Shown: positions 1 through 64,000 of the stretch, in pieces
How the letters are laid out: each line of letters starts with the position of its first letter
How positions within the stretch are numbered: position 1 is the stretch's first letter
Assembly (NCBI GenBank): GCA_029547205.1
Contig: JAKPPT010000072.1
Span: forward strand, 310,001 to 374,000
DNA: 64,000 nucleotides
Source: Spirochaetota bacterium
Lineage (GTDB): Bacteria; Spirochaetota; Spirochaetia; Treponematales; UBA12059
Direction: 5' to 3'
Notes under the pieces: generated by a model
Databases searched by the model: none
Told to the model about the DNA's origin: nothing
What the model saw: the letters and a program-made list of their open reading frames with translations, nothing else
Translations under genes and position numbers: made by a program

Positions 1-531
1 AAGATTGGCAAAAAGATTTTCAAAAAACGATATAACACATTTGTACCTTCTAAGCTTGATAAGGTGCTCCGTTACCTTCGATATGTAGTATTGATATGGG
101 TGACTTATATGACAATAGTTTCTGGTAAGCTCATCTTCCAAGATTATGATCCTTATTTTACATTATTTAATTTTTGGACAAGTGAAGTTTCCTTAGCAGG
201 AATTATTATATTAACTCTAACACTGGTACTCTCATTGTTTGTTGAGCGTCCATTTTGCAAGTATGCCTGTCCTTTTGGCGCATTCCAGGGGTTATATAAC
301 CTTATAAGAATTTTCCCCATCAAACGAAATGTTGCTACATGCATTAACTGCAAAGCATGTGATAGAGCCTGTCCAATGAATATCGAAGTCTCAAAAGCAC
401 AGTCGGTGCGAGATCATCAGTGTATTTCCTGCCTTGAATGCACGAGTGAGGTTGCATGTCCTGTTACAAATACCGTGCTGCTTGCTCAGGGTAAATTTTC
501 CGATACGAGAGCAAAAGGAGATGTGTCATGA
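1..531 (+). CDS. 4Fe-4S binding membrane protein (NapH/CcoG-like polyferredoxin), 5'-truncated by window edge
   Basis: Frame open from base 1; TM segments followed by CKYACPFGAFQG and two clusters CINCKACDRACP / CISCLECTSEVACP. Confidence 0.8.
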   Translation, partial: KIGKKIFKKRYNTFVPSKLDKVLRYLRYVVLIWVTYMTIVSGKLIFQDYDPYFTLFNFWTSEVSLAGIIILTLTLVLSLFVERPFCKYACPFGAFQGLYNLIRIFPIKRNVATCINCKACDRACPMNIEVSKAQSVRDHQCISCLECTSEVACPVTNTVLLAQGKFSDTRAKGDVS

Positions 532-1322
532 TAACTATTAAACGTCCGATTCTAGCACTAATTATCGTTTTAGGTATATTTGGCGGCATACTGCTATCGA
601 ATGCTCTAGGTTATTGGAAAACTGAAAGCACAAAAACACCAGCCACCATAAAAACTGGAACATTTGCTGGCATGGCTGATCCGGGAGACATTCGAGGTTC
701 CTATACATTTCTTGATATCGAAAAAGCATTTGCTATTGATGCAACGATTTTATGCTCTTCCTTTTCTACAGCTACCATTATTGTAAAACCAGAGGATAAA
801 GTAAACACGCTCGAAACCTTGTATGCTGGCAAGACTGGTACAAAAGAAATTGGTACTGACTCGGTACGATTATTTGTGGCACTTAGCAAGGGCATACCAT
901 ACAATCCTGGTGAAGGAACCGGCCTTCCACCCAATGCTGTACGCTACCTCATGCAAAATAAGCTCTTAACAGCTGAACTGGCTACCTTGTATCGAGTTAC
1001 AGAATTAGAAAGCAGTGTACCATCCCAAACTCCACCCGTAAGCAGTGAACAGGCAACAACTTCGCAAACAAATCAAAGCACTGGTGGTACTGCATCACAA
1101 ACTACCAGTGAACACACCAGCCTGCCAAAAACCGTCACAGGTAGTACAACATTTGCTGATGTGTTATCGTGGGGATTAACAGAAAAAGAAATAGAAACAA
1201 TTATTGGATTTCCTCTTCCACAAAAGACTGCTGTAATAAAAGATGCAGTAACAAGCCAAGGAAAATCGTTTGGAACAATTAAGACTGCACTACAAGAATT
1301 AATTAATAAGAAGAACCAGTAA
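528..1322 (+). CDS. Membrane-anchored protein of unknown function, partner of the polyferredoxin
   Basis: ATGA overlap with upstream gene; N-terminal TM; Ser/Thr/Gln-rich linker; C-terminal TFADVLSWGLTEKEIETIIG segment. Confidence 0.6.
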   Translation: MITIKRPILALIIVLGIFGGILLSNALGYWKTESTKTPATIKTGTFAGMADPGDIRGSYTFLDIEKAFAIDATILCSSFSTATIIVKPEDKVNTLETLYAGKTGTKEIGTDSVRLFVALSKGIPYNPGEGTGLPPNAVRYLMQNKLLTAELATLYRVTELESSVPSQTPPVSSEQATTSQTNQSTGGTASQTTSEHTSLPKTVTGSTTFADVLSWGLTEKEIETIIGFPLPQKTAVIKDAVTSQGKSFGTIKTALQELINKKNQ

Positions 1323-1330
1323 TATGATCT

Positions 1331-1375
1331 ATGCTCAGTCTGATGTATGCCTTGTACATACCCTGGACTGAGCAT
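1331..1375. terminator. Bidirectional hairpin between convergent genes
   Basis: 10-bp arms ATGCTCAGTC/GACTGAGCAT with inner GTATG/CATAC stem. Confidence 0.6.
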
Positions 1376-1389
1376 GGTTTATTACTAGC

Positions 1390-2526
1390 TTACACTGTCC
1401 ATCGTACAAGCCAGCGTGTCTCCTTACCGTCAATAATTTTTAAATGCCGTGCGTGCTGTAATGCCATGACAGCAGCAAAATCCTCACGATCACAAAAAGA
1501 AGAAATATCAAAGCCCTTATAGTATCGCTCAAAATGATTTTTTAGCTGTGCATAGAGATTTTCTGTTTCTTGTTTATTAGAAATTCTATTACCATACGGA
1601 GGATCGGTTATTACAAATCCATGATCGCTCATTGGTTTTGTTGTTCTAAAATCAGATACAGTAAAAAATATGCCTGGTTTATGAGGACTATCTGATAGAG
1701 GAACTTCGGCATAGCGTGCATTTTGCTTTGCCTGTTGTATCATTGCTGGATCTATATCCGAAGCCGTAATATAAAATTTCGATTGTGTTCGTACATTTTC
1801 TTGTGCTTTACGTTTCGCTTCCTGTACCGATTTCCCATCATAGCAGGCATAGTGTTCCCATGCAAAATTTCTGTTGAGACCGGGAGCTCGATGCAGCGCA
1901 TACAGTGCTGCATCAATTGCAATCGATCCCGTTCCGCAAAACATATCAGTGAGTTGATTTGATGCTTTCCATCCAGCATTGAAAAGGCTTGCAGCTGCAA
2001 GAGTTTCTTTGAGCGGGGCAAGTCCGGGATATTTTCGGTATCCTCGTTTCGAAAGCGGCATTCCACATAGATCAAGTTCAACGGTACAATTAGATTTGTA
2101 TATATGAATTCGAGCCTTGATTGTGGCACCTGTTTCCGGCATACGCTGAATATGGTAGTAATTACAGAGTCTTGTATATGCAGCTTTTTGCACCATTGCC
2201 TGAATTGTGCTCTGTGATTGCAACGAAGAATCCTGAATGCGTACTTTTTCAATAATTAATTTATCGGTTTGCTTAAGTATTGATTCCCATGGTAGCTCAT
2301 AGACTGAATCAAAAAGCTCATCAAAATTGGTAACTGGAAATTCACCAAAAATTGCAAAGAGATTATCAGCGGTTCGTACATTAACCAAAAGCTCCGCTAT
2401 GTGTGTATCATCAACGACACAATCAATTCTGCCAGGCTTACGCTGCTGCTCTGTAATTCCATAGTATTTAAGCTCACGAGATAAAATTGGTTCAATTCCC
2501 GGTGAGCATGATGCAGAAATTTTCAT
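1390..2526 (-). CDS. THUMP-domain class I SAM RNA methyltransferase (RlmL/YpsC-like)
   Basis: FCGTGSIAIDAAL SAM motif, TDPPYGNRI catalytic motif, THUMP-like N-terminus. Confidence 0.85.
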   Translation of the reverse strand: MKISASCSPGIEPILSRELKYYGITEQQRKPGRIDCVVDDTHIAELLVNVRTADNLFAIFGEFPVTNFDELFDSVYELPWESILKQTDKLIIEKVRIQDSSLQSQSTIQAMVQKAAYTRLCNYYHIQRMPETGATIKARIHIYKSNCTVELDLCGMPLSKRGYRKYPGLAPLKETLAAASLFNAGWKASNQLTDMFCGTGSIAIDAALYALHRAPGLNRNFAWEHYACYDGKSVQEAKRKAQENVRTQSKFYITASDIDPAMIQQAKQNARYAEVPLSDSPHKPGIFFTVSDFRTTKPMSDHGFVITDPPYGNRISNKQETENLYAQLKNHFERYYKGFDISSFCDREDFAAVMALQHARHLKIIDGKETRWLVRWTV

Positions 2527-2528
2527 GA

Positions 2529-3416
2529 TTATTCCTTTTGAGTTTTATTTGGTTCAAGGTGAATGGTAGGTTCAATTGCCATTGTCTCTCGTATATCATT
2601 TTCTATAGAAGAAATCAGTGTATGAGCATTATTCATATTCATGTTTCCATCTACACGAGCATGAACCGTTAGTTCTATATGCTCTCCATATTTATGGACA
2701 TGGAAATGGTGCAAATCAGATACCTCAGGATACTTTTCATGAACCAGTGCCTGTACCTGATTCTGAATCTCATCAGAAGCTTCTTCTCCCATAAGTGGAT
2801 TCGCTGCAGCTTTAATTATAGTATATGCTGCATATAAAATGAGCACTGCAACTACCATAGCGAGGATTGAATCTATCCACCAGAAAAATTTATTTACGCC
2901 CATACCGATTAGCACAATGATAGACGAAATCGCATCGCTCCGATGATGCCAGGCATCGGCTATAAGCGTTTGTATATGATGTTTTTTACCAAGATAAAAT
3001 GAATACTGTGCAAGCAATTCCTTTACAATAATACCAAAAACAGTAATAATAATTGCGAATGCTGAATATTTTACGGATACGTGGTTTCTTAAATTGTTTA
3101 TTGCATCTTGAAAGAAATTAAAGCTGACAAAGCCAAGCATGGTTCCCATAATGATTGATGCAATGAGCTCTGCTCTTCCATGACCAAATGGATGCATTTT
3201 ATCCTTAGGTTTACCAGAAATCCATGCACCAACAATTACAATTATCGAAGTAAATGTATCAGATAATGTATGCCAGGCATCGGCTATAAGTGCTATTGAC
3301 CCTGTAGTTATTCCTGCAATGAGTTTTACAACAAACAGTAAACTGTTTACCACTGTGGAAACAATGCCCTCTGCGTACGAACTCGCTTGCCGTTTTTGTT
3401 TTGTTGCTGCACTCAT
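2529..3416 (-). CDS. Cation diffusion facilitator family transporter
   Basis: IADAWHTLSDTFTS and ADAWHHRSDAISS motifs; ATG at 3416 with AAGGAG upstream preferred over the longer ORF start at 3533. Confidence 0.9.
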   Translation of the reverse strand: MSAATKQKRQASSYAEGIVSTVVNSLLFVVKLIAGITTGSIALIADAWHTLSDTFTSIIVIVGAWISGKPKDKMHPFGHGRAELIASIIMGTMLGFVSFNFFQDAINNLRNHVSVKYSAFAIIITVFGIIVKELLAQYSFYLGKKHHIQTLIADAWHHRSDAISSIIVLIGMGVNKFFWWIDSILAMVVAVLILYAAYTIIKAAANPLMGEEASDEIQNQVQALVHEKYPEVSDLHHFHVHKYGEHIELTVHARVDGNMNMNNAHTLISSIENDIRETMAIEPTIHLEPNKTQKE

Positions 3417-3467
3417 ACCACTAATCTGCTCCTTCTTACTGCAATTTTGAATAATAACCTTTAGTGT

Positions 3468-3506
3468 AAAAAAAAACCTGTGAGAACGTTTGGTCCCACA
3501 GGTTTT
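3468..3506 (-). terminator. Rho-independent terminator of the tRNA transcript
   Basis: Minus strand AAACCTGTG-loop-CACAGGTTT followed by a run of T. Confidence 0.75.
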
Positions 3507-3580
3507 CCTGCTGCACAATGCCCGGCAATGCATAGCAATGCATGCCTGATCCGTTACTGTTTTGTCTCAGTATCCTCAAT

Positions 3581-3652
3581 TAGCCCCTAGGGGAATCGAA
3601 CCCCTCTTTAAAGATTGAGAATCTTTTGTCCTAACCGATAGACGAAGGGGCC
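3581..3652 (-). tRNA. tRNA-Glu (anticodon CTC)
   Basis: GGCCCCTTCGTCTATCGGTTAGGACAAAAGATTCTCAATCTTTAAAGAGGGGTTCGATTCCCCTAGGGGCTA folds as a cloverleaf; loop TTCTCAA. Confidence 0.93.
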
Positions 3653-3665
3653 AGGATAAAAAAAA

Positions 3666-3736
3666 TTCCCCAGGGAGGATTCGAACCCCCACAAGCAGAT
3701 CCAGAGTCTGCCGTGCTACCATTACACAACCGGGGA
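3666..3736 (-). tRNA. tRNA-Gln (anticodon CTG)
   Basis: TCCCCGGTTGTGTAATGGTAGCACGGCAGACTCTGGATCTGCTTGTGGGGGTTCGAATCCTCCCTGGGGAA; loop CTCTGGA. Confidence 0.92.
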
Positions 3737-3782
3737 AGGTGTTCATAAAATACCGCATAACAATTATTTTGTCAATAATTCT

Positions 3783-4688
3783 TCAAGCGCTACAAGCAGC
3801 AAAAAGATCCAGAAACTGTTGCTTTTTAAATAATTGTGCATAGGTACGAGCGCTCATGCCTAGCTTATCAGCAATGTCAGGATTTGCATGGTAGCGCACC
3901 AATAGCTCTACACAATCAAAATCATCTGCCCCTACTGCAATAATGAGTGCAGTCTGTCCGTCCTTGCTCGCAAGATTTGGATTTGCCCCATTAGACAACA
4001 GCAAATGAACAATAGTTTTATCTTTAACCTGAACCGCATCCATGAGCGGAGAATACCCGCGATCTTCACTCTGTATATCAATTGATGCACCATGTGCTAA
4101 AAGCAGTTTTACAATTTCAGCATGTTTTTTTCGTACAGCAATACAGAGTGCTGGTACTCCATGTTTATCCCGAACATCGGGGTGGTACCCGGATTCAATA
4201 AATAAATTTACTGCTTCCGCATCATTCTCTTCGATACAGCGAATAAAAGAATCGGTATGCCAGGAAATTCCCTTCTCCAGTAATGTCATACGAGCTCGAG
4301 TTCTCTGCTCCTGAATATACCACTCATCTTTTTCGACTTCGAAATACAATGATAGTTCACCTTCGGTATCAAAAACAGTAAAACCATCAAGCCAGGGTGG
4401 CATTGTACAGTATTCACACAAACGATAGAGCGCTACATGTTTACCTTTTCCTTTAATATACCCAACAAAAAATGGCAGCCATGATGCATGAATGAGCGTA
4501 TCTTCCGTTACAACAAAAATGCAATGGGTAATATCTTTGAACAGGGATTCAATAAACTGAGAGGATTCCTGTTTCCATGCTTCGGTGATTTTTATGACAA
4601 GTGAAGGTATTGATTGAAATAAAAGCGAAGCTTTAATGCTCTTGCCTGCCTCAATTGATTCTCCGCTTACCAGTATAGCTACCTTCAT
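3783..4688 (-). CDS. TIR-like N-terminal domain plus ankyrin repeats
   Basis: N-terminal THCIFVVTEDTLIHASWLPFFVGYIKGKGKHVALY resembles a TIR/flavodoxin-like fold; C-terminal ankyrin units (GYSPLMDAVQVKDKTIVHLLLSNGANPN, GQTALIIAVGADDFDCVELLVRYHANPD). Confidence 0.7.
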   Translation of the reverse strand: MKVAILVSGESIEAGKSIKASLLFQSIPSLVIKITEAWKQESSQFIESLFKDITHCIFVVTEDTLIHASWLPFFVGYIKGKGKHVALYRLCEYCTMPPWLDGFTVFDTEGELSLYFEVEKDEWYIQEQRTRARMTLLEKGISWHTDSFIRCIEENDAEAVNLFIESGYHPDVRDKHGVPALCIAVRKKHAEIVKLLLAHGASIDIQSEDRGYSPLMDAVQVKDKTIVHLLLSNGANPNLASKDGQTALIIAVGADDFDCVELLVRYHANPDIADKLGMSARTYAQLFKKQQFLDLFAACSA

Positions 4689-4755
4689 AGTTCCAACAAC
4701 AGTTCCTTACTACATTATTCGGCACAAATTGTACTTACAGTATGAATGTATTTTG

Positions 4756-7700
4756 CTATTCATACAAGCACTTTTTTAGGCGGCTCAGTACCTTGATATC
4801 ATGAATGATAACTGACCATGCACCGCGATCATATGAAACAGTACCGCACACCAGAAAAGCAGTATAGAGCCCTAAAATTTCACGGTATTGCGTATATGTA
4901 TCGGGGAAAATCACGGTTTCATAGATGCCTTTTCTATCAAAAAATGAATAAAAACTCATGATATCACCCGTTGATGCAGTAACTTCTTTAGCAGTCACTT
5001 TAATTCCCAGAAGACAGACTTCTACACCATCATACTGCTTGAGTCTATCTGATTCGATAAAGGGCAGCATGCTATGTGTGTTGCTATAGCGTTGTGCTCT
5101 GCTGTAAAAAAGATCGGCATAAGAGGTGCTCATGAGTACACCAAGCATGGAAAGTTCATCGGTAAGTTTTACCTGATTCGTATAATCAGCAAATCCATAT
5201 GTAAGGAGCGAGGGCAAAGCGGTTAATACTGCTGAGCTATCGCCATGATGACGCTTCCACTGATAGTACACCCACAGCATAAGCGGACGGTTGAGCCGAT
5301 ACTGTTCTGGCTGCTCAAAGAGGGTTTGCTGTTTCTTTTGAATATAGGCAATATCATCACATGCACCGGAACGCACAAGTATACGACATGTTTCATAGGA
5401 TGGTGCAGTCCTTGCAAGCAAATCAAAAAAATCTTCAAATAACCCAGCACGGTTTCGTTCTGCAACAATGTCAAGAAGCACAGTGCTTGCAATGCAGCCT
5501 ATCTGCATGAGCCCTGCCCTTATTGTTGTTCCGGATACCGTATAGTGCATTTCACTGTGCTGTACTGATGGCTGCGCTATGGAAAATCCCAGCCGTTTTG
5601 CTTCCTCGATATAAGTTTGCACGGCATAAAATCCTCCGCCATTATTGATTACCGCAGTGATAAAAACTCCCGGGTAATATGCCTTCATCCATGCGAGCTG
5701 GTATGAAACAAGCGCATAGGATGCTGAGTGCGCCTTACAGAATGAATACCCGCGAAATGATTCAATCATAGCCCAGAGGGCAGCAGCATCGGCTTCTCTT
5801 ATGCCATTACGATGGCATCCTTCAAAAAACTGCGCGCGATACTGCTCAAGCATTCCTTTCTTTTTTGAAAGCACTTTTCTGAGCCTGTCTGCATCTGCAG
5901 GGGAAAAACCTGCTGCAGCAATGGCTACCCGCGAAACATCTTCCTGATACACCATGATTCCATATGATGCACTCAGTACGGTTTCTACCATAGCAGGTAG
6001 TTTTTTCCAGTGTTTGCCGTGAAGTCGATCGACAAACTCATTGATATAGGAATTTGCGGCAGGTCGTATGATTGAACTTGCAATCACAAGATGTTCAAAA
6101 TCTCCTCGCTGCATTTTTTGAAGCAGATGGCGGGTTGCAGGCGATTCAATATAAAATATCCCTATGGTATGTCCGCTCCGTATGAGTTCCTCTGCATGAG
6201 AATCATTAAGCACCGAATTATCATTCCAGGCAATGGCTGGCCCGGCGTTACTCTTGTGAATCTCATCAATGCAATCTCGAAGTACAGCAAGCGAGCGATT
6301 GCCTAAAATATCGATTTTAACGAATCCCGCCTGTTCCGTACCGTCTTTCTCCCATGCAAGCACAGGAAAACCAAGTGGTGACATCTGGAGGTGGGTATAG
6401 TAGGTTATTGGAAGCGGAGTTATTACAATGCCACCTGGATGTGTTCCAATATAGTGCGGAACATCAAGTAATAGTGACGATGCATACCGTATATCTTCAG
6501 GCAGCGTATTCCTATACCAATACTGTTCAGTGAATCTCCCAGCTTGTTCCGCTGTATAGCCAAGCGCCAGGGCAGCTTCACGCACTGCACTCCGCACAGA
6601 AAAGGTACAGTGATCTGCAACCATACCGGCATGATCTTTGTACTGTTCAAAAATTTTTACAAGCACTGCATGGCGCTCATCCCAGGGAAAATCAATATCG
6701 ATATCGGGAGGATCTGTTCGGGCTTCATTGAGAAAGCGTTCAAAAAATAAATCATGTGCAAGCGGATCGATATGCGTTATGCCAAGTAAATACGATACAA
6801 TGCTCGACGCTCCACTACCCCGCCCACACGTCCGCGGACAGAGCTTGACAATATCCTGCACCACAAGAAAGTATGCAGAAAATCTTTTTTCTTGGATAAT
6901 TCGCAGTTCATATGCAAGCCGCTCATGCACAGCTTGCGATGGCTGCTTGTATCGATGTGGGATTGCGGCATAGCAACGGTGCGCAAGTTCCTGTGCAGAT
7001 TCAGCATCACTGTATGTACAGTACGCAGGAAACACCGGAACCGGAGAAAAACATTCTTGGGCATGCATGGCTGTAGTAGCAAGCTGTTCTGCAGCATGAA
7101 CTGCCTCTGGAAAAGCAGAAAATTCTGAGTGCGCCTCATCTGCCGTAATCAATTGAGGCATGTGCGTATCCCAATCTTTTTCAAGATCCCGGACACGGCA
7201 ACGACGATCGATAGCGTCAAGCAGCCTGAGTCGATCAAGGTCCTTAACATCATGCCAGCATCCCCTGACAACTGCCAGACAGGGTATCCCTGCCTGCTGT
7301 GCCGCTTGTGCATGAGCAAACAGAGGAGTGCCCGATTCAAGTGCATAGTATATGTGTTCACTGCATTCCTCACGCAGACGAGTCAAAAGATCTGTGTTGG
7401 TTCCTGCAAGAATAAGACCATGAAGGTTATGGCTGAGCAGTGACACAGCAAGGCTGCTCCCTGTACACAGTCTTTCGGTTATCACTGCACAGAGTGTTCC
7501 AAATCCGTCTCTGTCGAGCGGCCATGCATACAGCCGGGAATTTTTGGTTTCCTTAAAGCATACCCCTGGAATGAGCGTCATATCATACTGCGCTGCTGCC
7601 GTGACAAGCTCCGGGAGACCATACAAATTGCTTTCATCGGTAACAGAACAGACTCTGTAGCCTGCCCGAACAGTTAGGCACATTAGCTTCTCGGGTGCAA

Positions 7701-7785
7701 GTGCACCATGCATGAGACTATACCAGGATGTCAGACCAAGTGCCGGTATCATTATACTATACATTTGTATAGTATTTTTATGCAA
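4756..7785 (-). CDS. DnaE-family (C-family) DNA polymerase III alpha-like subunit, alternative or error-prone class
   Basis: Palm motifs PDIDIDF and KIDILGNRSLAVL, CGRGSGASSIVSYLLGIT, KAHSASYALVSYQLAWMKAYYPG. Start uncertain: TTG at 7785, ATG at 7764 or 7752. Confidence 0.85.
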   Translation of the reverse strand: MHKNTIQMYSIMIPALGLTSWYSLMHGALAPEKLMCLTVRAGYRVCSVTDESNLYGLPELVTAAAQYDMTLIPGVCFKETKNSRLYAWPLDRDGFGTLCAVITERLCTGSSLAVSLLSHNLHGLILAGTNTDLLTRLREECSEHIYYALESGTPLFAHAQAAQQAGIPCLAVVRGCWHDVKDLDRLRLLDAIDRRCRVRDLEKDWDTHMPQLITADEAHSEFSAFPEAVHAAEQLATTAMHAQECFSPVPVFPAYCTYSDAESAQELAHRCYAAIPHRYKQPSQAVHERLAYELRIIQEKRFSAYFLVVQDIVKLCPRTCGRGSGASSIVSYLLGITHIDPLAHDLFFERFLNEARTDPPDIDIDFPWDERHAVLVKIFEQYKDHAGMVADHCTFSVRSAVREAALALGYTAEQAGRFTEQYWYRNTLPEDIRYASSLLLDVPHYIGTHPGGIVITPLPITYYTHLQMSPLGFPVLAWEKDGTEQAGFVKIDILGNRSLAVLRDCIDEIHKSNAGPAIAWNDNSVLNDSHAEELIRSGHTIGIFYIESPATRHLLQKMQRGDFEHLVIASSIIRPAANSYINEFVDRLHGKHWKKLPAMVETVLSASYGIMVYQEDVSRVAIAAAGFSPADADRLRKVLSKKKGMLEQYRAQFFEGCHRNGIREADAAALWAMIESFRGYSFCKAHSASYALVSYQLAWMKAYYPGVFITAVINNGGGFYAVQTYIEEAKRLGFSIAQPSVQHSEMHYTVSGTTIRAGLMQIGCIASTVLLDIVAERNRAGLFEDFFDLLARTAPSYETCRILVRSGACDDIAYIQKKQQTLFEQPEQYRLNRPLMLWVYYQWKRHHGDSSAVLTALPSLLTYGFADYTNQVKLTDELSMLGVLMSTSYADLFYSRAQRYSNTHSMLPFIESDRLKQYDGVEVCLLGIKVTAKEVTASTGDIMSFYSFFDRKGIYETVIFPDTYTQYREILGLYTAFLVCGTVSYDRGAWSVIIHDIKVLSRLKKCLYE
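7754..7775. promoter_or_regulatory. Perfect inverted repeat, candidate operator at the dnaE-like start
   Basis: ATACTATACA-TT-TGTATAGTAT: 10-bp perfect arms, 2-nt centre. Confidence 0.5.
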
Positions 7786-7872
7786 AAATCAACCTGCACA
7801 GAGGATTTTTTTATGATACAGTGAGCTTGCCTGTTTTTTATGGTATAATCTACCCCAAAAGGAGCATACAGA

Positions 7873-8688
7873 ATGATTTCGGACAATATTCTTGCAATAC
7901 ATCCTGTAGTGCTTGCATTACTTGCGACACTCTTTACATGGGGTCTCACCGCACTGGGTGCAAGCATGGTTTTCTTCTTTAAATCGATTAACAAAAAAAT
8001 ACTCAATGCTATGCTGGGTTTTGCTGCGGGTGTCATGATAGCTGCAAGTTTCTGGTCACTCCTCGCACCGGCTATTGCGATGGCAGGACGTACAGGACAG
8101 ACACCATGGATTCCAGCACTAACTGGTTTTCTTGCAGGCGGATTGTTTTTATTTCTTGTTGATAAAATTTTACCACACCTCCATATGGGATTGGAAACTG
8201 CAAATGCAGAGGGCATCAAAACATCGTGGCAACGAAGCGTACTCCTTGTCCTGGCTATTACTCTCCATAATATTCCAGAAGGACTTGCAGTTGGTGTGGC
8301 TTTTGGCTCGCTTGCAGGACAGCATACATCAAGTACACTTGCCGGGGCTATTGCACTAGCGATTGGAATTGGCATTCAAAATTTTCCAGAAGGTGCAGCA
8401 GTTTCTATTCCATTGCGACGGGAAGGTTTTTCGCGTTTTAAGGCATTTATGTACGGTCAGTTTTCCGGACTTGTTGAGCCAGTCGCTGGTGTACTCGGGG
8501 CATACCTTGTACTATTACTTACACCAATACTTCCATACGCACTTTCATTTGCAGCAGGAGCAATGATCTATGTTGTTGTTGAAGAACTTATTCCAGAAGC
8601 TCAAACCGGACATGAAACCGATCTTTCCACCATCGGTGTTCTTGCAGGTTTTGCAGTGATGATGCTGCTCGATGTTGCACTGGGTTGA
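7873..8688 (+). CDS. ZIP family metal transporter
   Basis: TLHNIPEGLAVGVAFG and IGIQNFPEGAAVSIPL motifs; 8 predicted TM segments. Confidence 0.92.
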   Translation: MISDNILAIHPVVLALLATLFTWGLTALGASMVFFFKSINKKILNAMLGFAAGVMIAASFWSLLAPAIAMAGRTGQTPWIPALTGFLAGGLFLFLVDKILPHLHMGLETANAEGIKTSWQRSVLLVLAITLHNIPEGLAVGVAFGSLAGQHTSSTLAGAIALAIGIGIQNFPEGAAVSIPLRREGFSRFKAFMYGQFSGLVEPVAGVLGAYLVLLLTPILPYALSFAAGAMIYVVVEELIPEAQTGHETDLSTIGVLAGFAVMMLLDVALG

Positions 8689-8721
8689 ACCTTTATACAT
8701 GTTATACAGTAGGAGCAAACT

Positions 8722-9936
8722 ATGAAATGGTACAATGAAGCTTTTATCAAAAAAATTCCCAAAACCGACTTGCATGTACATCTTGATGGATCACTGAGAA
8801 TTTCAACACTTATTGAGCTTGCACATGAATTTAATATAACATTGCCTTCATATACAGAAAGCGGGCTTAAAGAACTTGTCTTTAAGCCCTCATATCAGAA
8901 TCTTGATGAATATCTCGCTGGATTTTCCTATACATGTGCAGTTATGCGTAACCGTGAGGCAATAGAGCGCATTGCATTTGAACTTGCAATGGATAGTTTT
9001 GAAGAGGGAGTGCGATACATTGAAGTACGCTTTGCGCCACAACTACTTATGACTGCTGATCTTGATTTCGATGAAATTGTGAAAGCTGCTGATAGAGGTC
9101 TTCGGAGAGCTCGAACCGACATAAATGCTCATCTTGATCCTGATGAACCAGAATTCGATTATGGAATTATTATCTGTGCAATGCGCTATTGTAATGAAAA
9201 TTTTTCGCCGTTTTATAAACATTTTTTTTCAGTACACAAATTTTCTAGTCAACGTGAAATCATTAAACTTGCATCACTCGAAGCAGCAAAAGCCACCGTC
9301 CATTTACGTAAAGAAACGGATGTTCAGGTTGTTGGGTTTGACATTGCAGGCAGCGAATATGGTAACCCTGCGGATCATCATACCGAAAGCTATCAATTTA
9401 TCCATGAGCATTTTTTACATAAAACTGTTCATGCCGGCGAAGCATTTGGCCCTGAATCAATATTTCTTGCAATTACAGCACTCCATGCCGATAGAATTGG
9501 TCATGGACTTTTTATGTTTGATGAATCGATGATTACTAATCCTGCGATTGTTGATAAACAACGTTACATTGAAGATCTGGTTAATTACATCGCGGACAGG
9601 CGTATTACGATTGAAGTCTGTCTATCAAGTAATCTTCAAACAGTACCTTCGTTAAAAAACATCAGTGACCACTCACTCAAATCCATGCTTGAAAATAAAC
9701 TATCAGTTACTTTTTGTACTGATAACAGACTTGTATCATCAACGTCAGTATCACGTGAACTACAATTAGCACTCGACAATTTTCCTATAACCAATCGTCA
9801 ACTAAAAGACATTCTCATTTATGGTTTTAAACGAAGCTTTTACTATGGGAGCTATGCAAAAAAACGAGAATACGTAAGAAAAATCATTAACTATTATGAA
9901 AAATTAGAACGAGAATTATTAGACAGGCACTCATAG
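8722..9936 (+). CDS. add: Adenosine deaminase
   Basis: PKTDLHVHLDGSL, VHAGEAFGPESI, DRIGHG, TDN motifs. Confidence 0.9.
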   Translation: MKWYNEAFIKKIPKTDLHVHLDGSLRISTLIELAHEFNITLPSYTESGLKELVFKPSYQNLDEYLAGFSYTCAVMRNREAIERIAFELAMDSFEEGVRYIEVRFAPQLLMTADLDFDEIVKAADRGLRRARTDINAHLDPDEPEFDYGIIICAMRYCNENFSPFYKHFFSVHKFSSQREIIKLASLEAAKATVHLRKETDVQVVGFDIAGSEYGNPADHHTESYQFIHEHFLHKTVHAGEAFGPESIFLAITALHADRIGHGLFMFDESMITNPAIVDKQRYIEDLVNYIADRRITIEVCLSSNLQTVPSLKNISDHSLKSMLENKLSVTFCTDNRLVSSTSVSRELQLALDNFPITNRQLKDILIYGFKRSFYYGSYAKKREYVRKIINYYEKLERELLDRHS

Positions 9937-10058
9937 AGAAGTTGAAATTCCAGTACTGTATACCATAGATTAGTAATTTAACATTGTAAAATACTGTAAA
10001 AATATTGTAATGCATCTTGATATTGTTAAAACCAATCATATAAAGTATTATTCTATAT

Positions 10059-11795
10059 ATGAAATATAAAAAAATCCGTTTATGGATCTTTTTGTTGATT
10101 TTATTTTTGCTCTTTGTGCTTGTTATTATTTTTCAAATTAAAACATTTTTGATGCTGCAAAAACAGGAACATGAAGACATTCTTCAAAGGGTAGGATTTG
10201 ACTTAGAGCAATTACGTTCTGGACTACGAGATGAATTACTCTCTCTGATTTTCTATTTTCCTATTGATGCTACGGCATCGGCTGAACAAATTCTAAGCAA
10301 TTTTTATAATGGTTATCTTTTATATAAAAGTAATTTCCCCTATCCAGATCTTATTGAAAATATTTATCATATTGTCCTTGATAAAAATGGTCAGCCAGCG
10401 ATAACTCTATTAGATTTTCAAAACGGAACATTTATCCCTATTATTGCTCCATTTATTCCTCTTATCAATTCACGTTTTATTGATTTTTTGTCACGAGAAA
10501 TTAATATAACCATTCTCATGGTTGATCCTGAAACAATTTTAATTATCTGGCCCTATACAGCAGGAAGATTTTTTATTTTTTCGATTCCTCTCAAACAAAT
10601 AGAAAAAAATGTTCTCCAACAATTAGCTCGTGAAAATCTTAAATCATTGCGATTATTTGACTATGCAATTATAAATCGATCTGGATCAATTATTTTTTCG
10701 ACAGGAGATCAATCACTAAATGCTAAAATTTATACAACAGTAGATTTAAATCTTTTTGGTCCCGTTTTGCCAGATGAACCAATTCCGCCAGGAGCTATTC
10801 AGATTCAGCCATGGTCAAAACAAGGTCCTTTAGCGTTACCAAATTATTTTAGAGAAATGCGACGCCAGCGTAACGTACCAGCTGCAAGAATTCCGCAAGC
10901 ATTTATGCTCAATGATACTGGATGGAAAGTTCAACTGTTGCATAAATATGCACCCTGGTTTTCTAAGGTACTTACACCTTCTGCAATAAATCTGTTTTTG
11001 ACAATTTTAATTTTAATGCTGCTTAGCACTGCTTTTTTATACACTGTTTCAAGCAATAAAAAATTTGAAGAATTGCAAAACCAGCAAAAACTGTTTATCA
11101 ATTCTGTAACACATGAACTCAAAACACCACTTGCATCATTTCTTGGCGCTGCTGATAATCTTATTTCAGGCATAGTGCATAAAAAAGATGAAATAGTCAC
11201 TTATGGAACATTAATACAGGAAGAAGCAAAACGATTACAATTACTTATTGACTCGCTTTTAATGTTTTCGGGTTTGAGTACAAAGAGTTTTACTATTGAA
11301 AAAGAAACATTGATAGCCAATGAACTAATAAATACTGCATTCTTTCGCTATAAAGATAATTTTGTAAATAATGGTTTTTTTATTGAAACAGTCATGGAAT
11401 CATCTAATGTACTGATTTCTGGTAACAAAGGTCTTTTACTGACTTTGTTTGATAATTTATTTAAAAATGTTCTCACACATGCGGTTGATGGAAAATTTAT
11501 TGGTTACGGGATATATACCACTACAATAAAATCTATTCCCTACTGTGCTTTCTGGATACGTGATAAGGGGCCAGGTATTTCGAAGCTGGAACAAAAAAAA
11601 ATATTTTCACCATTTTATAGAGGTGTCAGAGCAACTGCAAAACAACTGCAGGGTATGGGAATTGGTTTATATATAGCTAATAAAATCGCAGAGATTCACA
11701 ATGGTTTTATAGAATGTAGTTCAGCACGAAATTCTGGCACAACATTTACTATTTTTATTCCACAATACATTGATAAACAGGAATCGACCGTATGA
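10059..11795 (+). CDS. Membrane sensor histidine kinase
   Basis: Two TM segments, H-box SVTHELKTPLASF, N/G boxes NLFKNVLTHA, DKGPGIS, GMGIGLYI. Confidence 0.92.
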   Translation: MKYKKIRLWIFLLILFLLFVLVIIFQIKTFLMLQKQEHEDILQRVGFDLEQLRSGLRDELLSLIFYFPIDATASAEQILSNFYNGYLLYKSNFPYPDLIENIYHIVLDKNGQPAITLLDFQNGTFIPIIAPFIPLINSRFIDFLSREINITILMVDPETILIIWPYTAGRFFIFSIPLKQIEKNVLQQLARENLKSLRLFDYAIINRSGSIIFSTGDQSLNAKIYTTVDLNLFGPVLPDEPIPPGAIQIQPWSKQGPLALPNYFREMRRQRNVPAARIPQAFMLNDTGWKVQLLHKYAPWFSKVLTPSAINLFLTILILMLLSTAFLYTVSSNKKFEELQNQQKLFINSVTHELKTPLASFLGAADNLISGIVHKKDEIVTYGTLIQEEAKRLQLLIDSLLMFSGLSTKSFTIEKETLIANELINTAFFRYKDNFVNNGFFIETVMESSNVLISGNKGLLLTLFDNLFKNVLTHAVDGKFIGYGIYTTTIKSIPYCAFWIRDKGPGISKLEQKKIFSPFYRGVRATAKQLQGMGIGLYIANKIAEIHNGFIECSSARNSGTTFTIFIPQYIDKQESTV

Positions 11796-12538
11796 GTACC
11801 GTAAAAATATTGTTAATTGAAGATGATAAAAGTTTATCATTTTTAATAGCTGATCGATTAAAAAAAATTGGCTATGGAGTGGAAACAGAAGCAAACGGTG
11901 CAATTGCATTACAAAAAGCATTAGAAAACCAGTATGATCTTTTAATTATCGATATTATGCTACCTGATAAAAATGGAATGGTAATAACACAAGAATTACG
12001 TAAACATGCCATCATAACTCCGATACTCATGTTGACAGCATTATCGGAAGTATCTGATAAGGTAGCAGGATTAACAGCAGGGGCAGATGATTATCTACCA
12101 AAGCCTTTCGAAATGTCCGAATTAACTGCTTGTGTTAATGCTCTCATTAGAAGAACAAAGGAATATGAAAATTCTTTAACTAAAGATATAGGAAACAATT
12201 CCTGGATCACCGCAGTACCGGAAATTCTTCAACTTCCCAATTGCACTATTAACCTCAATAGCTTACTGATTACAAGAAACAACGCTAATTTTGTACTTCA
12301 TTCAAAAGAAGCAGAATTATTAGCTTGCTTAATATTTCATTATAAAAAAATAATTAGCAGAGAACAGTTGTTTGAAGATATTTGGGGATATGCATCAGAT
12401 ATTGAATCACGAACAGTAGACATGCATATTAGCCATCTTCGGCAAAAACTTGATGATACGGTACAACCTTACAAGTATATACGAACGATACGCGGTAAGG
12501 GTTATATGTGGATATATCCTATTACTTCGTTGCAGTAA
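11792..12538 (+). CDS. OmpR-family response regulator
   Basis: Receiver IDIMLPDKNG, TALSEVSDKV, KPFEMSEL; winged helix SRTVDMHISHLRQKL...IRTIRGKGYMW; ATGA overlap with kinase. Confidence 0.95.
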   Translation: MSTVKILLIEDDKSLSFLIADRLKKIGYGVETEANGAIALQKALENQYDLLIIDIMLPDKNGMVITQELRKHAIITPILMLTALSEVSDKVAGLTAGADDYLPKPFEMSELTACVNALIRRTKEYENSLTKDIGNNSWITAVPEILQLPNCTINLNSLLITRNNANFVLHSKEAELLACLIFHYKKIISREQLFEDIWGYASDIESRTVDMHISHLRQKLDDTVQPYKYIRTIRGKGYMWIYPITSLQ

Positions 12539-13502
12539 TATTCCAGGAATGAATTGCATTCAGTAAAATCTGTTCATCCAGTGCATAGTTTAGCGCATTG
12601 CAATATGTTATGAATCTTTCTGGAATCGGAGCAATAAATTCAGATACTGTTTCAGTAATTGGAAGTTTTATTTTTATATAATATGCATGCAGCATGAGCG
12701 TTACCGAATTATTACTGCTTGCTCGTGTTCTGTAAACTGTATCGCCAATTATTGGACAGCCAAGATATTTGCAGTGAACTCGTATTTGATGTGTTCTTCC
12801 TGTTTTAATCTTAACAAGGAGTAGTGAAACGATTGTTTCATTTGTTGTAAATGTTTTAATCAGTTTATACTCACTCAAAGCATGTTTTCCAATTTCTGGT
12901 TTAGACACGGTAAATCGCTGACGATGCATCGTATCACGAGCAATCCATGTATCAATAGTACCAGAATTATGGGGTGGCTTTCCAAAAACAAGCGCAATAT
13001 AAAATTTTTCTGTTGTTCTTTGACGAAATTGCATCGATAAAAATTCTTGAGCATAGAGATTCTTTGCTGCAATTATGACACCAGATGTTTCCTTATCCAA
13101 CCTATGTACTATTCCAGCTCGATGAGGCATATCGTTTTTAGTATCAAATCTTCCCAGAAGCGCATTAGCCAGTGTCCCTGTCCAATTTCCATGCGCTGGG
13201 TGTGTAACCATTCCTTGTGGTTTATTGATTACCCATAGATCATTATTTTCAAAAATAATTTCGAGAGGTATAGATTCAGGAACAATTTCTGTTGACTCTT
13301 CATCGTTTAACACAATATCGTAGGTATCGCCTGCTTTTACTTTAGATGATAGTTTTGCAGGTTTACCATTAATGATAAGCTCTTTAAGTCTTGTTTTTAG
13401 CTGGCTCCTTGTCAAAGATATATTTTTTTCACTTTCATCAACAAAATACACATCAAAACGTTTTGGCTCATTAGAATTGACTCTTCCAGATAGTCTTACC
13501 AT
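12522..13502 (-). CDS. RluA/RluD-family pseudouridine synthase
   Basis: S4-like N-terminus, HRLDKETSGVIIAAKN catalytic motif, GRTHQIRVH. Confidence 0.93.
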   Translation of the reverse strand: MVRLSGRVNSNEPKRFDVYFVDESEKNISLTRSQLKTRLKELIINGKPAKLSSKVKAGDTYDIVLNDEESTEIVPESIPLEIIFENNDLWVINKPQGMVTHPAHGNWTGTLANALLGRFDTKNDMPHRAGIVHRLDKETSGVIIAAKNLYAQEFLSMQFRQRTTEKFYIALVFGKPPHNSGTIDTWIARDTMHRQRFTVSKPEIGKHALSEYKLIKTFTTNETIVSLLLVKIKTGRTHQIRVHCKYLGCPIIGDTVYRTRASSNNSVTLMLHAYYIKIKLPITETVSEFIAPIPERFITYCNALNYALDEQILLNAIHSWNITATK

Positions 13503-13503
13503 A

Positions 13504-14358
13504 TTATTTCCTTTTTTTTAATGAGAAGATAACAATAAAAATTGTTATTGCAAGATATGGAACAGCCATTAAAAATTCAGCCATCAGCATGGAATACTTT
13601 TGAAATCCCATAGTGAGTGTTTGAAATAAACAGAATAGTAAACATGAACCAAGAATACCGACAATTGATTTTTGTCCCAGATAAACCAGTACAAGTGCTA
13701 TCCAACCTTTTCCAGAAGACATGTTTGGCACCCACGCACCTAATGAACCAATCATTGCCACTCCAGAACATGATGCTAAAAATGCTGTCGCAATTGTAGC
13801 TGTAAGTCGTGTATGCGTAATACTTATGCCTGCAATTTCAAGGGCGCGACTGTTCGTCCCCATTACTGATATATACATGCCACGTGGCACTTTTGTTAAG
13901 AATATGAGACCTGCAATCCCGGCTACCATTGCAACAATATCGGTAATGCGCACTCCTCCGTAAACAGTGCTATTACTCATAAACTGAACAACATAGCGAG
14001 AGATTGATTCTCCTCTAAATATTGGGCCTTTTGTACCAAATGCCTGCTCAGATAGAATTGGTATGAGTCCCGAAACCAGCAAATTTATTGCTAATCCTAC
14101 AATGAAATGATCAACGGAAAAAATTATTGAATAGCTATCAAAAACAAGTGCAAAAACTATTAACAAACATGCAGAAAAAATAAATGCATAAAAAGGAGAC
14201 ATAGCTGTTTGCAACAAAAAATATAGAAATGCTCCCAAATTAAGATATCCTTCCAATCCAATAGAGAGATATCCGCTTTTTTCTGAAATAAGAGCACCTA
14301 CTGTTAATGGGAATAGTATTGCGAAACTTGATAGTACAGCAGCAATAACTATATTCAT
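13504..14358 (-). CDS. ABC transporter permease (BMP/nucleoside type)
   Basis: Multi-TM; EKSGYLSIGLEGYLNLGAF motif; operon with BMP lipoprotein and ATPase. Confidence 0.88.
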   Translation of the reverse strand: MNIVIAAVLSSFAILFPLTVGALISEKSGYLSIGLEGYLNLGAFLYFLLQTAMSPFYAFIFSACLLIVFALVFDSYSIIFSVDHFIVGLAINLLVSGLIPILSEQAFGTKGPIFRGESISRYVVQFMSNSTVYGGVRITDIVAMVAGIAGLIFLTKVPRGMYISVMGTNSRALEIAGISITHTRLTATIATAFLASCSGVAMIGSLGAWVPNMSSGKGWIALVLVYLGQKSIVGILGSCLLFCLFQTLTMGFQKYSMLMAEFLMAVPYLAITIFIVIFSLKKRK

Positions 14359-15377
14359 ACTGAGGGTATCCTTTTTTTTATGTGAAACTCGGGTGTTTTA
14401 CTCGTTATAAACAACAAAATGAGTGCTTTGATTACTATTGTATTAGTAAAAGATATATAACCAAGTGCACTTGTATACTGTGTCATTGTATCAAGCCAGG
14501 TAAATAACAATGCTGCTAGAGGAATAAATGCTGGTTTATTTGCTGCAATCAGAGCAATCCCAATTGCATTCCAGCCAATGCCACCACTCATTCCCCGTAT
14601 TACTCTTCCATATGAAGCTGTAACAATCAAACTGCCCGCAAGTCCATGAAGGAGTCCGCCTATAATAACTGGTATCCATGAAAAAATCCAAACAGGATAT
14701 CCTTGCAAACGAGCATAAACTGCATTTCTACCATATAGCGTGAGCATAATACCAGAGGGTGTATGCTCAAAGAAAAACCATTGCACAAGTGTAGCAACAA
14801 TAGCAATGAGTGGAGCTATACTTAGTGGAAATGAAGATGAAATAATTGGTAATCTTGCAGCAAATGATGCTGTTGCAACTAAATTATTTGAAAGATCACG
14901 CAAAGGACCCGCTATTAAACCATCTACAATGAATACTATCGCTTGAGAAAGCATAAAACTAATGAGCAATACATTATCGCGTTTATAACTGCCAACAATA
15001 GCAATTGGGATGCTCATTACACCAGCAAGTATTGTTCCTCCGATAATAGAAAACACAAGCTCAATTCCTGCAGAAAAGTTTTGTATTTCTAAATATCGAG
15101 CAAGAACAGCAGTGCCAAGCATTGCGCTATATACCTGACCCTCACCAGCCAGTGAATAATTCCCTGATCGAAACATTACAATTACACCGAGACCACAGAG
15201 TATGAGAGGTGCGGTATTTTCAATAATAGTTCGTAAAATGCGCATATTAGTAAATGGTTTTATTATAAATAAAGCATAAACTTGAAATGGCTGCTTTGAA
15301 AAAATAACACTGACAACAAGCAATAAGACCGCAAGTGAAAATGATGCAATAATAATTCGTTTTGCTGCCTTATGCAT
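14355..15377 (-). CDS. ABC transporter permease (BMP/nucleoside type)
   Basis: Multi-TM; GNYSLAGEGQVY, GRNAVYARLQGYPV; ATGA overlap. Confidence 0.88.
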   Translation of the reverse strand: MHKAAKRIIIASFSLAVLLLVVSVIFSKQPFQVYALFIIKPFTNMRILRTIIENTAPLILCGLGVIVMFRSGNYSLAGEGQVYSAMLGTAVLARYLEIQNFSAGIELVFSIIGGTILAGVMSIPIAIVGSYKRDNVLLISFMLSQAIVFIVDGLIAGPLRDLSNNLVATASFAARLPIISSSFPLSIAPLIAIVATLVQWFFFEHTPSGIMLTLYGRNAVYARLQGYPVWIFSWIPVIIGGLLHGLAGSLIVTASYGRVIRGMSGGIGWNAIGIALIAANKPAFIPLAALLFTWLDTMTQYTSALGYISFTNTIVIKALILLFITSKTPEFHIKKRIPSV

Positions 15378-16866
15378 GAAGCACTCCCGTCATGAGCATT
15401 TCCATACTTAATGAATTACTTGAACCAGTATATGGATAGAGCATTCCTCTATAGAGAACAAACAATTTACTCCAGGGAATTTCATACAAATCATCGATAT
15501 CATTAGTAAGCAAAATTATAGTTTTTCTATGAATGTATGACTCTACTAATTTTTTACAAAAAAGATTTCTGCTTGAATTATCCAGACCTTGAAATGGATT
15601 AGCAAAAAGCAGTATACGACAATTTTCTGTTAAAACTCTACCTAAAAGCAATCGCTGTCTATTACCACCCGAAAGTGTTTCTATTGGTGCTTGCAGAGTA
15701 CCAGAGATTAAAAAATCATTCATTAGTTTTGCTGCATATTGTCTACATTTTTTGCTACATTGCTTATAATCGAGGGTATTAAGTTTTTTACCAAGACAAT
15801 TATATAGCACCGATTCATGAAAACATAATCCTCTGGTTTCACGATCAGAAACAACATATCCAAGTATGTTTCCATATAATTCTTTAATAGTATATGATGA
15901 AATAGATTTCCCATAATATGTTACTAAACCACTTTTTGGTTTTTCAAAACCAGTAAGTATATTTTCTAGTGATTCAAGCCCATTACCATCTGCTCCAACA
16001 ATTGCGATGCATTCATTCTCTTTTACTTCAAAAGTAATATCATACAAAGATCCTGCACCACCTTCTTTTGTTATTACATGTGAAACATTTATTACTGAAT
16101 TAGCATTAGCATTGCAACTGGCAAATTGTAATTTCTCTTCTTTAATATTTCCAGCTACAATTTTTGAAAGTTCAATTTTTGCTATATTATGAGCTTCAAC
16201 ATTTCTTAGCATTTTACCATTTCTAAGTATTGTAATTGTATCAGCAAGTTCTAAAATTTCTGAAACTCTATGAGAAATATAGACAATAATTTTTCCCGAA
16301 TCTCGTAAATTTTTGATTATTTGAAACAGCTTTGCACATTCATGCTTTTCGAGCACTGTAGTTGGTTCATCAAGAATAAGCATATTGATATTGTTTGACA
16401 GGGCTTGTAAAATTTCAATTTCTCTTATTTCAGAAGCAGAACAATCAGCAATTTTTTTTAACGGATCAACTGAAAAACCATATGTACTAATTAACTCATG
16501 CGATTTTCTAATACACTCTTTTCTGTTAGTAAATATAAACCGTGTTGGTTCATGACCTAAGTATAACTGTTCAAAAACAAATAAATTTTTTGCAACAGCC
16601 GGGTACTGTGGGACAAAACCTATACCAGCTTTTTCTGCCTGCCTTTTATTGTGAAAGATAAATTCTTTATTATCGATAAGTATGTTGCCTGAATCAGGTT
16701 TTTCTACACCAGCAAGAATTCTTGCCAGTGTAGATTTACCAGCACCGTTTTCTCCAACAAGTGCATGAATTGATCCAGCATAAAAAGAACATGAAACATC
16801 AATGAGTGCTTTTGTTTTTGTAGAATGAAATTCTTTGCAAATACTCCGAAGCTTCAGTTCTTTCAT
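15370..16866 (-). CDS. ABC transporter ATP-binding protein, duplicated nucleotide-binding domains (BMP/nucleoside type)
   Basis: GENGAGKSTLARIL, LILDEPTTVLEKHE, second signature LSGGNRQRLLLGR. Confidence 0.92.
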   Translation of the reverse strand: MKELKLRSICKEFHSTKTKALIDVSCSFYAGSIHALVGENGAGKSTLARILAGVEKPDSGNILIDNKEFIFHNKRQAEKAGIGFVPQYPAVAKNLFVFEQLYLGHEPTRFIFTNRKECIRKSHELISTYGFSVDPLKKIADCSASEIREIEILQALSNNINMLILDEPTTVLEKHECAKLFQIIKNLRDSGKIIVYISHRVSEILELADTITILRNGKMLRNVEAHNIAKIELSKIVAGNIKEEKLQFASCNANANSVINVSHVITKEGGAGSLYDITFEVKENECIAIVGADGNGLESLENILTGFEKPKSGLVTYYGKSISSYTIKELYGNILGYVVSDRETRGLCFHESVLYNCLGKKLNTLDYKQCSKKCRQYAAKLMNDFLISGTLQAPIETLSGGNRQRLLLGRVLTENCRILLFANPFQGLDNSSRNLFCKKLVESYIHRKTIILLTNDIDDLYEIPWSKLFVLYRGMLYPYTGSSNSLSMEMLMTGVLHA

Positions 16867-16881
16867 GTATGTATCATACTA

Positions 16882-17904
16882 TTAAAAACTTGTTATGGTA
16901 AAGTCAGGAGTACCTTCTTTTAAAGCATTGAGCATCCCTTCCATCGATTTTTTTAGTGTTCCAGGAAGCTGCTCATAAGTTGATCCCGCACCATCAAAAT
17001 CTATGTATCCGTCACGAACACCAACAATATCAGCACGTCCGTATACGGAACTATTGCCATTAAGTATTGCACGGACACGTTCATAAACAACAATATCCTG
17101 CTTGAGGACGGCGCATCCAATTACCGATTGAGGAGCAAGTTTAAAACCGGCATTATCAAACCAAACAATTCGCTTATCCTGGTTTGCGAGTTCTTCAGCA
17201 ACTGAGATAACACCCTGACCAGCACCTCCGGCTATTGGAAGAATAACTGCAATACCTGATGCATAAAGCTCACGTGCAAGCGATGCAGCTGCATTTGCGT
17301 CATACCAGTTACCAATTTCACGGTACTCAATGGTAAACTCAGGATCTACTGCTTTTGCTCCTGCTTCAAACCCGGGTAGTATCAATTCAGTTAAGGTTGG
17401 ATATTTCTGTGCAGCGATGAATCCTATTTTTTTTATATCAGCATTATTGGTTTTACTGTATAAACCAGCGAGGAATCCGGCAATGTACCCCTGTTCCTTT
17501 TGATTATAGAGAACTGTATAGATTGAAGGATTGCCTTTGAGATATGCATCTGCAATGAAAAATTTCTGATTAGGAAACTCTTTTGCAATCTGAGCACAAA
17601 GTTCCGGCATTGATGGGTTTGATGTCACAATGAGTTCATACTCTTCTGTCGCAGCAACAGCTCGCAACCGATCAAGCCATTCTGCCTGATTGTACCCAGC
17701 CTCGATTACTTTTATTGTAGCATTTGGTGTTTCCTGTACGGCTTTTTCTGCTCCTTGAACAAGAAGCTCATAAATAGGACTTCCAGATACTATACCAGGA
17801 ACGAACACTGCTACATCGAGCTCTCCTTTGGCTTTTGGTGCTTTTGTGCATGCCCCACTCACTGCTACTACAAGAGCAATCAGTACATACCATACACGCT
17901 TCAT
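16882..17904 (-). CDS. BMP family lipoprotein (nucleoside-binding)
   Basis: Lipobox VSGAC; BMP fold with DVAVFVPGIVSGSPIYELLVQG and GAGQGVISVAEE. Confidence 0.9.
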   Translation of the reverse strand: MKRVWYVLIALVVAVSGACTKAPKAKGELDVAVFVPGIVSGSPIYELLVQGAEKAVQETPNATIKVIEAGYNQAEWLDRLRAVAATEEYELIVTSNPSMPELCAQIAKEFPNQKFFIADAYLKGNPSIYTVLYNQKEQGYIAGFLAGLYSKTNNADIKKIGFIAAQKYPTLTELILPGFEAGAKAVDPEFTIEYREIGNWYDANAAASLARELYASGIAVILPIAGGAGQGVISVAEELANQDKRIVWFDNAGFKLAPQSVIGCAVLKQDIVVYERVRAILNGNSSVYGRADIVGVRDGYIDFDGAGSTYEQLPGTLKKSMEGMLNALKEGTPDFTITSF

Positions 17905-18030
17905 AGTTAGTTTCTCCTTTACGATATTTTAATAGTTCACCTTACTGTGTAAAATATGTATACTCAAACAACAATTGTTTATAAAGTAGTGTAATATGTC
18001 GTATACTAAATTGCACGTTAAAGGTTAATT

Positions 18031-18489
18031 ATGAAGCAGCAAAAATTCTACAAAATTGGGGAACTTGCGAACATGTTTGGTATTACCCCGAGAACGATCC
18101 GCTATTATGAAGAGCTGGGTTTACTCGAATCGATACATAGAGCAGAAGGTGATCATAGAAAATATACTCATCGGGCAGTAATACGTCTTAAACGCATTTT
18201 CCAACTTAAAGACTATGGCCTTGCGTTATCGGAAATTCAGGAATTGTTTGAAACATCACGAAAAGATTCAACTGGTACATCGGTAAAGTCTCAGCTCATT
18301 GCAATTTATAAAAATAAACTGGCAGAAGCTATTGAAAAAAAGGCAAAGATTGAATCCTACATTAATGATCTCTCCTGGCACATCGAACAGCTTGAACAGG
18401 TAGATAATTTTTATGCCTGTCCTGGTCCTGCATGCAAAACCTGCCAGTGGGCTCAACGTTGTGATTTTTTTGAGGAAGAAGAAGCATGA
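18031..18489 (+). CDS. MerR family transcriptional regulator with C-terminal Cys cluster
   Basis: YKIGELANMFGITPRTIRYYEELGLL; C-terminus CPGPACKTCQWAQRC. Confidence 0.93.
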   Translation: MKQQKFYKIGELANMFGITPRTIRYYEELGLLESIHRAEGDHRKYTHRAVIRLKRIFQLKDYGLALSEIQELFETSRKDSTGTSVKSQLIAIYKNKLAEAIEKKAKIESYINDLSWHIEQLEQVDNFYACPGPACKTCQWAQRCDFFEEEEA

Positions 18490-19883
18490 TGCATTTTCTC
18501 TGCATTGATATCGGAACTTCATATCTTAAAACTGCAATCGTTTCAGGAAATGGTTCAATTATAGAAAAACAGCGACACCCCTTACATCTTTCTTATTCAA
18601 ATGGATATCTGACGATGTACCCCGAAGCATGGTACCCTGCACTTTCAAAAATGCTTGCAAGTTTCAGATACTGTAACAAAATAGATGCTGTCAGCATTAC
18701 TGGGAATGGACCATCACTCATAGCTCTCTCACATAAACAAACTATTTTGCAGCCAGCATTAAGCTGGATGGATCGATCCTGCACAGAGGAAGCACAAATC
18801 ATTGCACATCTTTCAGGTTCGAGTTATGATGCATCCTTCTATCTTGCAAAAGCACTGCGATTGATTGCCATTCATGGAATGGATACCATCTGGAAGTTTT
18901 TTTCCGGACCAGAATATCTTGCGTATTGCATTGGATCTGAACCGGTAAGCTACCTGCCATCTTCTGGTTATGAACCTTATATCTGGAATAACACTATTCA
19001 TGAACAGCTGGGGCTACGAGCAAATCTTTTTCCACCATATGCAGAACCTGGCACTATCATTGGTTATACAAAACCAAATGGACTCAAGCTGCCTGAAAAT
19101 ATTCCAATTATTGCTGCATATCCTGATTTTCTTGCAGCAATTGCAGGAACAGAATGCATCGAACCAGGATATATATGCGACCGAACGGGCTCTAGTGAAA
19201 CACTCAATGCTTGCAGTGAATGCTATGATGATGCGTTACCCTTGCTGCGCTTGCCACATCTCATTCCTAATTTATGGAATCTCTCAGGAGGCGTCAGTAC
19301 AAGCGGAAAAGCATTGGAATGGTTCTGTAAGCTCCATGGTCCTGATTATTTATTTGAATCCTGCATCGAAGATGCTCATAGTGCTCCTTTTGATCCATCA
19401 CTCATGTTTCTCCCGTTTCTTAATGGTGAAAGAGCTCCAATATGGAACAATACCATCAGGGGGCAATTTCTCAATATTGGATTAAACCATACCAGACAGG
19501 ATCTTGCTCGTGCTGTTATTGAAGGTATTGTTTTTGGATTGCGGTTTACCTATGATAAATTGGTTCAATTAATAAAAAAAACCTGCATTATTCGACCATC
19601 AGGTTTTCTTGCTGATTTTCCATTTATCAATCAGCTTAAAGCTGATATTTTTGCTACAACAATAGAGACAGGGCTCCATCCTGAAGGAGAACTTTTAGGA
19701 TGTGCTGCCATTGCGTTGAAAGGTATAACCAAAAACCTCTCAATTTCAGAAGCATGTAAAAATATTTTTACTTTATACTCATCGTATACACCATCACAAG
19801 ATTATATTAACTACGAAGAAAAATATCATAAATTTATAAATGCTCTTACAAATACACTTAATACTTTTGAGGACAAACTATGA
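18486..19883 (+). CDS. FGGY-family carbohydrate kinase (xylulokinase-like)
   Basis: CIDIGTSYLKTAIV, SWMDRSC, FLPFLNGERAPIWNNTIRGQFLNI; ATGA overlap. Confidence 0.88.
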   Translation: MMHFLCIDIGTSYLKTAIVSGNGSIIEKQRHPLHLSYSNGYLTMYPEAWYPALSKMLASFRYCNKIDAVSITGNGPSLIALSHKQTILQPALSWMDRSCTEEAQIIAHLSGSSYDASFYLAKALRLIAIHGMDTIWKFFSGPEYLAYCIGSEPVSYLPSSGYEPYIWNNTIHEQLGLRANLFPPYAEPGTIIGYTKPNGLKLPENIPIIAAYPDFLAAIAGTECIEPGYICDRTGSSETLNACSECYDDALPLLRLPHLIPNLWNLSGGVSTSGKALEWFCKLHGPDYLFESCIEDAHSAPFDPSLMFLPFLNGERAPIWNNTIRGQFLNIGLNHTRQDLARAVIEGIVFGLRFTYDKLVQLIKKTCIIRPSGFLADFPFINQLKADIFATTIETGLHPEGELLGCAAIALKGITKNLSISEACKNIFTLYSSYTPSQDYINYEEKYHKFINALTNTLNTFEDKL

Positions 19884-20791
19884 CAACTGCACTCATACAA
19901 AGCTTTGTGCTTTTTGCATTAATGTTTATTGGTTACATACTTGGCAAGTTGAAAGTTATTACTAATTTTAAGGAACTTTCTCGACTCGTAGTCGATTTAA
20001 CACTACCGGCACTGATACTTGTATCAATGCAAAAAGAATATTCGCATGATACTGCCTCGCGTGCATTTTCAATGCTTGCTATATCCGGAGCAGTGTATGC
20101 TGGCGCACTCCTGTTATCATATTTTTTGCCGCTACTCTATAAGAAGGTTACAGAACAAGAACGTGGTGTTCATAGGTTTGCAATGAGTTTTTCAAATGTA
20201 GGTTTTATGGGGTTTCCAATTGCTGCCGCATTTCTTGGGAGCGAAAGCCTGTTTGATGTTTCTATGTACAATATTCCCTTTCAAATTTTAGCATTTTCGA
20301 TAGGTGTATTATTTATTGCACCACATAAAAGTAAAAAAAGTATACTTTCCAAAAAGCTGCTTGTAAATCCTGCTATCATGAGCGCTCTTGTAGGTTTTAT
20401 ATTATTTTTATTACAGATAAAAATTCCTTCTCCTCTGTTCACAGTATGTTCAATGCTTGGAGAAACAACAACACCGCTTGCTATGCTCATAATTGGAGGA
20501 ATCCTATCACAGAGCAATATAAAACAAGCGCTGTCTAATCCGCATATCTGGCTGACAACACTGTATCGTCTCGCATTGTTCCCTCTCATGCTCTATGGTA
20601 TATGTATCCTTCTGGGAATTAAAGCATATGCAGTACCTGTCCTCATTGCTGCCATGCCAGTAGCTGCGAATACGAGTATGCTCGCTGAAGTTTATGGAGG
20701 CGATAGTGCTGTTGCCAGTGGTCTTGTAATGCTTTCTACTCTTTTATCAACAGTAACAATTCCATTAATAGCAATACTGCTTACAGCATGA
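19880..20791 (+). CDS. AEC family transporter (auxin efflux carrier-like)
   Basis: GYILGKLKVI, FSNVGFMGFPIAAAFLG, MPVAANTSMLAEVYGGD; ATGA overlap. Confidence 0.88.
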   Translation: MTTALIQSFVLFALMFIGYILGKLKVITNFKELSRLVVDLTLPALILVSMQKEYSHDTASRAFSMLAISGAVYAGALLLSYFLPLLYKKVTEQERGVHRFAMSFSNVGFMGFPIAAAFLGSESLFDVSMYNIPFQILAFSIGVLFIAPHKSKKSILSKKLLVNPAIMSALVGFILFLLQIKIPSPLFTVCSMLGETTTPLAMLIIGGILSQSNIKQALSNPHIWLTTLYRLALFPLMLYGICILLGIKAYAVPVLIAAMPVAANTSMLAEVYGGDSAVASGLVMLSTLLSTVTIPLIAILLTA

Positions 20792-21823
20792 CTATGGCTG
20801 AATTACAATCGCAAAAATCATAAATGGTATTGCACTCATAAACAGAATATCAGCTGCTACATTAAGCGGAGCAGCTTGTTCTGGTAATCCTGTAGCATTA
20901 AAGTACCAGCTTATACCCTTTAGACTTAAACCCGCAGCACTCAATACGATTGATCCAAGAATTCCAGCATCTTTTAATCTGCTTGTTGCAAGAATACGAT
21001 TTTTAAAAACTTCATCATTCACAACAAGTACATTTACGTCTTCCTGATCTGTCTGCTGGTTTTCAGTCTCTGGGGAAAATGTCAATCGTGGCAGATACTC
21101 TTCTGATTTTTCTTGATCAGTACTTGGAGAAGATGATTGAAGCGTGCTTACAAATTCCTGAGTAGTCCAAAACTCAGTTAATCCATATTCCAATTTTTGC
21201 AGCGTTGCAACAGATCGTGCATCCTTACGTTCTACAACAACCATCTCGTTATTTTTAACGGTAAATTCTTTTGGGACCGTTTCAAGATTTTCTGAACTAC
21301 CAGAGGATACATCAATGTAGGCTATTACAAATACTTCACCTTCAAAACAGTATATTTTTGTAACAGGCATAGGATTTAAAGCCACGCGTGGTGTCAATAC
21401 TTCAAAACCAAAATCAGTACCGCGAACACCAGCTACAGCTTGAGCGCTGGTTATAGAAAATGATTCATTACCAGCAAGCTTGCTCATTTTAGTTCTAACT
21501 CTTCCATATATAAGTCTTATATTGATTGTGGAATTTGTTTTAAGCCGTTCAATAACGATTGTTGTGTTTTCAGTCATTCTTAAAATACCAGCAGGTTTTG
21601 AAAACTGAATTTCTAGAGAAACACCTCTTCCTGTCTGTACCTGATCTCCTGCATACAGAACAAGACCAATAGGATCATCGAAAACAACTTTTTTATTATT
21701 GCGTATTACAAGTACATCTTGTGCTGATGCATATGATAGTATAGCGAGCGGTGTTTCTTGCGCAACGAGTAACCATGAGCTGAGCACTACTATAAAAAAA
21801 ACGACTACTTTTATACGGTGCAT
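20792..21823 (-). CDS. FecR-domain protein
   Basis: Signal peptide; AGDQVQTGRGVSLEIQFSKPAGILRMTENTTI, AVAGVRGTDFGFEV. Confidence 0.82.
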   Translation of the reverse strand: MHRIKVVVFFIVVLSSWLLVAQETPLAILSYASAQDVLVIRNNKKVVFDDPIGLVLYAGDQVQTGRGVSLEIQFSKPAGILRMTENTTIVIERLKTNSTINIRLIYGRVRTKMSKLAGNESFSITSAQAVAGVRGTDFGFEVLTPRVALNPMPVTKIYCFEGEVFVIAYIDVSSGSSENLETVPKEFTVKNNEMVVVERKDARSVATLQKLEYGLTEFWTTQEFVSTLQSSSPSTDQEKSEEYLPRLTFSPETENQQTDQEDVNVLVVNDEVFKNRILATSRLKDAGILGSIVLSAAGLSLKGISWYFNATGLPEQAAPLNVAADILFMSAIPFMIFAIVIQP

Positions 21824-21925
21824 AGTACCCCCTTACCGTACAGTGTATCATTTTTTTTATACAAAATCAAAATACATTATATTAATTGATAAGTTTACTT
21901 CCTTGTATTATACTTTTATTAATTT

Positions 21926-22885
21926 ATGGAACAAATTCTCAATGAAATAAAAGTTGTTTTTACTGATAGTACAATCAATGAGCTTCTCAAATCCATCAAA
22001 CAACAAAGTTCAATTTCATACACCATGCATTTTAGTCAAAATGAAGACTTTTTTATTCAAATACCATCAGAAATTTTTGTTCCTCAATTACCTATACATC
22101 ATGATATTCGCAGCAATACTCCTGCAAACAGCTACCTTAAACTCATTGCACAAGTTGTTGAACAAATTTGCATTTTATTGCCAGAACTTCTCGAAGGATT
22201 AATATATTTTTTTGATCCTGCTGAAATTTTAAAACCATGTTTCTATAAATTATATAAAGTTGAAGAATCCATATATCTTTACATAATAAGGATTGATCTC
22301 AATCCAAGGCTCCTGGAAGTATCGGTTAAACAGAGCGGTAGCAATGACATCACTGCTTCGTACTATACCAAAAGACTCTATCTGGAATCAGAATTGATTC
22401 CTTTAGAAAAAATAATAACAGATAATCCCAGCTTGCCACGATTCATCATTGACCAAATAATTTCCCAAACTTGGATTGGAGAAACAGGCAGAGGTTACAT
22501 GGTACATGGTATTTGGATGGATACCGATCTTTCAAAGTTCTTTTCAAAAGCCTTTATTCCTCAAGGGAAAAAGATTTATCCCTACTATCCGTTATTCTGT
22601 AAATATAAAACACTGTGTGGATTTGTTCCGATGATTGGTAATCAGGGCAGAAAACTTTTACTGCCCCTATTTCATAAAGCAAAAATTTTTTTTAAACCAC
22701 ATATTCCTAAAATTCAGGAAGTTCTTCGAAATCAAAAATTTTCTGAAAACTTAAATGAATTCAAAGAAATAGCCAATGCAGTTCCTGATGAATGGAAAAA
22801 ATTACTGCAGAATTTTTATGTCATTTCTTATCTGAATCAGTATGAACAAAAGGAGTATCAAATTACCTATGAAAATCCAGTTTAA
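21926..22885 (+). CDS. Conserved hypothetical protein
   Basis: Long ORF filling the gap between fecR-like gene and murD; no family recognised. Confidence 0.55.
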   Translation: MEQILNEIKVVFTDSTINELLKSIKQQSSISYTMHFSQNEDFFIQIPSEIFVPQLPIHHDIRSNTPANSYLKLIAQVVEQICILLPELLEGLIYFFDPAEILKPCFYKLYKVEESIYLYIIRIDLNPRLLEVSVKQSGSNDITASYYTKRLYLESELIPLEKIITDNPSLPRFIIDQIISQTWIGETGRGYMVHGIWMDTDLSKFFSKAFIPQGKKIYPYYPLFCKYKTLCGFVPMIGNQGRKLLLPLFHKAKIFFKPHIPKIQEVLRNQKFSENLNEFKEIANAVPDEWKKLLQNFYVISYLNQYEQKEYQITYENPV

Positions 22886-24257
22886 TGAGTTTGCAAACCA
22901 GCGTATCACAGTTATGGGTTTGGGATTAAATGGCGGCGGGCTTGCATCTGCACGCTTTTTTGCGCAATGCGGTGCTCATGTTACCGTAACCGATATGAAA
23001 ACCGAAGAACAATTAAAACCATCAATAGAAGCACTCAAGGAATACCCCATACGCTATGTGCTTGGAAAACATGATGAAGCTGATTTCCAGAATGCTGATA
23101 TTGTAATTAAAAATCCTGCAGTACGTCCGGATAATCCTTATCTTAAACTTGCGCGACGTATAGAAACTGATATGTCAATTTTTCTTTCAGTGCTGCCCTG
23201 CCCGCTCATTGCAGTTACTGGTTCTAAAGGAAAATCAACAACGGCATCTGCAGTCTATCACATACTTAAAACGGCTCAGAAAAAAGTATTTTTAGGAGGA
23301 AACATTACTGTTTCTCCACTTGACTTTATTGACGCTGTTGATGCATCAAGCATTGTAGTTCTAGAACTTTCCAGCTGGCAATTAGGAGATTTACGAGGAA
23401 ATACCGCGTTGCACCCTAAAATCGCAATTATTACACACATTGTTCCCGATCACCTTGACCGGTATGGGACGATGGATGCATACATTGCTGATAAACGCGT
23501 CATTTATGCAAATCAAACGAGTGATGATTATACAATCTGTGAGCATGACAGCTGGGGAGTAAGTTTTTCACAAGAGACAAAGGCTAAATGTTTCTTGTAT
23601 GGATCGACATATCAGGGAAACGTTCCAAATGCGTATTTCAATGATAAAAACGAGGGAATTTTTTTATATAATAATCAAGAACACTGTCTTGTCCCAGGGA
23701 GCATCTTCCTTGCTGGCGACCATAACCGTCGTAATTTGCTTGCAGCAGGCATAGCTGCAAAATTGATGGGTATCGATGATGGTACAATACAAAATGCTAC
23801 CCAGAGCTTTACAGGTGTTGAACACCGCATGGAACGATTTTTAACGATTAACCAGATTGAATGGTATAATGATTCTGCAGCAACTGTTCCACATGCTGTC
23901 GCTGCTGCAATCAATGCTCTGAATGATAAACCGCTTGTACTCATTACTGGAGGCACTGATAAAGCGCTAGACTTTGAACCTGTTATACAGGAATATGCAA
24001 AACCACTCCATCTTATTTTGCTAACCGGAAGCGGCACTGATAAATTGATAGTATCACTTCAAAAACATGGCATTGCTTACAAAGGTCCTTATAGCGACTT
24101 GCAAACAGCAGTAGCAACAGCTTATGAGCTTGCCCCTACCGGATCCCGTGTCATTCTTTCGCCTGGCTGCACTTCCTTTGGCATGTTCAAAAATGAATTT
24201 GATAGAGGATTACAGTTCAAGCAAACGGTAAAAGCTATGCTTGGAATAAATGCTTAA
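22869..24257 (+). CDS. murD: UDP-N-acetylmuramoyl-L-alanine--D-glutamate ligase
   Basis: VTGSKGKSTTASAVYHIL, ITHIVPDHLDRYGTMDAY, EHRMERF, NDSAATVPHAV; ATG at 22869 preferred. Confidence 0.94.
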   Translation: MKIQFNEFANQRITVMGLGLNGGGLASARFFAQCGAHVTVTDMKTEEQLKPSIEALKEYPIRYVLGKHDEADFQNADIVIKNPAVRPDNPYLKLARRIETDMSIFLSVLPCPLIAVTGSKGKSTTASAVYHILKTAQKKVFLGGNITVSPLDFIDAVDASSIVVLELSSWQLGDLRGNTALHPKIAIITHIVPDHLDRYGTMDAYIADKRVIYANQTSDDYTICEHDSWGVSFSQETKAKCFLYGSTYQGNVPNAYFNDKNEGIFLYNNQEHCLVPGSIFLAGDHNRRNLLAAGIAAKLMGIDDGTIQNATQSFTGVEHRMERFLTINQIEWYNDSAATVPHAVAAAINALNDKPLVLITGGTDKALDFEPVIQEYAKPLHLILLTGSGTDKLIVSLQKHGIAYKGPYSDLQTAVATAYELAPTGSRVILSPGCTSFGMFKNEFDRGLQFKQTVKAMLGINA

Positions 24258-24264
24258 GCTATTT

Positions 24265-25086
24265 TTAGCTTGAAAAAGCAATACTTGCATAACCGACAAA
24301 TGAGCTATCGTAATGCTTCGCAAGACTGGTCTCATATGCAAGCAATTCTGCATGAGACGCTTTTAACGCTTTAGCATAGCTTGCTGCACAGGCAGCGCCA
24401 CCAGATGAACACGCTGCCTGTAAATCTCTCCCCGCATGCAAAATAGCCTGAGCATCCAGAGCAAGACAGGCATCAATAAACTGTTTATCATTATTGGCTG
24501 CCCAGATTTCTGCCTGCTTTCCTGTACCTGCTGGCATAAAACCATAATTAGGACCGTAATGTGTCAAATCGGTAGAACCTAATACAAAAAGCTGTACTGC
24601 ATACATGGTACTCCAATCAGCAAGCAGCTTTCCGAGAGCAATAGCCTGTTCATCTTCTGGCACTCGAATGCCTACAACTGGTATGCTGTATCCAAAACGG
24701 AATGCACAAAACGGGAACTGTATTTCAACGGTATTATCGGCACTGTGATCCGGCCTAACTGTACAATGCATGCGTATTGCATCCACAAGGTCACGGCAGA
24801 CCGGAAGAGCCCCGCCTGGTACCGCATATTCGGTATCATCATATAGTAAAATTGGATTTCCAGCGCCAAGATGTCCTCCAGCAACAACAACACAGTCTGC
24901 ATTAAACGCACTAAGCCACGATTGCCATGCAAGTTTGCCAGAAAAGTACCAGCCTGCATGCGGAGCAATTGCAGCGCAAGCTGTTTGTGGATGAGATTTA
25001 CTATCTTGTTTCCATTCATCGAGTGTCTCTTGAACTTCACTTGCTGTTGATGGATACCATCCAGAGGGGAGCAATCGTTTTCGCAT
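24265..25086 (-). CDS. MEMO1 family / AmmeMemoRadiSam system protein B-like
   Basis: APHAGWYFSGKLAW, VVVAGGHLGAGNPI, STDLTHYGPNYGF, CSSGG. Confidence 0.85.
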   Translation of the reverse strand: MRKRLLPSGWYPSTASEVQETLDEWKQDSKSHPQTACAAIAPHAGWYFSGKLAWQSWLSAFNADCVVVAGGHLGAGNPILLYDDTEYAVPGGALPVCRDLVDAIRMHCTVRPDHSADNTVEIQFPFCAFRFGYSIPVVGIRVPEDEQAIALGKLLADWSTMYAVQLFVLGSTDLTHYGPNYGFMPAGTGKQAEIWAANNDKQFIDACLALDAQAILHAGRDLQAACSSGGAACAASYAKALKASHAELLAYETSLAKHYDSSFVGYASIAFSS

Positions 25087-25149
25087 CGTAAGCCTCCCTT
25101 TTTCAGATTTTCTTTTTCTTATTGAGCATTATAGTGTATACTGATAACT

Positions 25150-26280
25150 ATGGACAAGAAAATTGTATCAGCAATTTTTATACTACTCTGCATAATCATA
25201 CCTATGCTTTGGTTCACTATCACCTATGCACAAGCAGTATCAAATGGCACAAGCACTGCTCAGAATGGCCATAAACGGCTCACAACGCTAGCCCAAGCTA
25301 TTTTAGCTTCTTCAAACCCACAAGCTCAGCAAAATCAATTTGAGCTATTCCTTAAACAAGAACCGCAGATTCGCGCTTTTGCTATACATAAAAACAGTGA
25401 ACCACCGGTCATACTATATCCTGCAACAAGCTCTCTTGCTTCATTACTGGCAGAATCACAAAAATTCAACACAATCCTGAATCGTACTGAAATTTCGAAT
25501 GGGTATATCGTGGAATCGATTTCTGAACTAGTCCCGATAGAGCGTATCAGGAAACAGGGATTTCAAGCACTTGGGTTATTTTTAAGCATGTTTTTTATTT
25601 TTTTAATTGGTATTGCTATTTTCCCTGCTAAAAAGAACCAGAACCAAGCCGATACCATTGCAATTCAAGTGCCTGATATTACAGCAGAGCCTGCAGCAAC
25701 TCAGGACATGAGTACTGGATGCTCGGAAAACCCTCAAGCGGAGAAACCAAAAAAGCAAATACGAACAACACTGTTTGATCCGGTAACAGGCTTATGCTGG
25801 GCAGAAGACCTCATTCCTCGTCTCGATGAAGAAATAAAGCGTGCAGCTTCATTTGAAAACGAACTCGTATTTATTATTGCAAGTCTGGATATGAAACTGT
25901 ATGAGCCGGAAGATTTTACAACGTTTTGTGAAACAGTACAAAAATTTTTTAGCTTCCGAGATATGATTTTTCAGTATAACGATGATAGCATTGGGATAAT
26001 TTTGCAAAATATGGATATTGAACATGCCCTCCGCATGTGTGATGAACTTATAAAAAAAGTAACATCTCTTATCCAACAAAATAAAAAAGAAATGCATTAT
26101 GTTGAAGCATTTTTTGGCATGAGTTCACGAGGCGGGAGAATTCTTGATAGCCAGCGTTTAATTCATGAAGCAGAAGCTGCTCTCTTAAAAGCAAAAGAAG
26201 AACATGATACTCATATAGTTGCTTTTAAGCCAGACCTTGAAAAGTACAAACAGTATATATCAAGCAGACTTGATGCATAG
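25150..26280 (+). CDS. Membrane protein with degenerate GGDEF-like domain
   Basis: Two TM segments and DPVTGLCWAEDLIPRLDEEIKRA start of GGDEF-like domain; catalytic loop reads YNDDS. Confidence 0.65.
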   Translation: MDKKIVSAIFILLCIIIPMLWFTITYAQAVSNGTSTAQNGHKRLTTLAQAILASSNPQAQQNQFELFLKQEPQIRAFAIHKNSEPPVILYPATSSLASLLAESQKFNTILNRTEISNGYIVESISELVPIERIRKQGFQALGLFLSMFFIFLIGIAIFPAKKNQNQADTIAIQVPDITAEPAATQDMSTGCSENPQAEKPKKQIRTTLFDPVTGLCWAEDLIPRLDEEIKRAASFENELVFIIASLDMKLYEPEDFTTFCETVQKFFSFRDMIFQYNDDSIGIILQNMDIEHALRMCDELIKKVTSLIQQNKKEMHYVEAFFGMSSRGGRILDSQRLIHEAEAALLKAKEEHDTHIVAFKPDLEKYKQYISSRLDA

Positions 26281-26315
26281 CATTCGTAGAGCTGCTGCAG
26301 TATCAAGTCTGCTTG
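26261..26315. terminator. Long stem-loop spanning the stop codon
   Basis: 13-bp perfect arms CAAGCAGACTTGA / TCAAGTCTGCTTG; no U tract. Confidence 0.4.
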
Positions 26316-26338
26316 ATTAGCACAATCATACAGTTATA

Positions 26339-27262
26339 CTATTTTAACTCATCAAGCGTTTTAAGAAGATTTTCAACCTGGTATTGAGAACACTGCATGG
26401 GATACAATCTATCCGAGGAGTATACAATAAAGTCTTTTGAGTTCTCAATTGTGTAAAACCGCATGTGTTTTGTTGTTCCATTACCCAGCTCTAATGTAAT
26501 TAAAACTGATTCTTTCTGGTTAGAAAGTGTTAGCGTTTCCATATAGTTTTGAGCGCTGAACGACACTATGCTATAGAGCCAGCCTTCTACACGCGATACA
26601 GTAACATCAGGCATGTTTTCATACTTCCATCCTTCTGCATTACGAACAAAAGCACCCTGAATAGTTTCCTTATCGAGTTTTCCCTGTATTGAAAAACGTT
26701 GAACATCTTTTACACTAATATTAGTTAATACTTTTAAATCTAACCAATCAGTATCCGAACCCATAAGGTATGAAGCTGCTGATGTTTCTGCTTTATAAAC
26801 AGTAGTATTGCCAATAAACATAATATAACATACACCAGCATCCATAATTGGTGAAAGATAAAAACTCTGCATTTTCGATGCATTTGATAATTCTACAAGT
26901 ATTCTGTCTTCTTCGGTTAGCTTATACGTTTTTATTGCATCCTGGGTTCTACCGACTGGTACAAGTTTAGCTGGTTTTGTAATATTTTTTATAAAAGCAT
27001 CTACTCTGCCTGCATTAACAGGAAGTGCTCTTCCATTCCGCTCGTAAATCCAGTCTGCACCTTGTTTTTTTATATTGAGCAGCATTCCACCCGAATATTT
27101 GATCTCCTGTATAGAATCAAGCGTAATGAGCGTTTTTTGATATCCCTGACGCGATCTATTTCCTGGCGAAAATATTAAGCCAAGTATTACAATACCAAGC
27201 AATATACCATCCACTATCAGTGCATATTTTATTTTTTTATCAATAGTTAATTTATTATTCAT
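26339..27262 (-). CDS. DUF4340-like membrane-anchored protein
   Basis: N-terminal TM; follows Gld-type ABC genes as in other bacteria. Confidence 0.7.
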   Translation of the reverse strand: MNNKLTIDKKIKYALIVDGILLGIVILGLIFSPGNRSRQGYQKTLITLDSIQEIKYSGGMLLNIKKQGADWIYERNGRALPVNAGRVDAFIKNITKPAKLVPVGRTQDAIKTYKLTEEDRILVELSNASKMQSFYLSPIMDAGVCYIMFIGNTTVYKAETSAASYLMGSDTDWLDLKVLTNISVKDVQRFSIQGKLDKETIQGAFVRNAEGWKYENMPDVTVSRVEGWLYSIVSFSAQNYMETLTLSNQKESVLITLELGNGTTKHMRFYTIENSKDFIVYSSDRLYPMQCSQYQVENLLKTLDELK

Positions 27263-27272
27263 AAATACCTCC

Positions 27273-28871
27273 TCATGCTAAACGAGCTAATTGCTCTTTT
27301 TTCTTTCGTTTATTAAACAGGAGTAAACCAGTTATAACAAATCCAAGAGGTATTATACCGATAGTAAGTATATACACCAATATAATTACTGTTGTTCTGA
27401 CATCAGCATCTTTAATTTTATCGAGCCGTTCTGGCTTATAGCTTCTTGTGCGAATCGATAACAAATCGTCACTCTGGACAAGCCAGTCCGCTATGGAAAC
27501 TGCAAAATTTAAATTAACATCAGATTGCATCATTTCTACAAGATCAGAAAAACTATCAGAACCTGTAATTACAACAAGCCGTGTTTTTGATTCTTTTATC
27601 TCCGACACAACAGGTTCTTCTTGACCAGATTCTGGTTGTGGAAGATTACCCGGATCAGCAAATGCTGTTTTAAGTATACCTTCTCCTGCTACACCGAGCA
27701 CATATGAACCCTCTGTATCAGTTCGTTCCAATGTATAGCTCCTGCTATCATTCGGAGAAGTATAAAATGCTTTTGTCTGTTTCCATGCTTTTGGTGTAGT
27801 TTTAATTAATGATTGTATGACAAATGCTTTGTTGTCGTTATATTCAATTGGTGATGGCCAGTATAAATCCATACCATTAAATCTCGCTGTTAATATATGG
27901 TTGGAATTTACATATTTTTTATCAATAACTATCCAATGCGGATATGGTACATATTGAATGGTGAACATACCCGAATATGTGGGCTGTTGAAAAGGCACAG
28001 TAAGATTCGATACATCGAGAACTAATTCACGTTTTATAAAAATTCCATATGATGCTAAAAGATCAATAATACCACTTTCCATTACTGGCTGAGCAATAAG
28101 GTTGTAATTTGGATTGATATTTACGCCCTTTACGGCAAAAAACACTCTACCACCATGCATAATGTACTGATCAATAAAATAAGCATCATAACGTGTTAAA
28201 GCACTATTACCAATAACAAACAGTACAGCAACATTTGTCTCAATGCGCTTTCCTCTTTCAATCTCCTGTACTGTATAACCTCCTTTTTCCAGGTATGACT
28301 TCAGGTACCGATAATCTTGATCAAAAATTTTATCACCATCACCAATAAGAATACCAGCAATATTTTCTTTTTGATTCACCAGTGCCCTGATGCCCTTAAG
28401 AAGTTCATACTCGAGCGTATCGGTTGTAATTACCACAGGCAGTGCAAAACTTCTGTCCAGATACTCAACTGCAATACCAGAATACACGAGAGCAATCCGT
28501 TGTTCCGATTTTTCAACAACCTGCATCTGTTGTGGTTTTATTCCAAGTGATTCTGCTCTATACGTATCTTTTTCCGGATTGCTAATTGAAACTATAATTT
28601 TTCCACGCGACACAGCCTGAAGCTCAAGTAAAAAATCTTCTATCATCTGAGGACCAGGATGCTTTGCTTTGAGCGATGGACTTATAAAATAAGTTATTCG
28701 CACTGTATCGGGTAGCTCTTTATAAAAATCCCGTGCTACTTTTGATAAGGTATTACTATGCGATACGGTAAAATCAATTCTAAAAAAATACAAATTTGAT
28801 AGAAGAGCAAGAAGAAATAATCCGCCAAATATTAAAAACATTAATTGTTTTTCTTTAATGAGCCTATCCAT
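27273..28871 (-). CDS. GldG-like ABC-associated protein
   Basis: N- and C-terminal TM; RITYFISPSLKAKHPGPQMIEDFLLELQ, periplasmic GldG-type domain. Confidence 0.82.
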   Translation of the reverse strand: MDRLIKEKQLMFLIFGGLFLLALLSNLYFFRIDFTVSHSNTLSKVARDFYKELPDTVRITYFISPSLKAKHPGPQMIEDFLLELQAVSRGKIIVSISNPEKDTYRAESLGIKPQQMQVVEKSEQRIALVYSGIAVEYLDRSFALPVVITTDTLEYELLKGIRALVNQKENIAGILIGDGDKIFDQDYRYLKSYLEKGGYTVQEIERGKRIETNVAVLFVIGNSALTRYDAYFIDQYIMHGGRVFFAVKGVNINPNYNLIAQPVMESGIIDLLASYGIFIKRELVLDVSNLTVPFQQPTYSGMFTIQYVPYPHWIVIDKKYVNSNHILTARFNGMDLYWPSPIEYNDNKAFVIQSLIKTTPKAWKQTKAFYTSPNDSRSYTLERTDTEGSYVLGVAGEGILKTAFADPGNLPQPESGQEEPVVSEIKESKTRLVVITGSDSFSDLVEMMQSDVNLNFAVSIADWLVQSDDLLSIRTRSYKPERLDKIKDADVRTTVIILVYILTIGIIPLGFVITGLLLFNKRKKKEQLARLA

Positions 28872-28874
28872 GAA

Positions 28875-29597
28875 TTACCTCCACCTACCTAAATACAGCT
28901 TTTGCATAGTTGCATAGAGGAACCCTGTAGTTATGATGAGAAAATACAATGCGTCTCTGCTGTCAAGAACTCCTTTTGCAAACGAATTATAATGGTAGTT
29001 GACAGAGAGCCAATTAATCACATCTGCGATTTTACCCGTCATATTAAACCATAATGGTATTTGACTAAATATATTAAGTATAATTAACAATATCATTGTT
29101 ACAACAAAAGCTGATATCTGGCTTTTTGTATTTGCTGACACATATTGGCCAATAGCTGAACAGGCAGCAGCAAAAAGAAAAATCCCAATATATTGGGCAA
29201 ATATCTGGCCAGGATCAAAATAACCAAAAAGAAACATTGTTATTGGAATAAAAACTGTTGATGCTATTGCAATAAGCAATAAAACAAATGCTGCTAAGAA
29301 TTTACCTATGACTAAATCAAATTCGCTAAAAGGCATTGTCATAAGCATTTCATAAGTTCCCTGTTTTTTTTCTTCTGCCCACATTTTCATGGTTAATGCA
29401 GGAACAAGAATGGTAAAAAACAATGGCAGCAATGAAAAATAGGGCCTGAGATCTGCACGATCGAGAGCAAAAAACTGCTGTACAAAAAAGAAAAATATAG
29501 ATATTGCTAGATTAAAAATAACAATAAAAAGCCATGCTATCGGAACGTTAAAATAGCTTTTGAGTTCTCTTCGAAAAACGATTGAGGCTTTATGCAT
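28875..29597 (-). CDS. ABC transporter permease (GldF-like)
   Basis: VFRRELKSYFNVPIAWLF, PALTMKMWAEEKKQGTYEMLMTMP. Confidence 0.87.
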   Translation of the reverse strand: MHKASIVFRRELKSYFNVPIAWLFIVIFNLAISIFFFFVQQFFALDRADLRPYFSLLPLFFTILVPALTMKMWAEEKKQGTYEMLMTMPFSEFDLVIGKFLAAFVLLLIAIASTVFIPITMFLFGYFDPGQIFAQYIGIFLFAAACSAIGQYVSANTKSQISAFVVTMILLIILNIFSQIPLWFNMTGKIADVINWLSVNYHYNSFAKGVLDSRDALYFLIITTGFLYATMQKLYLGRWR

Positions 29598-30531
29598 GAT
29601 TTCCCCCTTCTCTTGTTAATTTAACAAATATATCTTCGAGAGAAAGTGTATCGCGCCGCATTTCAAGCAGTATACTATCATGCTCAACTATCCATTTAAA
29701 AATTGATTCCGCTGCTGCATCACCGCTTTGTGCAGGAACCACTAATTCACTTTGAAATAAATTTTCAACAAGTTTCTTTGGAGAATACTTTAAATAGTTA
29801 GCAAAATCAACTTTAAATTTATCAATGCTGGAAGTTTTAATTTTACAAATAATATTTTCTTCACCTTTCATTGCATCAGCAATTTCTTCTGGACTGCCAT
29901 CTGCTACTATTTCACCTTCGTTAATAATGATTATTTTTGAACAGAGCGCTTCTACTTCTTGAAGTATATGTGTTGATAAAATTACTGTCTTGTCCTTACC
30001 AAGATCGCGAATTAAATCCCGAATTTCAAGAATCTGATTTGGATCTAAGCCTGTAGTCGGTTCATCGAGTATGAGTATGGCGGGGTTATGTAAAATCGCC
30101 TGTGCTAAACCTACCCGCTGTTTATACCCTTTTGAAAGATGATCAATGAGAACATCACCAAAACCTATTAGTCCACACTTTCTCATCGTGTTTTCTATTG
30201 TTTCTTTTTTATGTTCAATAACACCACGCGCCTCCGCTATAAATTCGAGATACTCATAGACTGTCATTTCGGAATAGAGTGGCACACCTTCAGGTAAATA
30301 TCCTGTCATGGACTTAATTGCGATAGGATCTTCTTCAACATTTTTTCCATCAATGAGAATTGTTCCTGCAGTTGGCTTGTGATATCCTGTGAGAGCTTTC
30401 ATAATAGTTGTTTTACCAGCACCATTTGGTCCAAGGAGCCCCACAATGACTCCTGAGGGAACTTCAAATGATACATTTTTTACTGCAGGAAACGTACCGT
30501 AACTTTTATACAACGATTCTACCTGTATCAT
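29590..30531 (-). CDS. ABC transporter ATP-binding protein (GldA-like)
   Basis: GPNGAGKTTIMKALTG, LSKGYKQRVGLAQAI, LILDEPTTGLDPNQ. Confidence 0.93.
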   Translation of the reverse strand: MIQVESLYKSYGTFPAVKNVSFEVPSGVIVGLLGPNGAGKTTIMKALTGYHKPTAGTILIDGKNVEEDPIAIKSMTGYLPEGVPLYSEMTVYEYLEFIAEARGVIEHKKETIENTMRKCGLIGFGDVLIDHLSKGYKQRVGLAQAILHNPAILILDEPTTGLDPNQILEIRDLIRDLGKDKTVILSTHILQEVEALCSKIIIINEGEIVADGSPEEIADAMKGEENIICKIKTSSIDKFKVDFANYLKYSPKKLVENLFQSELVVPAQSGDAAAESIFKWIVEHDSILLEMRRDTLSLEDIFVKLTREGGNHA

Positions 30532-30637
30532 ATCTATACTCCTTTACATAGTGGTACACTGATACATCGAGCTCAATGAGACAAATATGTAATAAAATGC
30601 CATATTAAAACAATAGGGTAGCGTATCCGTTACATAC

Positions 30638-31567
30638 TTAATCCACATATTCGATGGGAATATGCAACCGATCCTTTGAAAGTTCTGTATTCGGAAAAAC
30701 CGATCGCGCTTCATCAAGCAATACAGAAAGATTTTTATCTGCATAGCGTGGACTGTAGTGAATCAATAAAAGTTTTTTTATGCCACCAGCAGCCTGCGCT
30801 ATCATCGCAGCCTGCAATGCTGTCATATGTTTTTTTTCCACAGCAGTATCAAGCAGTGCATGCTCAAACATACCTTCACATACAAACAGATCTGAATTAG
30901 CAACTTCTGGTGCTATTTCTGGCATATAGAGTGTATCCGTTACAAACGAAAATTTTCTACCACTGCGCTCTGGTCCTAATACTTGGTCTGGATACACTGT
31001 TGTTCCATCACTCGCAGTTACAGCATTACCGCTTTGCAATGCCGACCAGAGCGGACCACGAGGTACTTTTAATGCCAGTGCTTTCTCTGGATTGAATTCA
31101 CCAGGACGCTTTTTTTCCTCAAGCACATATCCTACACAGGGTTTAGTATGGTGTACATAAAATGCACGAATAGAAAAATCTTCTTCTTCATAACAGATAC
31201 CCTGCTCCCGTATTTCTTTAACTATGATTTCATAATTGATATACATATCGAGAACACGTCTGTTTTCTTCAACATACTCTGCTATTTTCGGAGGGCCATA
31301 AATATAGAGCGGTTCATCACGATCAACCTGACTCGATAACATAAGCAATCCGGGAAGCCCGGTAACATGATCAGCATGCGTATGCGAAATAAAAATTGCA
31401 TTGATTTTTTTCCAGCGAAGATTGAGCCTTCGCAAAGACACCTGGGTTCCCTCACCAGCATCAAACAGAAACAGTGAACCTTCACGCCGTAAGAGTACAC
31501 TGGTGAGATGCCTATAGGGAAGCGGCATCATGCCGCCACAACCTAAAATATATGCTTCAAGATTCAT
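30638..31567 (-). CDS. rnz: Ribonuclease Z
   Basis: FISHTHADHVTGLPGLL, FVTDTLYMPEIA, IHYSPRYAD. Confidence 0.9.
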   Translation of the reverse strand: MNLEAYILGCGGMMPLPYRHLTSVLLRREGSLFLFDAGEGTQVSLRRLNLRWKKINAIFISHTHADHVTGLPGLLMLSSQVDRDEPLYIYGPPKIAEYVEENRRVLDMYINYEIIVKEIREQGICYEEEDFSIRAFYVHHTKPCVGYVLEEKKRPGEFNPEKALALKVPRGPLWSALQSGNAVTASDGTTVYPDQVLGPERSGRKFSFVTDTLYMPEIAPEVANSDLFVCEGMFEHALLDTAVEKKHMTALQAAMIAQAAGGIKKLLLIHYSPRYADKNLSVLLDEARSVFPNTELSKDRLHIPIEYVD

Positions 31568-31621
31568 ATGCTATTCTATCCTTGTAAACAGTACTATGTT
31601 TTAGAGCATGTTACAGCATAC

Positions 31622-31981
31622 TCATGGTTCATACCGTGCCATACTCGTTTCAGTCTCAAAAACCTCAACAGCCTGCCATGGAATTGTAGCATTTCTCTGA
31701 ACAAGTGCATGATAAATGAACTGTGCAATGCGTTCTGCACTTGGAGAATTTTGAAATTCAGGTATATCGTTTAAGTTTTTGTGATCCAACAATTCGAGAA
31801 CATTTTTAAGCTGATGTTTTGCAATACCAAAATCAACGAGCATACCTGCTTTATCGAGTGTTTGCCCGGTCACATAGACTCGCACTGTATAGTTATGCCC
31901 ATGTAAATTTTCGCATTTACCATGAAAGTTAGTAAGATAATGTGCAGCAGAAAAACTTTGCTCAATACGTATCGTATACAT
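31622..31981 (-). CDS. 6-pyruvoyl tetrahydropterin synthase / QueD family
   Basis: FSAAHYL, CENLHGHNYTVRV, DHKNLND; ATG at 31981 with GAGGGGA upstream. Confidence 0.9.
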   Translation of the reverse strand: MYTIRIEQSFSAAHYLTNFHGKCENLHGHNYTVRVYVTGQTLDKAGMLVDFGIAKHQLKNVLELLDHKNLNDIPEFQNSPSAERIAQFIYHALVQRNATIPWQAVEVFETETSMARYEP

Positions 31982-32030
31982 GCATTTCCCCTCAAGCATA
32001 TTGCATAAGCACAATATAACAGTATAGGAT

Positions 32031-33587
32031 ATGTGTCAAATGGAACAGCATATTACCCGTATTCTTGATGCACTGCCAGAAAAAGTCATCAGAAACTATA
32101 GAGATTGCACGATTACCGGGTTATCGTACGATTCCCGGCATATTAGTACAGGTTATGCATATTTTGCTCTTCCTGGACTCCATACCGATGGACATGCATT
32201 TATTGATGATGCAATACAGCGAGGAGCGGCCTGCATTATTCATGAACATGAATTGCTGCAGTACCATGAACAAGTTATGTATGTGCAAGTTCCCAATTCC
32301 AGAACAGCAATGTCTCCTGCTGCAGCTGCATTTTGGGGACATCCATCGCGTACGCTCATTACCATTGGCGTAACCGGAACTGAGGGCAAAAGTACGGTAA
32401 CTGCTCTCATTGCAGAACTCCTCAACCTCGCAGGTTACAAAGCTGGTTTTATATCGACTGTTGCCTATAAAATTGGAACAGAAACACTTCCCAATCCCGA
32501 GCATCAAACAACACCAGAAGCAACCACGATTCATGAAAAACTGCATGCAATGCTGGAAAATAATATGGAGTATGCAGTGCTCGAATCGTCAAGTCATGGA
32601 CTTTCTAAAATTATGAACAGGCTCGGAGATGTTGATTTTGATGCTGGGCTCCTCACCAATATCAGGCATGAGCATCTCGAATTTCATAAAACATGGGAAA
32701 ATTATAGGAACGACAAGGCAAATTTGTTTCGAGCACTCACTGCATCGGCAAAATCAAAGGGCACTGGAAACAAGACTCGTACCATTACCCCATTTGGCGT
32801 TGTCTGTAAAGATGATCCAAGCAGCACCTACGTTGCCCAGTGTACATCCAGCCCCGTCTATACATATTCAGTTAAAACTACTGCTGATTGCTATGCAACA
32901 AACTGCAAAACTGACAGTGCGGGATCAACATTTGTGATTACGCTTGACGGTACATCCTATCCTGCGCGCATACATCTTCCTGGTGCATTTAATATTGAAA
33001 ATGCTCTTGGAGCATTGCTCCTCGTACAGCGGCTTACTGGCGACGATCCGGAAAGACTCATCAGCCTTCTCCCGCAGCTTACACCAATTACAGGACGCAT
33101 GACCCGAATTGATATGGGACAGCCTTTTGAAGTTATTGTAGACTATGCTCATACACCGTCGAGTTTTGAAGCGATTTTTCCTTCGCTCAGGGAACAAACA
33201 AAAACCAGGTTAATCTGTGTGTTTGGATCAGGTGGAGAGAGAGACACGCTCAAGCGACCGGAGCAAGGTGCAATTGCTGCAAAATATTGCGATTATGTAA
33301 TCCTTTCCGACGAAGATCCTCGTGGCGAGGATCCTATGACACTGCTTATGGATATAGCAAAAGGATGCACCGGTAAAACGAAAGACAAAGATCTCTTTTT
33401 AATTCCCGACAGGGCTCAGGGTATACGGAAAGCACTGGAACTTGCAGTGCCGGGTTCTACCGTTGCTCTTCTTGGAAAAGGACATGAAAATACTATAATT
33501 TATAACGACAGGGTAATTCCCTGGAATGAAATTGAAGAAGCAAAGCAAGCATTGATTGAATTAGGTTATACGAAAGGTAGAACATGA
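32031..33587 (+). CDS. murE: UDP-N-acetylmuramyl-tripeptide synthetase
   Basis: GVTGTEGKSTVTALIAELL, ESSSHGL, TNIRHEHLEFH, DYAHTPSSFE, SDEDPRGEDP. Confidence 0.94.
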   Translation: MCQMEQHITRILDALPEKVIRNYRDCTITGLSYDSRHISTGYAYFALPGLHTDGHAFIDDAIQRGAACIIHEHELLQYHEQVMYVQVPNSRTAMSPAAAAFWGHPSRTLITIGVTGTEGKSTVTALIAELLNLAGYKAGFISTVAYKIGTETLPNPEHQTTPEATTIHEKLHAMLENNMEYAVLESSSHGLSKIMNRLGDVDFDAGLLTNIRHEHLEFHKTWENYRNDKANLFRALTASAKSKGTGNKTRTITPFGVVCKDDPSSTYVAQCTSSPVYTYSVKTTADCYATNCKTDSAGSTFVITLDGTSYPARIHLPGAFNIENALGALLLVQRLTGDDPERLISLLPQLTPITGRMTRIDMGQPFEVIVDYAHTPSSFEAIFPSLREQTKTRLICVFGSGGERDTLKRPEQGAIAAKYCDYVILSDEDPRGEDPMTLLMDIAKGCTGKTKDKDLFLIPDRAQGIRKALELAVPGSTVALLGKGHENTIIYNDRVIPWNEIEEAKQALIELGYTKGRT

Positions 33588-34681
33588 AAATAGCAATACT
33601 CTATGGCGGAAAATCTGCTGAACACGATGTTTCTCGAATATCAGCTTTTTATGTTGCACATGAGTTACTCAAAAAGCATAAGCTCTACTTAATTGGCATT
33701 ACTACTGAAGGTCTGTGGTACCTTCAACCGGATTCTGTTAATCAATCATTACTAGAAAATGATCCCCCGCTTGAACTGAGAACTGATGCTCCCCGTGTAT
33801 TGGTAGAACCAGGGAAAGGTCTCATAGCTATAAGCAACAATAATGGAGTAATTCCACTTTCTGTCGATGTTGTTTTTCCGGTACTGCATGGAACTTTTGG
33901 TGAAGATGGTACAATTCAAGGGTTGCTTGCGTGTGCAGATATTCCGTATGTAGGCTGTGATGTATATGGTTCAGCTATTGGTATGGATAAAACATATGCA
34001 AAAAAAATATGGATGCATTCCGGTCTTCCAGTAGTACCATTTCTCGAAATTCACACATATGAGCTCTCACAAGAAACCATTAAAACACTTACTGCCACTA
34101 TCGAAGATTCTTTTCAGTTCCCTGTAATAGTAAAACCAGCTCGTGCTGGTTCAAGTGTTGGTATTCAAAAAGCTACTAACTCCCATGAACTTTCACAGGC
34201 GCTCATGTTTGCCGGCAAGTTTGACACCAAACTGCTTGTAGAACCTTTTTTACCTGTTAGGGAAATTGAATGCTCAGTAGTAGGAAACACTGTTCTGAAA
34301 AGTTTTCCACCGGGAGAGATTAAAGCGACACATGAATTTTATGACTATGAAGCTAAATACATTGACCCGCATGGCGCTGATCTTTTGATTCCAGCGCCAC
34401 TTGCGGATGAACAGGCATCCTACATTCAGGATTTAGCACTGCAAGCATACAAAGCCGCAGGACTTAAAGGGCTTGCACGAGTTGATTTCTTTATTGATAC
34501 AAAGACAGGTAAAATCATGCTAAACGAAGTGAATACGATGCCTGGATTTACCAGTATTTCCATGTTCCCAAAGATGTGTGAATATGGTGGCTTATCGTAT
34601 GAAAATTTGCTTGATTCCCTGCTTAAGCTGGCACTAGAAAACCATGAACAGCAAAACAGTATGCATTATACACGTACATAA
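33584..34681 (+). CDS. ddl: D-alanine--D-alanine ligase
   Basis: ILYGGKSAEHDVS, VFPVLHGTFGEDGTIQG, VKPARAGSSVGI, NEVNTMPGFT. Confidence 0.95.
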   Translation: MKIAILYGGKSAEHDVSRISAFYVAHELLKKHKLYLIGITTEGLWYLQPDSVNQSLLENDPPLELRTDAPRVLVEPGKGLIAISNNNGVIPLSVDVVFPVLHGTFGEDGTIQGLLACADIPYVGCDVYGSAIGMDKTYAKKIWMHSGLPVVPFLEIHTYELSQETIKTLTATIEDSFQFPVIVKPARAGSSVGIQKATNSHELSQALMFAGKFDTKLLVEPFLPVREIECSVVGNTVLKSFPPGEIKATHEFYDYEAKYIDPHGADLLIPAPLADEQASYIQDLALQAYKAAGLKGLARVDFFIDTKTGKIMLNEVNTMPGFTSISMFPKMCEYGGLSYENLLDSLLKLALENHEQQNSMHYTRT

Positions 34682-34840
34682 TCTATTGCATAAATATTCA
34701 CGCTACCAGTATATCGCATGATTTTTATGCATGTCATGCTCAAACCTACTGTTCCATATAGCCAAGCATGATAAGTGAGAGTATAATCTTCCTAAATAGT
34801 AATGCTTCTACACAAATGAAGTTTACGTATGGAGGTTTAT

Positions 34841-36043
34841 ATGAAATCAGAGGATTTTATCAAGCTCGATGAAACATATGGTGCACACAACTACCACCCG
34901 CTTCCTGTTGTCATTTCACGTGCAGAGGGAGTAAAAGTATGGGATCCCGAAGGCCGCGAATATTTTGATTTCCTTTCTGCCTATAGTGCAGTCAATCAGG
35001 GACACCGGCATCCTAAAATAATTAAAGCAGTTATGGATCAATGTCAAAAAGTTACTCTAACAAGCCGTGCTTTTCACAATGACAAGATGGGCTTGTTCCT
35101 TAAAAAACTCTGCGAATTTACAGGTTTTGAAGCAGCTCTTCCTATGAATACTGGCGCTGAGGCTGTTGAAACAGCACTCAAAGCAGCACGCCGCTGGGGT
35201 GCAGAAAAAAAAGGTGTTCCTAACGGCAAACAAGAAATCATCTGTGTTGAAGATAACTTCCATGGCCGAACGATTGCTGTTATTACCATGTCAAATGACC
35301 CTGACTCCCTTGTAAACTATGGACCTTATGTGCCCGGCTTTGTTCGCGTTGCGTATGGCGATACTGATGCTATTGAAAAAGCCATTACCCCCAACACTGT
35401 TGCTGTTATACTCGAACCAATTCAGGGTGAAGCAGGCGTTCGTGTTCCTCCTGAGGGATACCTCACAAAAATTCGTTCAATCTGTACAAAACACAATGTA
35501 CTCATGATACTCGATGAAGTGCAAACTGGTTTCTGTCGAACCGGTAAGCGTTTTGCATGGCAGCACGAAAATGCACGCCCCGATATCATGTGTCTTGGTA
35601 AAGCCCTTGGAGGTGGTGTAATGCCAGTATCTGCTATTGTCGCAGATCATAAAGTTATGGATGTTTTTACACCCGGTACCCATGGTTCTACATTTGGCGG
35701 GAATCCGCTTGCGAGCGCTGTTGCAATAGCTGCACTTGAAGTACTCGAAGAAGAAAAGCTCGATGAAAACGCTGAACGGCTTGGAAAGATCTTCCGAGAA
35801 GAAGTTTCTAAGATCCCCTGTAAAAAAGTTGTAGAGGTTCGTGGTAAAGGTCTTCTCAATGCTGTGGTCTTTGAAAAAGGCTTTGAAGCATGGAATGTGT
35901 GTGTAGCATTGAAAGATGCTGGACTCCTTGCCAAGCAGACTCATGGCAACATCATTCGATTTGCTCCTCCGCTCGTTATCACTGAAAAAGAACTCAGAGA
36001 AGCAATCGCTATTATTGCAAAAGTATTCAGCACAATAAAATAA
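34841..36043 (+). CDS. rocD: Ornithine--oxo-acid transaminase
   Basis: GAHNYHPLPVVI, NTGAEAVETALKAARRW, LDEVQTGFCRTGKRFA, GKALGGGVMPVSA; GGAGG upstream of ATG at 34841. Confidence 0.9.
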   Translation: MKSEDFIKLDETYGAHNYHPLPVVISRAEGVKVWDPEGREYFDFLSAYSAVNQGHRHPKIIKAVMDQCQKVTLTSRAFHNDKMGLFLKKLCEFTGFEAALPMNTGAEAVETALKAARRWGAEKKGVPNGKQEIICVEDNFHGRTIAVITMSNDPDSLVNYGPYVPGFVRVAYGDTDAIEKAITPNTVAVILEPIQGEAGVRVPPEGYLTKIRSICTKHNVLMILDEVQTGFCRTGKRFAWQHENARPDIMCLGKALGGGVMPVSAIVADHKVMDVFTPGTHGSTFGGNPLASAVAIAALEVLEEEKLDENAERLGKIFREEVSKIPCKKVVEVRGKGLLNAVVFEKGFEAWNVCVALKDAGLLAKQTHGNIIRFAPPLVITEKELREAIAIIAKVFSTIK

Positions 36044-36071
36044 GTTTTACTTGCTATTTATTTACCAAAGC

Positions 36072-36113
36072 CTCCCGGTTTGCTACAATACAAATAGTAA
36101 ACTGGGAGTTTTG
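36072..36113 (+). terminator. Rho-independent terminator after rocD
   Basis: CTCCCGGTTT / AAACTGGGAG then TTTTGATTT. Confidence 0.65.
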
Positions 36114-36128
36114 ATTTAGGATACGTAC

Positions 36129-36932
36129 ATGAAAAGTCAAAAAGAAGCTAGCCTTGATGAAAAAATACTTGCAATTACACATGGAAAAGCACACACCTGT
36201 GCTGAATTGCTAATTTATGATGCAGAAATTCAAGCATTTCAAGAATATGCAAACACTGTTTCCATCCGAAGACTCACCTATAATGATCACGGCCCTGTGC
36301 ATATGCGTAAAGTAACCATCAACGCTTGCATCATGCTTAAGCTGCTCCACAGTGCTGGTATACAGACGAGTCTCGAAAAAGAAGAATTAGGAACCTTTGA
36401 AGACAGCCTTATAGGAGTAATGCTTGCTGCATTTCTTCACGATATCGGTATGTGTTCCGGCAGACAGAATCATGAACATACCAGTGCTATCTTTTCCTAT
36501 CCCATACTTGCACGGCTTTTAGGGACACTCTATCCCGATGATCTCAACAAACAGATAGCTCTGCGAGCCCTAGCTGTTGAAGGCATACAGGGACACATGG
36601 CTACTCAAAAAATTCATTCGCTTGAAGCAGGCATAATACTAGTTGCAGATGGCTGTGATATGGAAAAAGGAAGAGCCAGAATTCCTATGATGATTTCTCG
36701 TGAACCGCGTGTTGGTGATATTCACCAGTACTCTGCATCTGCCATTGACAGGGTGCTCATAGAATCAGGAGAAAAAAGACCCATAGGAATTAAAATTTAC
36801 ATGAAAGAATCTGTTGGTTTTTTTCAGATAGAGGAAGTCCTGCTTCAAAAAATAGCAATGAGCCCTGTTAAAGACTACATTGAGCTTGATGCGTATGCAC
36901 CAGATCAAGCGGTAAAACGATATCTTGGCTAA
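36129..36932 (+). CDS. HD-domain phosphohydrolase
   Basis: NDHGPVHMRKV, AAFLHDIGM, VADGCDMEKGRAR. Confidence 0.82.
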   Translation: MKSQKEASLDEKILAITHGKAHTCAELLIYDAEIQAFQEYANTVSIRRLTYNDHGPVHMRKVTINACIMLKLLHSAGIQTSLEKEELGTFEDSLIGVMLAAFLHDIGMCSGRQNHEHTSAIFSYPILARLLGTLYPDDLNKQIALRALAVEGIQGHMATQKIHSLEAGIILVADGCDMEKGRARIPMMISREPRVGDIHQYSASAIDRVLIESGEKRPIGIKIYMKESVGFFQIEEVLLQKIAMSPVKDYIELDAYAPDQAVKRYLG

Positions 36933-36982
36933 TACAATTTCTATTCTTGTTTATACTCAATAATCCATGCTATGCTTACTAC

Positions 36983-38875
36983 ATGAATAAAAATGAATTT
37001 GAGAAGCGTTTTAGAGAAGCCGTCGAAGCCGGTAAATCCCGTAATTACAATAAAGCCATAGAAATATTGCTTTCATTGAGTGCTCTTTCTGATGCACCAG
37101 AAATTCAACTATTTCTTGGAAGAGCGTTTCATGCTTCAGGTGAATTCGGTAAAGCTGTCGTTGCTCTCCGTTCATACATTGAACTTGAACCTGATGATGT
37201 CCGCGGATGGTTTTTTCTTGGCAGAGCCTACATGGCTGTTAATCATTATAAACAAGCATACATCTGTTTTAAAAAATGCTGTGAACATGACCAAAACAAC
37301 CCGCTTTTCCTCTCACATCTTGGTTTTGCAGAACTAAAACTCAAGCACATTACCAATGCAGTAGCACATTTAGAACAAGCACACATTGCGGACCCTGATA
37401 ATGAATACATTTTTAGAGGATATCGCAACTCGCTCTATGTGCAGGCACTGCGTTTAATTAACAGTGGTGAATATGAACTGGCTAACCAGATGCTCAGTTT
37501 TGTCATTAGTAATGGCGGCACTGCAGTATCTTCATATCTCTATCGAGCTTTTACCTGGAAAAATCTTGGAGATATAACTAACGCACTTTCTGATATAGAA
37601 ACCGCTCTCACCTATGCACCGGATGACCCTGATATTCTTTTCCAGAAGGCCATGCTGCTCATGCAGCATCAACGCATCGATGAGGCTTTTGCATTACTGG
37701 ACAAACTAAAAATTACCATGCCGGAATTTAAGGGTGTTGAGCTGACTGATACCATACTTACAATCTGGCAAGCATCACAGAGTCTTTTACAGGGAAATCC
37801 TAAAACCGCACTCCAGCTCATCTTACCGCTCATTCGACGCGGTGAACACCATGCATTGCTTCATACACTGGCTGCACAGGCAAATCTTGAACTCAAACGG
37901 TACGAAAAAGCTATCAATCACTTTCATCGTGCTATTGAACTCGATCCAGATGCTATTGATCTTCGTATTAGCCTTGCAATGACATATTTAGAAATTGAAG
38001 ACTATGAAAATGCAAAGCACATTGTTCAGGGAGCAAAGGCCCGCGGTGCCAAACCGGAAGACACTGAGTTTATCGATGTTCTCTGTATAACACAGGGACC
38101 GTATGATCCAGTTCTGATGCTTCCCGTCGTTCAACGATTGCTCCATCAAAAGCCCGATAATATACACCTCATGTTTGTCTATGGCGAATGTCTCTATAAA
38201 ACCGAACGTCCAGAAATGGCTGGCCCCTGGTTTGAAAAAATTATCAGTATTAAACCACACCATGAAAAAGCATATTTGTACCGCATTGCAGTTGCAGAAT
38301 CACTGAGCGATAAAAAAGGCATTGAAACATGGTATGAATCATATTTATCTGTCTATCCAGATAACTTTAAACTTCGCAAGGAATTTGCCCAACATCTTGC
38401 ACGTAATGAGAAATGGAAAATTGCAGCAAAAACACTTGAAGATGGTTTTACCTATACCAATCCATCAGAAGGCACCATTGCATTTCTTGCATTTTGCTTA
38501 CGTAAAGCAAAGCTGTACAAAGATGCTGCAATCTATTATAGAAATTTGCTTATCAGCCAGCCTGATAATGAAGATTTTCTCTGTTCATTGGCGTACTGTC
38601 TTGAAAAAATGCGCGCATCAAAGCTTGCAATCGAACTCCTTGAAAAAGGAGCACGCTATCTTAAGAATAGACCTCGACCATATCTAATGATGGGTAAACT
38701 GTACCTTATGAACAATGCGTTAGAAAAAGCTTCGGATGCATTTTATAAGGCACATGCGCTCGATAGCAAGAATCCTGAACCGCTCCTCGCTCTTGCAAAA
38801 CTTCATAAAAAAAGCGGTAGCACCGAACTTGCAGCACAGTTTCTTGAAAAAGCACGATTACTCAAACATACATAG
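36983..38875 (+). CDS. TPR repeat protein
   Basis: Repeated TPR units (YEKAINHFHRAIELDPDAIDLRISLAMTYLEIEDYENA). Confidence 0.88.
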   Translation: MNKNEFEKRFREAVEAGKSRNYNKAIEILLSLSALSDAPEIQLFLGRAFHASGEFGKAVVALRSYIELEPDDVRGWFFLGRAYMAVNHYKQAYICFKKCCEHDQNNPLFLSHLGFAELKLKHITNAVAHLEQAHIADPDNEYIFRGYRNSLYVQALRLINSGEYELANQMLSFVISNGGTAVSSYLYRAFTWKNLGDITNALSDIETALTYAPDDPDILFQKAMLLMQHQRIDEAFALLDKLKITMPEFKGVELTDTILTIWQASQSLLQGNPKTALQLILPLIRRGEHHALLHTLAAQANLELKRYEKAINHFHRAIELDPDAIDLRISLAMTYLEIEDYENAKHIVQGAKARGAKPEDTEFIDVLCITQGPYDPVLMLPVVQRLLHQKPDNIHLMFVYGECLYKTERPEMAGPWFEKIISIKPHHEKAYLYRIAVAESLSDKKGIETWYESYLSVYPDNFKLRKEFAQHLARNEKWKIAAKTLEDGFTYTNPSEGTIAFLAFCLRKAKLYKDAAIYYRNLLISQPDNEDFLCSLAYCLEKMRASKLAIELLEKGARYLKNRPRPYLMMGKLYLMNNALEKASDAFYKAHALDSKNPEPLLALAKLHKKSGSTELAAQFLEKARLLKHT

Positions 38876-38972
38876 TGCAATACGATGATAACAGTACTTG
38901 CTTTTTTTTGAAACTGTTTTATAGTAGAAGAGAAGTAGAGGTACTATCTGTTTTCTATAACAAGGGGGAATT

Positions 38973-39533
38973 ATGCAAGTAAAAGCAATGGATCTTTTTG
39001 AAGCATATAGCAAAAATCAATTACCGCAAGAACATGGATACATTGTGTCAGCTTTTTTCTCAGAAGCATCATCGTATACACGTTATGAAGTTATTTCTTA
39101 CAATAACGTTAAAGCAATTTATCCAACAGAAGAAGGTCTCACCTTTCAATCTGATGGGAAAAAATTATTTATTCTGATTGAACCTCCTAATTATCCTCAT
39201 AAGAGCGAAGAACCATTTGTAAGAAAATCTTCAGAACAGATTCCTCATCGTTTTAATGAACTCGAAAAATATGAATGCAAGAATCAGGTTCGTGTGTATT
39301 TTGGTAAAAATGCAGTATTTAGCCATACGAACTTTACCATTCTCAAACCTACAGGTGTCAATTTTTCATTTCTCTTTTTTGATCTTCCCGATCTTCCACA
39401 AACACTAGAAATGTTTTTTTCTAAAACGCTAGCAAATGAAGCAGCTGTTCCAACTTTTGATGCTAAACGCGTTTCAAAATTGATCGCAGAAAAAGTAAAA
39501 ACTTCGCTTTCGTGGGAATGGGCAACGGGTTAA
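38973..39533 (+). CDS. Conserved hypothetical protein
   Basis: Isolated ORF with GGGGGA ribosome site and downstream hairpin. Confidence 0.65.
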   Translation: MQVKAMDLFEAYSKNQLPQEHGYIVSAFFSEASSYTRYEVISYNNVKAIYPTEEGLTFQSDGKKLFILIEPPNYPHKSEEPFVRKSSEQIPHRFNELEKYECKNQVRVYFGKNAVFSHTNFTILKPTGVNFSFLFFDLPDLPQTLEMFFSKTLANEAAVPTFDAKRVSKLIAEKVKTSLSWEWATG

Positions 39534-39581
39534 TGTCCTACTCTAACTATACAATGCACACGCATTACATCTAAACAAACA

Positions 39582-39609
39582 AGGGCTGTCCTACTTACCG
39601 GACAGCCCT
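39582..39609. terminator. Hairpin between convergent genes
   Basis: AGGGCTGTCC-TACTTACC-GGACAGCCCT. Confidence 0.55.
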
Positions 39610-39648
39610 CTCACTAATATAACAAACTTCTATCTATTCAGTTTACAG

Positions 39649-42291
39649 CTATGTACGCTCCATTTCGATTTGAGCGATAGAAAGGCATGCAATTGGCACT
39701 GAATAGGGAGAACATGATACATAGTTCAAACCTGCGTCCATACAGAACCTAATATTTACTGGATTAGCTCCATGCTCACCACATAATCCACACACGAGAG
39801 TTGGACGAATCATTTTACCACGCTTAACAGAAATTTCTATCAATTCCTTAACTGGCTGTGCGAGTTGCGAGAAAGGATTACCTTCCAGCAGATCATACAA
39901 CGAATAATCTGGCATGAAACGGTTAAAGTCATCACGGCTTATACCCAGGGTAGTTTGAGAGAGATCATTTGTACCAAAACTAAAGAATTCAGCATATTTT
40001 GCAATTTCATCAGACGTGATTGCTGCAGCTGGCAACTCAATCATTGTACCAACTTTATAATTGAGCGGTGAAGCTTTAAGCTCTTTTCTAAGTTCCTCTT
40101 CTATGTCGATAAGACCTTTGTATACTTTTCCTTCTATTTTTTTACCAAACACGATAAGTTTAAGCTCAGAAGCATTCATTATTATGGGAATCATTATTTC
40201 GGGATACACATCGATTTTTTCTTTTTGCAGCTGGTATGCTGCTTTGAATATTGCACGAACCTGCATCTGATAAATTTCAGGATAGCTCACTGCAATACGG
40301 CACCCGCGATGACCTAACATGGGGTTAATTTCTGCTAATGCATTAATGCGAGCTACGAGCTCTGCTTTACTGATTGTTTTTGAAGACTTTTTGCCCGAAC
40401 CTCCTGTTAGATGATTCAGGAAACTCATGAGCTCTGCATCATTGTGCGGAAGGAATTCATGGAGCGGAGCATCGAGCAACCGTATTGTAACTTCTTTTCC
40501 AGCCATAATTTTGAAGATGTTGTAAAAATCTTCTTTTTGCATGACTTCAAGTTTGTCGAGCGCTTTTTGCCGTGAAGCAGTATCTTCTGCAAGAATCATT
40601 TCTCGAAACACATTGATACGTTTTTCATTAAAAAACATATGTTCAGTTCGGCACAATCCAATACCATCTGCACCAAACTGGAGCGCAAGTGTTGCATCGC
40701 GCGGATTATCAGCATTAACACGAACATGGAAATTTTTCATATGTTTTTTAACAAGTGTAATAAGCTCCAACAGTCCTGATTCTGTTGGGTCTGGCTCTAT
40801 TAGTTCTGCTTTTCCAAGCCAGATCTGGCAATCACCATAGTATGGTACATTGATTGTAATATAATCACCTTCATTAATGACAAGCGAACCTATTGTAGCC
40901 TTTTTCCCGCGAATTTTCATATCGGGTTTAACGAGCGATACTTTGCCGTACTGCCTGGCTACTACTGATGCGTGTGCAGAATAACCACCTTCACAGGAAA
41001 GAACACCTGTTGCAAGTTCTATAGCTTTAACATCTTCGGCATAAGTTGCAGGCATACAGAGAATGAACCGTTTATCTTCATTTTTTTGCTGTGCATTTCG
41101 GTATGCATCAATGAGCGCTTCTGTAGAAAAAAACACTCTGCCAATTGCAGCACCAGGAGCACCAGCTATACCGCCAGATTCACCTTTTAATTTTTTAACA
41201 GAAGCAAGATTAACAACTGGGTGCAAAATTTCATTTAATTGGCCAGGTTGAAGCGAACGAATAACAAATTCATCATCAACAACTTTTCGTTTATTGAGAT
41301 CAAGCAAGAGCTGGAGATCGGCTTGAACACTCTTCGCCATCACCTGTCGCTGTTCAAGCAGCCAGAGCTTATCTTTTTCTATGGTAAAGCGAATAAGCCG
41401 AATTTCTTTCTGATGATCTTCCAGTGTTTGTGCAAGTTTTTGGAGCTGTCGCAAGTGCTGCGGATTGATTTTATTAATATCAGTTCCTTCTGCACCTACT
41501 TCATCAAAATGCTCAACAAAAAACTCTCCTTGAAGTTGTTTTTCTCCTGTTACAATGTTTCTGGTATAGAAATAACCGGAACATGACTTTTTATCATAGT
41601 TGCCATATACCATTGGCTGGACAATAAGCGCAGTTTCCGGATCATCTTGCTCATCAAGATATAAAAGATAGGAAATCCGCTTGAGCGCTATTTCAATTTG
41701 CTTCCATGCATCAGTGAAAAATCCCTTTGGGAGGATCGGCGCATATGTATCCATTAGTTTTTTGGGTTTAGTTTCAATAGTCTCATTATCAAGCATTTCT
41801 GAAAGCTCATGAATAATTTCTTTGAATTTCTGCTGCTCTTTGGTTTTTCCTTCCATTTCAGCTATTTTTTCTTCAATCTTTAAATACCCTCGCAGCATAA
41901 ATGCAATTTCATGTGCACAGAAATGTTCACCAACAAATTCCGAAAAGCCATCAACTGTATTGTAGGTTAACCCAAAATTATGCAAAGCAGGATAGTTTGA
42001 TATTGCAAGGTTCGGAGAAATTACAATTTTAAACAGCATTGGCTCTTTGCTGTCATTAAATCGCTTATCTACATATTTTTCGATTTTTTTTATAAATGGC
42101 GTTATTACTTCTATGACTGCTTCTTTTTCAAGCTTGCTTGCAATACTCGAGTCAATGATAAATCCAGGTAATATTGGAAATTGAAGTTCTGCAAATTCAT
42201 TGGTTTGTTTACCGCGCATACCCAAAAGATTTCTATCAACAGCATCTTTAATTACATCATTCTGACTAAAAAAATGAACACACTTATTCAT
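39649..42291 (-). CDS. Pyruvate phosphate dikinase-like PEP-utilising enzyme with divergent ATP-grasp half
   Basis: EGGYSAHASVVAR phosphohistidine loop, GIGLCRTEHMFF, NPMLGHRGCRIAV, SFGTNDLSQTTLG, CGEHGANP; N-terminal VRSGA-type motif absent. Confidence 0.82.
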   Translation of the reverse strand: MNKCVHFFSQNDVIKDAVDRNLLGMRGKQTNEFAELQFPILPGFIIDSSIASKLEKEAVIEVITPFIKKIEKYVDKRFNDSKEPMLFKIVISPNLAISNYPALHNFGLTYNTVDGFSEFVGEHFCAHEIAFMLRGYLKIEEKIAEMEGKTKEQQKFKEIIHELSEMLDNETIETKPKKLMDTYAPILPKGFFTDAWKQIEIALKRISYLLYLDEQDDPETALIVQPMVYGNYDKKSCSGYFYTRNIVTGEKQLQGEFFVEHFDEVGAEGTDINKINPQHLRQLQKLAQTLEDHQKEIRLIRFTIEKDKLWLLEQRQVMAKSVQADLQLLLDLNKRKVVDDEFVIRSLQPGQLNEILHPVVNLASVKKLKGESGGIAGAPGAAIGRVFFSTEALIDAYRNAQQKNEDKRFILCMPATYAEDVKAIELATGVLSCEGGYSAHASVVARQYGKVSLVKPDMKIRGKKATIGSLVINEGDYITINVPYYGDCQIWLGKAELIEPDPTESGLLELITLVKKHMKNFHVRVNADNPRDATLALQFGADGIGLCRTEHMFFNEKRINVFREMILAEDTASRQKALDKLEVMQKEDFYNIFKIMAGKEVTIRLLDAPLHEFLPHNDAELMSFLNHLTGGSGKKSSKTISKAELVARINALAEINPMLGHRGCRIAVSYPEIYQMQVRAIFKAAYQLQKEKIDVYPEIMIPIIMNASELKLIVFGKKIEGKVYKGLIDIEEELRKELKASPLNYKVGTMIELPAAAITSDEIAKYAEFFSFGTNDLSQTTLGISRDDFNRFMPDYSLYDLLEGNPFSQLAQPVKELIEISVKRGKMIRPTLVCGLCGEHGANPVNIRFCMDAGLNYVSCSPYSVPIACLSIAQIEMERT

Positions 42292-42312
42292 AACAACTCC
42301 TTATTGGCTAAC

Positions 42313-43326
42313 TTAAAACAAATTTAGAACAGAATTTACAGAACCTTTGAGAAATGCTTCAAACCCAGGGCTGGCACCCTGTGCTAAGTACCGCTGAAGT
42401 TTTGCAACATCTCGAATGTTTTCACCAGAAACAGCAAATTGAATTACACTCCCGTGTTTTACCTTGCCCCATTTGAATAACGAATTAAGGTTTGCAATCC
42501 TTTCGCCGTCATAATATACTAAAACATCAAGATCTGGGTGTGATGCTTTATAGCTCTCAATTATACGTTTCCATGCTTCAACATTTCCATTATGAAATAA
42601 CTCATTGGTCACTGGAACTGCATACATAGGTGTCATTCTTCTGTTTTTTGAAACTGTTTCCTTAACTGGAGCAGGTGCTGCAGCTTTACTCTGACTTGAT
42701 TTTTTTGCTGCTGCAGCAGGTTTGGCTTTTTGATTTGATGTCTTTTTATCTACTTTTGGTTTTGCTGCTGCTTTTGGTTTTGGTGGCTGATATTTGCAGG
42801 AACCCGTTAAAAGACCACTTTCATTTTTAGCCTGCCCTGTTTCAAACAAGCTTACTAAAGCTTTAATTGCTTTTTGCGCAGTTTCTTCAGATATTACCTT
42901 TGTAAATGTTCCGGCATACACAGTAACCATTTCAAATCGGTTCAAACGGTCTATCTGGGCTATGCTTTCAGGATTTTTCGGATTTATAATGACAATTCCA
43001 AGATCCGGATGATGATATACAGCAACAAGATCCACAGCATTCCACTTTATAGCTGATGCAGCTATTTTGGAAAGGGAATCTGTTACAGTAGAAAGGTTCT
43101 TTGCACCGCATATATACTTATACTTATTAACCAGCAACAGGTTGATTATTGATAGTGCAGCATCTGGAGTTAAGAGCTTTTCATCAATATATTCTTTGAG
43201 AATATCTGCAAGATTCTCCTGCTTTTCAAAACGTTCTACAATTGCTGTTACAGTTGTGATATGTTTTACTGCCGCATTAAAACTGGTTTTCTGAATCAAT
43301 GCTTCATGAATTCTTACTGCATTCAT
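42313..43326 (-). CDS. Protein with Ala/Lys/Pro-rich linker and predicted HPr-like C-terminal domain
   Basis: ELFHNGNVEAWKRIIESY...VLVYYDGERIANLNSLFKWGKVKHGSVIQFAVSGENIRDVAKLQRYL matches the HPr strand/helix order; 21 nt from PPDK-like gene. Confidence 0.5.
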   Translation of the reverse strand: MNAVRIHEALIQKTSFNAAVKHITTVTAIVERFEKQENLADILKEYIDEKLLTPDAALSIINLLLVNKYKYICGAKNLSTVTDSLSKIAASAIKWNAVDLVAVYHHPDLGIVIINPKNPESIAQIDRLNRFEMVTVYAGTFTKVISEETAQKAIKALVSLFETGQAKNESGLLTGSCKYQPPKPKAAAKPKVDKKTSNQKAKPAAAAKKSSQSKAAAPAPVKETVSKNRRMTPMYAVPVTNELFHNGNVEAWKRIIESYKASHPDLDVLVYYDGERIANLNSLFKWGKVKHGSVIQFAVSGENIRDVAKLQRYLAQGASPGFEAFLKGSVNSVLNLF

Positions 43327-43396
43327 AGATACCTCTTTTCTTAAAAACATTCTCTTTTAATTGTAACATAAAGCTTAAAAATGTAAATAGCATAAT

Positions 43397-43428
43397 AAAA
43401 AAAGGGTTATCCGTATGATGGATAACCC
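43397..43428 (-). terminator. Rho-independent terminator after ferredoxin
   Basis: Minus strand GGGTTATCC-ATCATAC-GGATAACCC-TTTTTTT. Confidence 0.8.
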
Positions 43429-43448
43429 GTTATAATAACAATATACAA

Positions 43449-43619
43449 TTAGCCCTGTATAATAGCTTCTGTTGGGCAAACAGCTACACATGCACCACAA
43501 TCAGTGCACTTTGCTGGATCTATCCAACGAGCACCATTTTTCTCACTGATTGCCTGTACTGGACATTCAGGTTCACATGCACCACAGTTTACGCATGCAT
43601 CAGTAACTTTATGTGCCAT
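43449..43619 (-). CDS. 2[4Fe-4S] ferredoxin
   Basis: CVNCGACEPECPVQAI and CTDCGACVAVCPTEAI; AAGGAG upstream of ATG at 43619. Confidence 0.95.
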   Translation of the reverse strand: MAHKVTDACVNCGACEPECPVQAISEKNGARWIDPAKCTDCGACVAVCPTEAIIQG

Positions 43620-43688
43620 TGTTATCTCCTTTTCCAAGTTTATTTGTTCATAGGCTAGCACATTTATATCAAATGCACAATAGGTATT

Positions 43689-44818
43689 TTAGATAATTGT
43701 ACTTACTATAAAGTCTGCTACTTCCTCTGCCCCTGGTTTCATTTGAAGTTCTAAAAGATTTTTTGTACATTGTTCAAGCTTATTCTTTGCAACAATGTCA
43801 TTTATAGTTTGTAAAAATGAAAAATATGTAGGACAATAAAATCCAATGTTGTAATCCAATACAAAATCAATAATATACCTATCGTTGTATGCTGCCCATT
43901 CGGTAAAAATCATCGGCTTTTGTAGAAAAATTGCTTCCATTGCAGTAGACGCACCAGCTTTGCTCAAAATAACATCGGCAACGCTCATAAGTTCATGCAT
44001 ATTTGTTACATATCCAAGTGAAATAAATGGAAACGATGCACGTGATGCTGCTACGTCCATTCGCTTCTTAGTCTGTTTGTTTTTACCAGCAACAGTAATT
44101 AAGTTTATTTTTTTTCTGAATTTGCTAATAACTCTATATATTGAAAAACTTTTCCTATGCCCTGAGCTCCTGCAACTGTAAGAATAGTAGGATAGTTCAT
44201 TGCAAGCCCAAGTGATGCTTTTAAAGCATCAGCCTTCTCTTGATCAATCTTCTGAAACGACTGTTTTAATGGAAACCCTTTTATAATAATTTTTGATTCA
44301 TTTATTCCATGTTCTATTAAACGTTTCTTTGAATATTCTGAAGCCACAAGCAAGGCATCAGCGTCTTCGTTAGCCCACCAGGCATATCCATCAAATGGAT
44401 CAACAACATACGCAATAATTGGACACGTTAATTGCAGTTCTTTTTTTGCTTGAACAGCTATATATAAACAAAGTGGATGTGTTGCAAAAATACAGTCAGG
44501 TTTATATTTGTCAATATACGCTATACCTTTTTCGACAAAATCTTTAAAAAAAGCATCAATGTACGCTAGGTTATTTCCAGCCAATTCAACTAAAAGATAG
44601 CCAATCCTCGCTGAAATTGGGAAGGCTAACGCTATGTCCCAGGATTTTTTTAATTGTTCATCAGTTTTATGCGCACCACTTGCATGGGCAAAATCAACTA
44701 CATCATTGATAACTCTATCGCTATATTTTTGTACCAATTGTTCCTGTACCGCTAGCGCAGGAGATTTATGCCCAAAGCCAACTTCGAGCATTACTGAAAG
44801 AACTCTTTTTTTATACAT
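43689..44818 (-). CDS. MurG/MGDG-synthase-like glycosyltransferase split by a -1 frameshift (ORFs 44105-44818 and 43689-44060 plus in-frame bridge)
   Basis: GFGHKSPAL N-terminal motif in the first ORF; SKAGASTAMEAIFLQKPMIF nucleotide-sugar motif in the second; -1 shift in the A8 run (T8 at 44108-44115) joins them exactly. Confidence 0.75.
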
Positions 44819-44837
44819 ACGTATATAGCTCCATAGT

Positions 44838-46160
44838 CTATCGCTTTAATGCAGAATCCTCCGATGTCATGGTTCCAGTTTCAAGAATTTCAAGAATTTT
44901 ATATGTTCCATATTTTCTGGCTTTAAGAAACCCCGACCAGGCAGCTTCTGCAAAACGTCCATCATTAATATACTCAAAAAGCCATTCATGCGTAAAGGCT
45001 GGATCATGCTGTTTGATAATGGCTTGCACATCTTGCAGCCAGCGAAGATTAAATTCTTCCTGTGCACCTACACAGGGTGCAGCTATTATAGGAATACCCA
45101 AGCCAACATAAAACGAAAGTTCGCTCGGTTTGGTCCAGAGTATGTCAGTTGTATGCAGACAGGTATTGAAACGAGAAAAATATTCAGCATCAGTAGCACC
45201 CCAAATTATTGATACGGCATGACAATCGGGAAGCAGCTCGGATTTTGCTCGCGCAAAATAATCAGCAACTTCTTTACGTATTCCACATGCAAGATTGAGA
45301 CGACATAAACCCTCCTGCAATTTGCGTTTTAGGCTTTTCAATATAGCTATCCCGATTTCTTTTTGTGCTCCTGCACCGCCGACCGCAAACGTAATCGTTA
45401 ACGGTCGATTAGTATCGGGCAGAGCCTGTTCCAGAAAGTGCTCAACATTCCTGCCATGAAGCGGCATAAAACGATTGCATGGGTCAAGTATTTTGAGTCG
45501 CTCTGCTAAATCATGCCGCAATATATCGAGTGATGCATCACCGAGCAGATCTAATGGAAGAGGAAAGCCTGTTAAAAATATTCTTTCATCAGGAACGCCA
45601 TACTGCCTTAATCTTCGCAATGTCATACCGCAGGGAACACAATATACTACCTTTGATTCATGAGGACGCTGTGCAACCCAGACACGGTTGATATCAGCAT
45701 CGCAAATAATGCAATAGTTGCGGGAAATTCCTGCTTCATCCAATGCAATGGTAGTTAAGAAAAAACTGGAAAGCACTGGAAGCGGTTTAGATTGTACTGT
45801 TTCAACGAGCTTTTTTCCCATTCCTTTTTTAATAAACTTAGCTACCAATTTTGTTTGAAATGTTGGAAAGGATAAGTCAATACGCGGATATGCAGGGCGA
45901 ATCGCCTGCAGCCTGTCCATGACACCAAAGAGAAAATTACCAATTACAGGGACACTTTTAACTCTTGAAAGGCTCTCATATATTTTCTTTTGTTTACTCC
46001 AGATTTTCAATTCATCAGGTGGAGCAAACGATTCAGAATTTGCAATAATAATTCCATTGTAAGCTATAGATGCAAATGGATACACTGCTCGTTTATGTCC
46101 GAGTCCCATATCAGCTGCAACAACCCAGGCTTGCAAAGTTTTATCGAACGATGATTTCAT
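44838..46160 (-). CDS. Glycosyltransferase-like protein (MurG/MGDG-synthase superfamily)
   Basis: ADMGLGHKRAVYPFA motif; TFAVGGAGAQKEIG; KPSELSFYVGLGIPIIAAPCVGAQE. Confidence 0.65.
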   Translation of the reverse strand: MKSSFDKTLQAWVVAADMGLGHKRAVYPFASIAYNGIIIANSESFAPPDELKIWSKQKKIYESLSRVKSVPVIGNFLFGVMDRLQAIRPAYPRIDLSFPTFQTKLVAKFIKKGMGKKLVETVQSKPLPVLSSFFLTTIALDEAGISRNYCIICDADINRVWVAQRPHESKVVYCVPCGMTLRRLRQYGVPDERIFLTGFPLPLDLLGDASLDILRHDLAERLKILDPCNRFMPLHGRNVEHFLEQALPDTNRPLTITFAVGGAGAQKEIGIAILKSLKRKLQEGLCRLNLACGIRKEVADYFARAKSELLPDCHAVSIIWGATDAEYFSRFNTCLHTTDILWTKPSELSFYVGLGIPIIAAPCVGAQEEFNLRWLQDVQAIIKQHDPAFTHEWLFEYINDGRFAEAAWSGFLKARKYGTYKILEILETGTMTSEDSALKR

Positions 46161-46295
46161 ATATTTGTTCCTCTATTTTTATTGTAGTAAAGCTTACATA
46201 CAATTTCAAACAGCTTTCTCACATGCTCTGTATCTATCTCATTTTTTATGATATAATGATTAAAACTATTGTTTATTACGATTGAGGAGTCTCTG

Positions 46296-48047
46296 ATGCC
46301 AGAACAACTAATTGTTAAAAATCTTCCATTTATAAAGATTTTACCTCGATGGGCACAAGAGCTTTCGTATAAATACTGTTCAAAAACTGCAAATCTGTAT
46401 ATTTTACATGGCAATATCCGTGATTTCCTTCCTCACAAAATGGATGAAGATGAATTTATCTTCGTAAAGCTTCAAAATTATATTTCCGAAGTACTTTTTG
46501 GAAATCGTGACATTATAATTTTCTGGGATCGATCAAGTGGCATTTCTTTTTGTACATCAGAAATGCATCGTGAGTATGTAAAACTTATGAAAGAAAAATA
46601 CCCTGATTCCTCAGAATCAGACTTATTTTCATCTGATCCAGCTGTTGCATTTAAGCTTTTAGAAAAGTATTTTTTATTACATATTCCACATAAAAAAAGA
46701 ATTGTTCTTATAATTGATTATGCAGAAACTGTTATTCCCAGAGATGAAATAGCGAGACTCGATGAAACGGACCGTTACTGTTTTGTAACATTAAACCGGT
46801 GGTCTCATGATCCGCTTTTTACTCAAGGTGATGTTTCGATAATTCTTTTTTCGGAAAATCTTTCCGAATTAAACTCTCGAATTGTGGGAAGTCCATCAAC
46901 AGTCAAAATAGAAATTCCAATGCCAGATGAAATGGTACGAACAAGTTTTTTTAAGTTTCTTGAAAGAAAAAATACGCTGCTCGTTGAAAAAGGTATTACA
47001 AATGAAGCACTAGGTGCAATTACAAGTGGTCTTAATCTCTTGAATTTAAATAGGCTTGCAGCAGAAAGCTTTCAAGAAAACCGGGAAATTTCAATGGAAT
47101 ACCTTAAAGCAAAAAAACGGGAAATTATTGAAAGTGAAGCAAATGGACTTCTTGAGTTTATTGATACCGATCATGATCTCTCATATATTTCCGGACACGA
47201 TTTTGTTCGCCGCCGACTAAAGAATGCAGCACGAGCATTAAAACAAGGACGTCTTGATGTCCTTCCAATGGGTTATCTCATTGCAGGCCCTGTTGGAACC
47301 GGTAAAAGTTTTATGGTTTCCGCATTTGCAGGCGAAATTGGTATACCGATGGTGCGATTCAAAAATTTTCGCTCTAAATGGCAAGGGGTAACAGAGTCAA
47401 ATCTGGAACGTGTTCTTTCCATTCTTAAAGCAATGGCCCCTGTTGCCGTTATGATTGACGAAGCAGATGCATTTTTAGGCGATCGCAATCAAGAAGGAGA
47501 TTCTGGAACATCTAACCGCATTTTTGCTCAGCTCGCATCTTTTATGGGTAATACCGAATACCGGGGAAAGATAATCTGGTTTTTGATAACCTGCCGTCCA
47601 GACCTACTTCCTATCGATATGAAGCGACAGGGAAGAGCTGAAGAACACCTTGCGCTTTTTTATCCAGAAACTGAAGAAGAAAAACTCGATTTGTTTGCTG
47701 TCCTCGTTAAAAAACTGGATCTTCAAATACGAAAATTTCCCGTACATGAAATATTAAAAAAATTTAAACATGAGTTTTCAGGAGCAGATCTGGAATCTGT
47801 TTTGATTCGTGCCAAATTTAAAGCGACAATGGATAATAGAAGTTTCGTTACAAAAGAAGATATTGAAGAAACACTCAAAGATTTTGTTCCGCCTGCTTAT
47901 CCGCATGAAATTGAGCTACAGAATCTTGTTGCAGTTCTGGAATGTACAAGTAAAGAAATGGTTCCCAAACGTTTCCAGAATCTTGACAGAACAAAACTGG
48001 TTCAGGATATTCAGGAGCTTAAGAGTCTGCTTGGAGAGCGCAGCTAA
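46296..48047 (+). CDS. AAA+ ATPase, first module apparently degenerate, second intact
   Basis: Second module GPVGTGKS, VAVMIDEADAF, SNRIFAQLASFMGN, CRPDLLP; no Walker A in first module. Confidence 0.8.
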   Translation: MPEQLIVKNLPFIKILPRWAQELSYKYCSKTANLYILHGNIRDFLPHKMDEDEFIFVKLQNYISEVLFGNRDIIIFWDRSSGISFCTSEMHREYVKLMKEKYPDSSESDLFSSDPAVAFKLLEKYFLLHIPHKKRIVLIIDYAETVIPRDEIARLDETDRYCFVTLNRWSHDPLFTQGDVSIILFSENLSELNSRIVGSPSTVKIEIPMPDEMVRTSFFKFLERKNTLLVEKGITNEALGAITSGLNLLNLNRLAAESFQENREISMEYLKAKKREIIESEANGLLEFIDTDHDLSYISGHDFVRRRLKNAARALKQGRLDVLPMGYLIAGPVGTGKSFMVSAFAGEIGIPMVRFKNFRSKWQGVTESNLERVLSILKAMAPVAVMIDEADAFLGDRNQEGDSGTSNRIFAQLASFMGNTEYRGKIIWFLITCRPDLLPIDMKRQGRAEEHLALFYPETEEEKLDLFAVLVKKLDLQIRKFPVHEILKKFKHEFSGADLESVLIRAKFKATMDNRSFVTKEDIEETLKDFVPPAYPHEIELQNLVAVLECTSKEMVPKRFQNLDRTKLVQDIQELKSLLGERS

Positions 48048-48052
48048 ACTGT

Positions 48053-48976
48053 TTATAAATCTACTAACGAATTAAGTATAAAATTCCAGAGCCGCTCACA
48101 ATCGCTCTGTGTCGTATGGTATCCTGTTCCTGATGTTTGCTGGCGAATGACAATAATGCCATAACTACCTTCTCTTTTATTTTCGATTATAAAATTCCCG
48201 CGTTTCAATCTCGCAAGCAGTTTATCGTATGTCGCTCCAGTTCCTTTTGTCATAGCAACTGCATACAAATATGGAACATCACCGTTTGGTCCCTTATTGA
48301 TTGCAATTTGAAACTGTACACCAATAAAATCATCCGGAGCATTTCTTTTTTCAAGCATAAACCGAATATCTTCTGGTATATCATTTTTTTGCTTATCTTG
48401 ATCAAAGCGAATATAAGGTGTCAAAATATAACCTATAGGCTTTTTGCTATTAAGAAGCGTTATAGCCGTAGAAAATTTTTTATCCAGTTCAGGCGGAATA
48501 AAAAAATTAGCAGTTGCAGCAAACAATGCTGGAATAAAAAACAATAACCCATCAGCAAGCACAAGTGCAAATCGAGGATTACTATCTCCTAATGAAAAGA
48601 TTATTATAAAAATTGTTAACACAATAAGAGCAATTGAACAGCCTATGGTATTTGAATATTTTTTGCCTTGCTTCCTAATTTGTTGTATCGATTTAAATAT
48701 TTTATCAACAGTATTGATTTCTACCGGACGCCAGTCTTCTAATCCCTGATCATCAGGTTTATTTGTTATTGGCTTCTGCCCTAACAGCACCCATGCGCCT
48801 ACTGTAAACGGAAGTCCTATAAAAAAATTTTGTGTTAGGAATTGAATGGCAATAGCAATACAATACAGTGCTGTAGAGAAAATAACGCGTGTATAAAATG
48901 GCAACGTAAACCAGGAAAATTTGATTTCGTTTAATTTCATGGCAGATGCGTTGCTTTTTACTGTATTGCTATTCAT
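48053..48976 (-). CDS. Membrane protein of unknown function, last gene of rSAM cluster
   Basis: At least four TM segments; ATGA overlap with rSAM gene. Confidence 0.6.
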   Translation of the reverse strand: MNSNTVKSNASAMKLNEIKFSWFTLPFYTRVIFSTALYCIAIAIQFLTQNFFIGLPFTVGAWVLLGQKPITNKPDDQGLEDWRPVEINTVDKIFKSIQQIRKQGKKYSNTIGCSIALIVLTIFIIIFSLGDSNPRFALVLADGLLFFIPALFAATANFFIPPELDKKFSTAITLLNSKKPIGYILTPYIRFDQDKQKNDIPEDIRFMLEKRNAPDDFIGVQFQIAINKGPNGDVPYLYAVAMTKGTGATYDKLLARLKRGNFIIENKREGSYGIIVIRQQTSGTGYHTTQSDCERLWNFILNSLVDL

Positions 48977-50313
48977 GGATTCCTCCTACAGTTAATGATC
49001 TCGTTAAGGCTATTATATTTCCAATACAACGGACAGGCAGCCTGACAGGCAGTGAACGCACTGCATGTTTTACAAAACTCTGGAGCGTATTCTTTTTGTT
49101 TAAACCATTGAGCTTTTGAGGAAAACCAGAGATGTTTGAAATCATCGGTGAGTATATTTCCTATTGGCTCGTCATACGAAGAACATGGTAATATGCTTCC
49201 ATCAGGTGCAATGGATATTAAGCCATCGCATGCAGCACAATTTTTATTTCCAAGCCCATGCGCAACTGGGTTATACAGACAAAGCGGAAGTGGAGAGTAC
49301 CAGAAAAACTGCACACCTGCACTGTATGCTGCTTTTTGTAATGTGGGTAATAACTCAGCACATGCTGTATATGAAACAGCAAGCTCATCACGATAATTCT
49401 CTGTGCCTGCAGGAATATATAAATTCATTGACATTCGGTTTATACCGAGGCTTTTTACGAACTGAGGAATTTCTCTTACTATCTCTTTATTGCATGCAGT
49501 TACTGTTGTGTTTGTTTGAACTGAAATTCCAGCTGAGAGTAAATGCTCAATACCCTGAATAGTTTTTTCAAACGAACCAGGAGTACCAGTTAAGTAATCA
49601 TGCGTTTTTGCATCAATTGACTCTAAACTAATCTGAGCTGTTCTCAATCCTGCTCTATATAAAGCATGAGCTCGGTTTTTGGTAATAAGTGTTCCATTTG
49701 AAATAAGATTGACGCGCAAACCTATTGATATAGCAAAGGAAATGAGCTCTTCTAAATCATCTCTTAGTAGTGGCTCCCCTCCAGTAAATGAAAAAAAAGG
49801 TATTTTGCATTGTTCTTTAAATATGTTGATAACATGCTTACTGTGTTCTGTATCAAGTTCAGGATATTTTTCTGCTATTGAGTTTTGTAATCCAGTACAG
49901 CCAGCATAGCAAAACTTGCATGCATTGGTACATCGATAGGTTACTGCAATTTCTCCAATAACAGGCAGTTTAGTGAACGAAAAATCATAGCGCTGTGTTT
50001 GCAATGCTACTGGTTTCCCGCTGTACACTGCATGTATATCTCTGAAAAATTGTTTTATATGCTCCAATTTCTGAGCATTGATACCAGGAAGATTTGATAG
50101 TTTCCTACCACTTTCAATATAACGAATAAGTTGAATTCCGGTGTTGTTTGTTTTGTATACAAGATTCGGTGGAATAATTATCACATTATCTTCTTCTCGA
50201 GCATATGCATACGGTTTTAAATTATTCCAGAAATCATAAATCCAGCTTAATTCATTTTCCACTGCCTGTTTTTGTTCAATGATCTTGATTGCATCTGACT
50301 GTGTAATATCCAT
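48973..50313 (-). CDS. Radical SAM/SPASM enzyme with RRE/PqqD-like N-terminus (predicted peptide-modifying maturase)
   Basis: CTNACKFC = CX3CX2C; FTGGEPLLRDD; SPASM GSILPC, CKTCSAFTACQAAC, terminal C; N-terminal VIIIPPNLVYKTNNTGIQLIRYIESG resembles PqqD; ATG at 50313 with GGAG at 50325-50328 region upstream. Confidence 0.85.
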   Translation of the reverse strand: MDITQSDAIKIIEQKQAVENELSWIYDFWNNLKPYAYAREEDNVIIIPPNLVYKTNNTGIQLIRYIESGRKLSNLPGINAQKLEHIKQFFRDIHAVYSGKPVALQTQRYDFSFTKLPVIGEIAVTYRCTNACKFCYAGCTGLQNSIAEKYPELDTEHSKHVINIFKEQCKIPFFSFTGGEPLLRDDLEELISFAISIGLRVNLISNGTLITKNRAHALYRAGLRTAQISLESIDAKTHDYLTGTPGSFEKTIQGIEHLLSAGISVQTNTTVTACNKEIVREIPQFVKSLGINRMSMNLYIPAGTENYRDELAVSYTACAELLPTLQKAAYSAGVQFFWYSPLPLCLYNPVAHGLGNKNCAACDGLISIAPDGSILPCSSYDEPIGNILTDDFKHLWFSSKAQWFKQKEYAPEFCKTCSAFTACQAACPLYWKYNSLNEIINCRRNP

Positions 50314-50315
50314 AC

Positions 50316-51983
50316 TCAATGTGCTCCGCCAGAAACACATGCACTATGGCATGCACTATGACAAGCGCTGTGACATGCACTATGGCATGCATCATGACAG
50401 GCACTGTGGCAAGCATTATGGCAGGCGCTATGACATGCATCTACGGTACCAATATTTGCTGGAGTATAACAACCACTATAGCAGGCATTGGACCGCATGA
50501 ATTGAGCATATGATCCAGAAAGTTCATTTGGCATACCGAGTCCCGCATATACATCATGGTGAGTATAAACAAATGCATAACTTCGCCAGTACCAGTAATA
50601 CACATCGGTACTGCTCATTGAACGAGCAGCATTATTTTCTTCTTGATAGTCAAGCATTTTTTTGCGGTAATAAGCCTTTGTAGCTTCTATATCACAATCC
50701 CAGATTTTAGCCTGCAAGTTTTTTATTATTGTTTCATAAAAATCAGCAAGCATGCCAGGCAACACTTCTCCTTTTGAATTAAATGAAGCAAGAAATTGTT
50801 CTTCATATTCATGTTGTGCTTTCCTATCACTGAGAATTGTTATCTGAAGTGGATTTTTACTTACAATTTCGATGATGCCTTGATGCTTCAAGCCCTCAAG
50901 CATAATAGCTGTTATCTGTGGCAAGGTAAATTCCAACAACAGGGCTGCTTCTACTGGATGTAAGTCTTTATTAATTTTACCAGGAACTTGAAATGTTCCA
51001 CTAATAAGTTTGGGTGGCTCCCATGAATCTCCTGCCCATGCAAGATCTTTTATTGCATTGGTAATTTCTGAATATTTTTTGCTTTTTTTTATATATGCAA
51101 GCATTGAGACAAGTATCAGAGTCCCAAAAACTGCAATGAACAAGAGCGGGCGATGACGAAAATATTCAAATGCATTTTGTGATTCATCTGATATACTGGT
51201 ATTAAAATTTTCTGTTTCTTCAGTATTTTGATTTGCTTTACTACTGCTTTTGTCTGAAATACTATTTTGTTTTTGCAAATATTCATACTGCATGGGGATA
51301 TAGTCTTTTGGGAAATATATCTGAATATGCTGTTTTTCATATGCAGCATGATTTTTTTTATAAAACAAAATAGTTAAGTAGTAACCATCATTACCTTTGG
51401 TGCCATAATAATCGATGCTGTTTTGTTTATTCACAAATTGCTCAGTCAGCATTGGTATTGCTTTTTTTTCTTCCTCTGAGAGTTCAGCACCCGTTACCCT
51501 GACAGGAAGTATTAACCGCACAGCCTGATACTGCTGATTATATTCCCATTCAACAGGAGCCCAGTTAAAATAAAAATATTCTTCTGTATCTGCTGTAGTT
51601 AATCCAACTAAACCAGTTTTACCAAAATCTCCAGCATAATTTAAGAAATATATTGCTTTTCCAGAAAATCTTTTGCCATTTGCTAAAATAACATCATACT
51701 TGTTAGAACCGACCTTAGCTATAGAAAGCGGAATTCGTGTGTTATCTGGAAAATCCGCAAAACAGCGTTCCATATTCCAGACAGGATTAAAAGATTCTCC
51801 TTCAAAATAAAAGCCACTCATGGTTCCGCTCGTAACGTTCCATTCAAGCTGATAATAAATTTCTGCTTTACCTTGAGGAGTCAGTGAAACAGTAACTTCT
51901 GTTGACACAAGTTCTGTATCTAATGCTGACACAGTACATGCAATGAGCAGTGCAGCAATACACCAAACTAAACGATAGCTCAT
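50316..51983 (-). CDS. DUF2207-like membrane protein with C-terminal (ACHS)n repeat tail
   Basis: Signal peptide, extracytoplasmic domain, TM LLFIAVFGTLILVSMLAYI, then cytoplasmic-like domain ending in nine ACxx tetrapeptides. Confidence 0.75.
   Translation of the reverse strand: MSYRLVWCIAALLIACTVSALDTELVSTEVTVSLTPQGKAEIYYQLEWNVTSGTMSGFYFEGESFNPVWNMERCFADFPDNTRIPLSIAKVGSNKYDVILANGKRFSGKAIYFLNYAGDFGKTGLVGLTTADTEEYFYFNWAPVEWEYNQQYQAVRLILPVRVTGAELSEEEKKAIPMLTEQFVNKQNSIDYYGTKGNDGYYLTILFYKKNHAAYEKQHIQIYFPKDYIPMQYEYLQKQNSISDKSSSKANQNTEETENFNTSISDESQNAFEYFRHRPLLFIAVFGTLILVSMLAYIKKSKKYSEITNAIKDLAWAGDSWEPPKLISGTFQVPGKINKDLHPVEAALLLEFTLPQITAIMLEGLKHQGIIEIVSKNPLQITILSDRKAQHEYEEQFLASFNSKGEVLPGMLADFYETIIKNLQAKIWDCDIEATKAYYRKKMLDYQEENNAARSMSSTDVYYWYWRSYAFVYTHHDVYAGLGMPNELSGSYAQFMRSNACYSGCYTPANIGTVDACHSACHNACHSACHDACHSACHSACHSACHSACVSGGAH
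50334..50438 (-). repeat. Tandem 12-bp coding repeat, nine AC(H/V)(S/N/D) units
   Basis: Direct translation; codons vary synonymously (gca/gct/gcc, tgc/tgt, cat/cac, agt/agc). Confidence 0.95.
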
Positions 51984-52594
51984 AAGTATTCCTTTTGCTC
52001 AACTTTTTCTGCAGGTAAAATATCATGTGCAATAGAAAGGGATGTGTGCTCTATTTTTCTGCTAATTTTTTCAAGTTCCGCAAGCACCCTATCTCTTGCA
52101 AAGGGAAACACATGCTGGTCATCAAGCTTAAATCGAGCTTCAATCGCTGTTTCGTCAAGTTCATGTAAGAGCGCATCGATGAGTTCAGGAACTTGTTCTA
52201 TTTCATATGTAACAACAGGATCATGTGTCTTATTTTGTCTGCATATTGCAATATATTTTTCTGAACGAAAAGTAATTTGAGCAACTAATCTTGATAAGTG
52301 TTCATCAGTGAAACGCATAGTTTTAATTGTTCGTACATTTTGCTCAAGTTTTTCAAGCTGAGCTTCAACAGTCATCCATGTTTCAGTTTCATGTGTCGTT
52401 ATAGCAGAAGTAATTCCTACTTTTGTATACAATCCAACAATCACCATTATGACTAACAAAGCAAAACCAGATACAATACCAATAAACCAGGAAACAAATA
52501 ATGATACAACTAATGCAACTACAATTGAAAAGGTAATTGTAAGTGCACCAAATGGTGATTTAAAAAAAGATTTAATAAATTGAAAGATAGTCAT
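51980..52594 (-). CDS. Membrane protein with coiled-coil-like cytoplasmic domain
   Basis: N-terminal TM pair; helical charged C-terminus; ATGA overlap with repeat protein gene. Confidence 0.6.
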   Translation of the reverse strand: MTIFQFIKSFFKSPFGALTITFSIVVALVVSLFVSWFIGIVSGFALLVIMVIVGLYTKVGITSAITTHETETWMTVEAQLEKLEQNVRTIKTMRFTDEHLSRLVAQITFRSEKYIAICRQNKTHDPVVTYEIEQVPELIDALLHELDETAIEARFKLDDQHVFPFARDRVLAELEKISRKIEHTSLSIAHDILPAEKVEQKEYL

Positions 52595-52607
52595 TTGTTC
52601 CTCACTA

Positions 52608-53921
52608 TTAGTGTAAAATCGTTATTTCAACTCTACGATTGCGCGCCCGGTTTTGCTCTGTGTCATTGGGTGCTATTGGTTTATCTGCACCCCACCCTTT
52701 ATATATAAATCTTCCAGCAGGGACTCCCCGTTTTACTAATTCATCAACTATTTTCTTTGCTCGTGCCTCCGAAAGCGCATATTGTCCTTTAGGATTTCCA
52801 ACATCTGCTGTGTGTCCTTCGACTAAAAACATTCTATCAGGAATAGAAAGCAATATTTTGGCAATTTCATCAAGTCGTGGCTTTTCAGATGGAAGCAGTT
52901 CATCGCTGTCTGGTAAAAATCGAAGATCAAACAGTAAGATTACCTGTCCCTTAGGAGAATCAACAATTTCATATAAATTATTTTTAACTATGGATGTATT
53001 TTGATTTTGCGACCCTGTATCTGAACTAGGATTTTGCGCAGTCGTATTCGATGATTCGGTATCTTGATTTTGACCTGTTTGTGTTACATTTGTTTCGCTG
53101 TTTTGTTGATTTTGTGTATCCTGCAAAAGACCCGTGCGTCCCAAAGCAAGTAAAACAGGTTCCGAGGAAAACGCACCGCGAATAAAATGTAACAAAAAAC
53201 CTTTAAATCGAACGGTTTTCCCGCTCTGATAGTAGTATGTTTCATCAATAATTTCGCGAATAAAAATTGGGAAACCTGTATTCATAGAAACATAAATATC
53301 TGCAATTCTTCCACCTTCGGTTCGTATAAGCGAAGGTTCTCCATATTTATCTGTTCCCTTATATCGCACTGCATATTGTGCTTTAATATAATAAACCTGT
53401 TCGTTATTATATTTTGTAATCCCGGCAAATTCATACGCAACCAACACAGGCACACGTACATGCTGTTCTTGTGTATTACCCCTGATAACGACAGTTCCTG
53501 TACCCTCCCAGGTATTACCCTGAACAAGTGGCTGCTGTGGTATGAGTGGAATGCCACGCAAAAGCGGATATCCTGCATCTTTAGTTATTGCAAAAGTTCC
53601 ATCTTTTTTTTCAATATAGTTTATTGGGAAAACTGTATCCATGCGCTTTGCTATTGGAATCATATCACGATAAGCTTCTTCTAGTATTAATACATCTCCA
53701 GAATACTGTAATCCATCTGGTATTTTTTTTATTACAACATCTAATCGTGCTTCCCGATACACATGACCAATATACTTTCCATTCTCATATTTTGAAAAAT
53801 CTGAACGCTCAATAATAACAAGAGGTCCTTCAATACTAGATTGAACAATTGTAATTGTATCAGCATAGAGTAAAAAGAAAACACAAAAACTAATTACAGA
53901 ACAAAGCACTTTCCTGTTCAT
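52608..53921 (-). CDS. OmpA-family protein
   Basis: Signal peptide; Gln/Asn/Thr-rich linker; VEGHTADVGNPKGQYALSEARAKKIVDELVKRGVPAGRFIYKGWGADKPIAPNDTEQNRARNRRVEI. Confidence 0.9.
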   Translation of the reverse strand: MNRKVLCSVISFCVFFLLYADTITIVQSSIEGPLVIIERSDFSKYENGKYIGHVYREARLDVVIKKIPDGLQYSGDVLILEEAYRDMIPIAKRMDTVFPINYIEKKDGTFAITKDAGYPLLRGIPLIPQQPLVQGNTWEGTGTVVIRGNTQEQHVRVPVLVAYEFAGITKYNNEQVYYIKAQYAVRYKGTDKYGEPSLIRTEGGRIADIYVSMNTGFPIFIREIIDETYYYQSGKTVRFKGFLLHFIRGAFSSEPVLLALGRTGLLQDTQNQQNSETNVTQTGQNQDTESSNTTAQNPSSDTGSQNQNTSIVKNNLYEIVDSPKGQVILLFDLRFLPDSDELLPSEKPRLDEIAKILLSIPDRMFLVEGHTADVGNPKGQYALSEARAKKIVDELVKRGVPAGRFIYKGWGADKPIAPNDTEQNRARNRRVEITILH

Positions 53922-54679
53922 TAAATTTCCTCATTTGCATATGCTATTACAGCTATCATTCTAGTAAATTGTTCTGGTCTTTCACGTCTATATGAACCAA
54001 ATACTGTATTGCAACTCGTACAATCGTCAGCAACCCATAGTTCTGAGATACCAAAGCGTTCTGCTATAGCAATATTAGCTTGCATAAGATTAATATAATA
54101 TAATCCATTATTATTTTTTACCGATTCATTTCCATAATGCTTTATAAATAATTCTGCACGCTCTTTATCAACTTCATAACAACACTCTCTAATATGAGGG
54201 CCTAACAGTATTTTTATATCACCTGAAGCATATCCTAATTCATTACTGAGCAATACTAGGGCAGATTCCAGTATTCCTGTACCTTTATATCCTGAGTGCA
54301 GAATTCCTATATACTCAGTTTCATGAGTAACTATAAATATCGGAACACAATCAGCTACAGTAATTGAACATGCAGAAAAATTAGAACCTTTTTTAAGTAA
54401 TATTCCATCACCCTGTTTCCCATCAAATTCTTTAATGGAATTGTCTATAGTATATATCTTTTTCCCATGTTCAAGTAACAGTCCACAGCATATTTTTGGA
54501 TTGATACCATGATTAACTAACCACTCATTTCTTATGATATTTCCATTTTGAGGTATATATGTCATCGATCCAGCTTCTCTGGTGCTCATAAATATTCTGA
54601 TTGTTTCAAAACCGTGTATGTCTGGAACAGTAAGTGTATAAGAATCAATCTGCTTCATTGTAAAGCTATGAATAATCAT
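53921..54679 (-). CDS. Laccase-domain / YfiH (PgeF) family protein
   Basis: ADCVPIFIVTHE, LHSGYKGTGILESAL, LGPHIRECCYEV, CTSCN..FGSYRRE. Confidence 0.87.
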   Translation of the reverse strand: MIIHSFTMKQIDSYTLTVPDIHGFETIRIFMSTREAGSMTYIPQNGNIIRNEWLVNHGINPKICCGLLLEHGKKIYTIDNSIKEFDGKQGDGILLKKGSNFSACSITVADCVPIFIVTHETEYIGILHSGYKGTGILESALVLLSNELGYASGDIKILLGPHIRECCYEVDKERAELFIKHYGNESVKNNNGLYYINLMQANIAIAERFGISELWVADDCTSCNTVFGSYRRERPEQFTRMIAVIAYANEEI

Positions 54680-56409
54680 GTTGTCGCATTTCCTTCAATC
54701 TTGCTTTTTGTAGTTATAAGAGCATAGAGATCATTTATCAAACAGAACCCTCTTTCTAATTTATCTCGTATTTTTTCTAAATTTATTAGAAATTCTTTAT
54801 TATTTCTACCATCAATTTTAGTTAAATTAACCAGAGTATCATATACACTATTTTGCTGTCGTGTTAAAATTCCACGTAAAATAAAAACCAATTTTTCGAA
54901 TGATGTTGTTACTTTTTTAATAATAGTTTCTGTTTCAAAATCAATTGAAAGCAATATTGACTCTGTTTTCTTTTTCAAAACAGATTGGCTTGCAATATCA
55001 TTTTTTGAAACAAGATACTGCTTCCCGATATCTCCTTCTGGAGAAAGCATAAAATCAAATATTTTTAACATATCAGGAATCTGTAAAATGGTATTATATG
55101 CTTCAGTAAATTCTTGTTTGTTATCTTTTTTATAAAAATCTCCCTCAAGCAGAAGTATTTTTAAGTATTTATTCATTTCTGGAATAAATACATTATTATA
55201 AACTGCTTCGATAAATTTTAGCACTCGTGCATATTTGACTGGTGGTACTGTTTCTCTTCCTTTTTCATTAATAAATACTAAATTAGATTGATATGGTTCT
55301 TTAAGATAATAATTTATTTCGATTTGGAGCTGTTCCGATTTTTTTTGGAATGAATAAACTACAAAGTTTTTTTCTATTCTTTCTTTCCAAAATTTTTTAT
55401 AATAAGAAAGCCAATCTTCCCCTCCTGAAACTGGTATTGGTTCGTACTCTGGATTCTGAGCAGCAAGAGCTGTTATATCGTTTAGATATACCTTTTTACG
55501 AAAATTTCGTATTATCTTAAAATTATCCAATAATAACGTTATTTCTTTTGATATTGCCGTATGATATGCATCAAGATTTCCAGTATATTTTTCTCCATGG
55601 TAAAAGAAAAATAATGTATCAAGCAAGCAAATTGATGGAAGATCGTTGATTTCATGCAATAAATTGTTTAATTTTTTTAATAATTCAAAATTTATACTTA
55701 AAGGTGATTCATATTTTCCATCAATTGACAAAAAAGATTCTAATAAATTTTTTATAGGATAATTTGCTAGTTCATTTAAAATAAATAGTAAATGAATATC
55801 AGTAGATACCATTAACCTTACAGAATCGGTAAATTGGCCAGGAATTGCATCAACTGCTTTTTGCATTGCAGATCGTATTTCATGTTCTTTCATATCAGGA
55901 AACTTTTTTTCCATTTTCCATGGATCAGTTGTTTCTAATAATGTACTATGAATATCGCCTGAATATAATGAAACCAAAAAAACATACAGCGGTGCCAAAT
56001 TCTCAGAAACAATTTTTGAAAAAATAGTCCCAAAATAACTTATTGCCTTTTCTAAAATTAAGAGTTCGTCATAAAAAGATTTTAAGAGCATTTTTCCAGA
56101 AATATCAATAAGCCCATGGTATCTACTTGTTATCCTCCGAGCAATATTATGAAGTAATTTCTCTTTTATGAGTTCGGATTTTGGCTTATTTAAAAATAAT
56201 GATTTAAAGAATAAAAGAATTTTATCCAATAATGTTAAATGCTCTGTATATTCTGCAATATGAATATGCGGTTCTTCTACAGCTTCATTAGCAAGCAAGT
56301 TTCCAGCATCATTAGGTGACTGATACAGCTTTAATTTCTCCAGCATTTTTGATCGCTCAGCTGGCGAAATTTCTAGTACTAAACGGTCAAATGTGGATTC
56401 TTTTGCCAT
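54676..56409 (-). CDS. Conserved hypothetical, possibly the spirochaete DUF5312 family
   Basis: Long ORF with ATGA overlap to downstream gene; family from memory only. Confidence 0.55.
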   Translation of the reverse strand: MAKESTFDRLVLEISPAERSKMLEKLKLYQSPNDAGNLLANEAVEEPHIHIAEYTEHLTLLDKILLFFKSLFLNKPKSELIKEKLLHNIARRITSRYHGLIDISGKMLLKSFYDELLILEKAISYFGTIFSKIVSENLAPLYVFLVSLYSGDIHSTLLETTDPWKMEKKFPDMKEHEIRSAMQKAVDAIPGQFTDSVRLMVSTDIHLLFILNELANYPIKNLLESFLSIDGKYESPLSINFELLKKLNNLLHEINDLPSICLLDTLFFFYHGEKYTGNLDAYHTAISKEITLLLDNFKIIRNFRKKVYLNDITALAAQNPEYEPIPVSGGEDWLSYYKKFWKERIEKNFVVYSFQKKSEQLQIEINYYLKEPYQSNLVFINEKGRETVPPVKYARVLKFIEAVYNNVFIPEMNKYLKILLLEGDFYKKDNKQEFTEAYNTILQIPDMLKIFDFMLSPEGDIGKQYLVSKNDIASQSVLKKKTESILLSIDFETETIIKKVTTSFEKLVFILRGILTRQQNSVYDTLVNLTKIDGRNNKEFLINLEKIRDKLERGFCLINDLYALITTKSKIEGNATT

Positions 56410-56452
56410 ATTTGTATACTACTATGAGTGATTAAAACATGCAAGTTCAATT

Positions 56453-57154
56453 TTAATCTATAGCGACAGCTAAAGCATAGATTGTAGAGCATCCGTGTTT
56501 TTTTAATACACGAGCACACTCGTTAATCGTAGCACCTGTAGTCACCACATCATCAAACAGTACAATTGTTCCCGGTAAACTCTTTTTAGTGGTGATTATT
56601 GAAAATTGTCCGTGAATCAATGTCGTTCGATTCATACGATCAAGTTTTTTTTGTTCAACACCCGGTTTGTTTCTATATAAAATTCTTAGTATCAAAATCC
56701 TATAATTTTTTTCTAATACATTTGCAAGTAAAGCAACCTGATCCCAACCATGGTGTTTTATTTTTCCCTTTCGAGGCGGCACTGGTACAAGCGGATACAC
56801 ATTCCATGCTAAAACACACAGCCTGTCATAGATGCATTTTGCAAAATAATACACAAGTGTTTGTATGCCTTTTCCTTTATAAGCAATTAATACAGAATGA
56901 ATTTGAGTTCGATACTGAAAAATTGGAACAAGTCTGGTAAACTCATAACATTTTCTTCTACATTCCATGCATAGATCTTGCTCAGAGATAAGAGGTCTTC
57001 CGCACTTTTTGCATGATGGTTCTATTATAGGATATAGTTTCTGTTCGCAGTGAGAACATAGTGGATACTTAGCATACTGCATTACTTGCGTATTGCACAC
57101 AACACAGGACTGAGGGAACCATAGCTCAAAGATATTTTTTAAGAAATTAATCAT
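56453..57154 (-). CDS. ComF family phosphoribosyltransferase-like protein
   Basis: Cys4 N-terminus CVVCNTQV..CSHCEQ..CKKCGRPL..CMECRRKC; PRPP motif IVLFDDVVTTGATINECARVL. Confidence 0.9.
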   Translation of the reverse strand: MINFLKNIFELWFPQSCVVCNTQVMQYAKYPLCSHCEQKLYPIIEPSCKKCGRPLISEQDLCMECRRKCYEFTRLVPIFQYRTQIHSVLIAYKGKGIQTLVYYFAKCIYDRLCVLAWNVYPLVPVPPRKGKIKHHGWDQVALLANVLEKNYRILILRILYRNKPGVEQKKLDRMNRTTLIHGQFSIITTKKSLPGTIVLFDDVVTTGATINECARVLKKHGCSTIYALAVAID

Positions 57155-57273
57155 TGTTTTTCCTTAAACACTTTTTCATTGTGAATAAAAACTACAATTA
57201 TTTTTTTGCAGCTTTAGCGTTTCTATTGATTATTCCAGAAATTATTGATTTCTGCATGCACATATTAAAAATA

Positions 57274-59874
57274 TTATTCCAGCTCTTTTTTCAGACTAAC
57301 AAGAAGTCCCAGAGCATCAAGTGGAGTCAGAGAGTTTATATCTATCGATCGAATTGTTTGAGCTGCTAGTTCTTCTCTGGAAAATAACATTCCAGTATTA
57401 TTGTTGGTCTTTTTATCTGTAATAGTATCTAATGGTAATTCAGTTTCCCGAGTATCCAGAATGTGTTTTAATTCCGAAGCACGAATTAAAACAGAGCGCG
57501 GAAGACCTGCCAGTCTTGCAACATGAATGCCATATGACCCTGCAGCAGGTCCTGGAACAACTCGTTTTAAAAAAACAATTGTATCATGCGATTGCTCTAC
57601 AGCCATAGAAAAATTTACTAGACCACGATGAGTTAGTTGAGTTAATTCATGAAAATGAGTTGCAAATAATGTCCTACATTGCACGGTATTAAGTAAATAC
57701 TCTGCAACTGACCATGCAATAGAAAGGCCATCGAGTGTTCCTGTACCTCTACCTACTTCATCCATAATAACAAGACTGTTTGGAGTGGCATTATTTAAAA
57801 TACCTGCAGTTTCATGCATTTCAAGTAAAAACGTTGATTCACCACGAGCAAGATTATCCTGTGCACCTACCCTGCAAAATATTTTATCACATATTCCTAT
57901 TACAGCTTTATCAGCTGGAACATAGAGTCCAGCCTGAGCGAGAATTACAATAAGTGCATTCTGTCTAAGATAGGTAGACTTTCCTGCCATATTAGGACCA
58001 GTAATGAGGGAAAAATACGCATTTTTTGTATCGAGATGGCAATCATTAGGAACAAAATTTCCACGTGCAAGATGAACTTCTACTACAGGATGTCTTCCTG
58101 AAACTATTTCCAATTTAGGTTCATTACAAAGTTCAGGTTTACAGTATCCTCGTTGCAATGCACAGAGCGCTGAAGAAGCTGTAACATCAATATGAGCAAT
58201 AGCATGCGCAAGTAATCGCAATACAGGCACAAATTGTTGCAGCCACTCTAAAAGTTCTGCAAAGAGTGTTTTTTCTCTTTCAATACTCTTTTCCGATGCT
58301 GATGCAATTTCTACTTCAAGCTGTGATAATCGTTCGGTTGTAAAACGTTCGGCATTCGTCAAGCTCTGTCTTCTGATAAAATGCTCAGGTACATCTCTGG
58401 CTGCAAGTTTTGTTGTCTCTAAAAAATACCCCATCATCCTGTTGTAACGCAATTTAAGGGTTTGTATGCCCGTTGTTCTACGCTCTTCTTCAAGATACGC
58501 TGCGAGTACATCCCGTGCTGATGAATGGAGTTTCCGTAAAGCATCTAATTCCGAACAGTATCCATCCTTAATTACGTCACCCTCTGTGCAGGAAAGGGCA
58601 GGTTCATCAAACAATGCAGCATCAAGCCTTGAAAGTATTTGTTCAGCTTGTTCAAATGTGGATTCATCCGGAAACAGTTGAAAGTTTTTTGGAATCGCTT
58701 CGTTGTGTAGCAACTTATTGCTTGCAATACAGTGACGCAGAGTTTCCCGGATGCCAACAATATCACGCGGTGTAGCTTTTTTTGTTGATAGCCGTGCAGC
58801 AAGTCTTTCAAGGTCAAGCATACTTCCTAAAATATTTCGAATATCGTTAAGCAGCTTTTGATTCTTATAAAATAGTTCAACAAAATCGAGCCGGTCGTTA
58901 ATTTCCTGCACATTGATAAGAGGCTGTAAGATCCGCCTTCTTAGTTCCCTGCTCCCCATTGCAGTTTTTGTAAAATTGACAACTTCAAACAATGAATAGT
59001 TAACCGTATTGTCATGAAGATTTTTAACGAGCTCAAGATTTTTTTGCGCAGCTTCATCAATTGACAGAAAAGAATATGATTTAAAATTTTTTACAATTTC
59101 GATATGGGAGACATCATTTTTAATTGCATCTTTAAGATACTGCAATACTATGCCGGCAGCAGCAATAGCTGGATCAGTATCATTGAAACCAAAACCAATT
59201 AGCGATAATGTCTTAAAGTGTTTTGTAAGCACTTCAAACCCAGGGCTTATATCAAATATCCAGTCAGGATAGCGATTAAGTACCATTTGTGGCTTATCGA
59301 GCAAATATTCTGCCACTACTGCATGTTCAAGACTTGACTCTCGCACAATAAGCTCTTTTGGCGCAATTCGTTCAAGTTCTTGAAACAAAATATGTTTTTG
59401 TGTTACAGGCAATGTACCTGCATAAAATTCACCAGAAGCAGGGGCTATCCAGGATAGTGCAAACACCTGTTCTTGATGTAGTGTAAATATGCCTAAAGCT
59501 GCAATATAGGTATCTGTCGATGCATCGAGGTATTCATCCTCCAGTACTGTTCCTGGTGATAGCACTTCAACGACACCACGTTCGATAATTCCTTTCCCTT
59601 TACCCGGCTCAGTTAATTGCTCACAGATGGCTATTTTTTTTCCGAGTTTTAAGAGTCGTGCAATATATGCCCGGCTGGCATGCCACGGTATACCGCACAT
59701 GGGAGCAGATTGACGTTTTGTTAATGTTAGATTGAGTAATTGACTTACAACAATTGCATCATCATAAAACATTTCATAAAAATCTCCCAGACGAAAAAAT
59801 AAAATTGCATTTTTATATTCTGATTTGATTCTTTCATACTGGGCGAGTAATGGTGTCTGAGCTGTTTCTTGCAT
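57274..59874 (-). CDS. mutS: DNA mismatch repair protein MutS
   Basis: FFRLGDFYEMFYDDA, GPNMAGKSTYLRQ, VIMDEVGRGTGTLDGLSIAWSV, FATHFHELT. Confidence 0.97.
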   Translation of the reverse strand: MQETAQTPLLAQYERIKSEYKNAILFFRLGDFYEMFYDDAIVVSQLLNLTLTKRQSAPMCGIPWHASRAYIARLLKLGKKIAICEQLTEPGKGKGIIERGVVEVLSPGTVLEDEYLDASTDTYIAALGIFTLHQEQVFALSWIAPASGEFYAGTLPVTQKHILFQELERIAPKELIVRESSLEHAVVAEYLLDKPQMVLNRYPDWIFDISPGFEVLTKHFKTLSLIGFGFNDTDPAIAAAGIVLQYLKDAIKNDVSHIEIVKNFKSYSFLSIDEAAQKNLELVKNLHDNTVNYSLFEVVNFTKTAMGSRELRRRILQPLINVQEINDRLDFVELFYKNQKLLNDIRNILGSMLDLERLAARLSTKKATPRDIVGIRETLRHCIASNKLLHNEAIPKNFQLFPDESTFEQAEQILSRLDAALFDEPALSCTEGDVIKDGYCSELDALRKLHSSARDVLAAYLEEERRTTGIQTLKLRYNRMMGYFLETTKLAARDVPEHFIRRQSLTNAERFTTERLSQLEVEIASASEKSIEREKTLFAELLEWLQQFVPVLRLLAHAIAHIDVTASSALCALQRGYCKPELCNEPKLEIVSGRHPVVEVHLARGNFVPNDCHLDTKNAYFSLITGPNMAGKSTYLRQNALIVILAQAGLYVPADKAVIGICDKIFCRVGAQDNLARGESTFLLEMHETAGILNNATPNSLVIMDEVGRGTGTLDGLSIAWSVAEYLLNTVQCRTLFATHFHELTQLTHRGLVNFSMAVEQSHDTIVFLKRVVPGPAAGSYGIHVARLAGLPRSVLIRASELKHILDTRETELPLDTITDKKTNNNTGMLFSREELAAQTIRSIDINSLTPLDALGLLVSLKKELE

Positions 59875-59973
59875 AACAGTTGCATTATACGCAAATATGA
59901 GGTAGGATACAATGAGAGGTTATGTTTAATCTTGCGAAAGTTTAACTATTTATATTACGGAGTACTGTGATCC

Positions 59974-60477
59974 ATGGATGAGATGATTTTTTATAAAAAA
60001 GAAGCCAATACGATATATATTAGAGCAACTGGACATATCACAGCAAATTCCTGTTCCCAATTAAAAGACAGAGTTTTTGAAGATTTTGATAGTGACAATT
60101 CACCCCAAAGCATTCTCATCGATCTTTCACAGTGTGAATACATGGATTCTACTTTTATGGGTTTAATAGCAGGCTTTAATAAGAGACTTTTGCGTTCAGG
60201 TAAAGGGCCTCTTACGCTTTTTAAGGTTACTGCAACATGCCAGAAACTGCTTAAAACAATGGGAATTGCAAACCTTGTCACTCTAAGCGATGATCTACCA
60301 CAATTTCCAGCTATGATGGAACCGATGAATACTTCTGAAAATGCTACCCCAGAATTTATTCTCGATTCCCACAATAATCTTATCGAATTATCAGAAGAAA
60401 ATGAAAAACGTTTTGCAACGCTGCGAACAATTCTGCAAAACACAATCAATGAACAAGACAAGGATGATAAAAAATAA
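59974..60477 (+). CDS. STAS-domain protein (anti-sigma factor antagonist-like)
   Basis: ILIDLSQCEYMDSTFMGLIAGFNKRLL; LLKTMGIANLV. Confidence 0.87.
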   Translation: MDEMIFYKKEANTIYIRATGHITANSCSQLKDRVFEDFDSDNSPQSILIDLSQCEYMDSTFMGLIAGFNKRLLRSGKGPLTLFKVTATCQKLLKTMGIANLVTLSDDLPQFPAMMEPMNTSENATPEFILDSHNNLIELSEENEKRFATLRTILQNTINEQDKDDKK

Positions 60478-60500
60478 AGGCTGTCCTTACGAACAGCCCT
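60478..60500. terminator. Hairpin between convergent STAS and ompH genes
   Basis: GGCTGT...ACAGCC, similar to the hairpin at 39582. Confidence 0.4.
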
Positions 60501-60519
60501 ATAGGATAATCTGCCTTTT

Positions 60520-61062
60520 TTAATTCTTGAGCATTACCTGAAGAACCTTATCGGTTATATCAATGAGCGGTGTAAACCAGATTATATTCGAAGTCACTTG
60601 ATTTATGCCCCTGATATCAAGCACAATTGAATACCCCTCACTTTCAGCAACTTGCTGTACTGTTTTATAGAGTCTGTTCATAAAATCATCGGTATTCATC
60701 AATTTTTGCGCTTTTTCATCAAGCTCTGCCTTTTTAATACGAATAAAATCTGAAAGGTACTGTGCCTTTTTTGCTATTTCTACATCAAGTGCCGCTGCTT
60801 CCGACAATTTACCATCGGTCTGAAGCTGTAGTTTTTTCTTTTGCAGATCCATAATTTCATCACTTAATTTTTTAATCTGTTCCTGGATTTTTTGCTTTTC
60901 TGCTTCAAAATTACGCACAGCACTGGAGTCACTGTAGTACGTTAAGTATATTTTCTGCATATCAACTACAGCAATCCGTGTTATTTGCTGCGTTTGAGTA
61001 AAAGCTAAGCTAGAAAAACTAACAACGAGAGCCAGTAATAACACCAGGCGATTTGCTTTCAT
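60520..61062 (-). CDS. OmpH/Skp family periplasmic chaperone
   Basis: Signal peptide, RIAVVDMQKIYLTYYSDSSAVRNFEAEKQKIQEQIKKLSDEI; AAGGAG before ATG at 61062. Confidence 0.88.
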   Translation of the reverse strand: MKANRLVLLLALVVSFSSLAFTQTQQITRIAVVDMQKIYLTYYSDSSAVRNFEAEKQKIQEQIKKLSDEIMDLQKKKLQLQTDGKLSEAAALDVEIAKKAQYLSDFIRIKKAELDEKAQKLMNTDDFMNRLYKTVQQVAESEGYSIVLDIRGINQVTSNIIWFTPLIDITDKVLQVMLKN

Positions 61063-61072
61063 ACATTTCTCC

Positions 61073-63640
61073 TTAATTAAGAGGCTGGGAAATACTGAGC
61101 ACAAAATCCAATCCCTCTTTAACATTTTTTAATGCTGATCCATCATGGTAATATCGCTGTACAAAATACAGTTTAAATGGAAACTGCTGTAAAGTAAAGC
61201 GGATACCAAAACCTAAACCGTATGTAAAGTTGCTGAGTGATGGTGTAAAAATTGTTCGATCTGCATCATAAATTGAGGTGGCACCGGTTTTTAATGCTGC
61301 GATATTGAGAAGACCAGAATTCGTCTGCAGAGCAACCATTTCCCAGAATGTATCAAATGAGAAAATACCCGGAATAATGGGCATTCGCAACTCTACCCAG
61401 TTTTCCCATAATGCTGTACCTGTTATAGCAGCAACGTTATTGGTGCTGTCGCTTGCCCAACCTCTTCCTATAAAACTTCCATCAATTCTCAGCATATTTG
61501 CAGTAGAAATAACAGGAGCGGTACAGCCAGGTTTGGCAAATATAGTATTTATACCACTATGTGCACCAACTACAAGCTTAAAAACCCAATTAGGAATGAA
61601 TGACTCTTCACTAAATTTATATGAAAACAGGGTGAAATAACCTTCGAGTTTGAAATCATTACGCATGTAGTGTTCAAGTTCACTATTGAAAATTCCATAC
61701 AAGGTTAAACGATCGCTTGCAAAGTATCCTTTTGAAGGATCATACCAGATATCAAGACCGTTGAGATATCCACGGATGAATATACTATTACCAAAAAGCC
61801 ATTTCCCTAAATTTTGAGCAATAAGCGGGTCATATGGTCGATAGAGCTCACTGTCATACGATTTGCTGTTGAGAGAGCTTATGAAACCCGTACCAAGTCC
61901 AATGTCACCTATACCAGTTTTGAATAGATACCCAGTTGCTAAACTAAGACCAATAGACCAGTTTTCATAAGGCATTTTCCATGATGACGGGACAAGCCCA
62001 TTTGCATTAGTATACTCTTCAATCGTTGTAAAGGGGTCAGGAACTCGTAATGGATCATCATATGCAAAAATTGGACCAATTGAGTCCTGTAATGTCGTCA
62101 GTGATTCATGTTTAAACATCAATTGTATAGTTCCGGACCAGCGGCGGTTAAACAACCAGCTTTCTGTAAAACCAAAACTCAGATCCTGTGAATCTTTAGA
62201 AATATCCGCATTGATACTTAACGTTTGTCCATTGCCAAGGAAATTTTTGTCATTCCACTTGATAACTCCTGTTGGGAGGCTCCCAGAACCAATATTTTCC
62301 AGCGTTACACCAAACTGAATTTCTGCTGTACTCTGTTCCTCAACAGTAAACACAAGATCCATTAAAAGATCTTCGCTGCCTGGTTTAAGTTCGGGTGTTA
62401 CCGAAGCAAAATACTGGAGGTTATACAGGTTTCTAAGACCATCGATAACTTTAGTTTTTGAAAATACATCGCCAGGTTCAAGGGGGATTTCGCGATAAAT
62501 AACATGATCTTTTGTTTTATAGTTTCCTTGAATAATGATATGCTCAATATGTGCTCGCTCACGTTCTACAATAACAACTTCATAGGAAACTATACCCTGT
62601 TCATCATCCCAGGTATCTCGAAGCTCAATCTGATTAAAAATATAACCATTTTCATAATATAAATCATCAATTCGTGCTTTCGATTCCATGAGTTTGCGGT
62701 AATTGAGTACATCGCCCGGTTTTAATGACACTAAAGCTTCAAGCTGAGCTGTTGGGAACACATTGTTTCCTCTAAAGGTAATACCGCCAAACGTATAGCG
62801 ATTGCCTTCACTAATCGTAAACGTAACAGTCAGATATTGAATATTTTTTTTCTCATCAAAGCGTACTTGTTTATCAATCGAGTCTACTTTTGCTTTCATG
62901 TAACCACGGCTCTTATAGAAAAATTCTATAGCCAACTTATCCTGCTGAAGTTTTTGCTCATTAAAAACACCACTCTGGAAAAGATTTTTTTCTTTTAATG
63001 AAAGTTGTCCCTTTAGTACAGATGAAGATAGGACTGAATTACCTGTAAAGTTAATCTTTTCAAGTATCATCTGAGCAGTTTCAGTAATTTCGAACTGTAT
63101 TGTTACCTTGTTGTTTTTTGTAGTTATAGAATATGAAACAGAAACTGATGGATATCCCTTATCAAGATAAAATTTTTCGATAAGTGCGATATCATTAACA
63201 ACTTTGCTTTCCTTATATATAGCACCAACTTTTGAATTTAATACATCTAATAATTCATTGCTGCGAATTTTTTCATTGCCAGAAAATACAATTGCATCAA
63301 CTGAAGGTTTCTCTGTTACCTTAATGATAATTACTACGGAATCTTTTTTAGCAGATGCAGCTACAGCAGTCGGTTCTATGGTTTCAAAATAGTCGAGGTC
63401 ATACAATTTTGACAGTAATTCAAGCCAAACATCATCAGTAAACTTTTTCCCTTTAAAATTATCAATAATAAACTGAACGTCTTTAAGTTTAATGACCTGC
63501 AAACCTTCAAACCTGATATCTGCAATAGGCAAATTGTAATACCATTCCTGGGCTATTACAGCAGAACCAAATATACATACATACATAATAACTAAGAGAA
63601 CAATTATCTTTCTCTTAAACATTTGCTGAGATACGTGCAT
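61073..63640 (-). CDS. bamA: Outer membrane protein assembly factor BamA (Omp85)
   Basis: Signal peptide, serial POTRA domains (IADIRFEGLQVIKLKDV; INFTGNSVLSSSVL; ITFRGNNVFPTAQL; IIIQGNYKTKDHVI), barrel ending GLGFGIRFT; AAGGAG before ATG at 63640. Confidence 0.95.
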   Translation of the reverse strand: MHVSQQMFKRKIIVLLVIMYVCIFGSAVIAQEWYYNLPIADIRFEGLQVIKLKDVQFIIDNFKGKKFTDDVWLELLSKLYDLDYFETIEPTAVAASAKKDSVVIIIKVTEKPSVDAIVFSGNEKIRSNELLDVLNSKVGAIYKESKVVNDIALIEKFYLDKGYPSVSVSYSITTKNNKVTIQFEITETAQMILEKINFTGNSVLSSSVLKGQLSLKEKNLFQSGVFNEQKLQQDKLAIEFFYKSRGYMKAKVDSIDKQVRFDEKKNIQYLTVTFTISEGNRYTFGGITFRGNNVFPTAQLEALVSLKPGDVLNYRKLMESKARIDDLYYENGYIFNQIELRDTWDDEQGIVSYEVVIVERERAHIEHIIIQGNYKTKDHVIYREIPLEPGDVFSKTKVIDGLRNLYNLQYFASVTPELKPGSEDLLMDLVFTVEEQSTAEIQFGVTLENIGSGSLPTGVIKWNDKNFLGNGQTLSINADISKDSQDLSFGFTESWLFNRRWSGTIQLMFKHESLTTLQDSIGPIFAYDDPLRVPDPFTTIEEYTNANGLVPSSWKMPYENWSIGLSLATGYLFKTGIGDIGLGTGFISSLNSKSYDSELYRPYDPLIAQNLGKWLFGNSIFIRGYLNGLDIWYDPSKGYFASDRLTLYGIFNSELEHYMRNDFKLEGYFTLFSYKFSEESFIPNWVFKLVVGAHSGINTIFAKPGCTAPVISTANMLRIDGSFIGRGWASDSTNNVAAITGTALWENWVELRMPIIPGIFSFDTFWEMVALQTNSGLLNIAALKTGATSIYDADRTIFTPSLSNFTYGLGFGIRFTLQQFPFKLYFVQRYYHDGSALKNVKEGLDFVLSISQPLN

Positions 63641-63744
63641 TAAGAACTCCTTGTTGTAGGTAACAGTATAACAAACATTAAAATTAAATAGTACTATACT
63701 GGTTACACAATATACAATTTTATTGTATTAATTCAATATGTGTA

Positions 63745-64000
63745 TTACTTTATTTCAATACGCCACATTATCCCCATTGATTGGTCGGTAATAAAGAGTG
63801 TATCTGGATTTTGAGGCTGAATCTGCCACCAGATGGTAAAGTAAGGGTTTACCCATTCCAAACTAAACGTGGTTACCAGTGTTAAATTCGCAATATTTGA
63901 AAAAGGATCCTGTACTACCTGAAGTGTACCCTGAACATACAGCTGATCGGTAAGGTATTTCCCGCCTACAATAGCAGTATTATCAAGATATTCCCCTAAT
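63745..64000 (-). CDS. TamB-like translocation/assembly protein, C-terminal fragment (runs off window)
   Basis: Own translation: LGEYLDNTAIVGGKYLTDQLYVQGTLQVVQDPFSNIANLTLVTTFSLEWVNPYFTIWWQIQPQNPDTLFITDQSMGIMWRIEIK*; adjacent to bamA. Confidence 0.7.
   Translation of the reverse strand, partial: LGEYLDNTAIVGGKYLTDQLYVQGTLQVVQDPFSNIANLTLVTTFSLEWVNPYFTIWWQIQPQNPDTLFITDQSMGIMWRIEIK

Follow-up and report, generated by a model that had tools for sequence, protein, structure and literature searches.

A membrane protein encoded in a Spirochaetota genome ends in a strict Ala-Cys-His-Ser repeat, and its gene co-occurs with that of a radical SAM (rSAM)/SPASM enzyme in bacteria and archaea. From sequence comparison and structure models, we consider it likely that a dedicated rSAM maturase takes this tail as its core substrate, within a two- to three-gene protein-maturation system whose product would remain attached to the protein. 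The window is the whole 64,000-nucleotide stretch of contig JAKPPT010000072.1 that was analysed, and all coordinates refer to it. The features are as follows.

50316..51983, minus strand: tail protein gene, 555 aa (ORF confirmed; AF2 model, hydropathy, homologues)
50319..50438, minus strand: repeat tail, (ACHx)8-ACVS-GGAH, residues 516-555, likely core region (ORF, homologue alignments, DNA repeat analysis)
50439..50501, minus strand: pre-repeat segment, residues 495-515, possible leader or recognition segment (alignment)
48973..50340, minus strand: predicted radical SAM/SPASM maturase, 455 aa, with a PqqD-like RRE at about residues 31-108 (Pfam, AF2, Foldseek, N-domain profile)
48053..48976, minus strand: Y307, conserved third gene (found in 63 loci; alignment, hydropathy)
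51980..52594, minus strand: Y204, protein with two TM stretches and a helical part, encoded upstream of the tail gene (neighbourhood comparison)

Gene block around the tail

The rSAM gene overlaps the tail gene by 25 nt, with the tail-gene stop lying inside the start of the rSAM gene, while Y307 overlaps the rSAM gene and Y204 the tail gene by 4 nt each. Given these overlaps, Y204-tail-rSAM-Y307 looks like one transcription unit. Hydropathy predicts three or four TM stretches for the membrane protein Y307, whose C-terminal domain carries Y236/Y238 and a GYHT motif. The rSAM gene and then Y307 followed the tail gene in all 16 family neighbourhoods fetched, and these two were the neighbours conserved across phyla; Y204 was kept in every family genome whose assembly reached upstream of the tail gene, and a few other spirochaetes had it too. 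Each locus compared had one conserved rSAM gene. Neighbourhood comparison of the loci revealed no protease or exporter among the conserved neighbours, and Pfam found no MNIO (DUF692) among the window neighbours scanned.

Two further genes flank the block. An AAA+ ATPase gene (46269-48047, plus strand) is about 80% identical in the related genomes L031 and L034, compared with about 50% for the operon, and also adjoins the operon in L200; this proximity may be functional or ancestral. Upstream, the gene of an OmpA-family protein (52608-53921, minus strand) is syntenic with the operon, PgeF and a 577-aa protein in most family genomes.

Host membrane protein

The AF2 model of the tail protein (pLDDT 82.5) and hydropathy predicted a signal peptide or TM stretch (residues 1-20), an extracytoplasmic beta domain (22-225), a TM stretch at about 277-300, a globular cytoplasmic domain (343-452) and the Cys/His tail (501-555); the beta domain was modelled confidently and the tail as disordered. 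Lysines follow the TM stretch, so the C-terminus should be cytoplasmic, on the same side as the rSAM enzyme, and by this topology the tail probably lies on the cytoplasmic face. For the related TIGR04222 proteins, a published topology argument assigns the tails to the periplasm, which conflicts with the side of the membrane proposed here (PMC12452194).

The initial annotation had described the host protein as DUF2207-like. Matches among homologues lend this family assignment some support: Pfam DUF2207 (PF09972) matched 14 of 39 homologues weakly (best 1.7e-5) and TIGR04222 matched seven of the 39, also weakly (best 1.6e-7), with the window copy unmatched by either model. Homologues are about 500-930 aa long, compared with 555 aa for the window copy. 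A search of solved structures with the tail protein returned no significant match, and the Foldseek resemblance of the beta domain to ribophorin I and the M1 aminopeptidase N-domain was judged to reflect a shared sandwich fold, not function.

Anatomy and conservation of the repeat tail

The translation of 50316-51983 (minus strand) ends in FMRSNACYSGCYTPANIGTVD-ACHS-ACHN-ACHS-ACHD-ACHS-ACHS-ACHS-ACHS-ACVS-GGAH, that is, eight ACH[S/N/D] units and one ACVS unit. The nine Cys of these units at four-residue spacing, eight of them followed by His, had been counted in the initial annotation, and the 555-aa ORF bears the counts out. Its placement of the repeat at 50334-50438 was right at the start (A516 begins at 50438) and one codon (3 bases) short at the end, since S551 ends at 50331. 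The tail region (55 residues) contains 11 Cys and 9 His, compared with 4 Cys and 8 His in residues 1-500. In the DNA, the tail corresponds to a degenerate 12-nt repeat (8.6 copies, 71% matches), whose units differ synonymously and write Ser with both AGY and TCN codons.

In a comparison of 79 distinct tails, A, C and H were 100% invariant over the last five units. Position 4 was mostly Ser, with D, N, Q, H and G also tolerated, especially in early units; mostly seven to nine units preceded the final ACV. Codons for Ala, Cys, His and Ser were mixed across these homologues, including both Ser codon families. Outside the tail, identity averaged about 30% in the homologue alignments, against invariant A/C/H columns within it, and the FMRSxxCxxGC of the pre-repeat segment was conserved within the taxonomic family and variable beyond. 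Fixed A/C/H columns alongside freely varying codons rule out a chance origin of the tail. As first proposed from the window copy alone, selection appears to act on the tail peptide, a conclusion that the scrambled codons of the 79 tails support.

Distribution and co-occurrence with the rSAM gene

Within the taxonomic family, the tail protein was found in 21 of 23 genomes and nine of ten genera at 48-58% identity, and every homologue with a complete C-terminus carried nearly the same tail, ACHS ACHN ACHD (ACHS)n ACVSG. Beyond the family, a DNA pattern for four consecutive ACHx units was scanned against one genome per species (GTDB). About 70 of 80 loci among the matches listed encoded the same protein family with a C-terminal repeat, spread, again among the matches listed, over about 20 phyla of bacteria and two groups of archaea. 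The bacterial holders among those matches were Spirochaetota, Myxococcota, Planctomycetota, Pseudomonadota, Thermodesulfobacteriota, Bacillota, Acidobacteriota, Verrucomicrobiota, Elusimicrobiota, Omnitrophota, Nitrospirota, Gemmatimonadota, Calditrichota, Armatimonadota, Chloroflexota and others, and the archaeal ones Heimdallarchaeota and Thermoproteota. Most holders are metagenome-assembled genomes, so that single placements may err, but the breadth is independent of any one of them. Desulfobulbus alkaliphilus DSM 24258 (L075) is an example of a holder in culture. These loci were preselected for four ACHx units, and profile searches free of that requirement agreed. Eight pattern matches (L068, L069, L070, L073, L077, L101, L103 and L124) were dropped as chance or frame artefacts. 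A single-protein scan of genome contigs, which detects close relatives only, gave no match.

The co-occurrence of rSAM and tail protein, which the initial annotation had suggested examining, was essentially perfect. Class-wide profiles found both in the same 21 of 398 genomes, adjacent in all 21, and neither in the other 377; two extra tail-profile matches (G108, FSFC; G175, FIAC) were low-complexity artefacts. No homologue of the N-terminal protein beside the rSAM gene lacked a Cys-rich tail, an arrangement that would have spoken against the initial proposal: the sole apparent case, a tail-less fusion in G241, has the tail in another frame, probably through repeat collapse in the assembly. 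In a second phylum, searched by rSAM profile, 8 of 284 genomes were positive, and the repeat lay beside the rSAM gene in all seven neighbourhoods fetched. Of 197 genomes in the phylum to which the Heimdallarchaeota locus belongs, 30 had an rSAM orthologue, with the tail protein divergently transcribed beside it in most loci fetched.

The two genes were both present but apart in a WOR-3 genome and an Asgard genome (G412, G751), and one Myxococcales genome had two tail proteins (L045, L051) and one rSAM of this kind; that some tail proteins lie away from the rSAM gene was counted against the maturase reading, and the joint retention of both genes without linkage, or in divergent orientation at Asgard loci, was counted in its favour. 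At another Asgard locus, L275 (G813:C8:2981-3229), all that is left of the tail gene is an N-terminal fragment; a recombinase-like ORF lies close by, and the rSAM gene is intact. In the rSAM tree the window copy grouped with other Spirochaetota. Distances among rSAM, tail protein and Y307 were correlated (Mantel r 0.77-0.88, 0/1000 permutations), showing that the three co-evolve.

The radical SAM/SPASM enzyme

Pfam identified Radical_SAM (1.2e-23) and SPASM (3.4e-10) in the window rSAM, both above cut-off, and in 28 and 27 of 28 homologues, respectively. The CX3CX2C motif (C137/C141/C144) and the SPASM cysteines C354, C368, C386, C423, C426, C432 and C436 were invariant in the alignment. A PqqD domain was detected at the N-terminus of 11 of the 28 homologues (best 6.6e-11, 42.8 bits vs a cut-off of 23.4); the N-domain of the window enzyme fell below the Pfam PqqD threshold, yet it matched a profile of divergent members, and the AF2 model (pLDDT 90.3) showed three strands followed by helices. 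Foldseek ranked SkfB and SuiB first for the predicted fold, and both are peptide maturases. These data support the earlier reading of the neighbour as a peptide-maturase-type radical SAM/SPASM enzyme with an RRE-like domain, as far as profiles and models can indicate. No NCBIfam equivalog was reached: the best models, the heme-pathway SPASM enzymes NirJ2 (141 bits) and AhbD, scored about 140 where the cut-off is 500, so homology does not reveal the reaction.

Sister and variant systems

A second rSAM clade, in archaea (305-354 bits), adjoins distant DUF2207-like proteins with tails GGGGGGGCACACACACACAGGGR or CACVSCACACACVSCACACAGGGV. In one small archaeal phylum, a (CA)n/CVS tail lay beside the sister rSAM at 16 of 18 loci, and the other two (G898, G899) had distant tail-protein relatives elsewhere in the genome. 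The sister tails lack His and retain Ala-Cys, which, along with the freedom seen at position 4, suggests that the Ala-Cys pair is what reacts. The sister clade is paired with a tail of its own, so the tail grammar shifts with the enzyme clade. In the archaeal proteins tested, the (CA)n/CVS tail matched no family model. Archaeal DUF2207-like proteins with such tails beside a PqqE-like sister rSAM were observed at L278, L279, L281, L282, L283 and L252-L267.

Six variant systems (L054, L063, L085, L094, L096 and L203) have longer tail proteins (about 590-950 aa where complete) with ACACHS or ACVHS insertions in the tail, and Y307 was not found in them; three of them (L054, L085, L096) also encode, next to the rSAM, a coiled-coil-like protein of about 405-423 aa. 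One genome of the same class, G077, holds a standard and a variant system together (L203 = G077:C149; G077:C248).

Comparison with known systems

The nearest published parallel is that of the TIGR04222 (near_uncomplex) membrane proteins, whose Cys-containing tails adjoin MNIO enzymes (PMC12452194). The systems share a large extracytoplasmic domain, a C-terminal low-complexity Cys tail and a gene beside an oxidative peptide-modifying enzyme. They differ in the partner (MNIO there, a PqqD-rSAM-SPASM enzyme here), in the tail (Ser/Gly-rich and argued to be periplasmic there, a strict (ACHS)n repeat here) and in distribution (mainly Actinomycetota there, across phyla including archaea here).

The CXXX-repeat system (TIGR04115/TIGR04117) likewise has Cys every four residues in a target beside a SPASM rSAM, whereas the target here is a DUF2207-like membrane protein. 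The window rSAM scored 26.4 bits against the TIGR04115 cut-off of 350; for TIGR04117 (cut-off 50), the window protein scored 7.6 bits and the genome search 16.1, and that model also matched seven control genomes. The known classes named in the initial annotation, His-Xaa-Ser systems and ranthipeptides or sactipeptides, were not supported either. His-Xaa-Ser systems also have His/Ser-rich repeats beside an rSAM, but the repeat here is His-Ser-Ala-Cys, a single conserved rSAM per locus replaces the HxsB/HxsC pair, and the HxsC4 model gave 82 bits against a cut-off of 500. The sactipeptide, ranthipeptide and streptide maturases SkfB and SuiB resemble the window enzyme in predicted fold and RRE-rSAM-SPASM layout, but at about 15-20% identity, and they act on short peptide precursors; a 555-aa membrane protein is not the short secreted precursor of a ranthipeptide or sactipeptide. 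In the TvgB/TvgA poly-cyclopropylglycine system, a single rSAM-SPASM enzyme acts on every copy of a tetrapeptide repeat (PMC9062424), but that repeat is TVGG, in a free precursor and without Cys.

Literature searches found no description in open papers of the repeat string or of DUF2207 with radical SAM; Haft and Basu 2011 and Clark and Seyedsayamdost 2022 lay outside their scope, and a prior listing is possible. The findings point to a widespread protein-modification system that is apparently undescribed.

Proposed mechanism and alternatives

In the proposed mechanism, a DUF2207/TIGR04222-like single-pass membrane protein with a signal peptide would display the (ACHS)n-ACVSGG tail on the cytoplasmic face. 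The rSAM/SPASM enzyme would dock on it through its N-terminal PqqD-like RRE and modify the repeats serially, one after another. A Cys-carbon thioether is the commonest outcome of such enzymes on Cys-rich targets, as with the sactipeptide and ranthipeptide maturases. The reaction we favour is an oxidative sulfur-to-carbon cross-link of Cys, probably at the invariant Ala-Cys pair, which would yield a rigid polycyclic tail. No conserved exporter or protease lies nearby, so the product is probably kept on the membrane protein, as a prosthetic tail, and not released as a small peptide. At a guess, the modified tail may serve metal or redox work. Heme c attachment was set aside, as the tail has no CXXCH motif and its presumed location is cytoplasmic.

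Best placed among the alternatives, and still rather unlikely, is modification of the tail by non-thioether chemistry, such as Ala/His oxidation or cross-linking, epimerisation or attachment of a tetrapyrrole-type group. NirJ2 and AhbD were the top-scoring NCBIfam models, and TvgB acting on TVGG shows that a repeat-modifying rSAM can perform C-C chemistry (PMC9062424); however, the NCBIfam scores were all far under the family cut-offs, and Cys in every repeat of both tail grammars favours sulfur chemistry. There is a slim chance that the tail binds metal as an unmodified Cys/His rod and that the rSAM acts on something else in the operon. Nine Cys and nine His per 40 residues would bind soft metals, and modification of the tail is so far deduced from sequence, but two points argue against such a rod: a SPASM maturase with an RRE goes with the tail obligately, unlinked genes included, and the tail grammar shifts with rSAM clade. 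Slimmer still is the chance that the tail is a secreted RiPP core, cut off and exported as a bacteriocin or metallophore: RRE-rSAM-SPASM logic matches RiPP clusters, but no protease or exporter was found among the conserved neighbours, the core is fixed across phyla, unlike bacteriocins, and it forms the terminus of a large, conserved protein of the membrane. A functionless low-complexity DNA expansion, which the period-12 DNA repeat might suggest, is refuted by scrambled codons, amino acids invariant across bacteria and archaea, and a length of mostly 7-9 units.

Biological significance

The rSAM-modified sequences known so far are mostly short peptides that are secreted and diverge fast. In this system, a repeat of 40 residues at the end of a membrane protein has hardly changed between spirochaetes and Asgard archaea and has an enzyme dedicated to it, a combination that speaks for a basic role in physiology. 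Because the unit is repeated, its chemistry is easy to read by mass spectrometry, and the split between (ACHS)n and (CA)n tails provides a natural comparison for substrate rules. As a tentative picture, which we hold to be more doubtful than the maturase assignment itself, the system may be an ancient protein-borne prosthetic tail of Bacteria and Archaea, in which ACHS units on a membrane sensor or transporter become cross-linked metal or electron carriers at its cytoplasmic end; archaea would have another version, built on (CA)n. If the prosthetic-tail reading is true, this would be a maturation system for membrane proteins and not a natural-product pathway.
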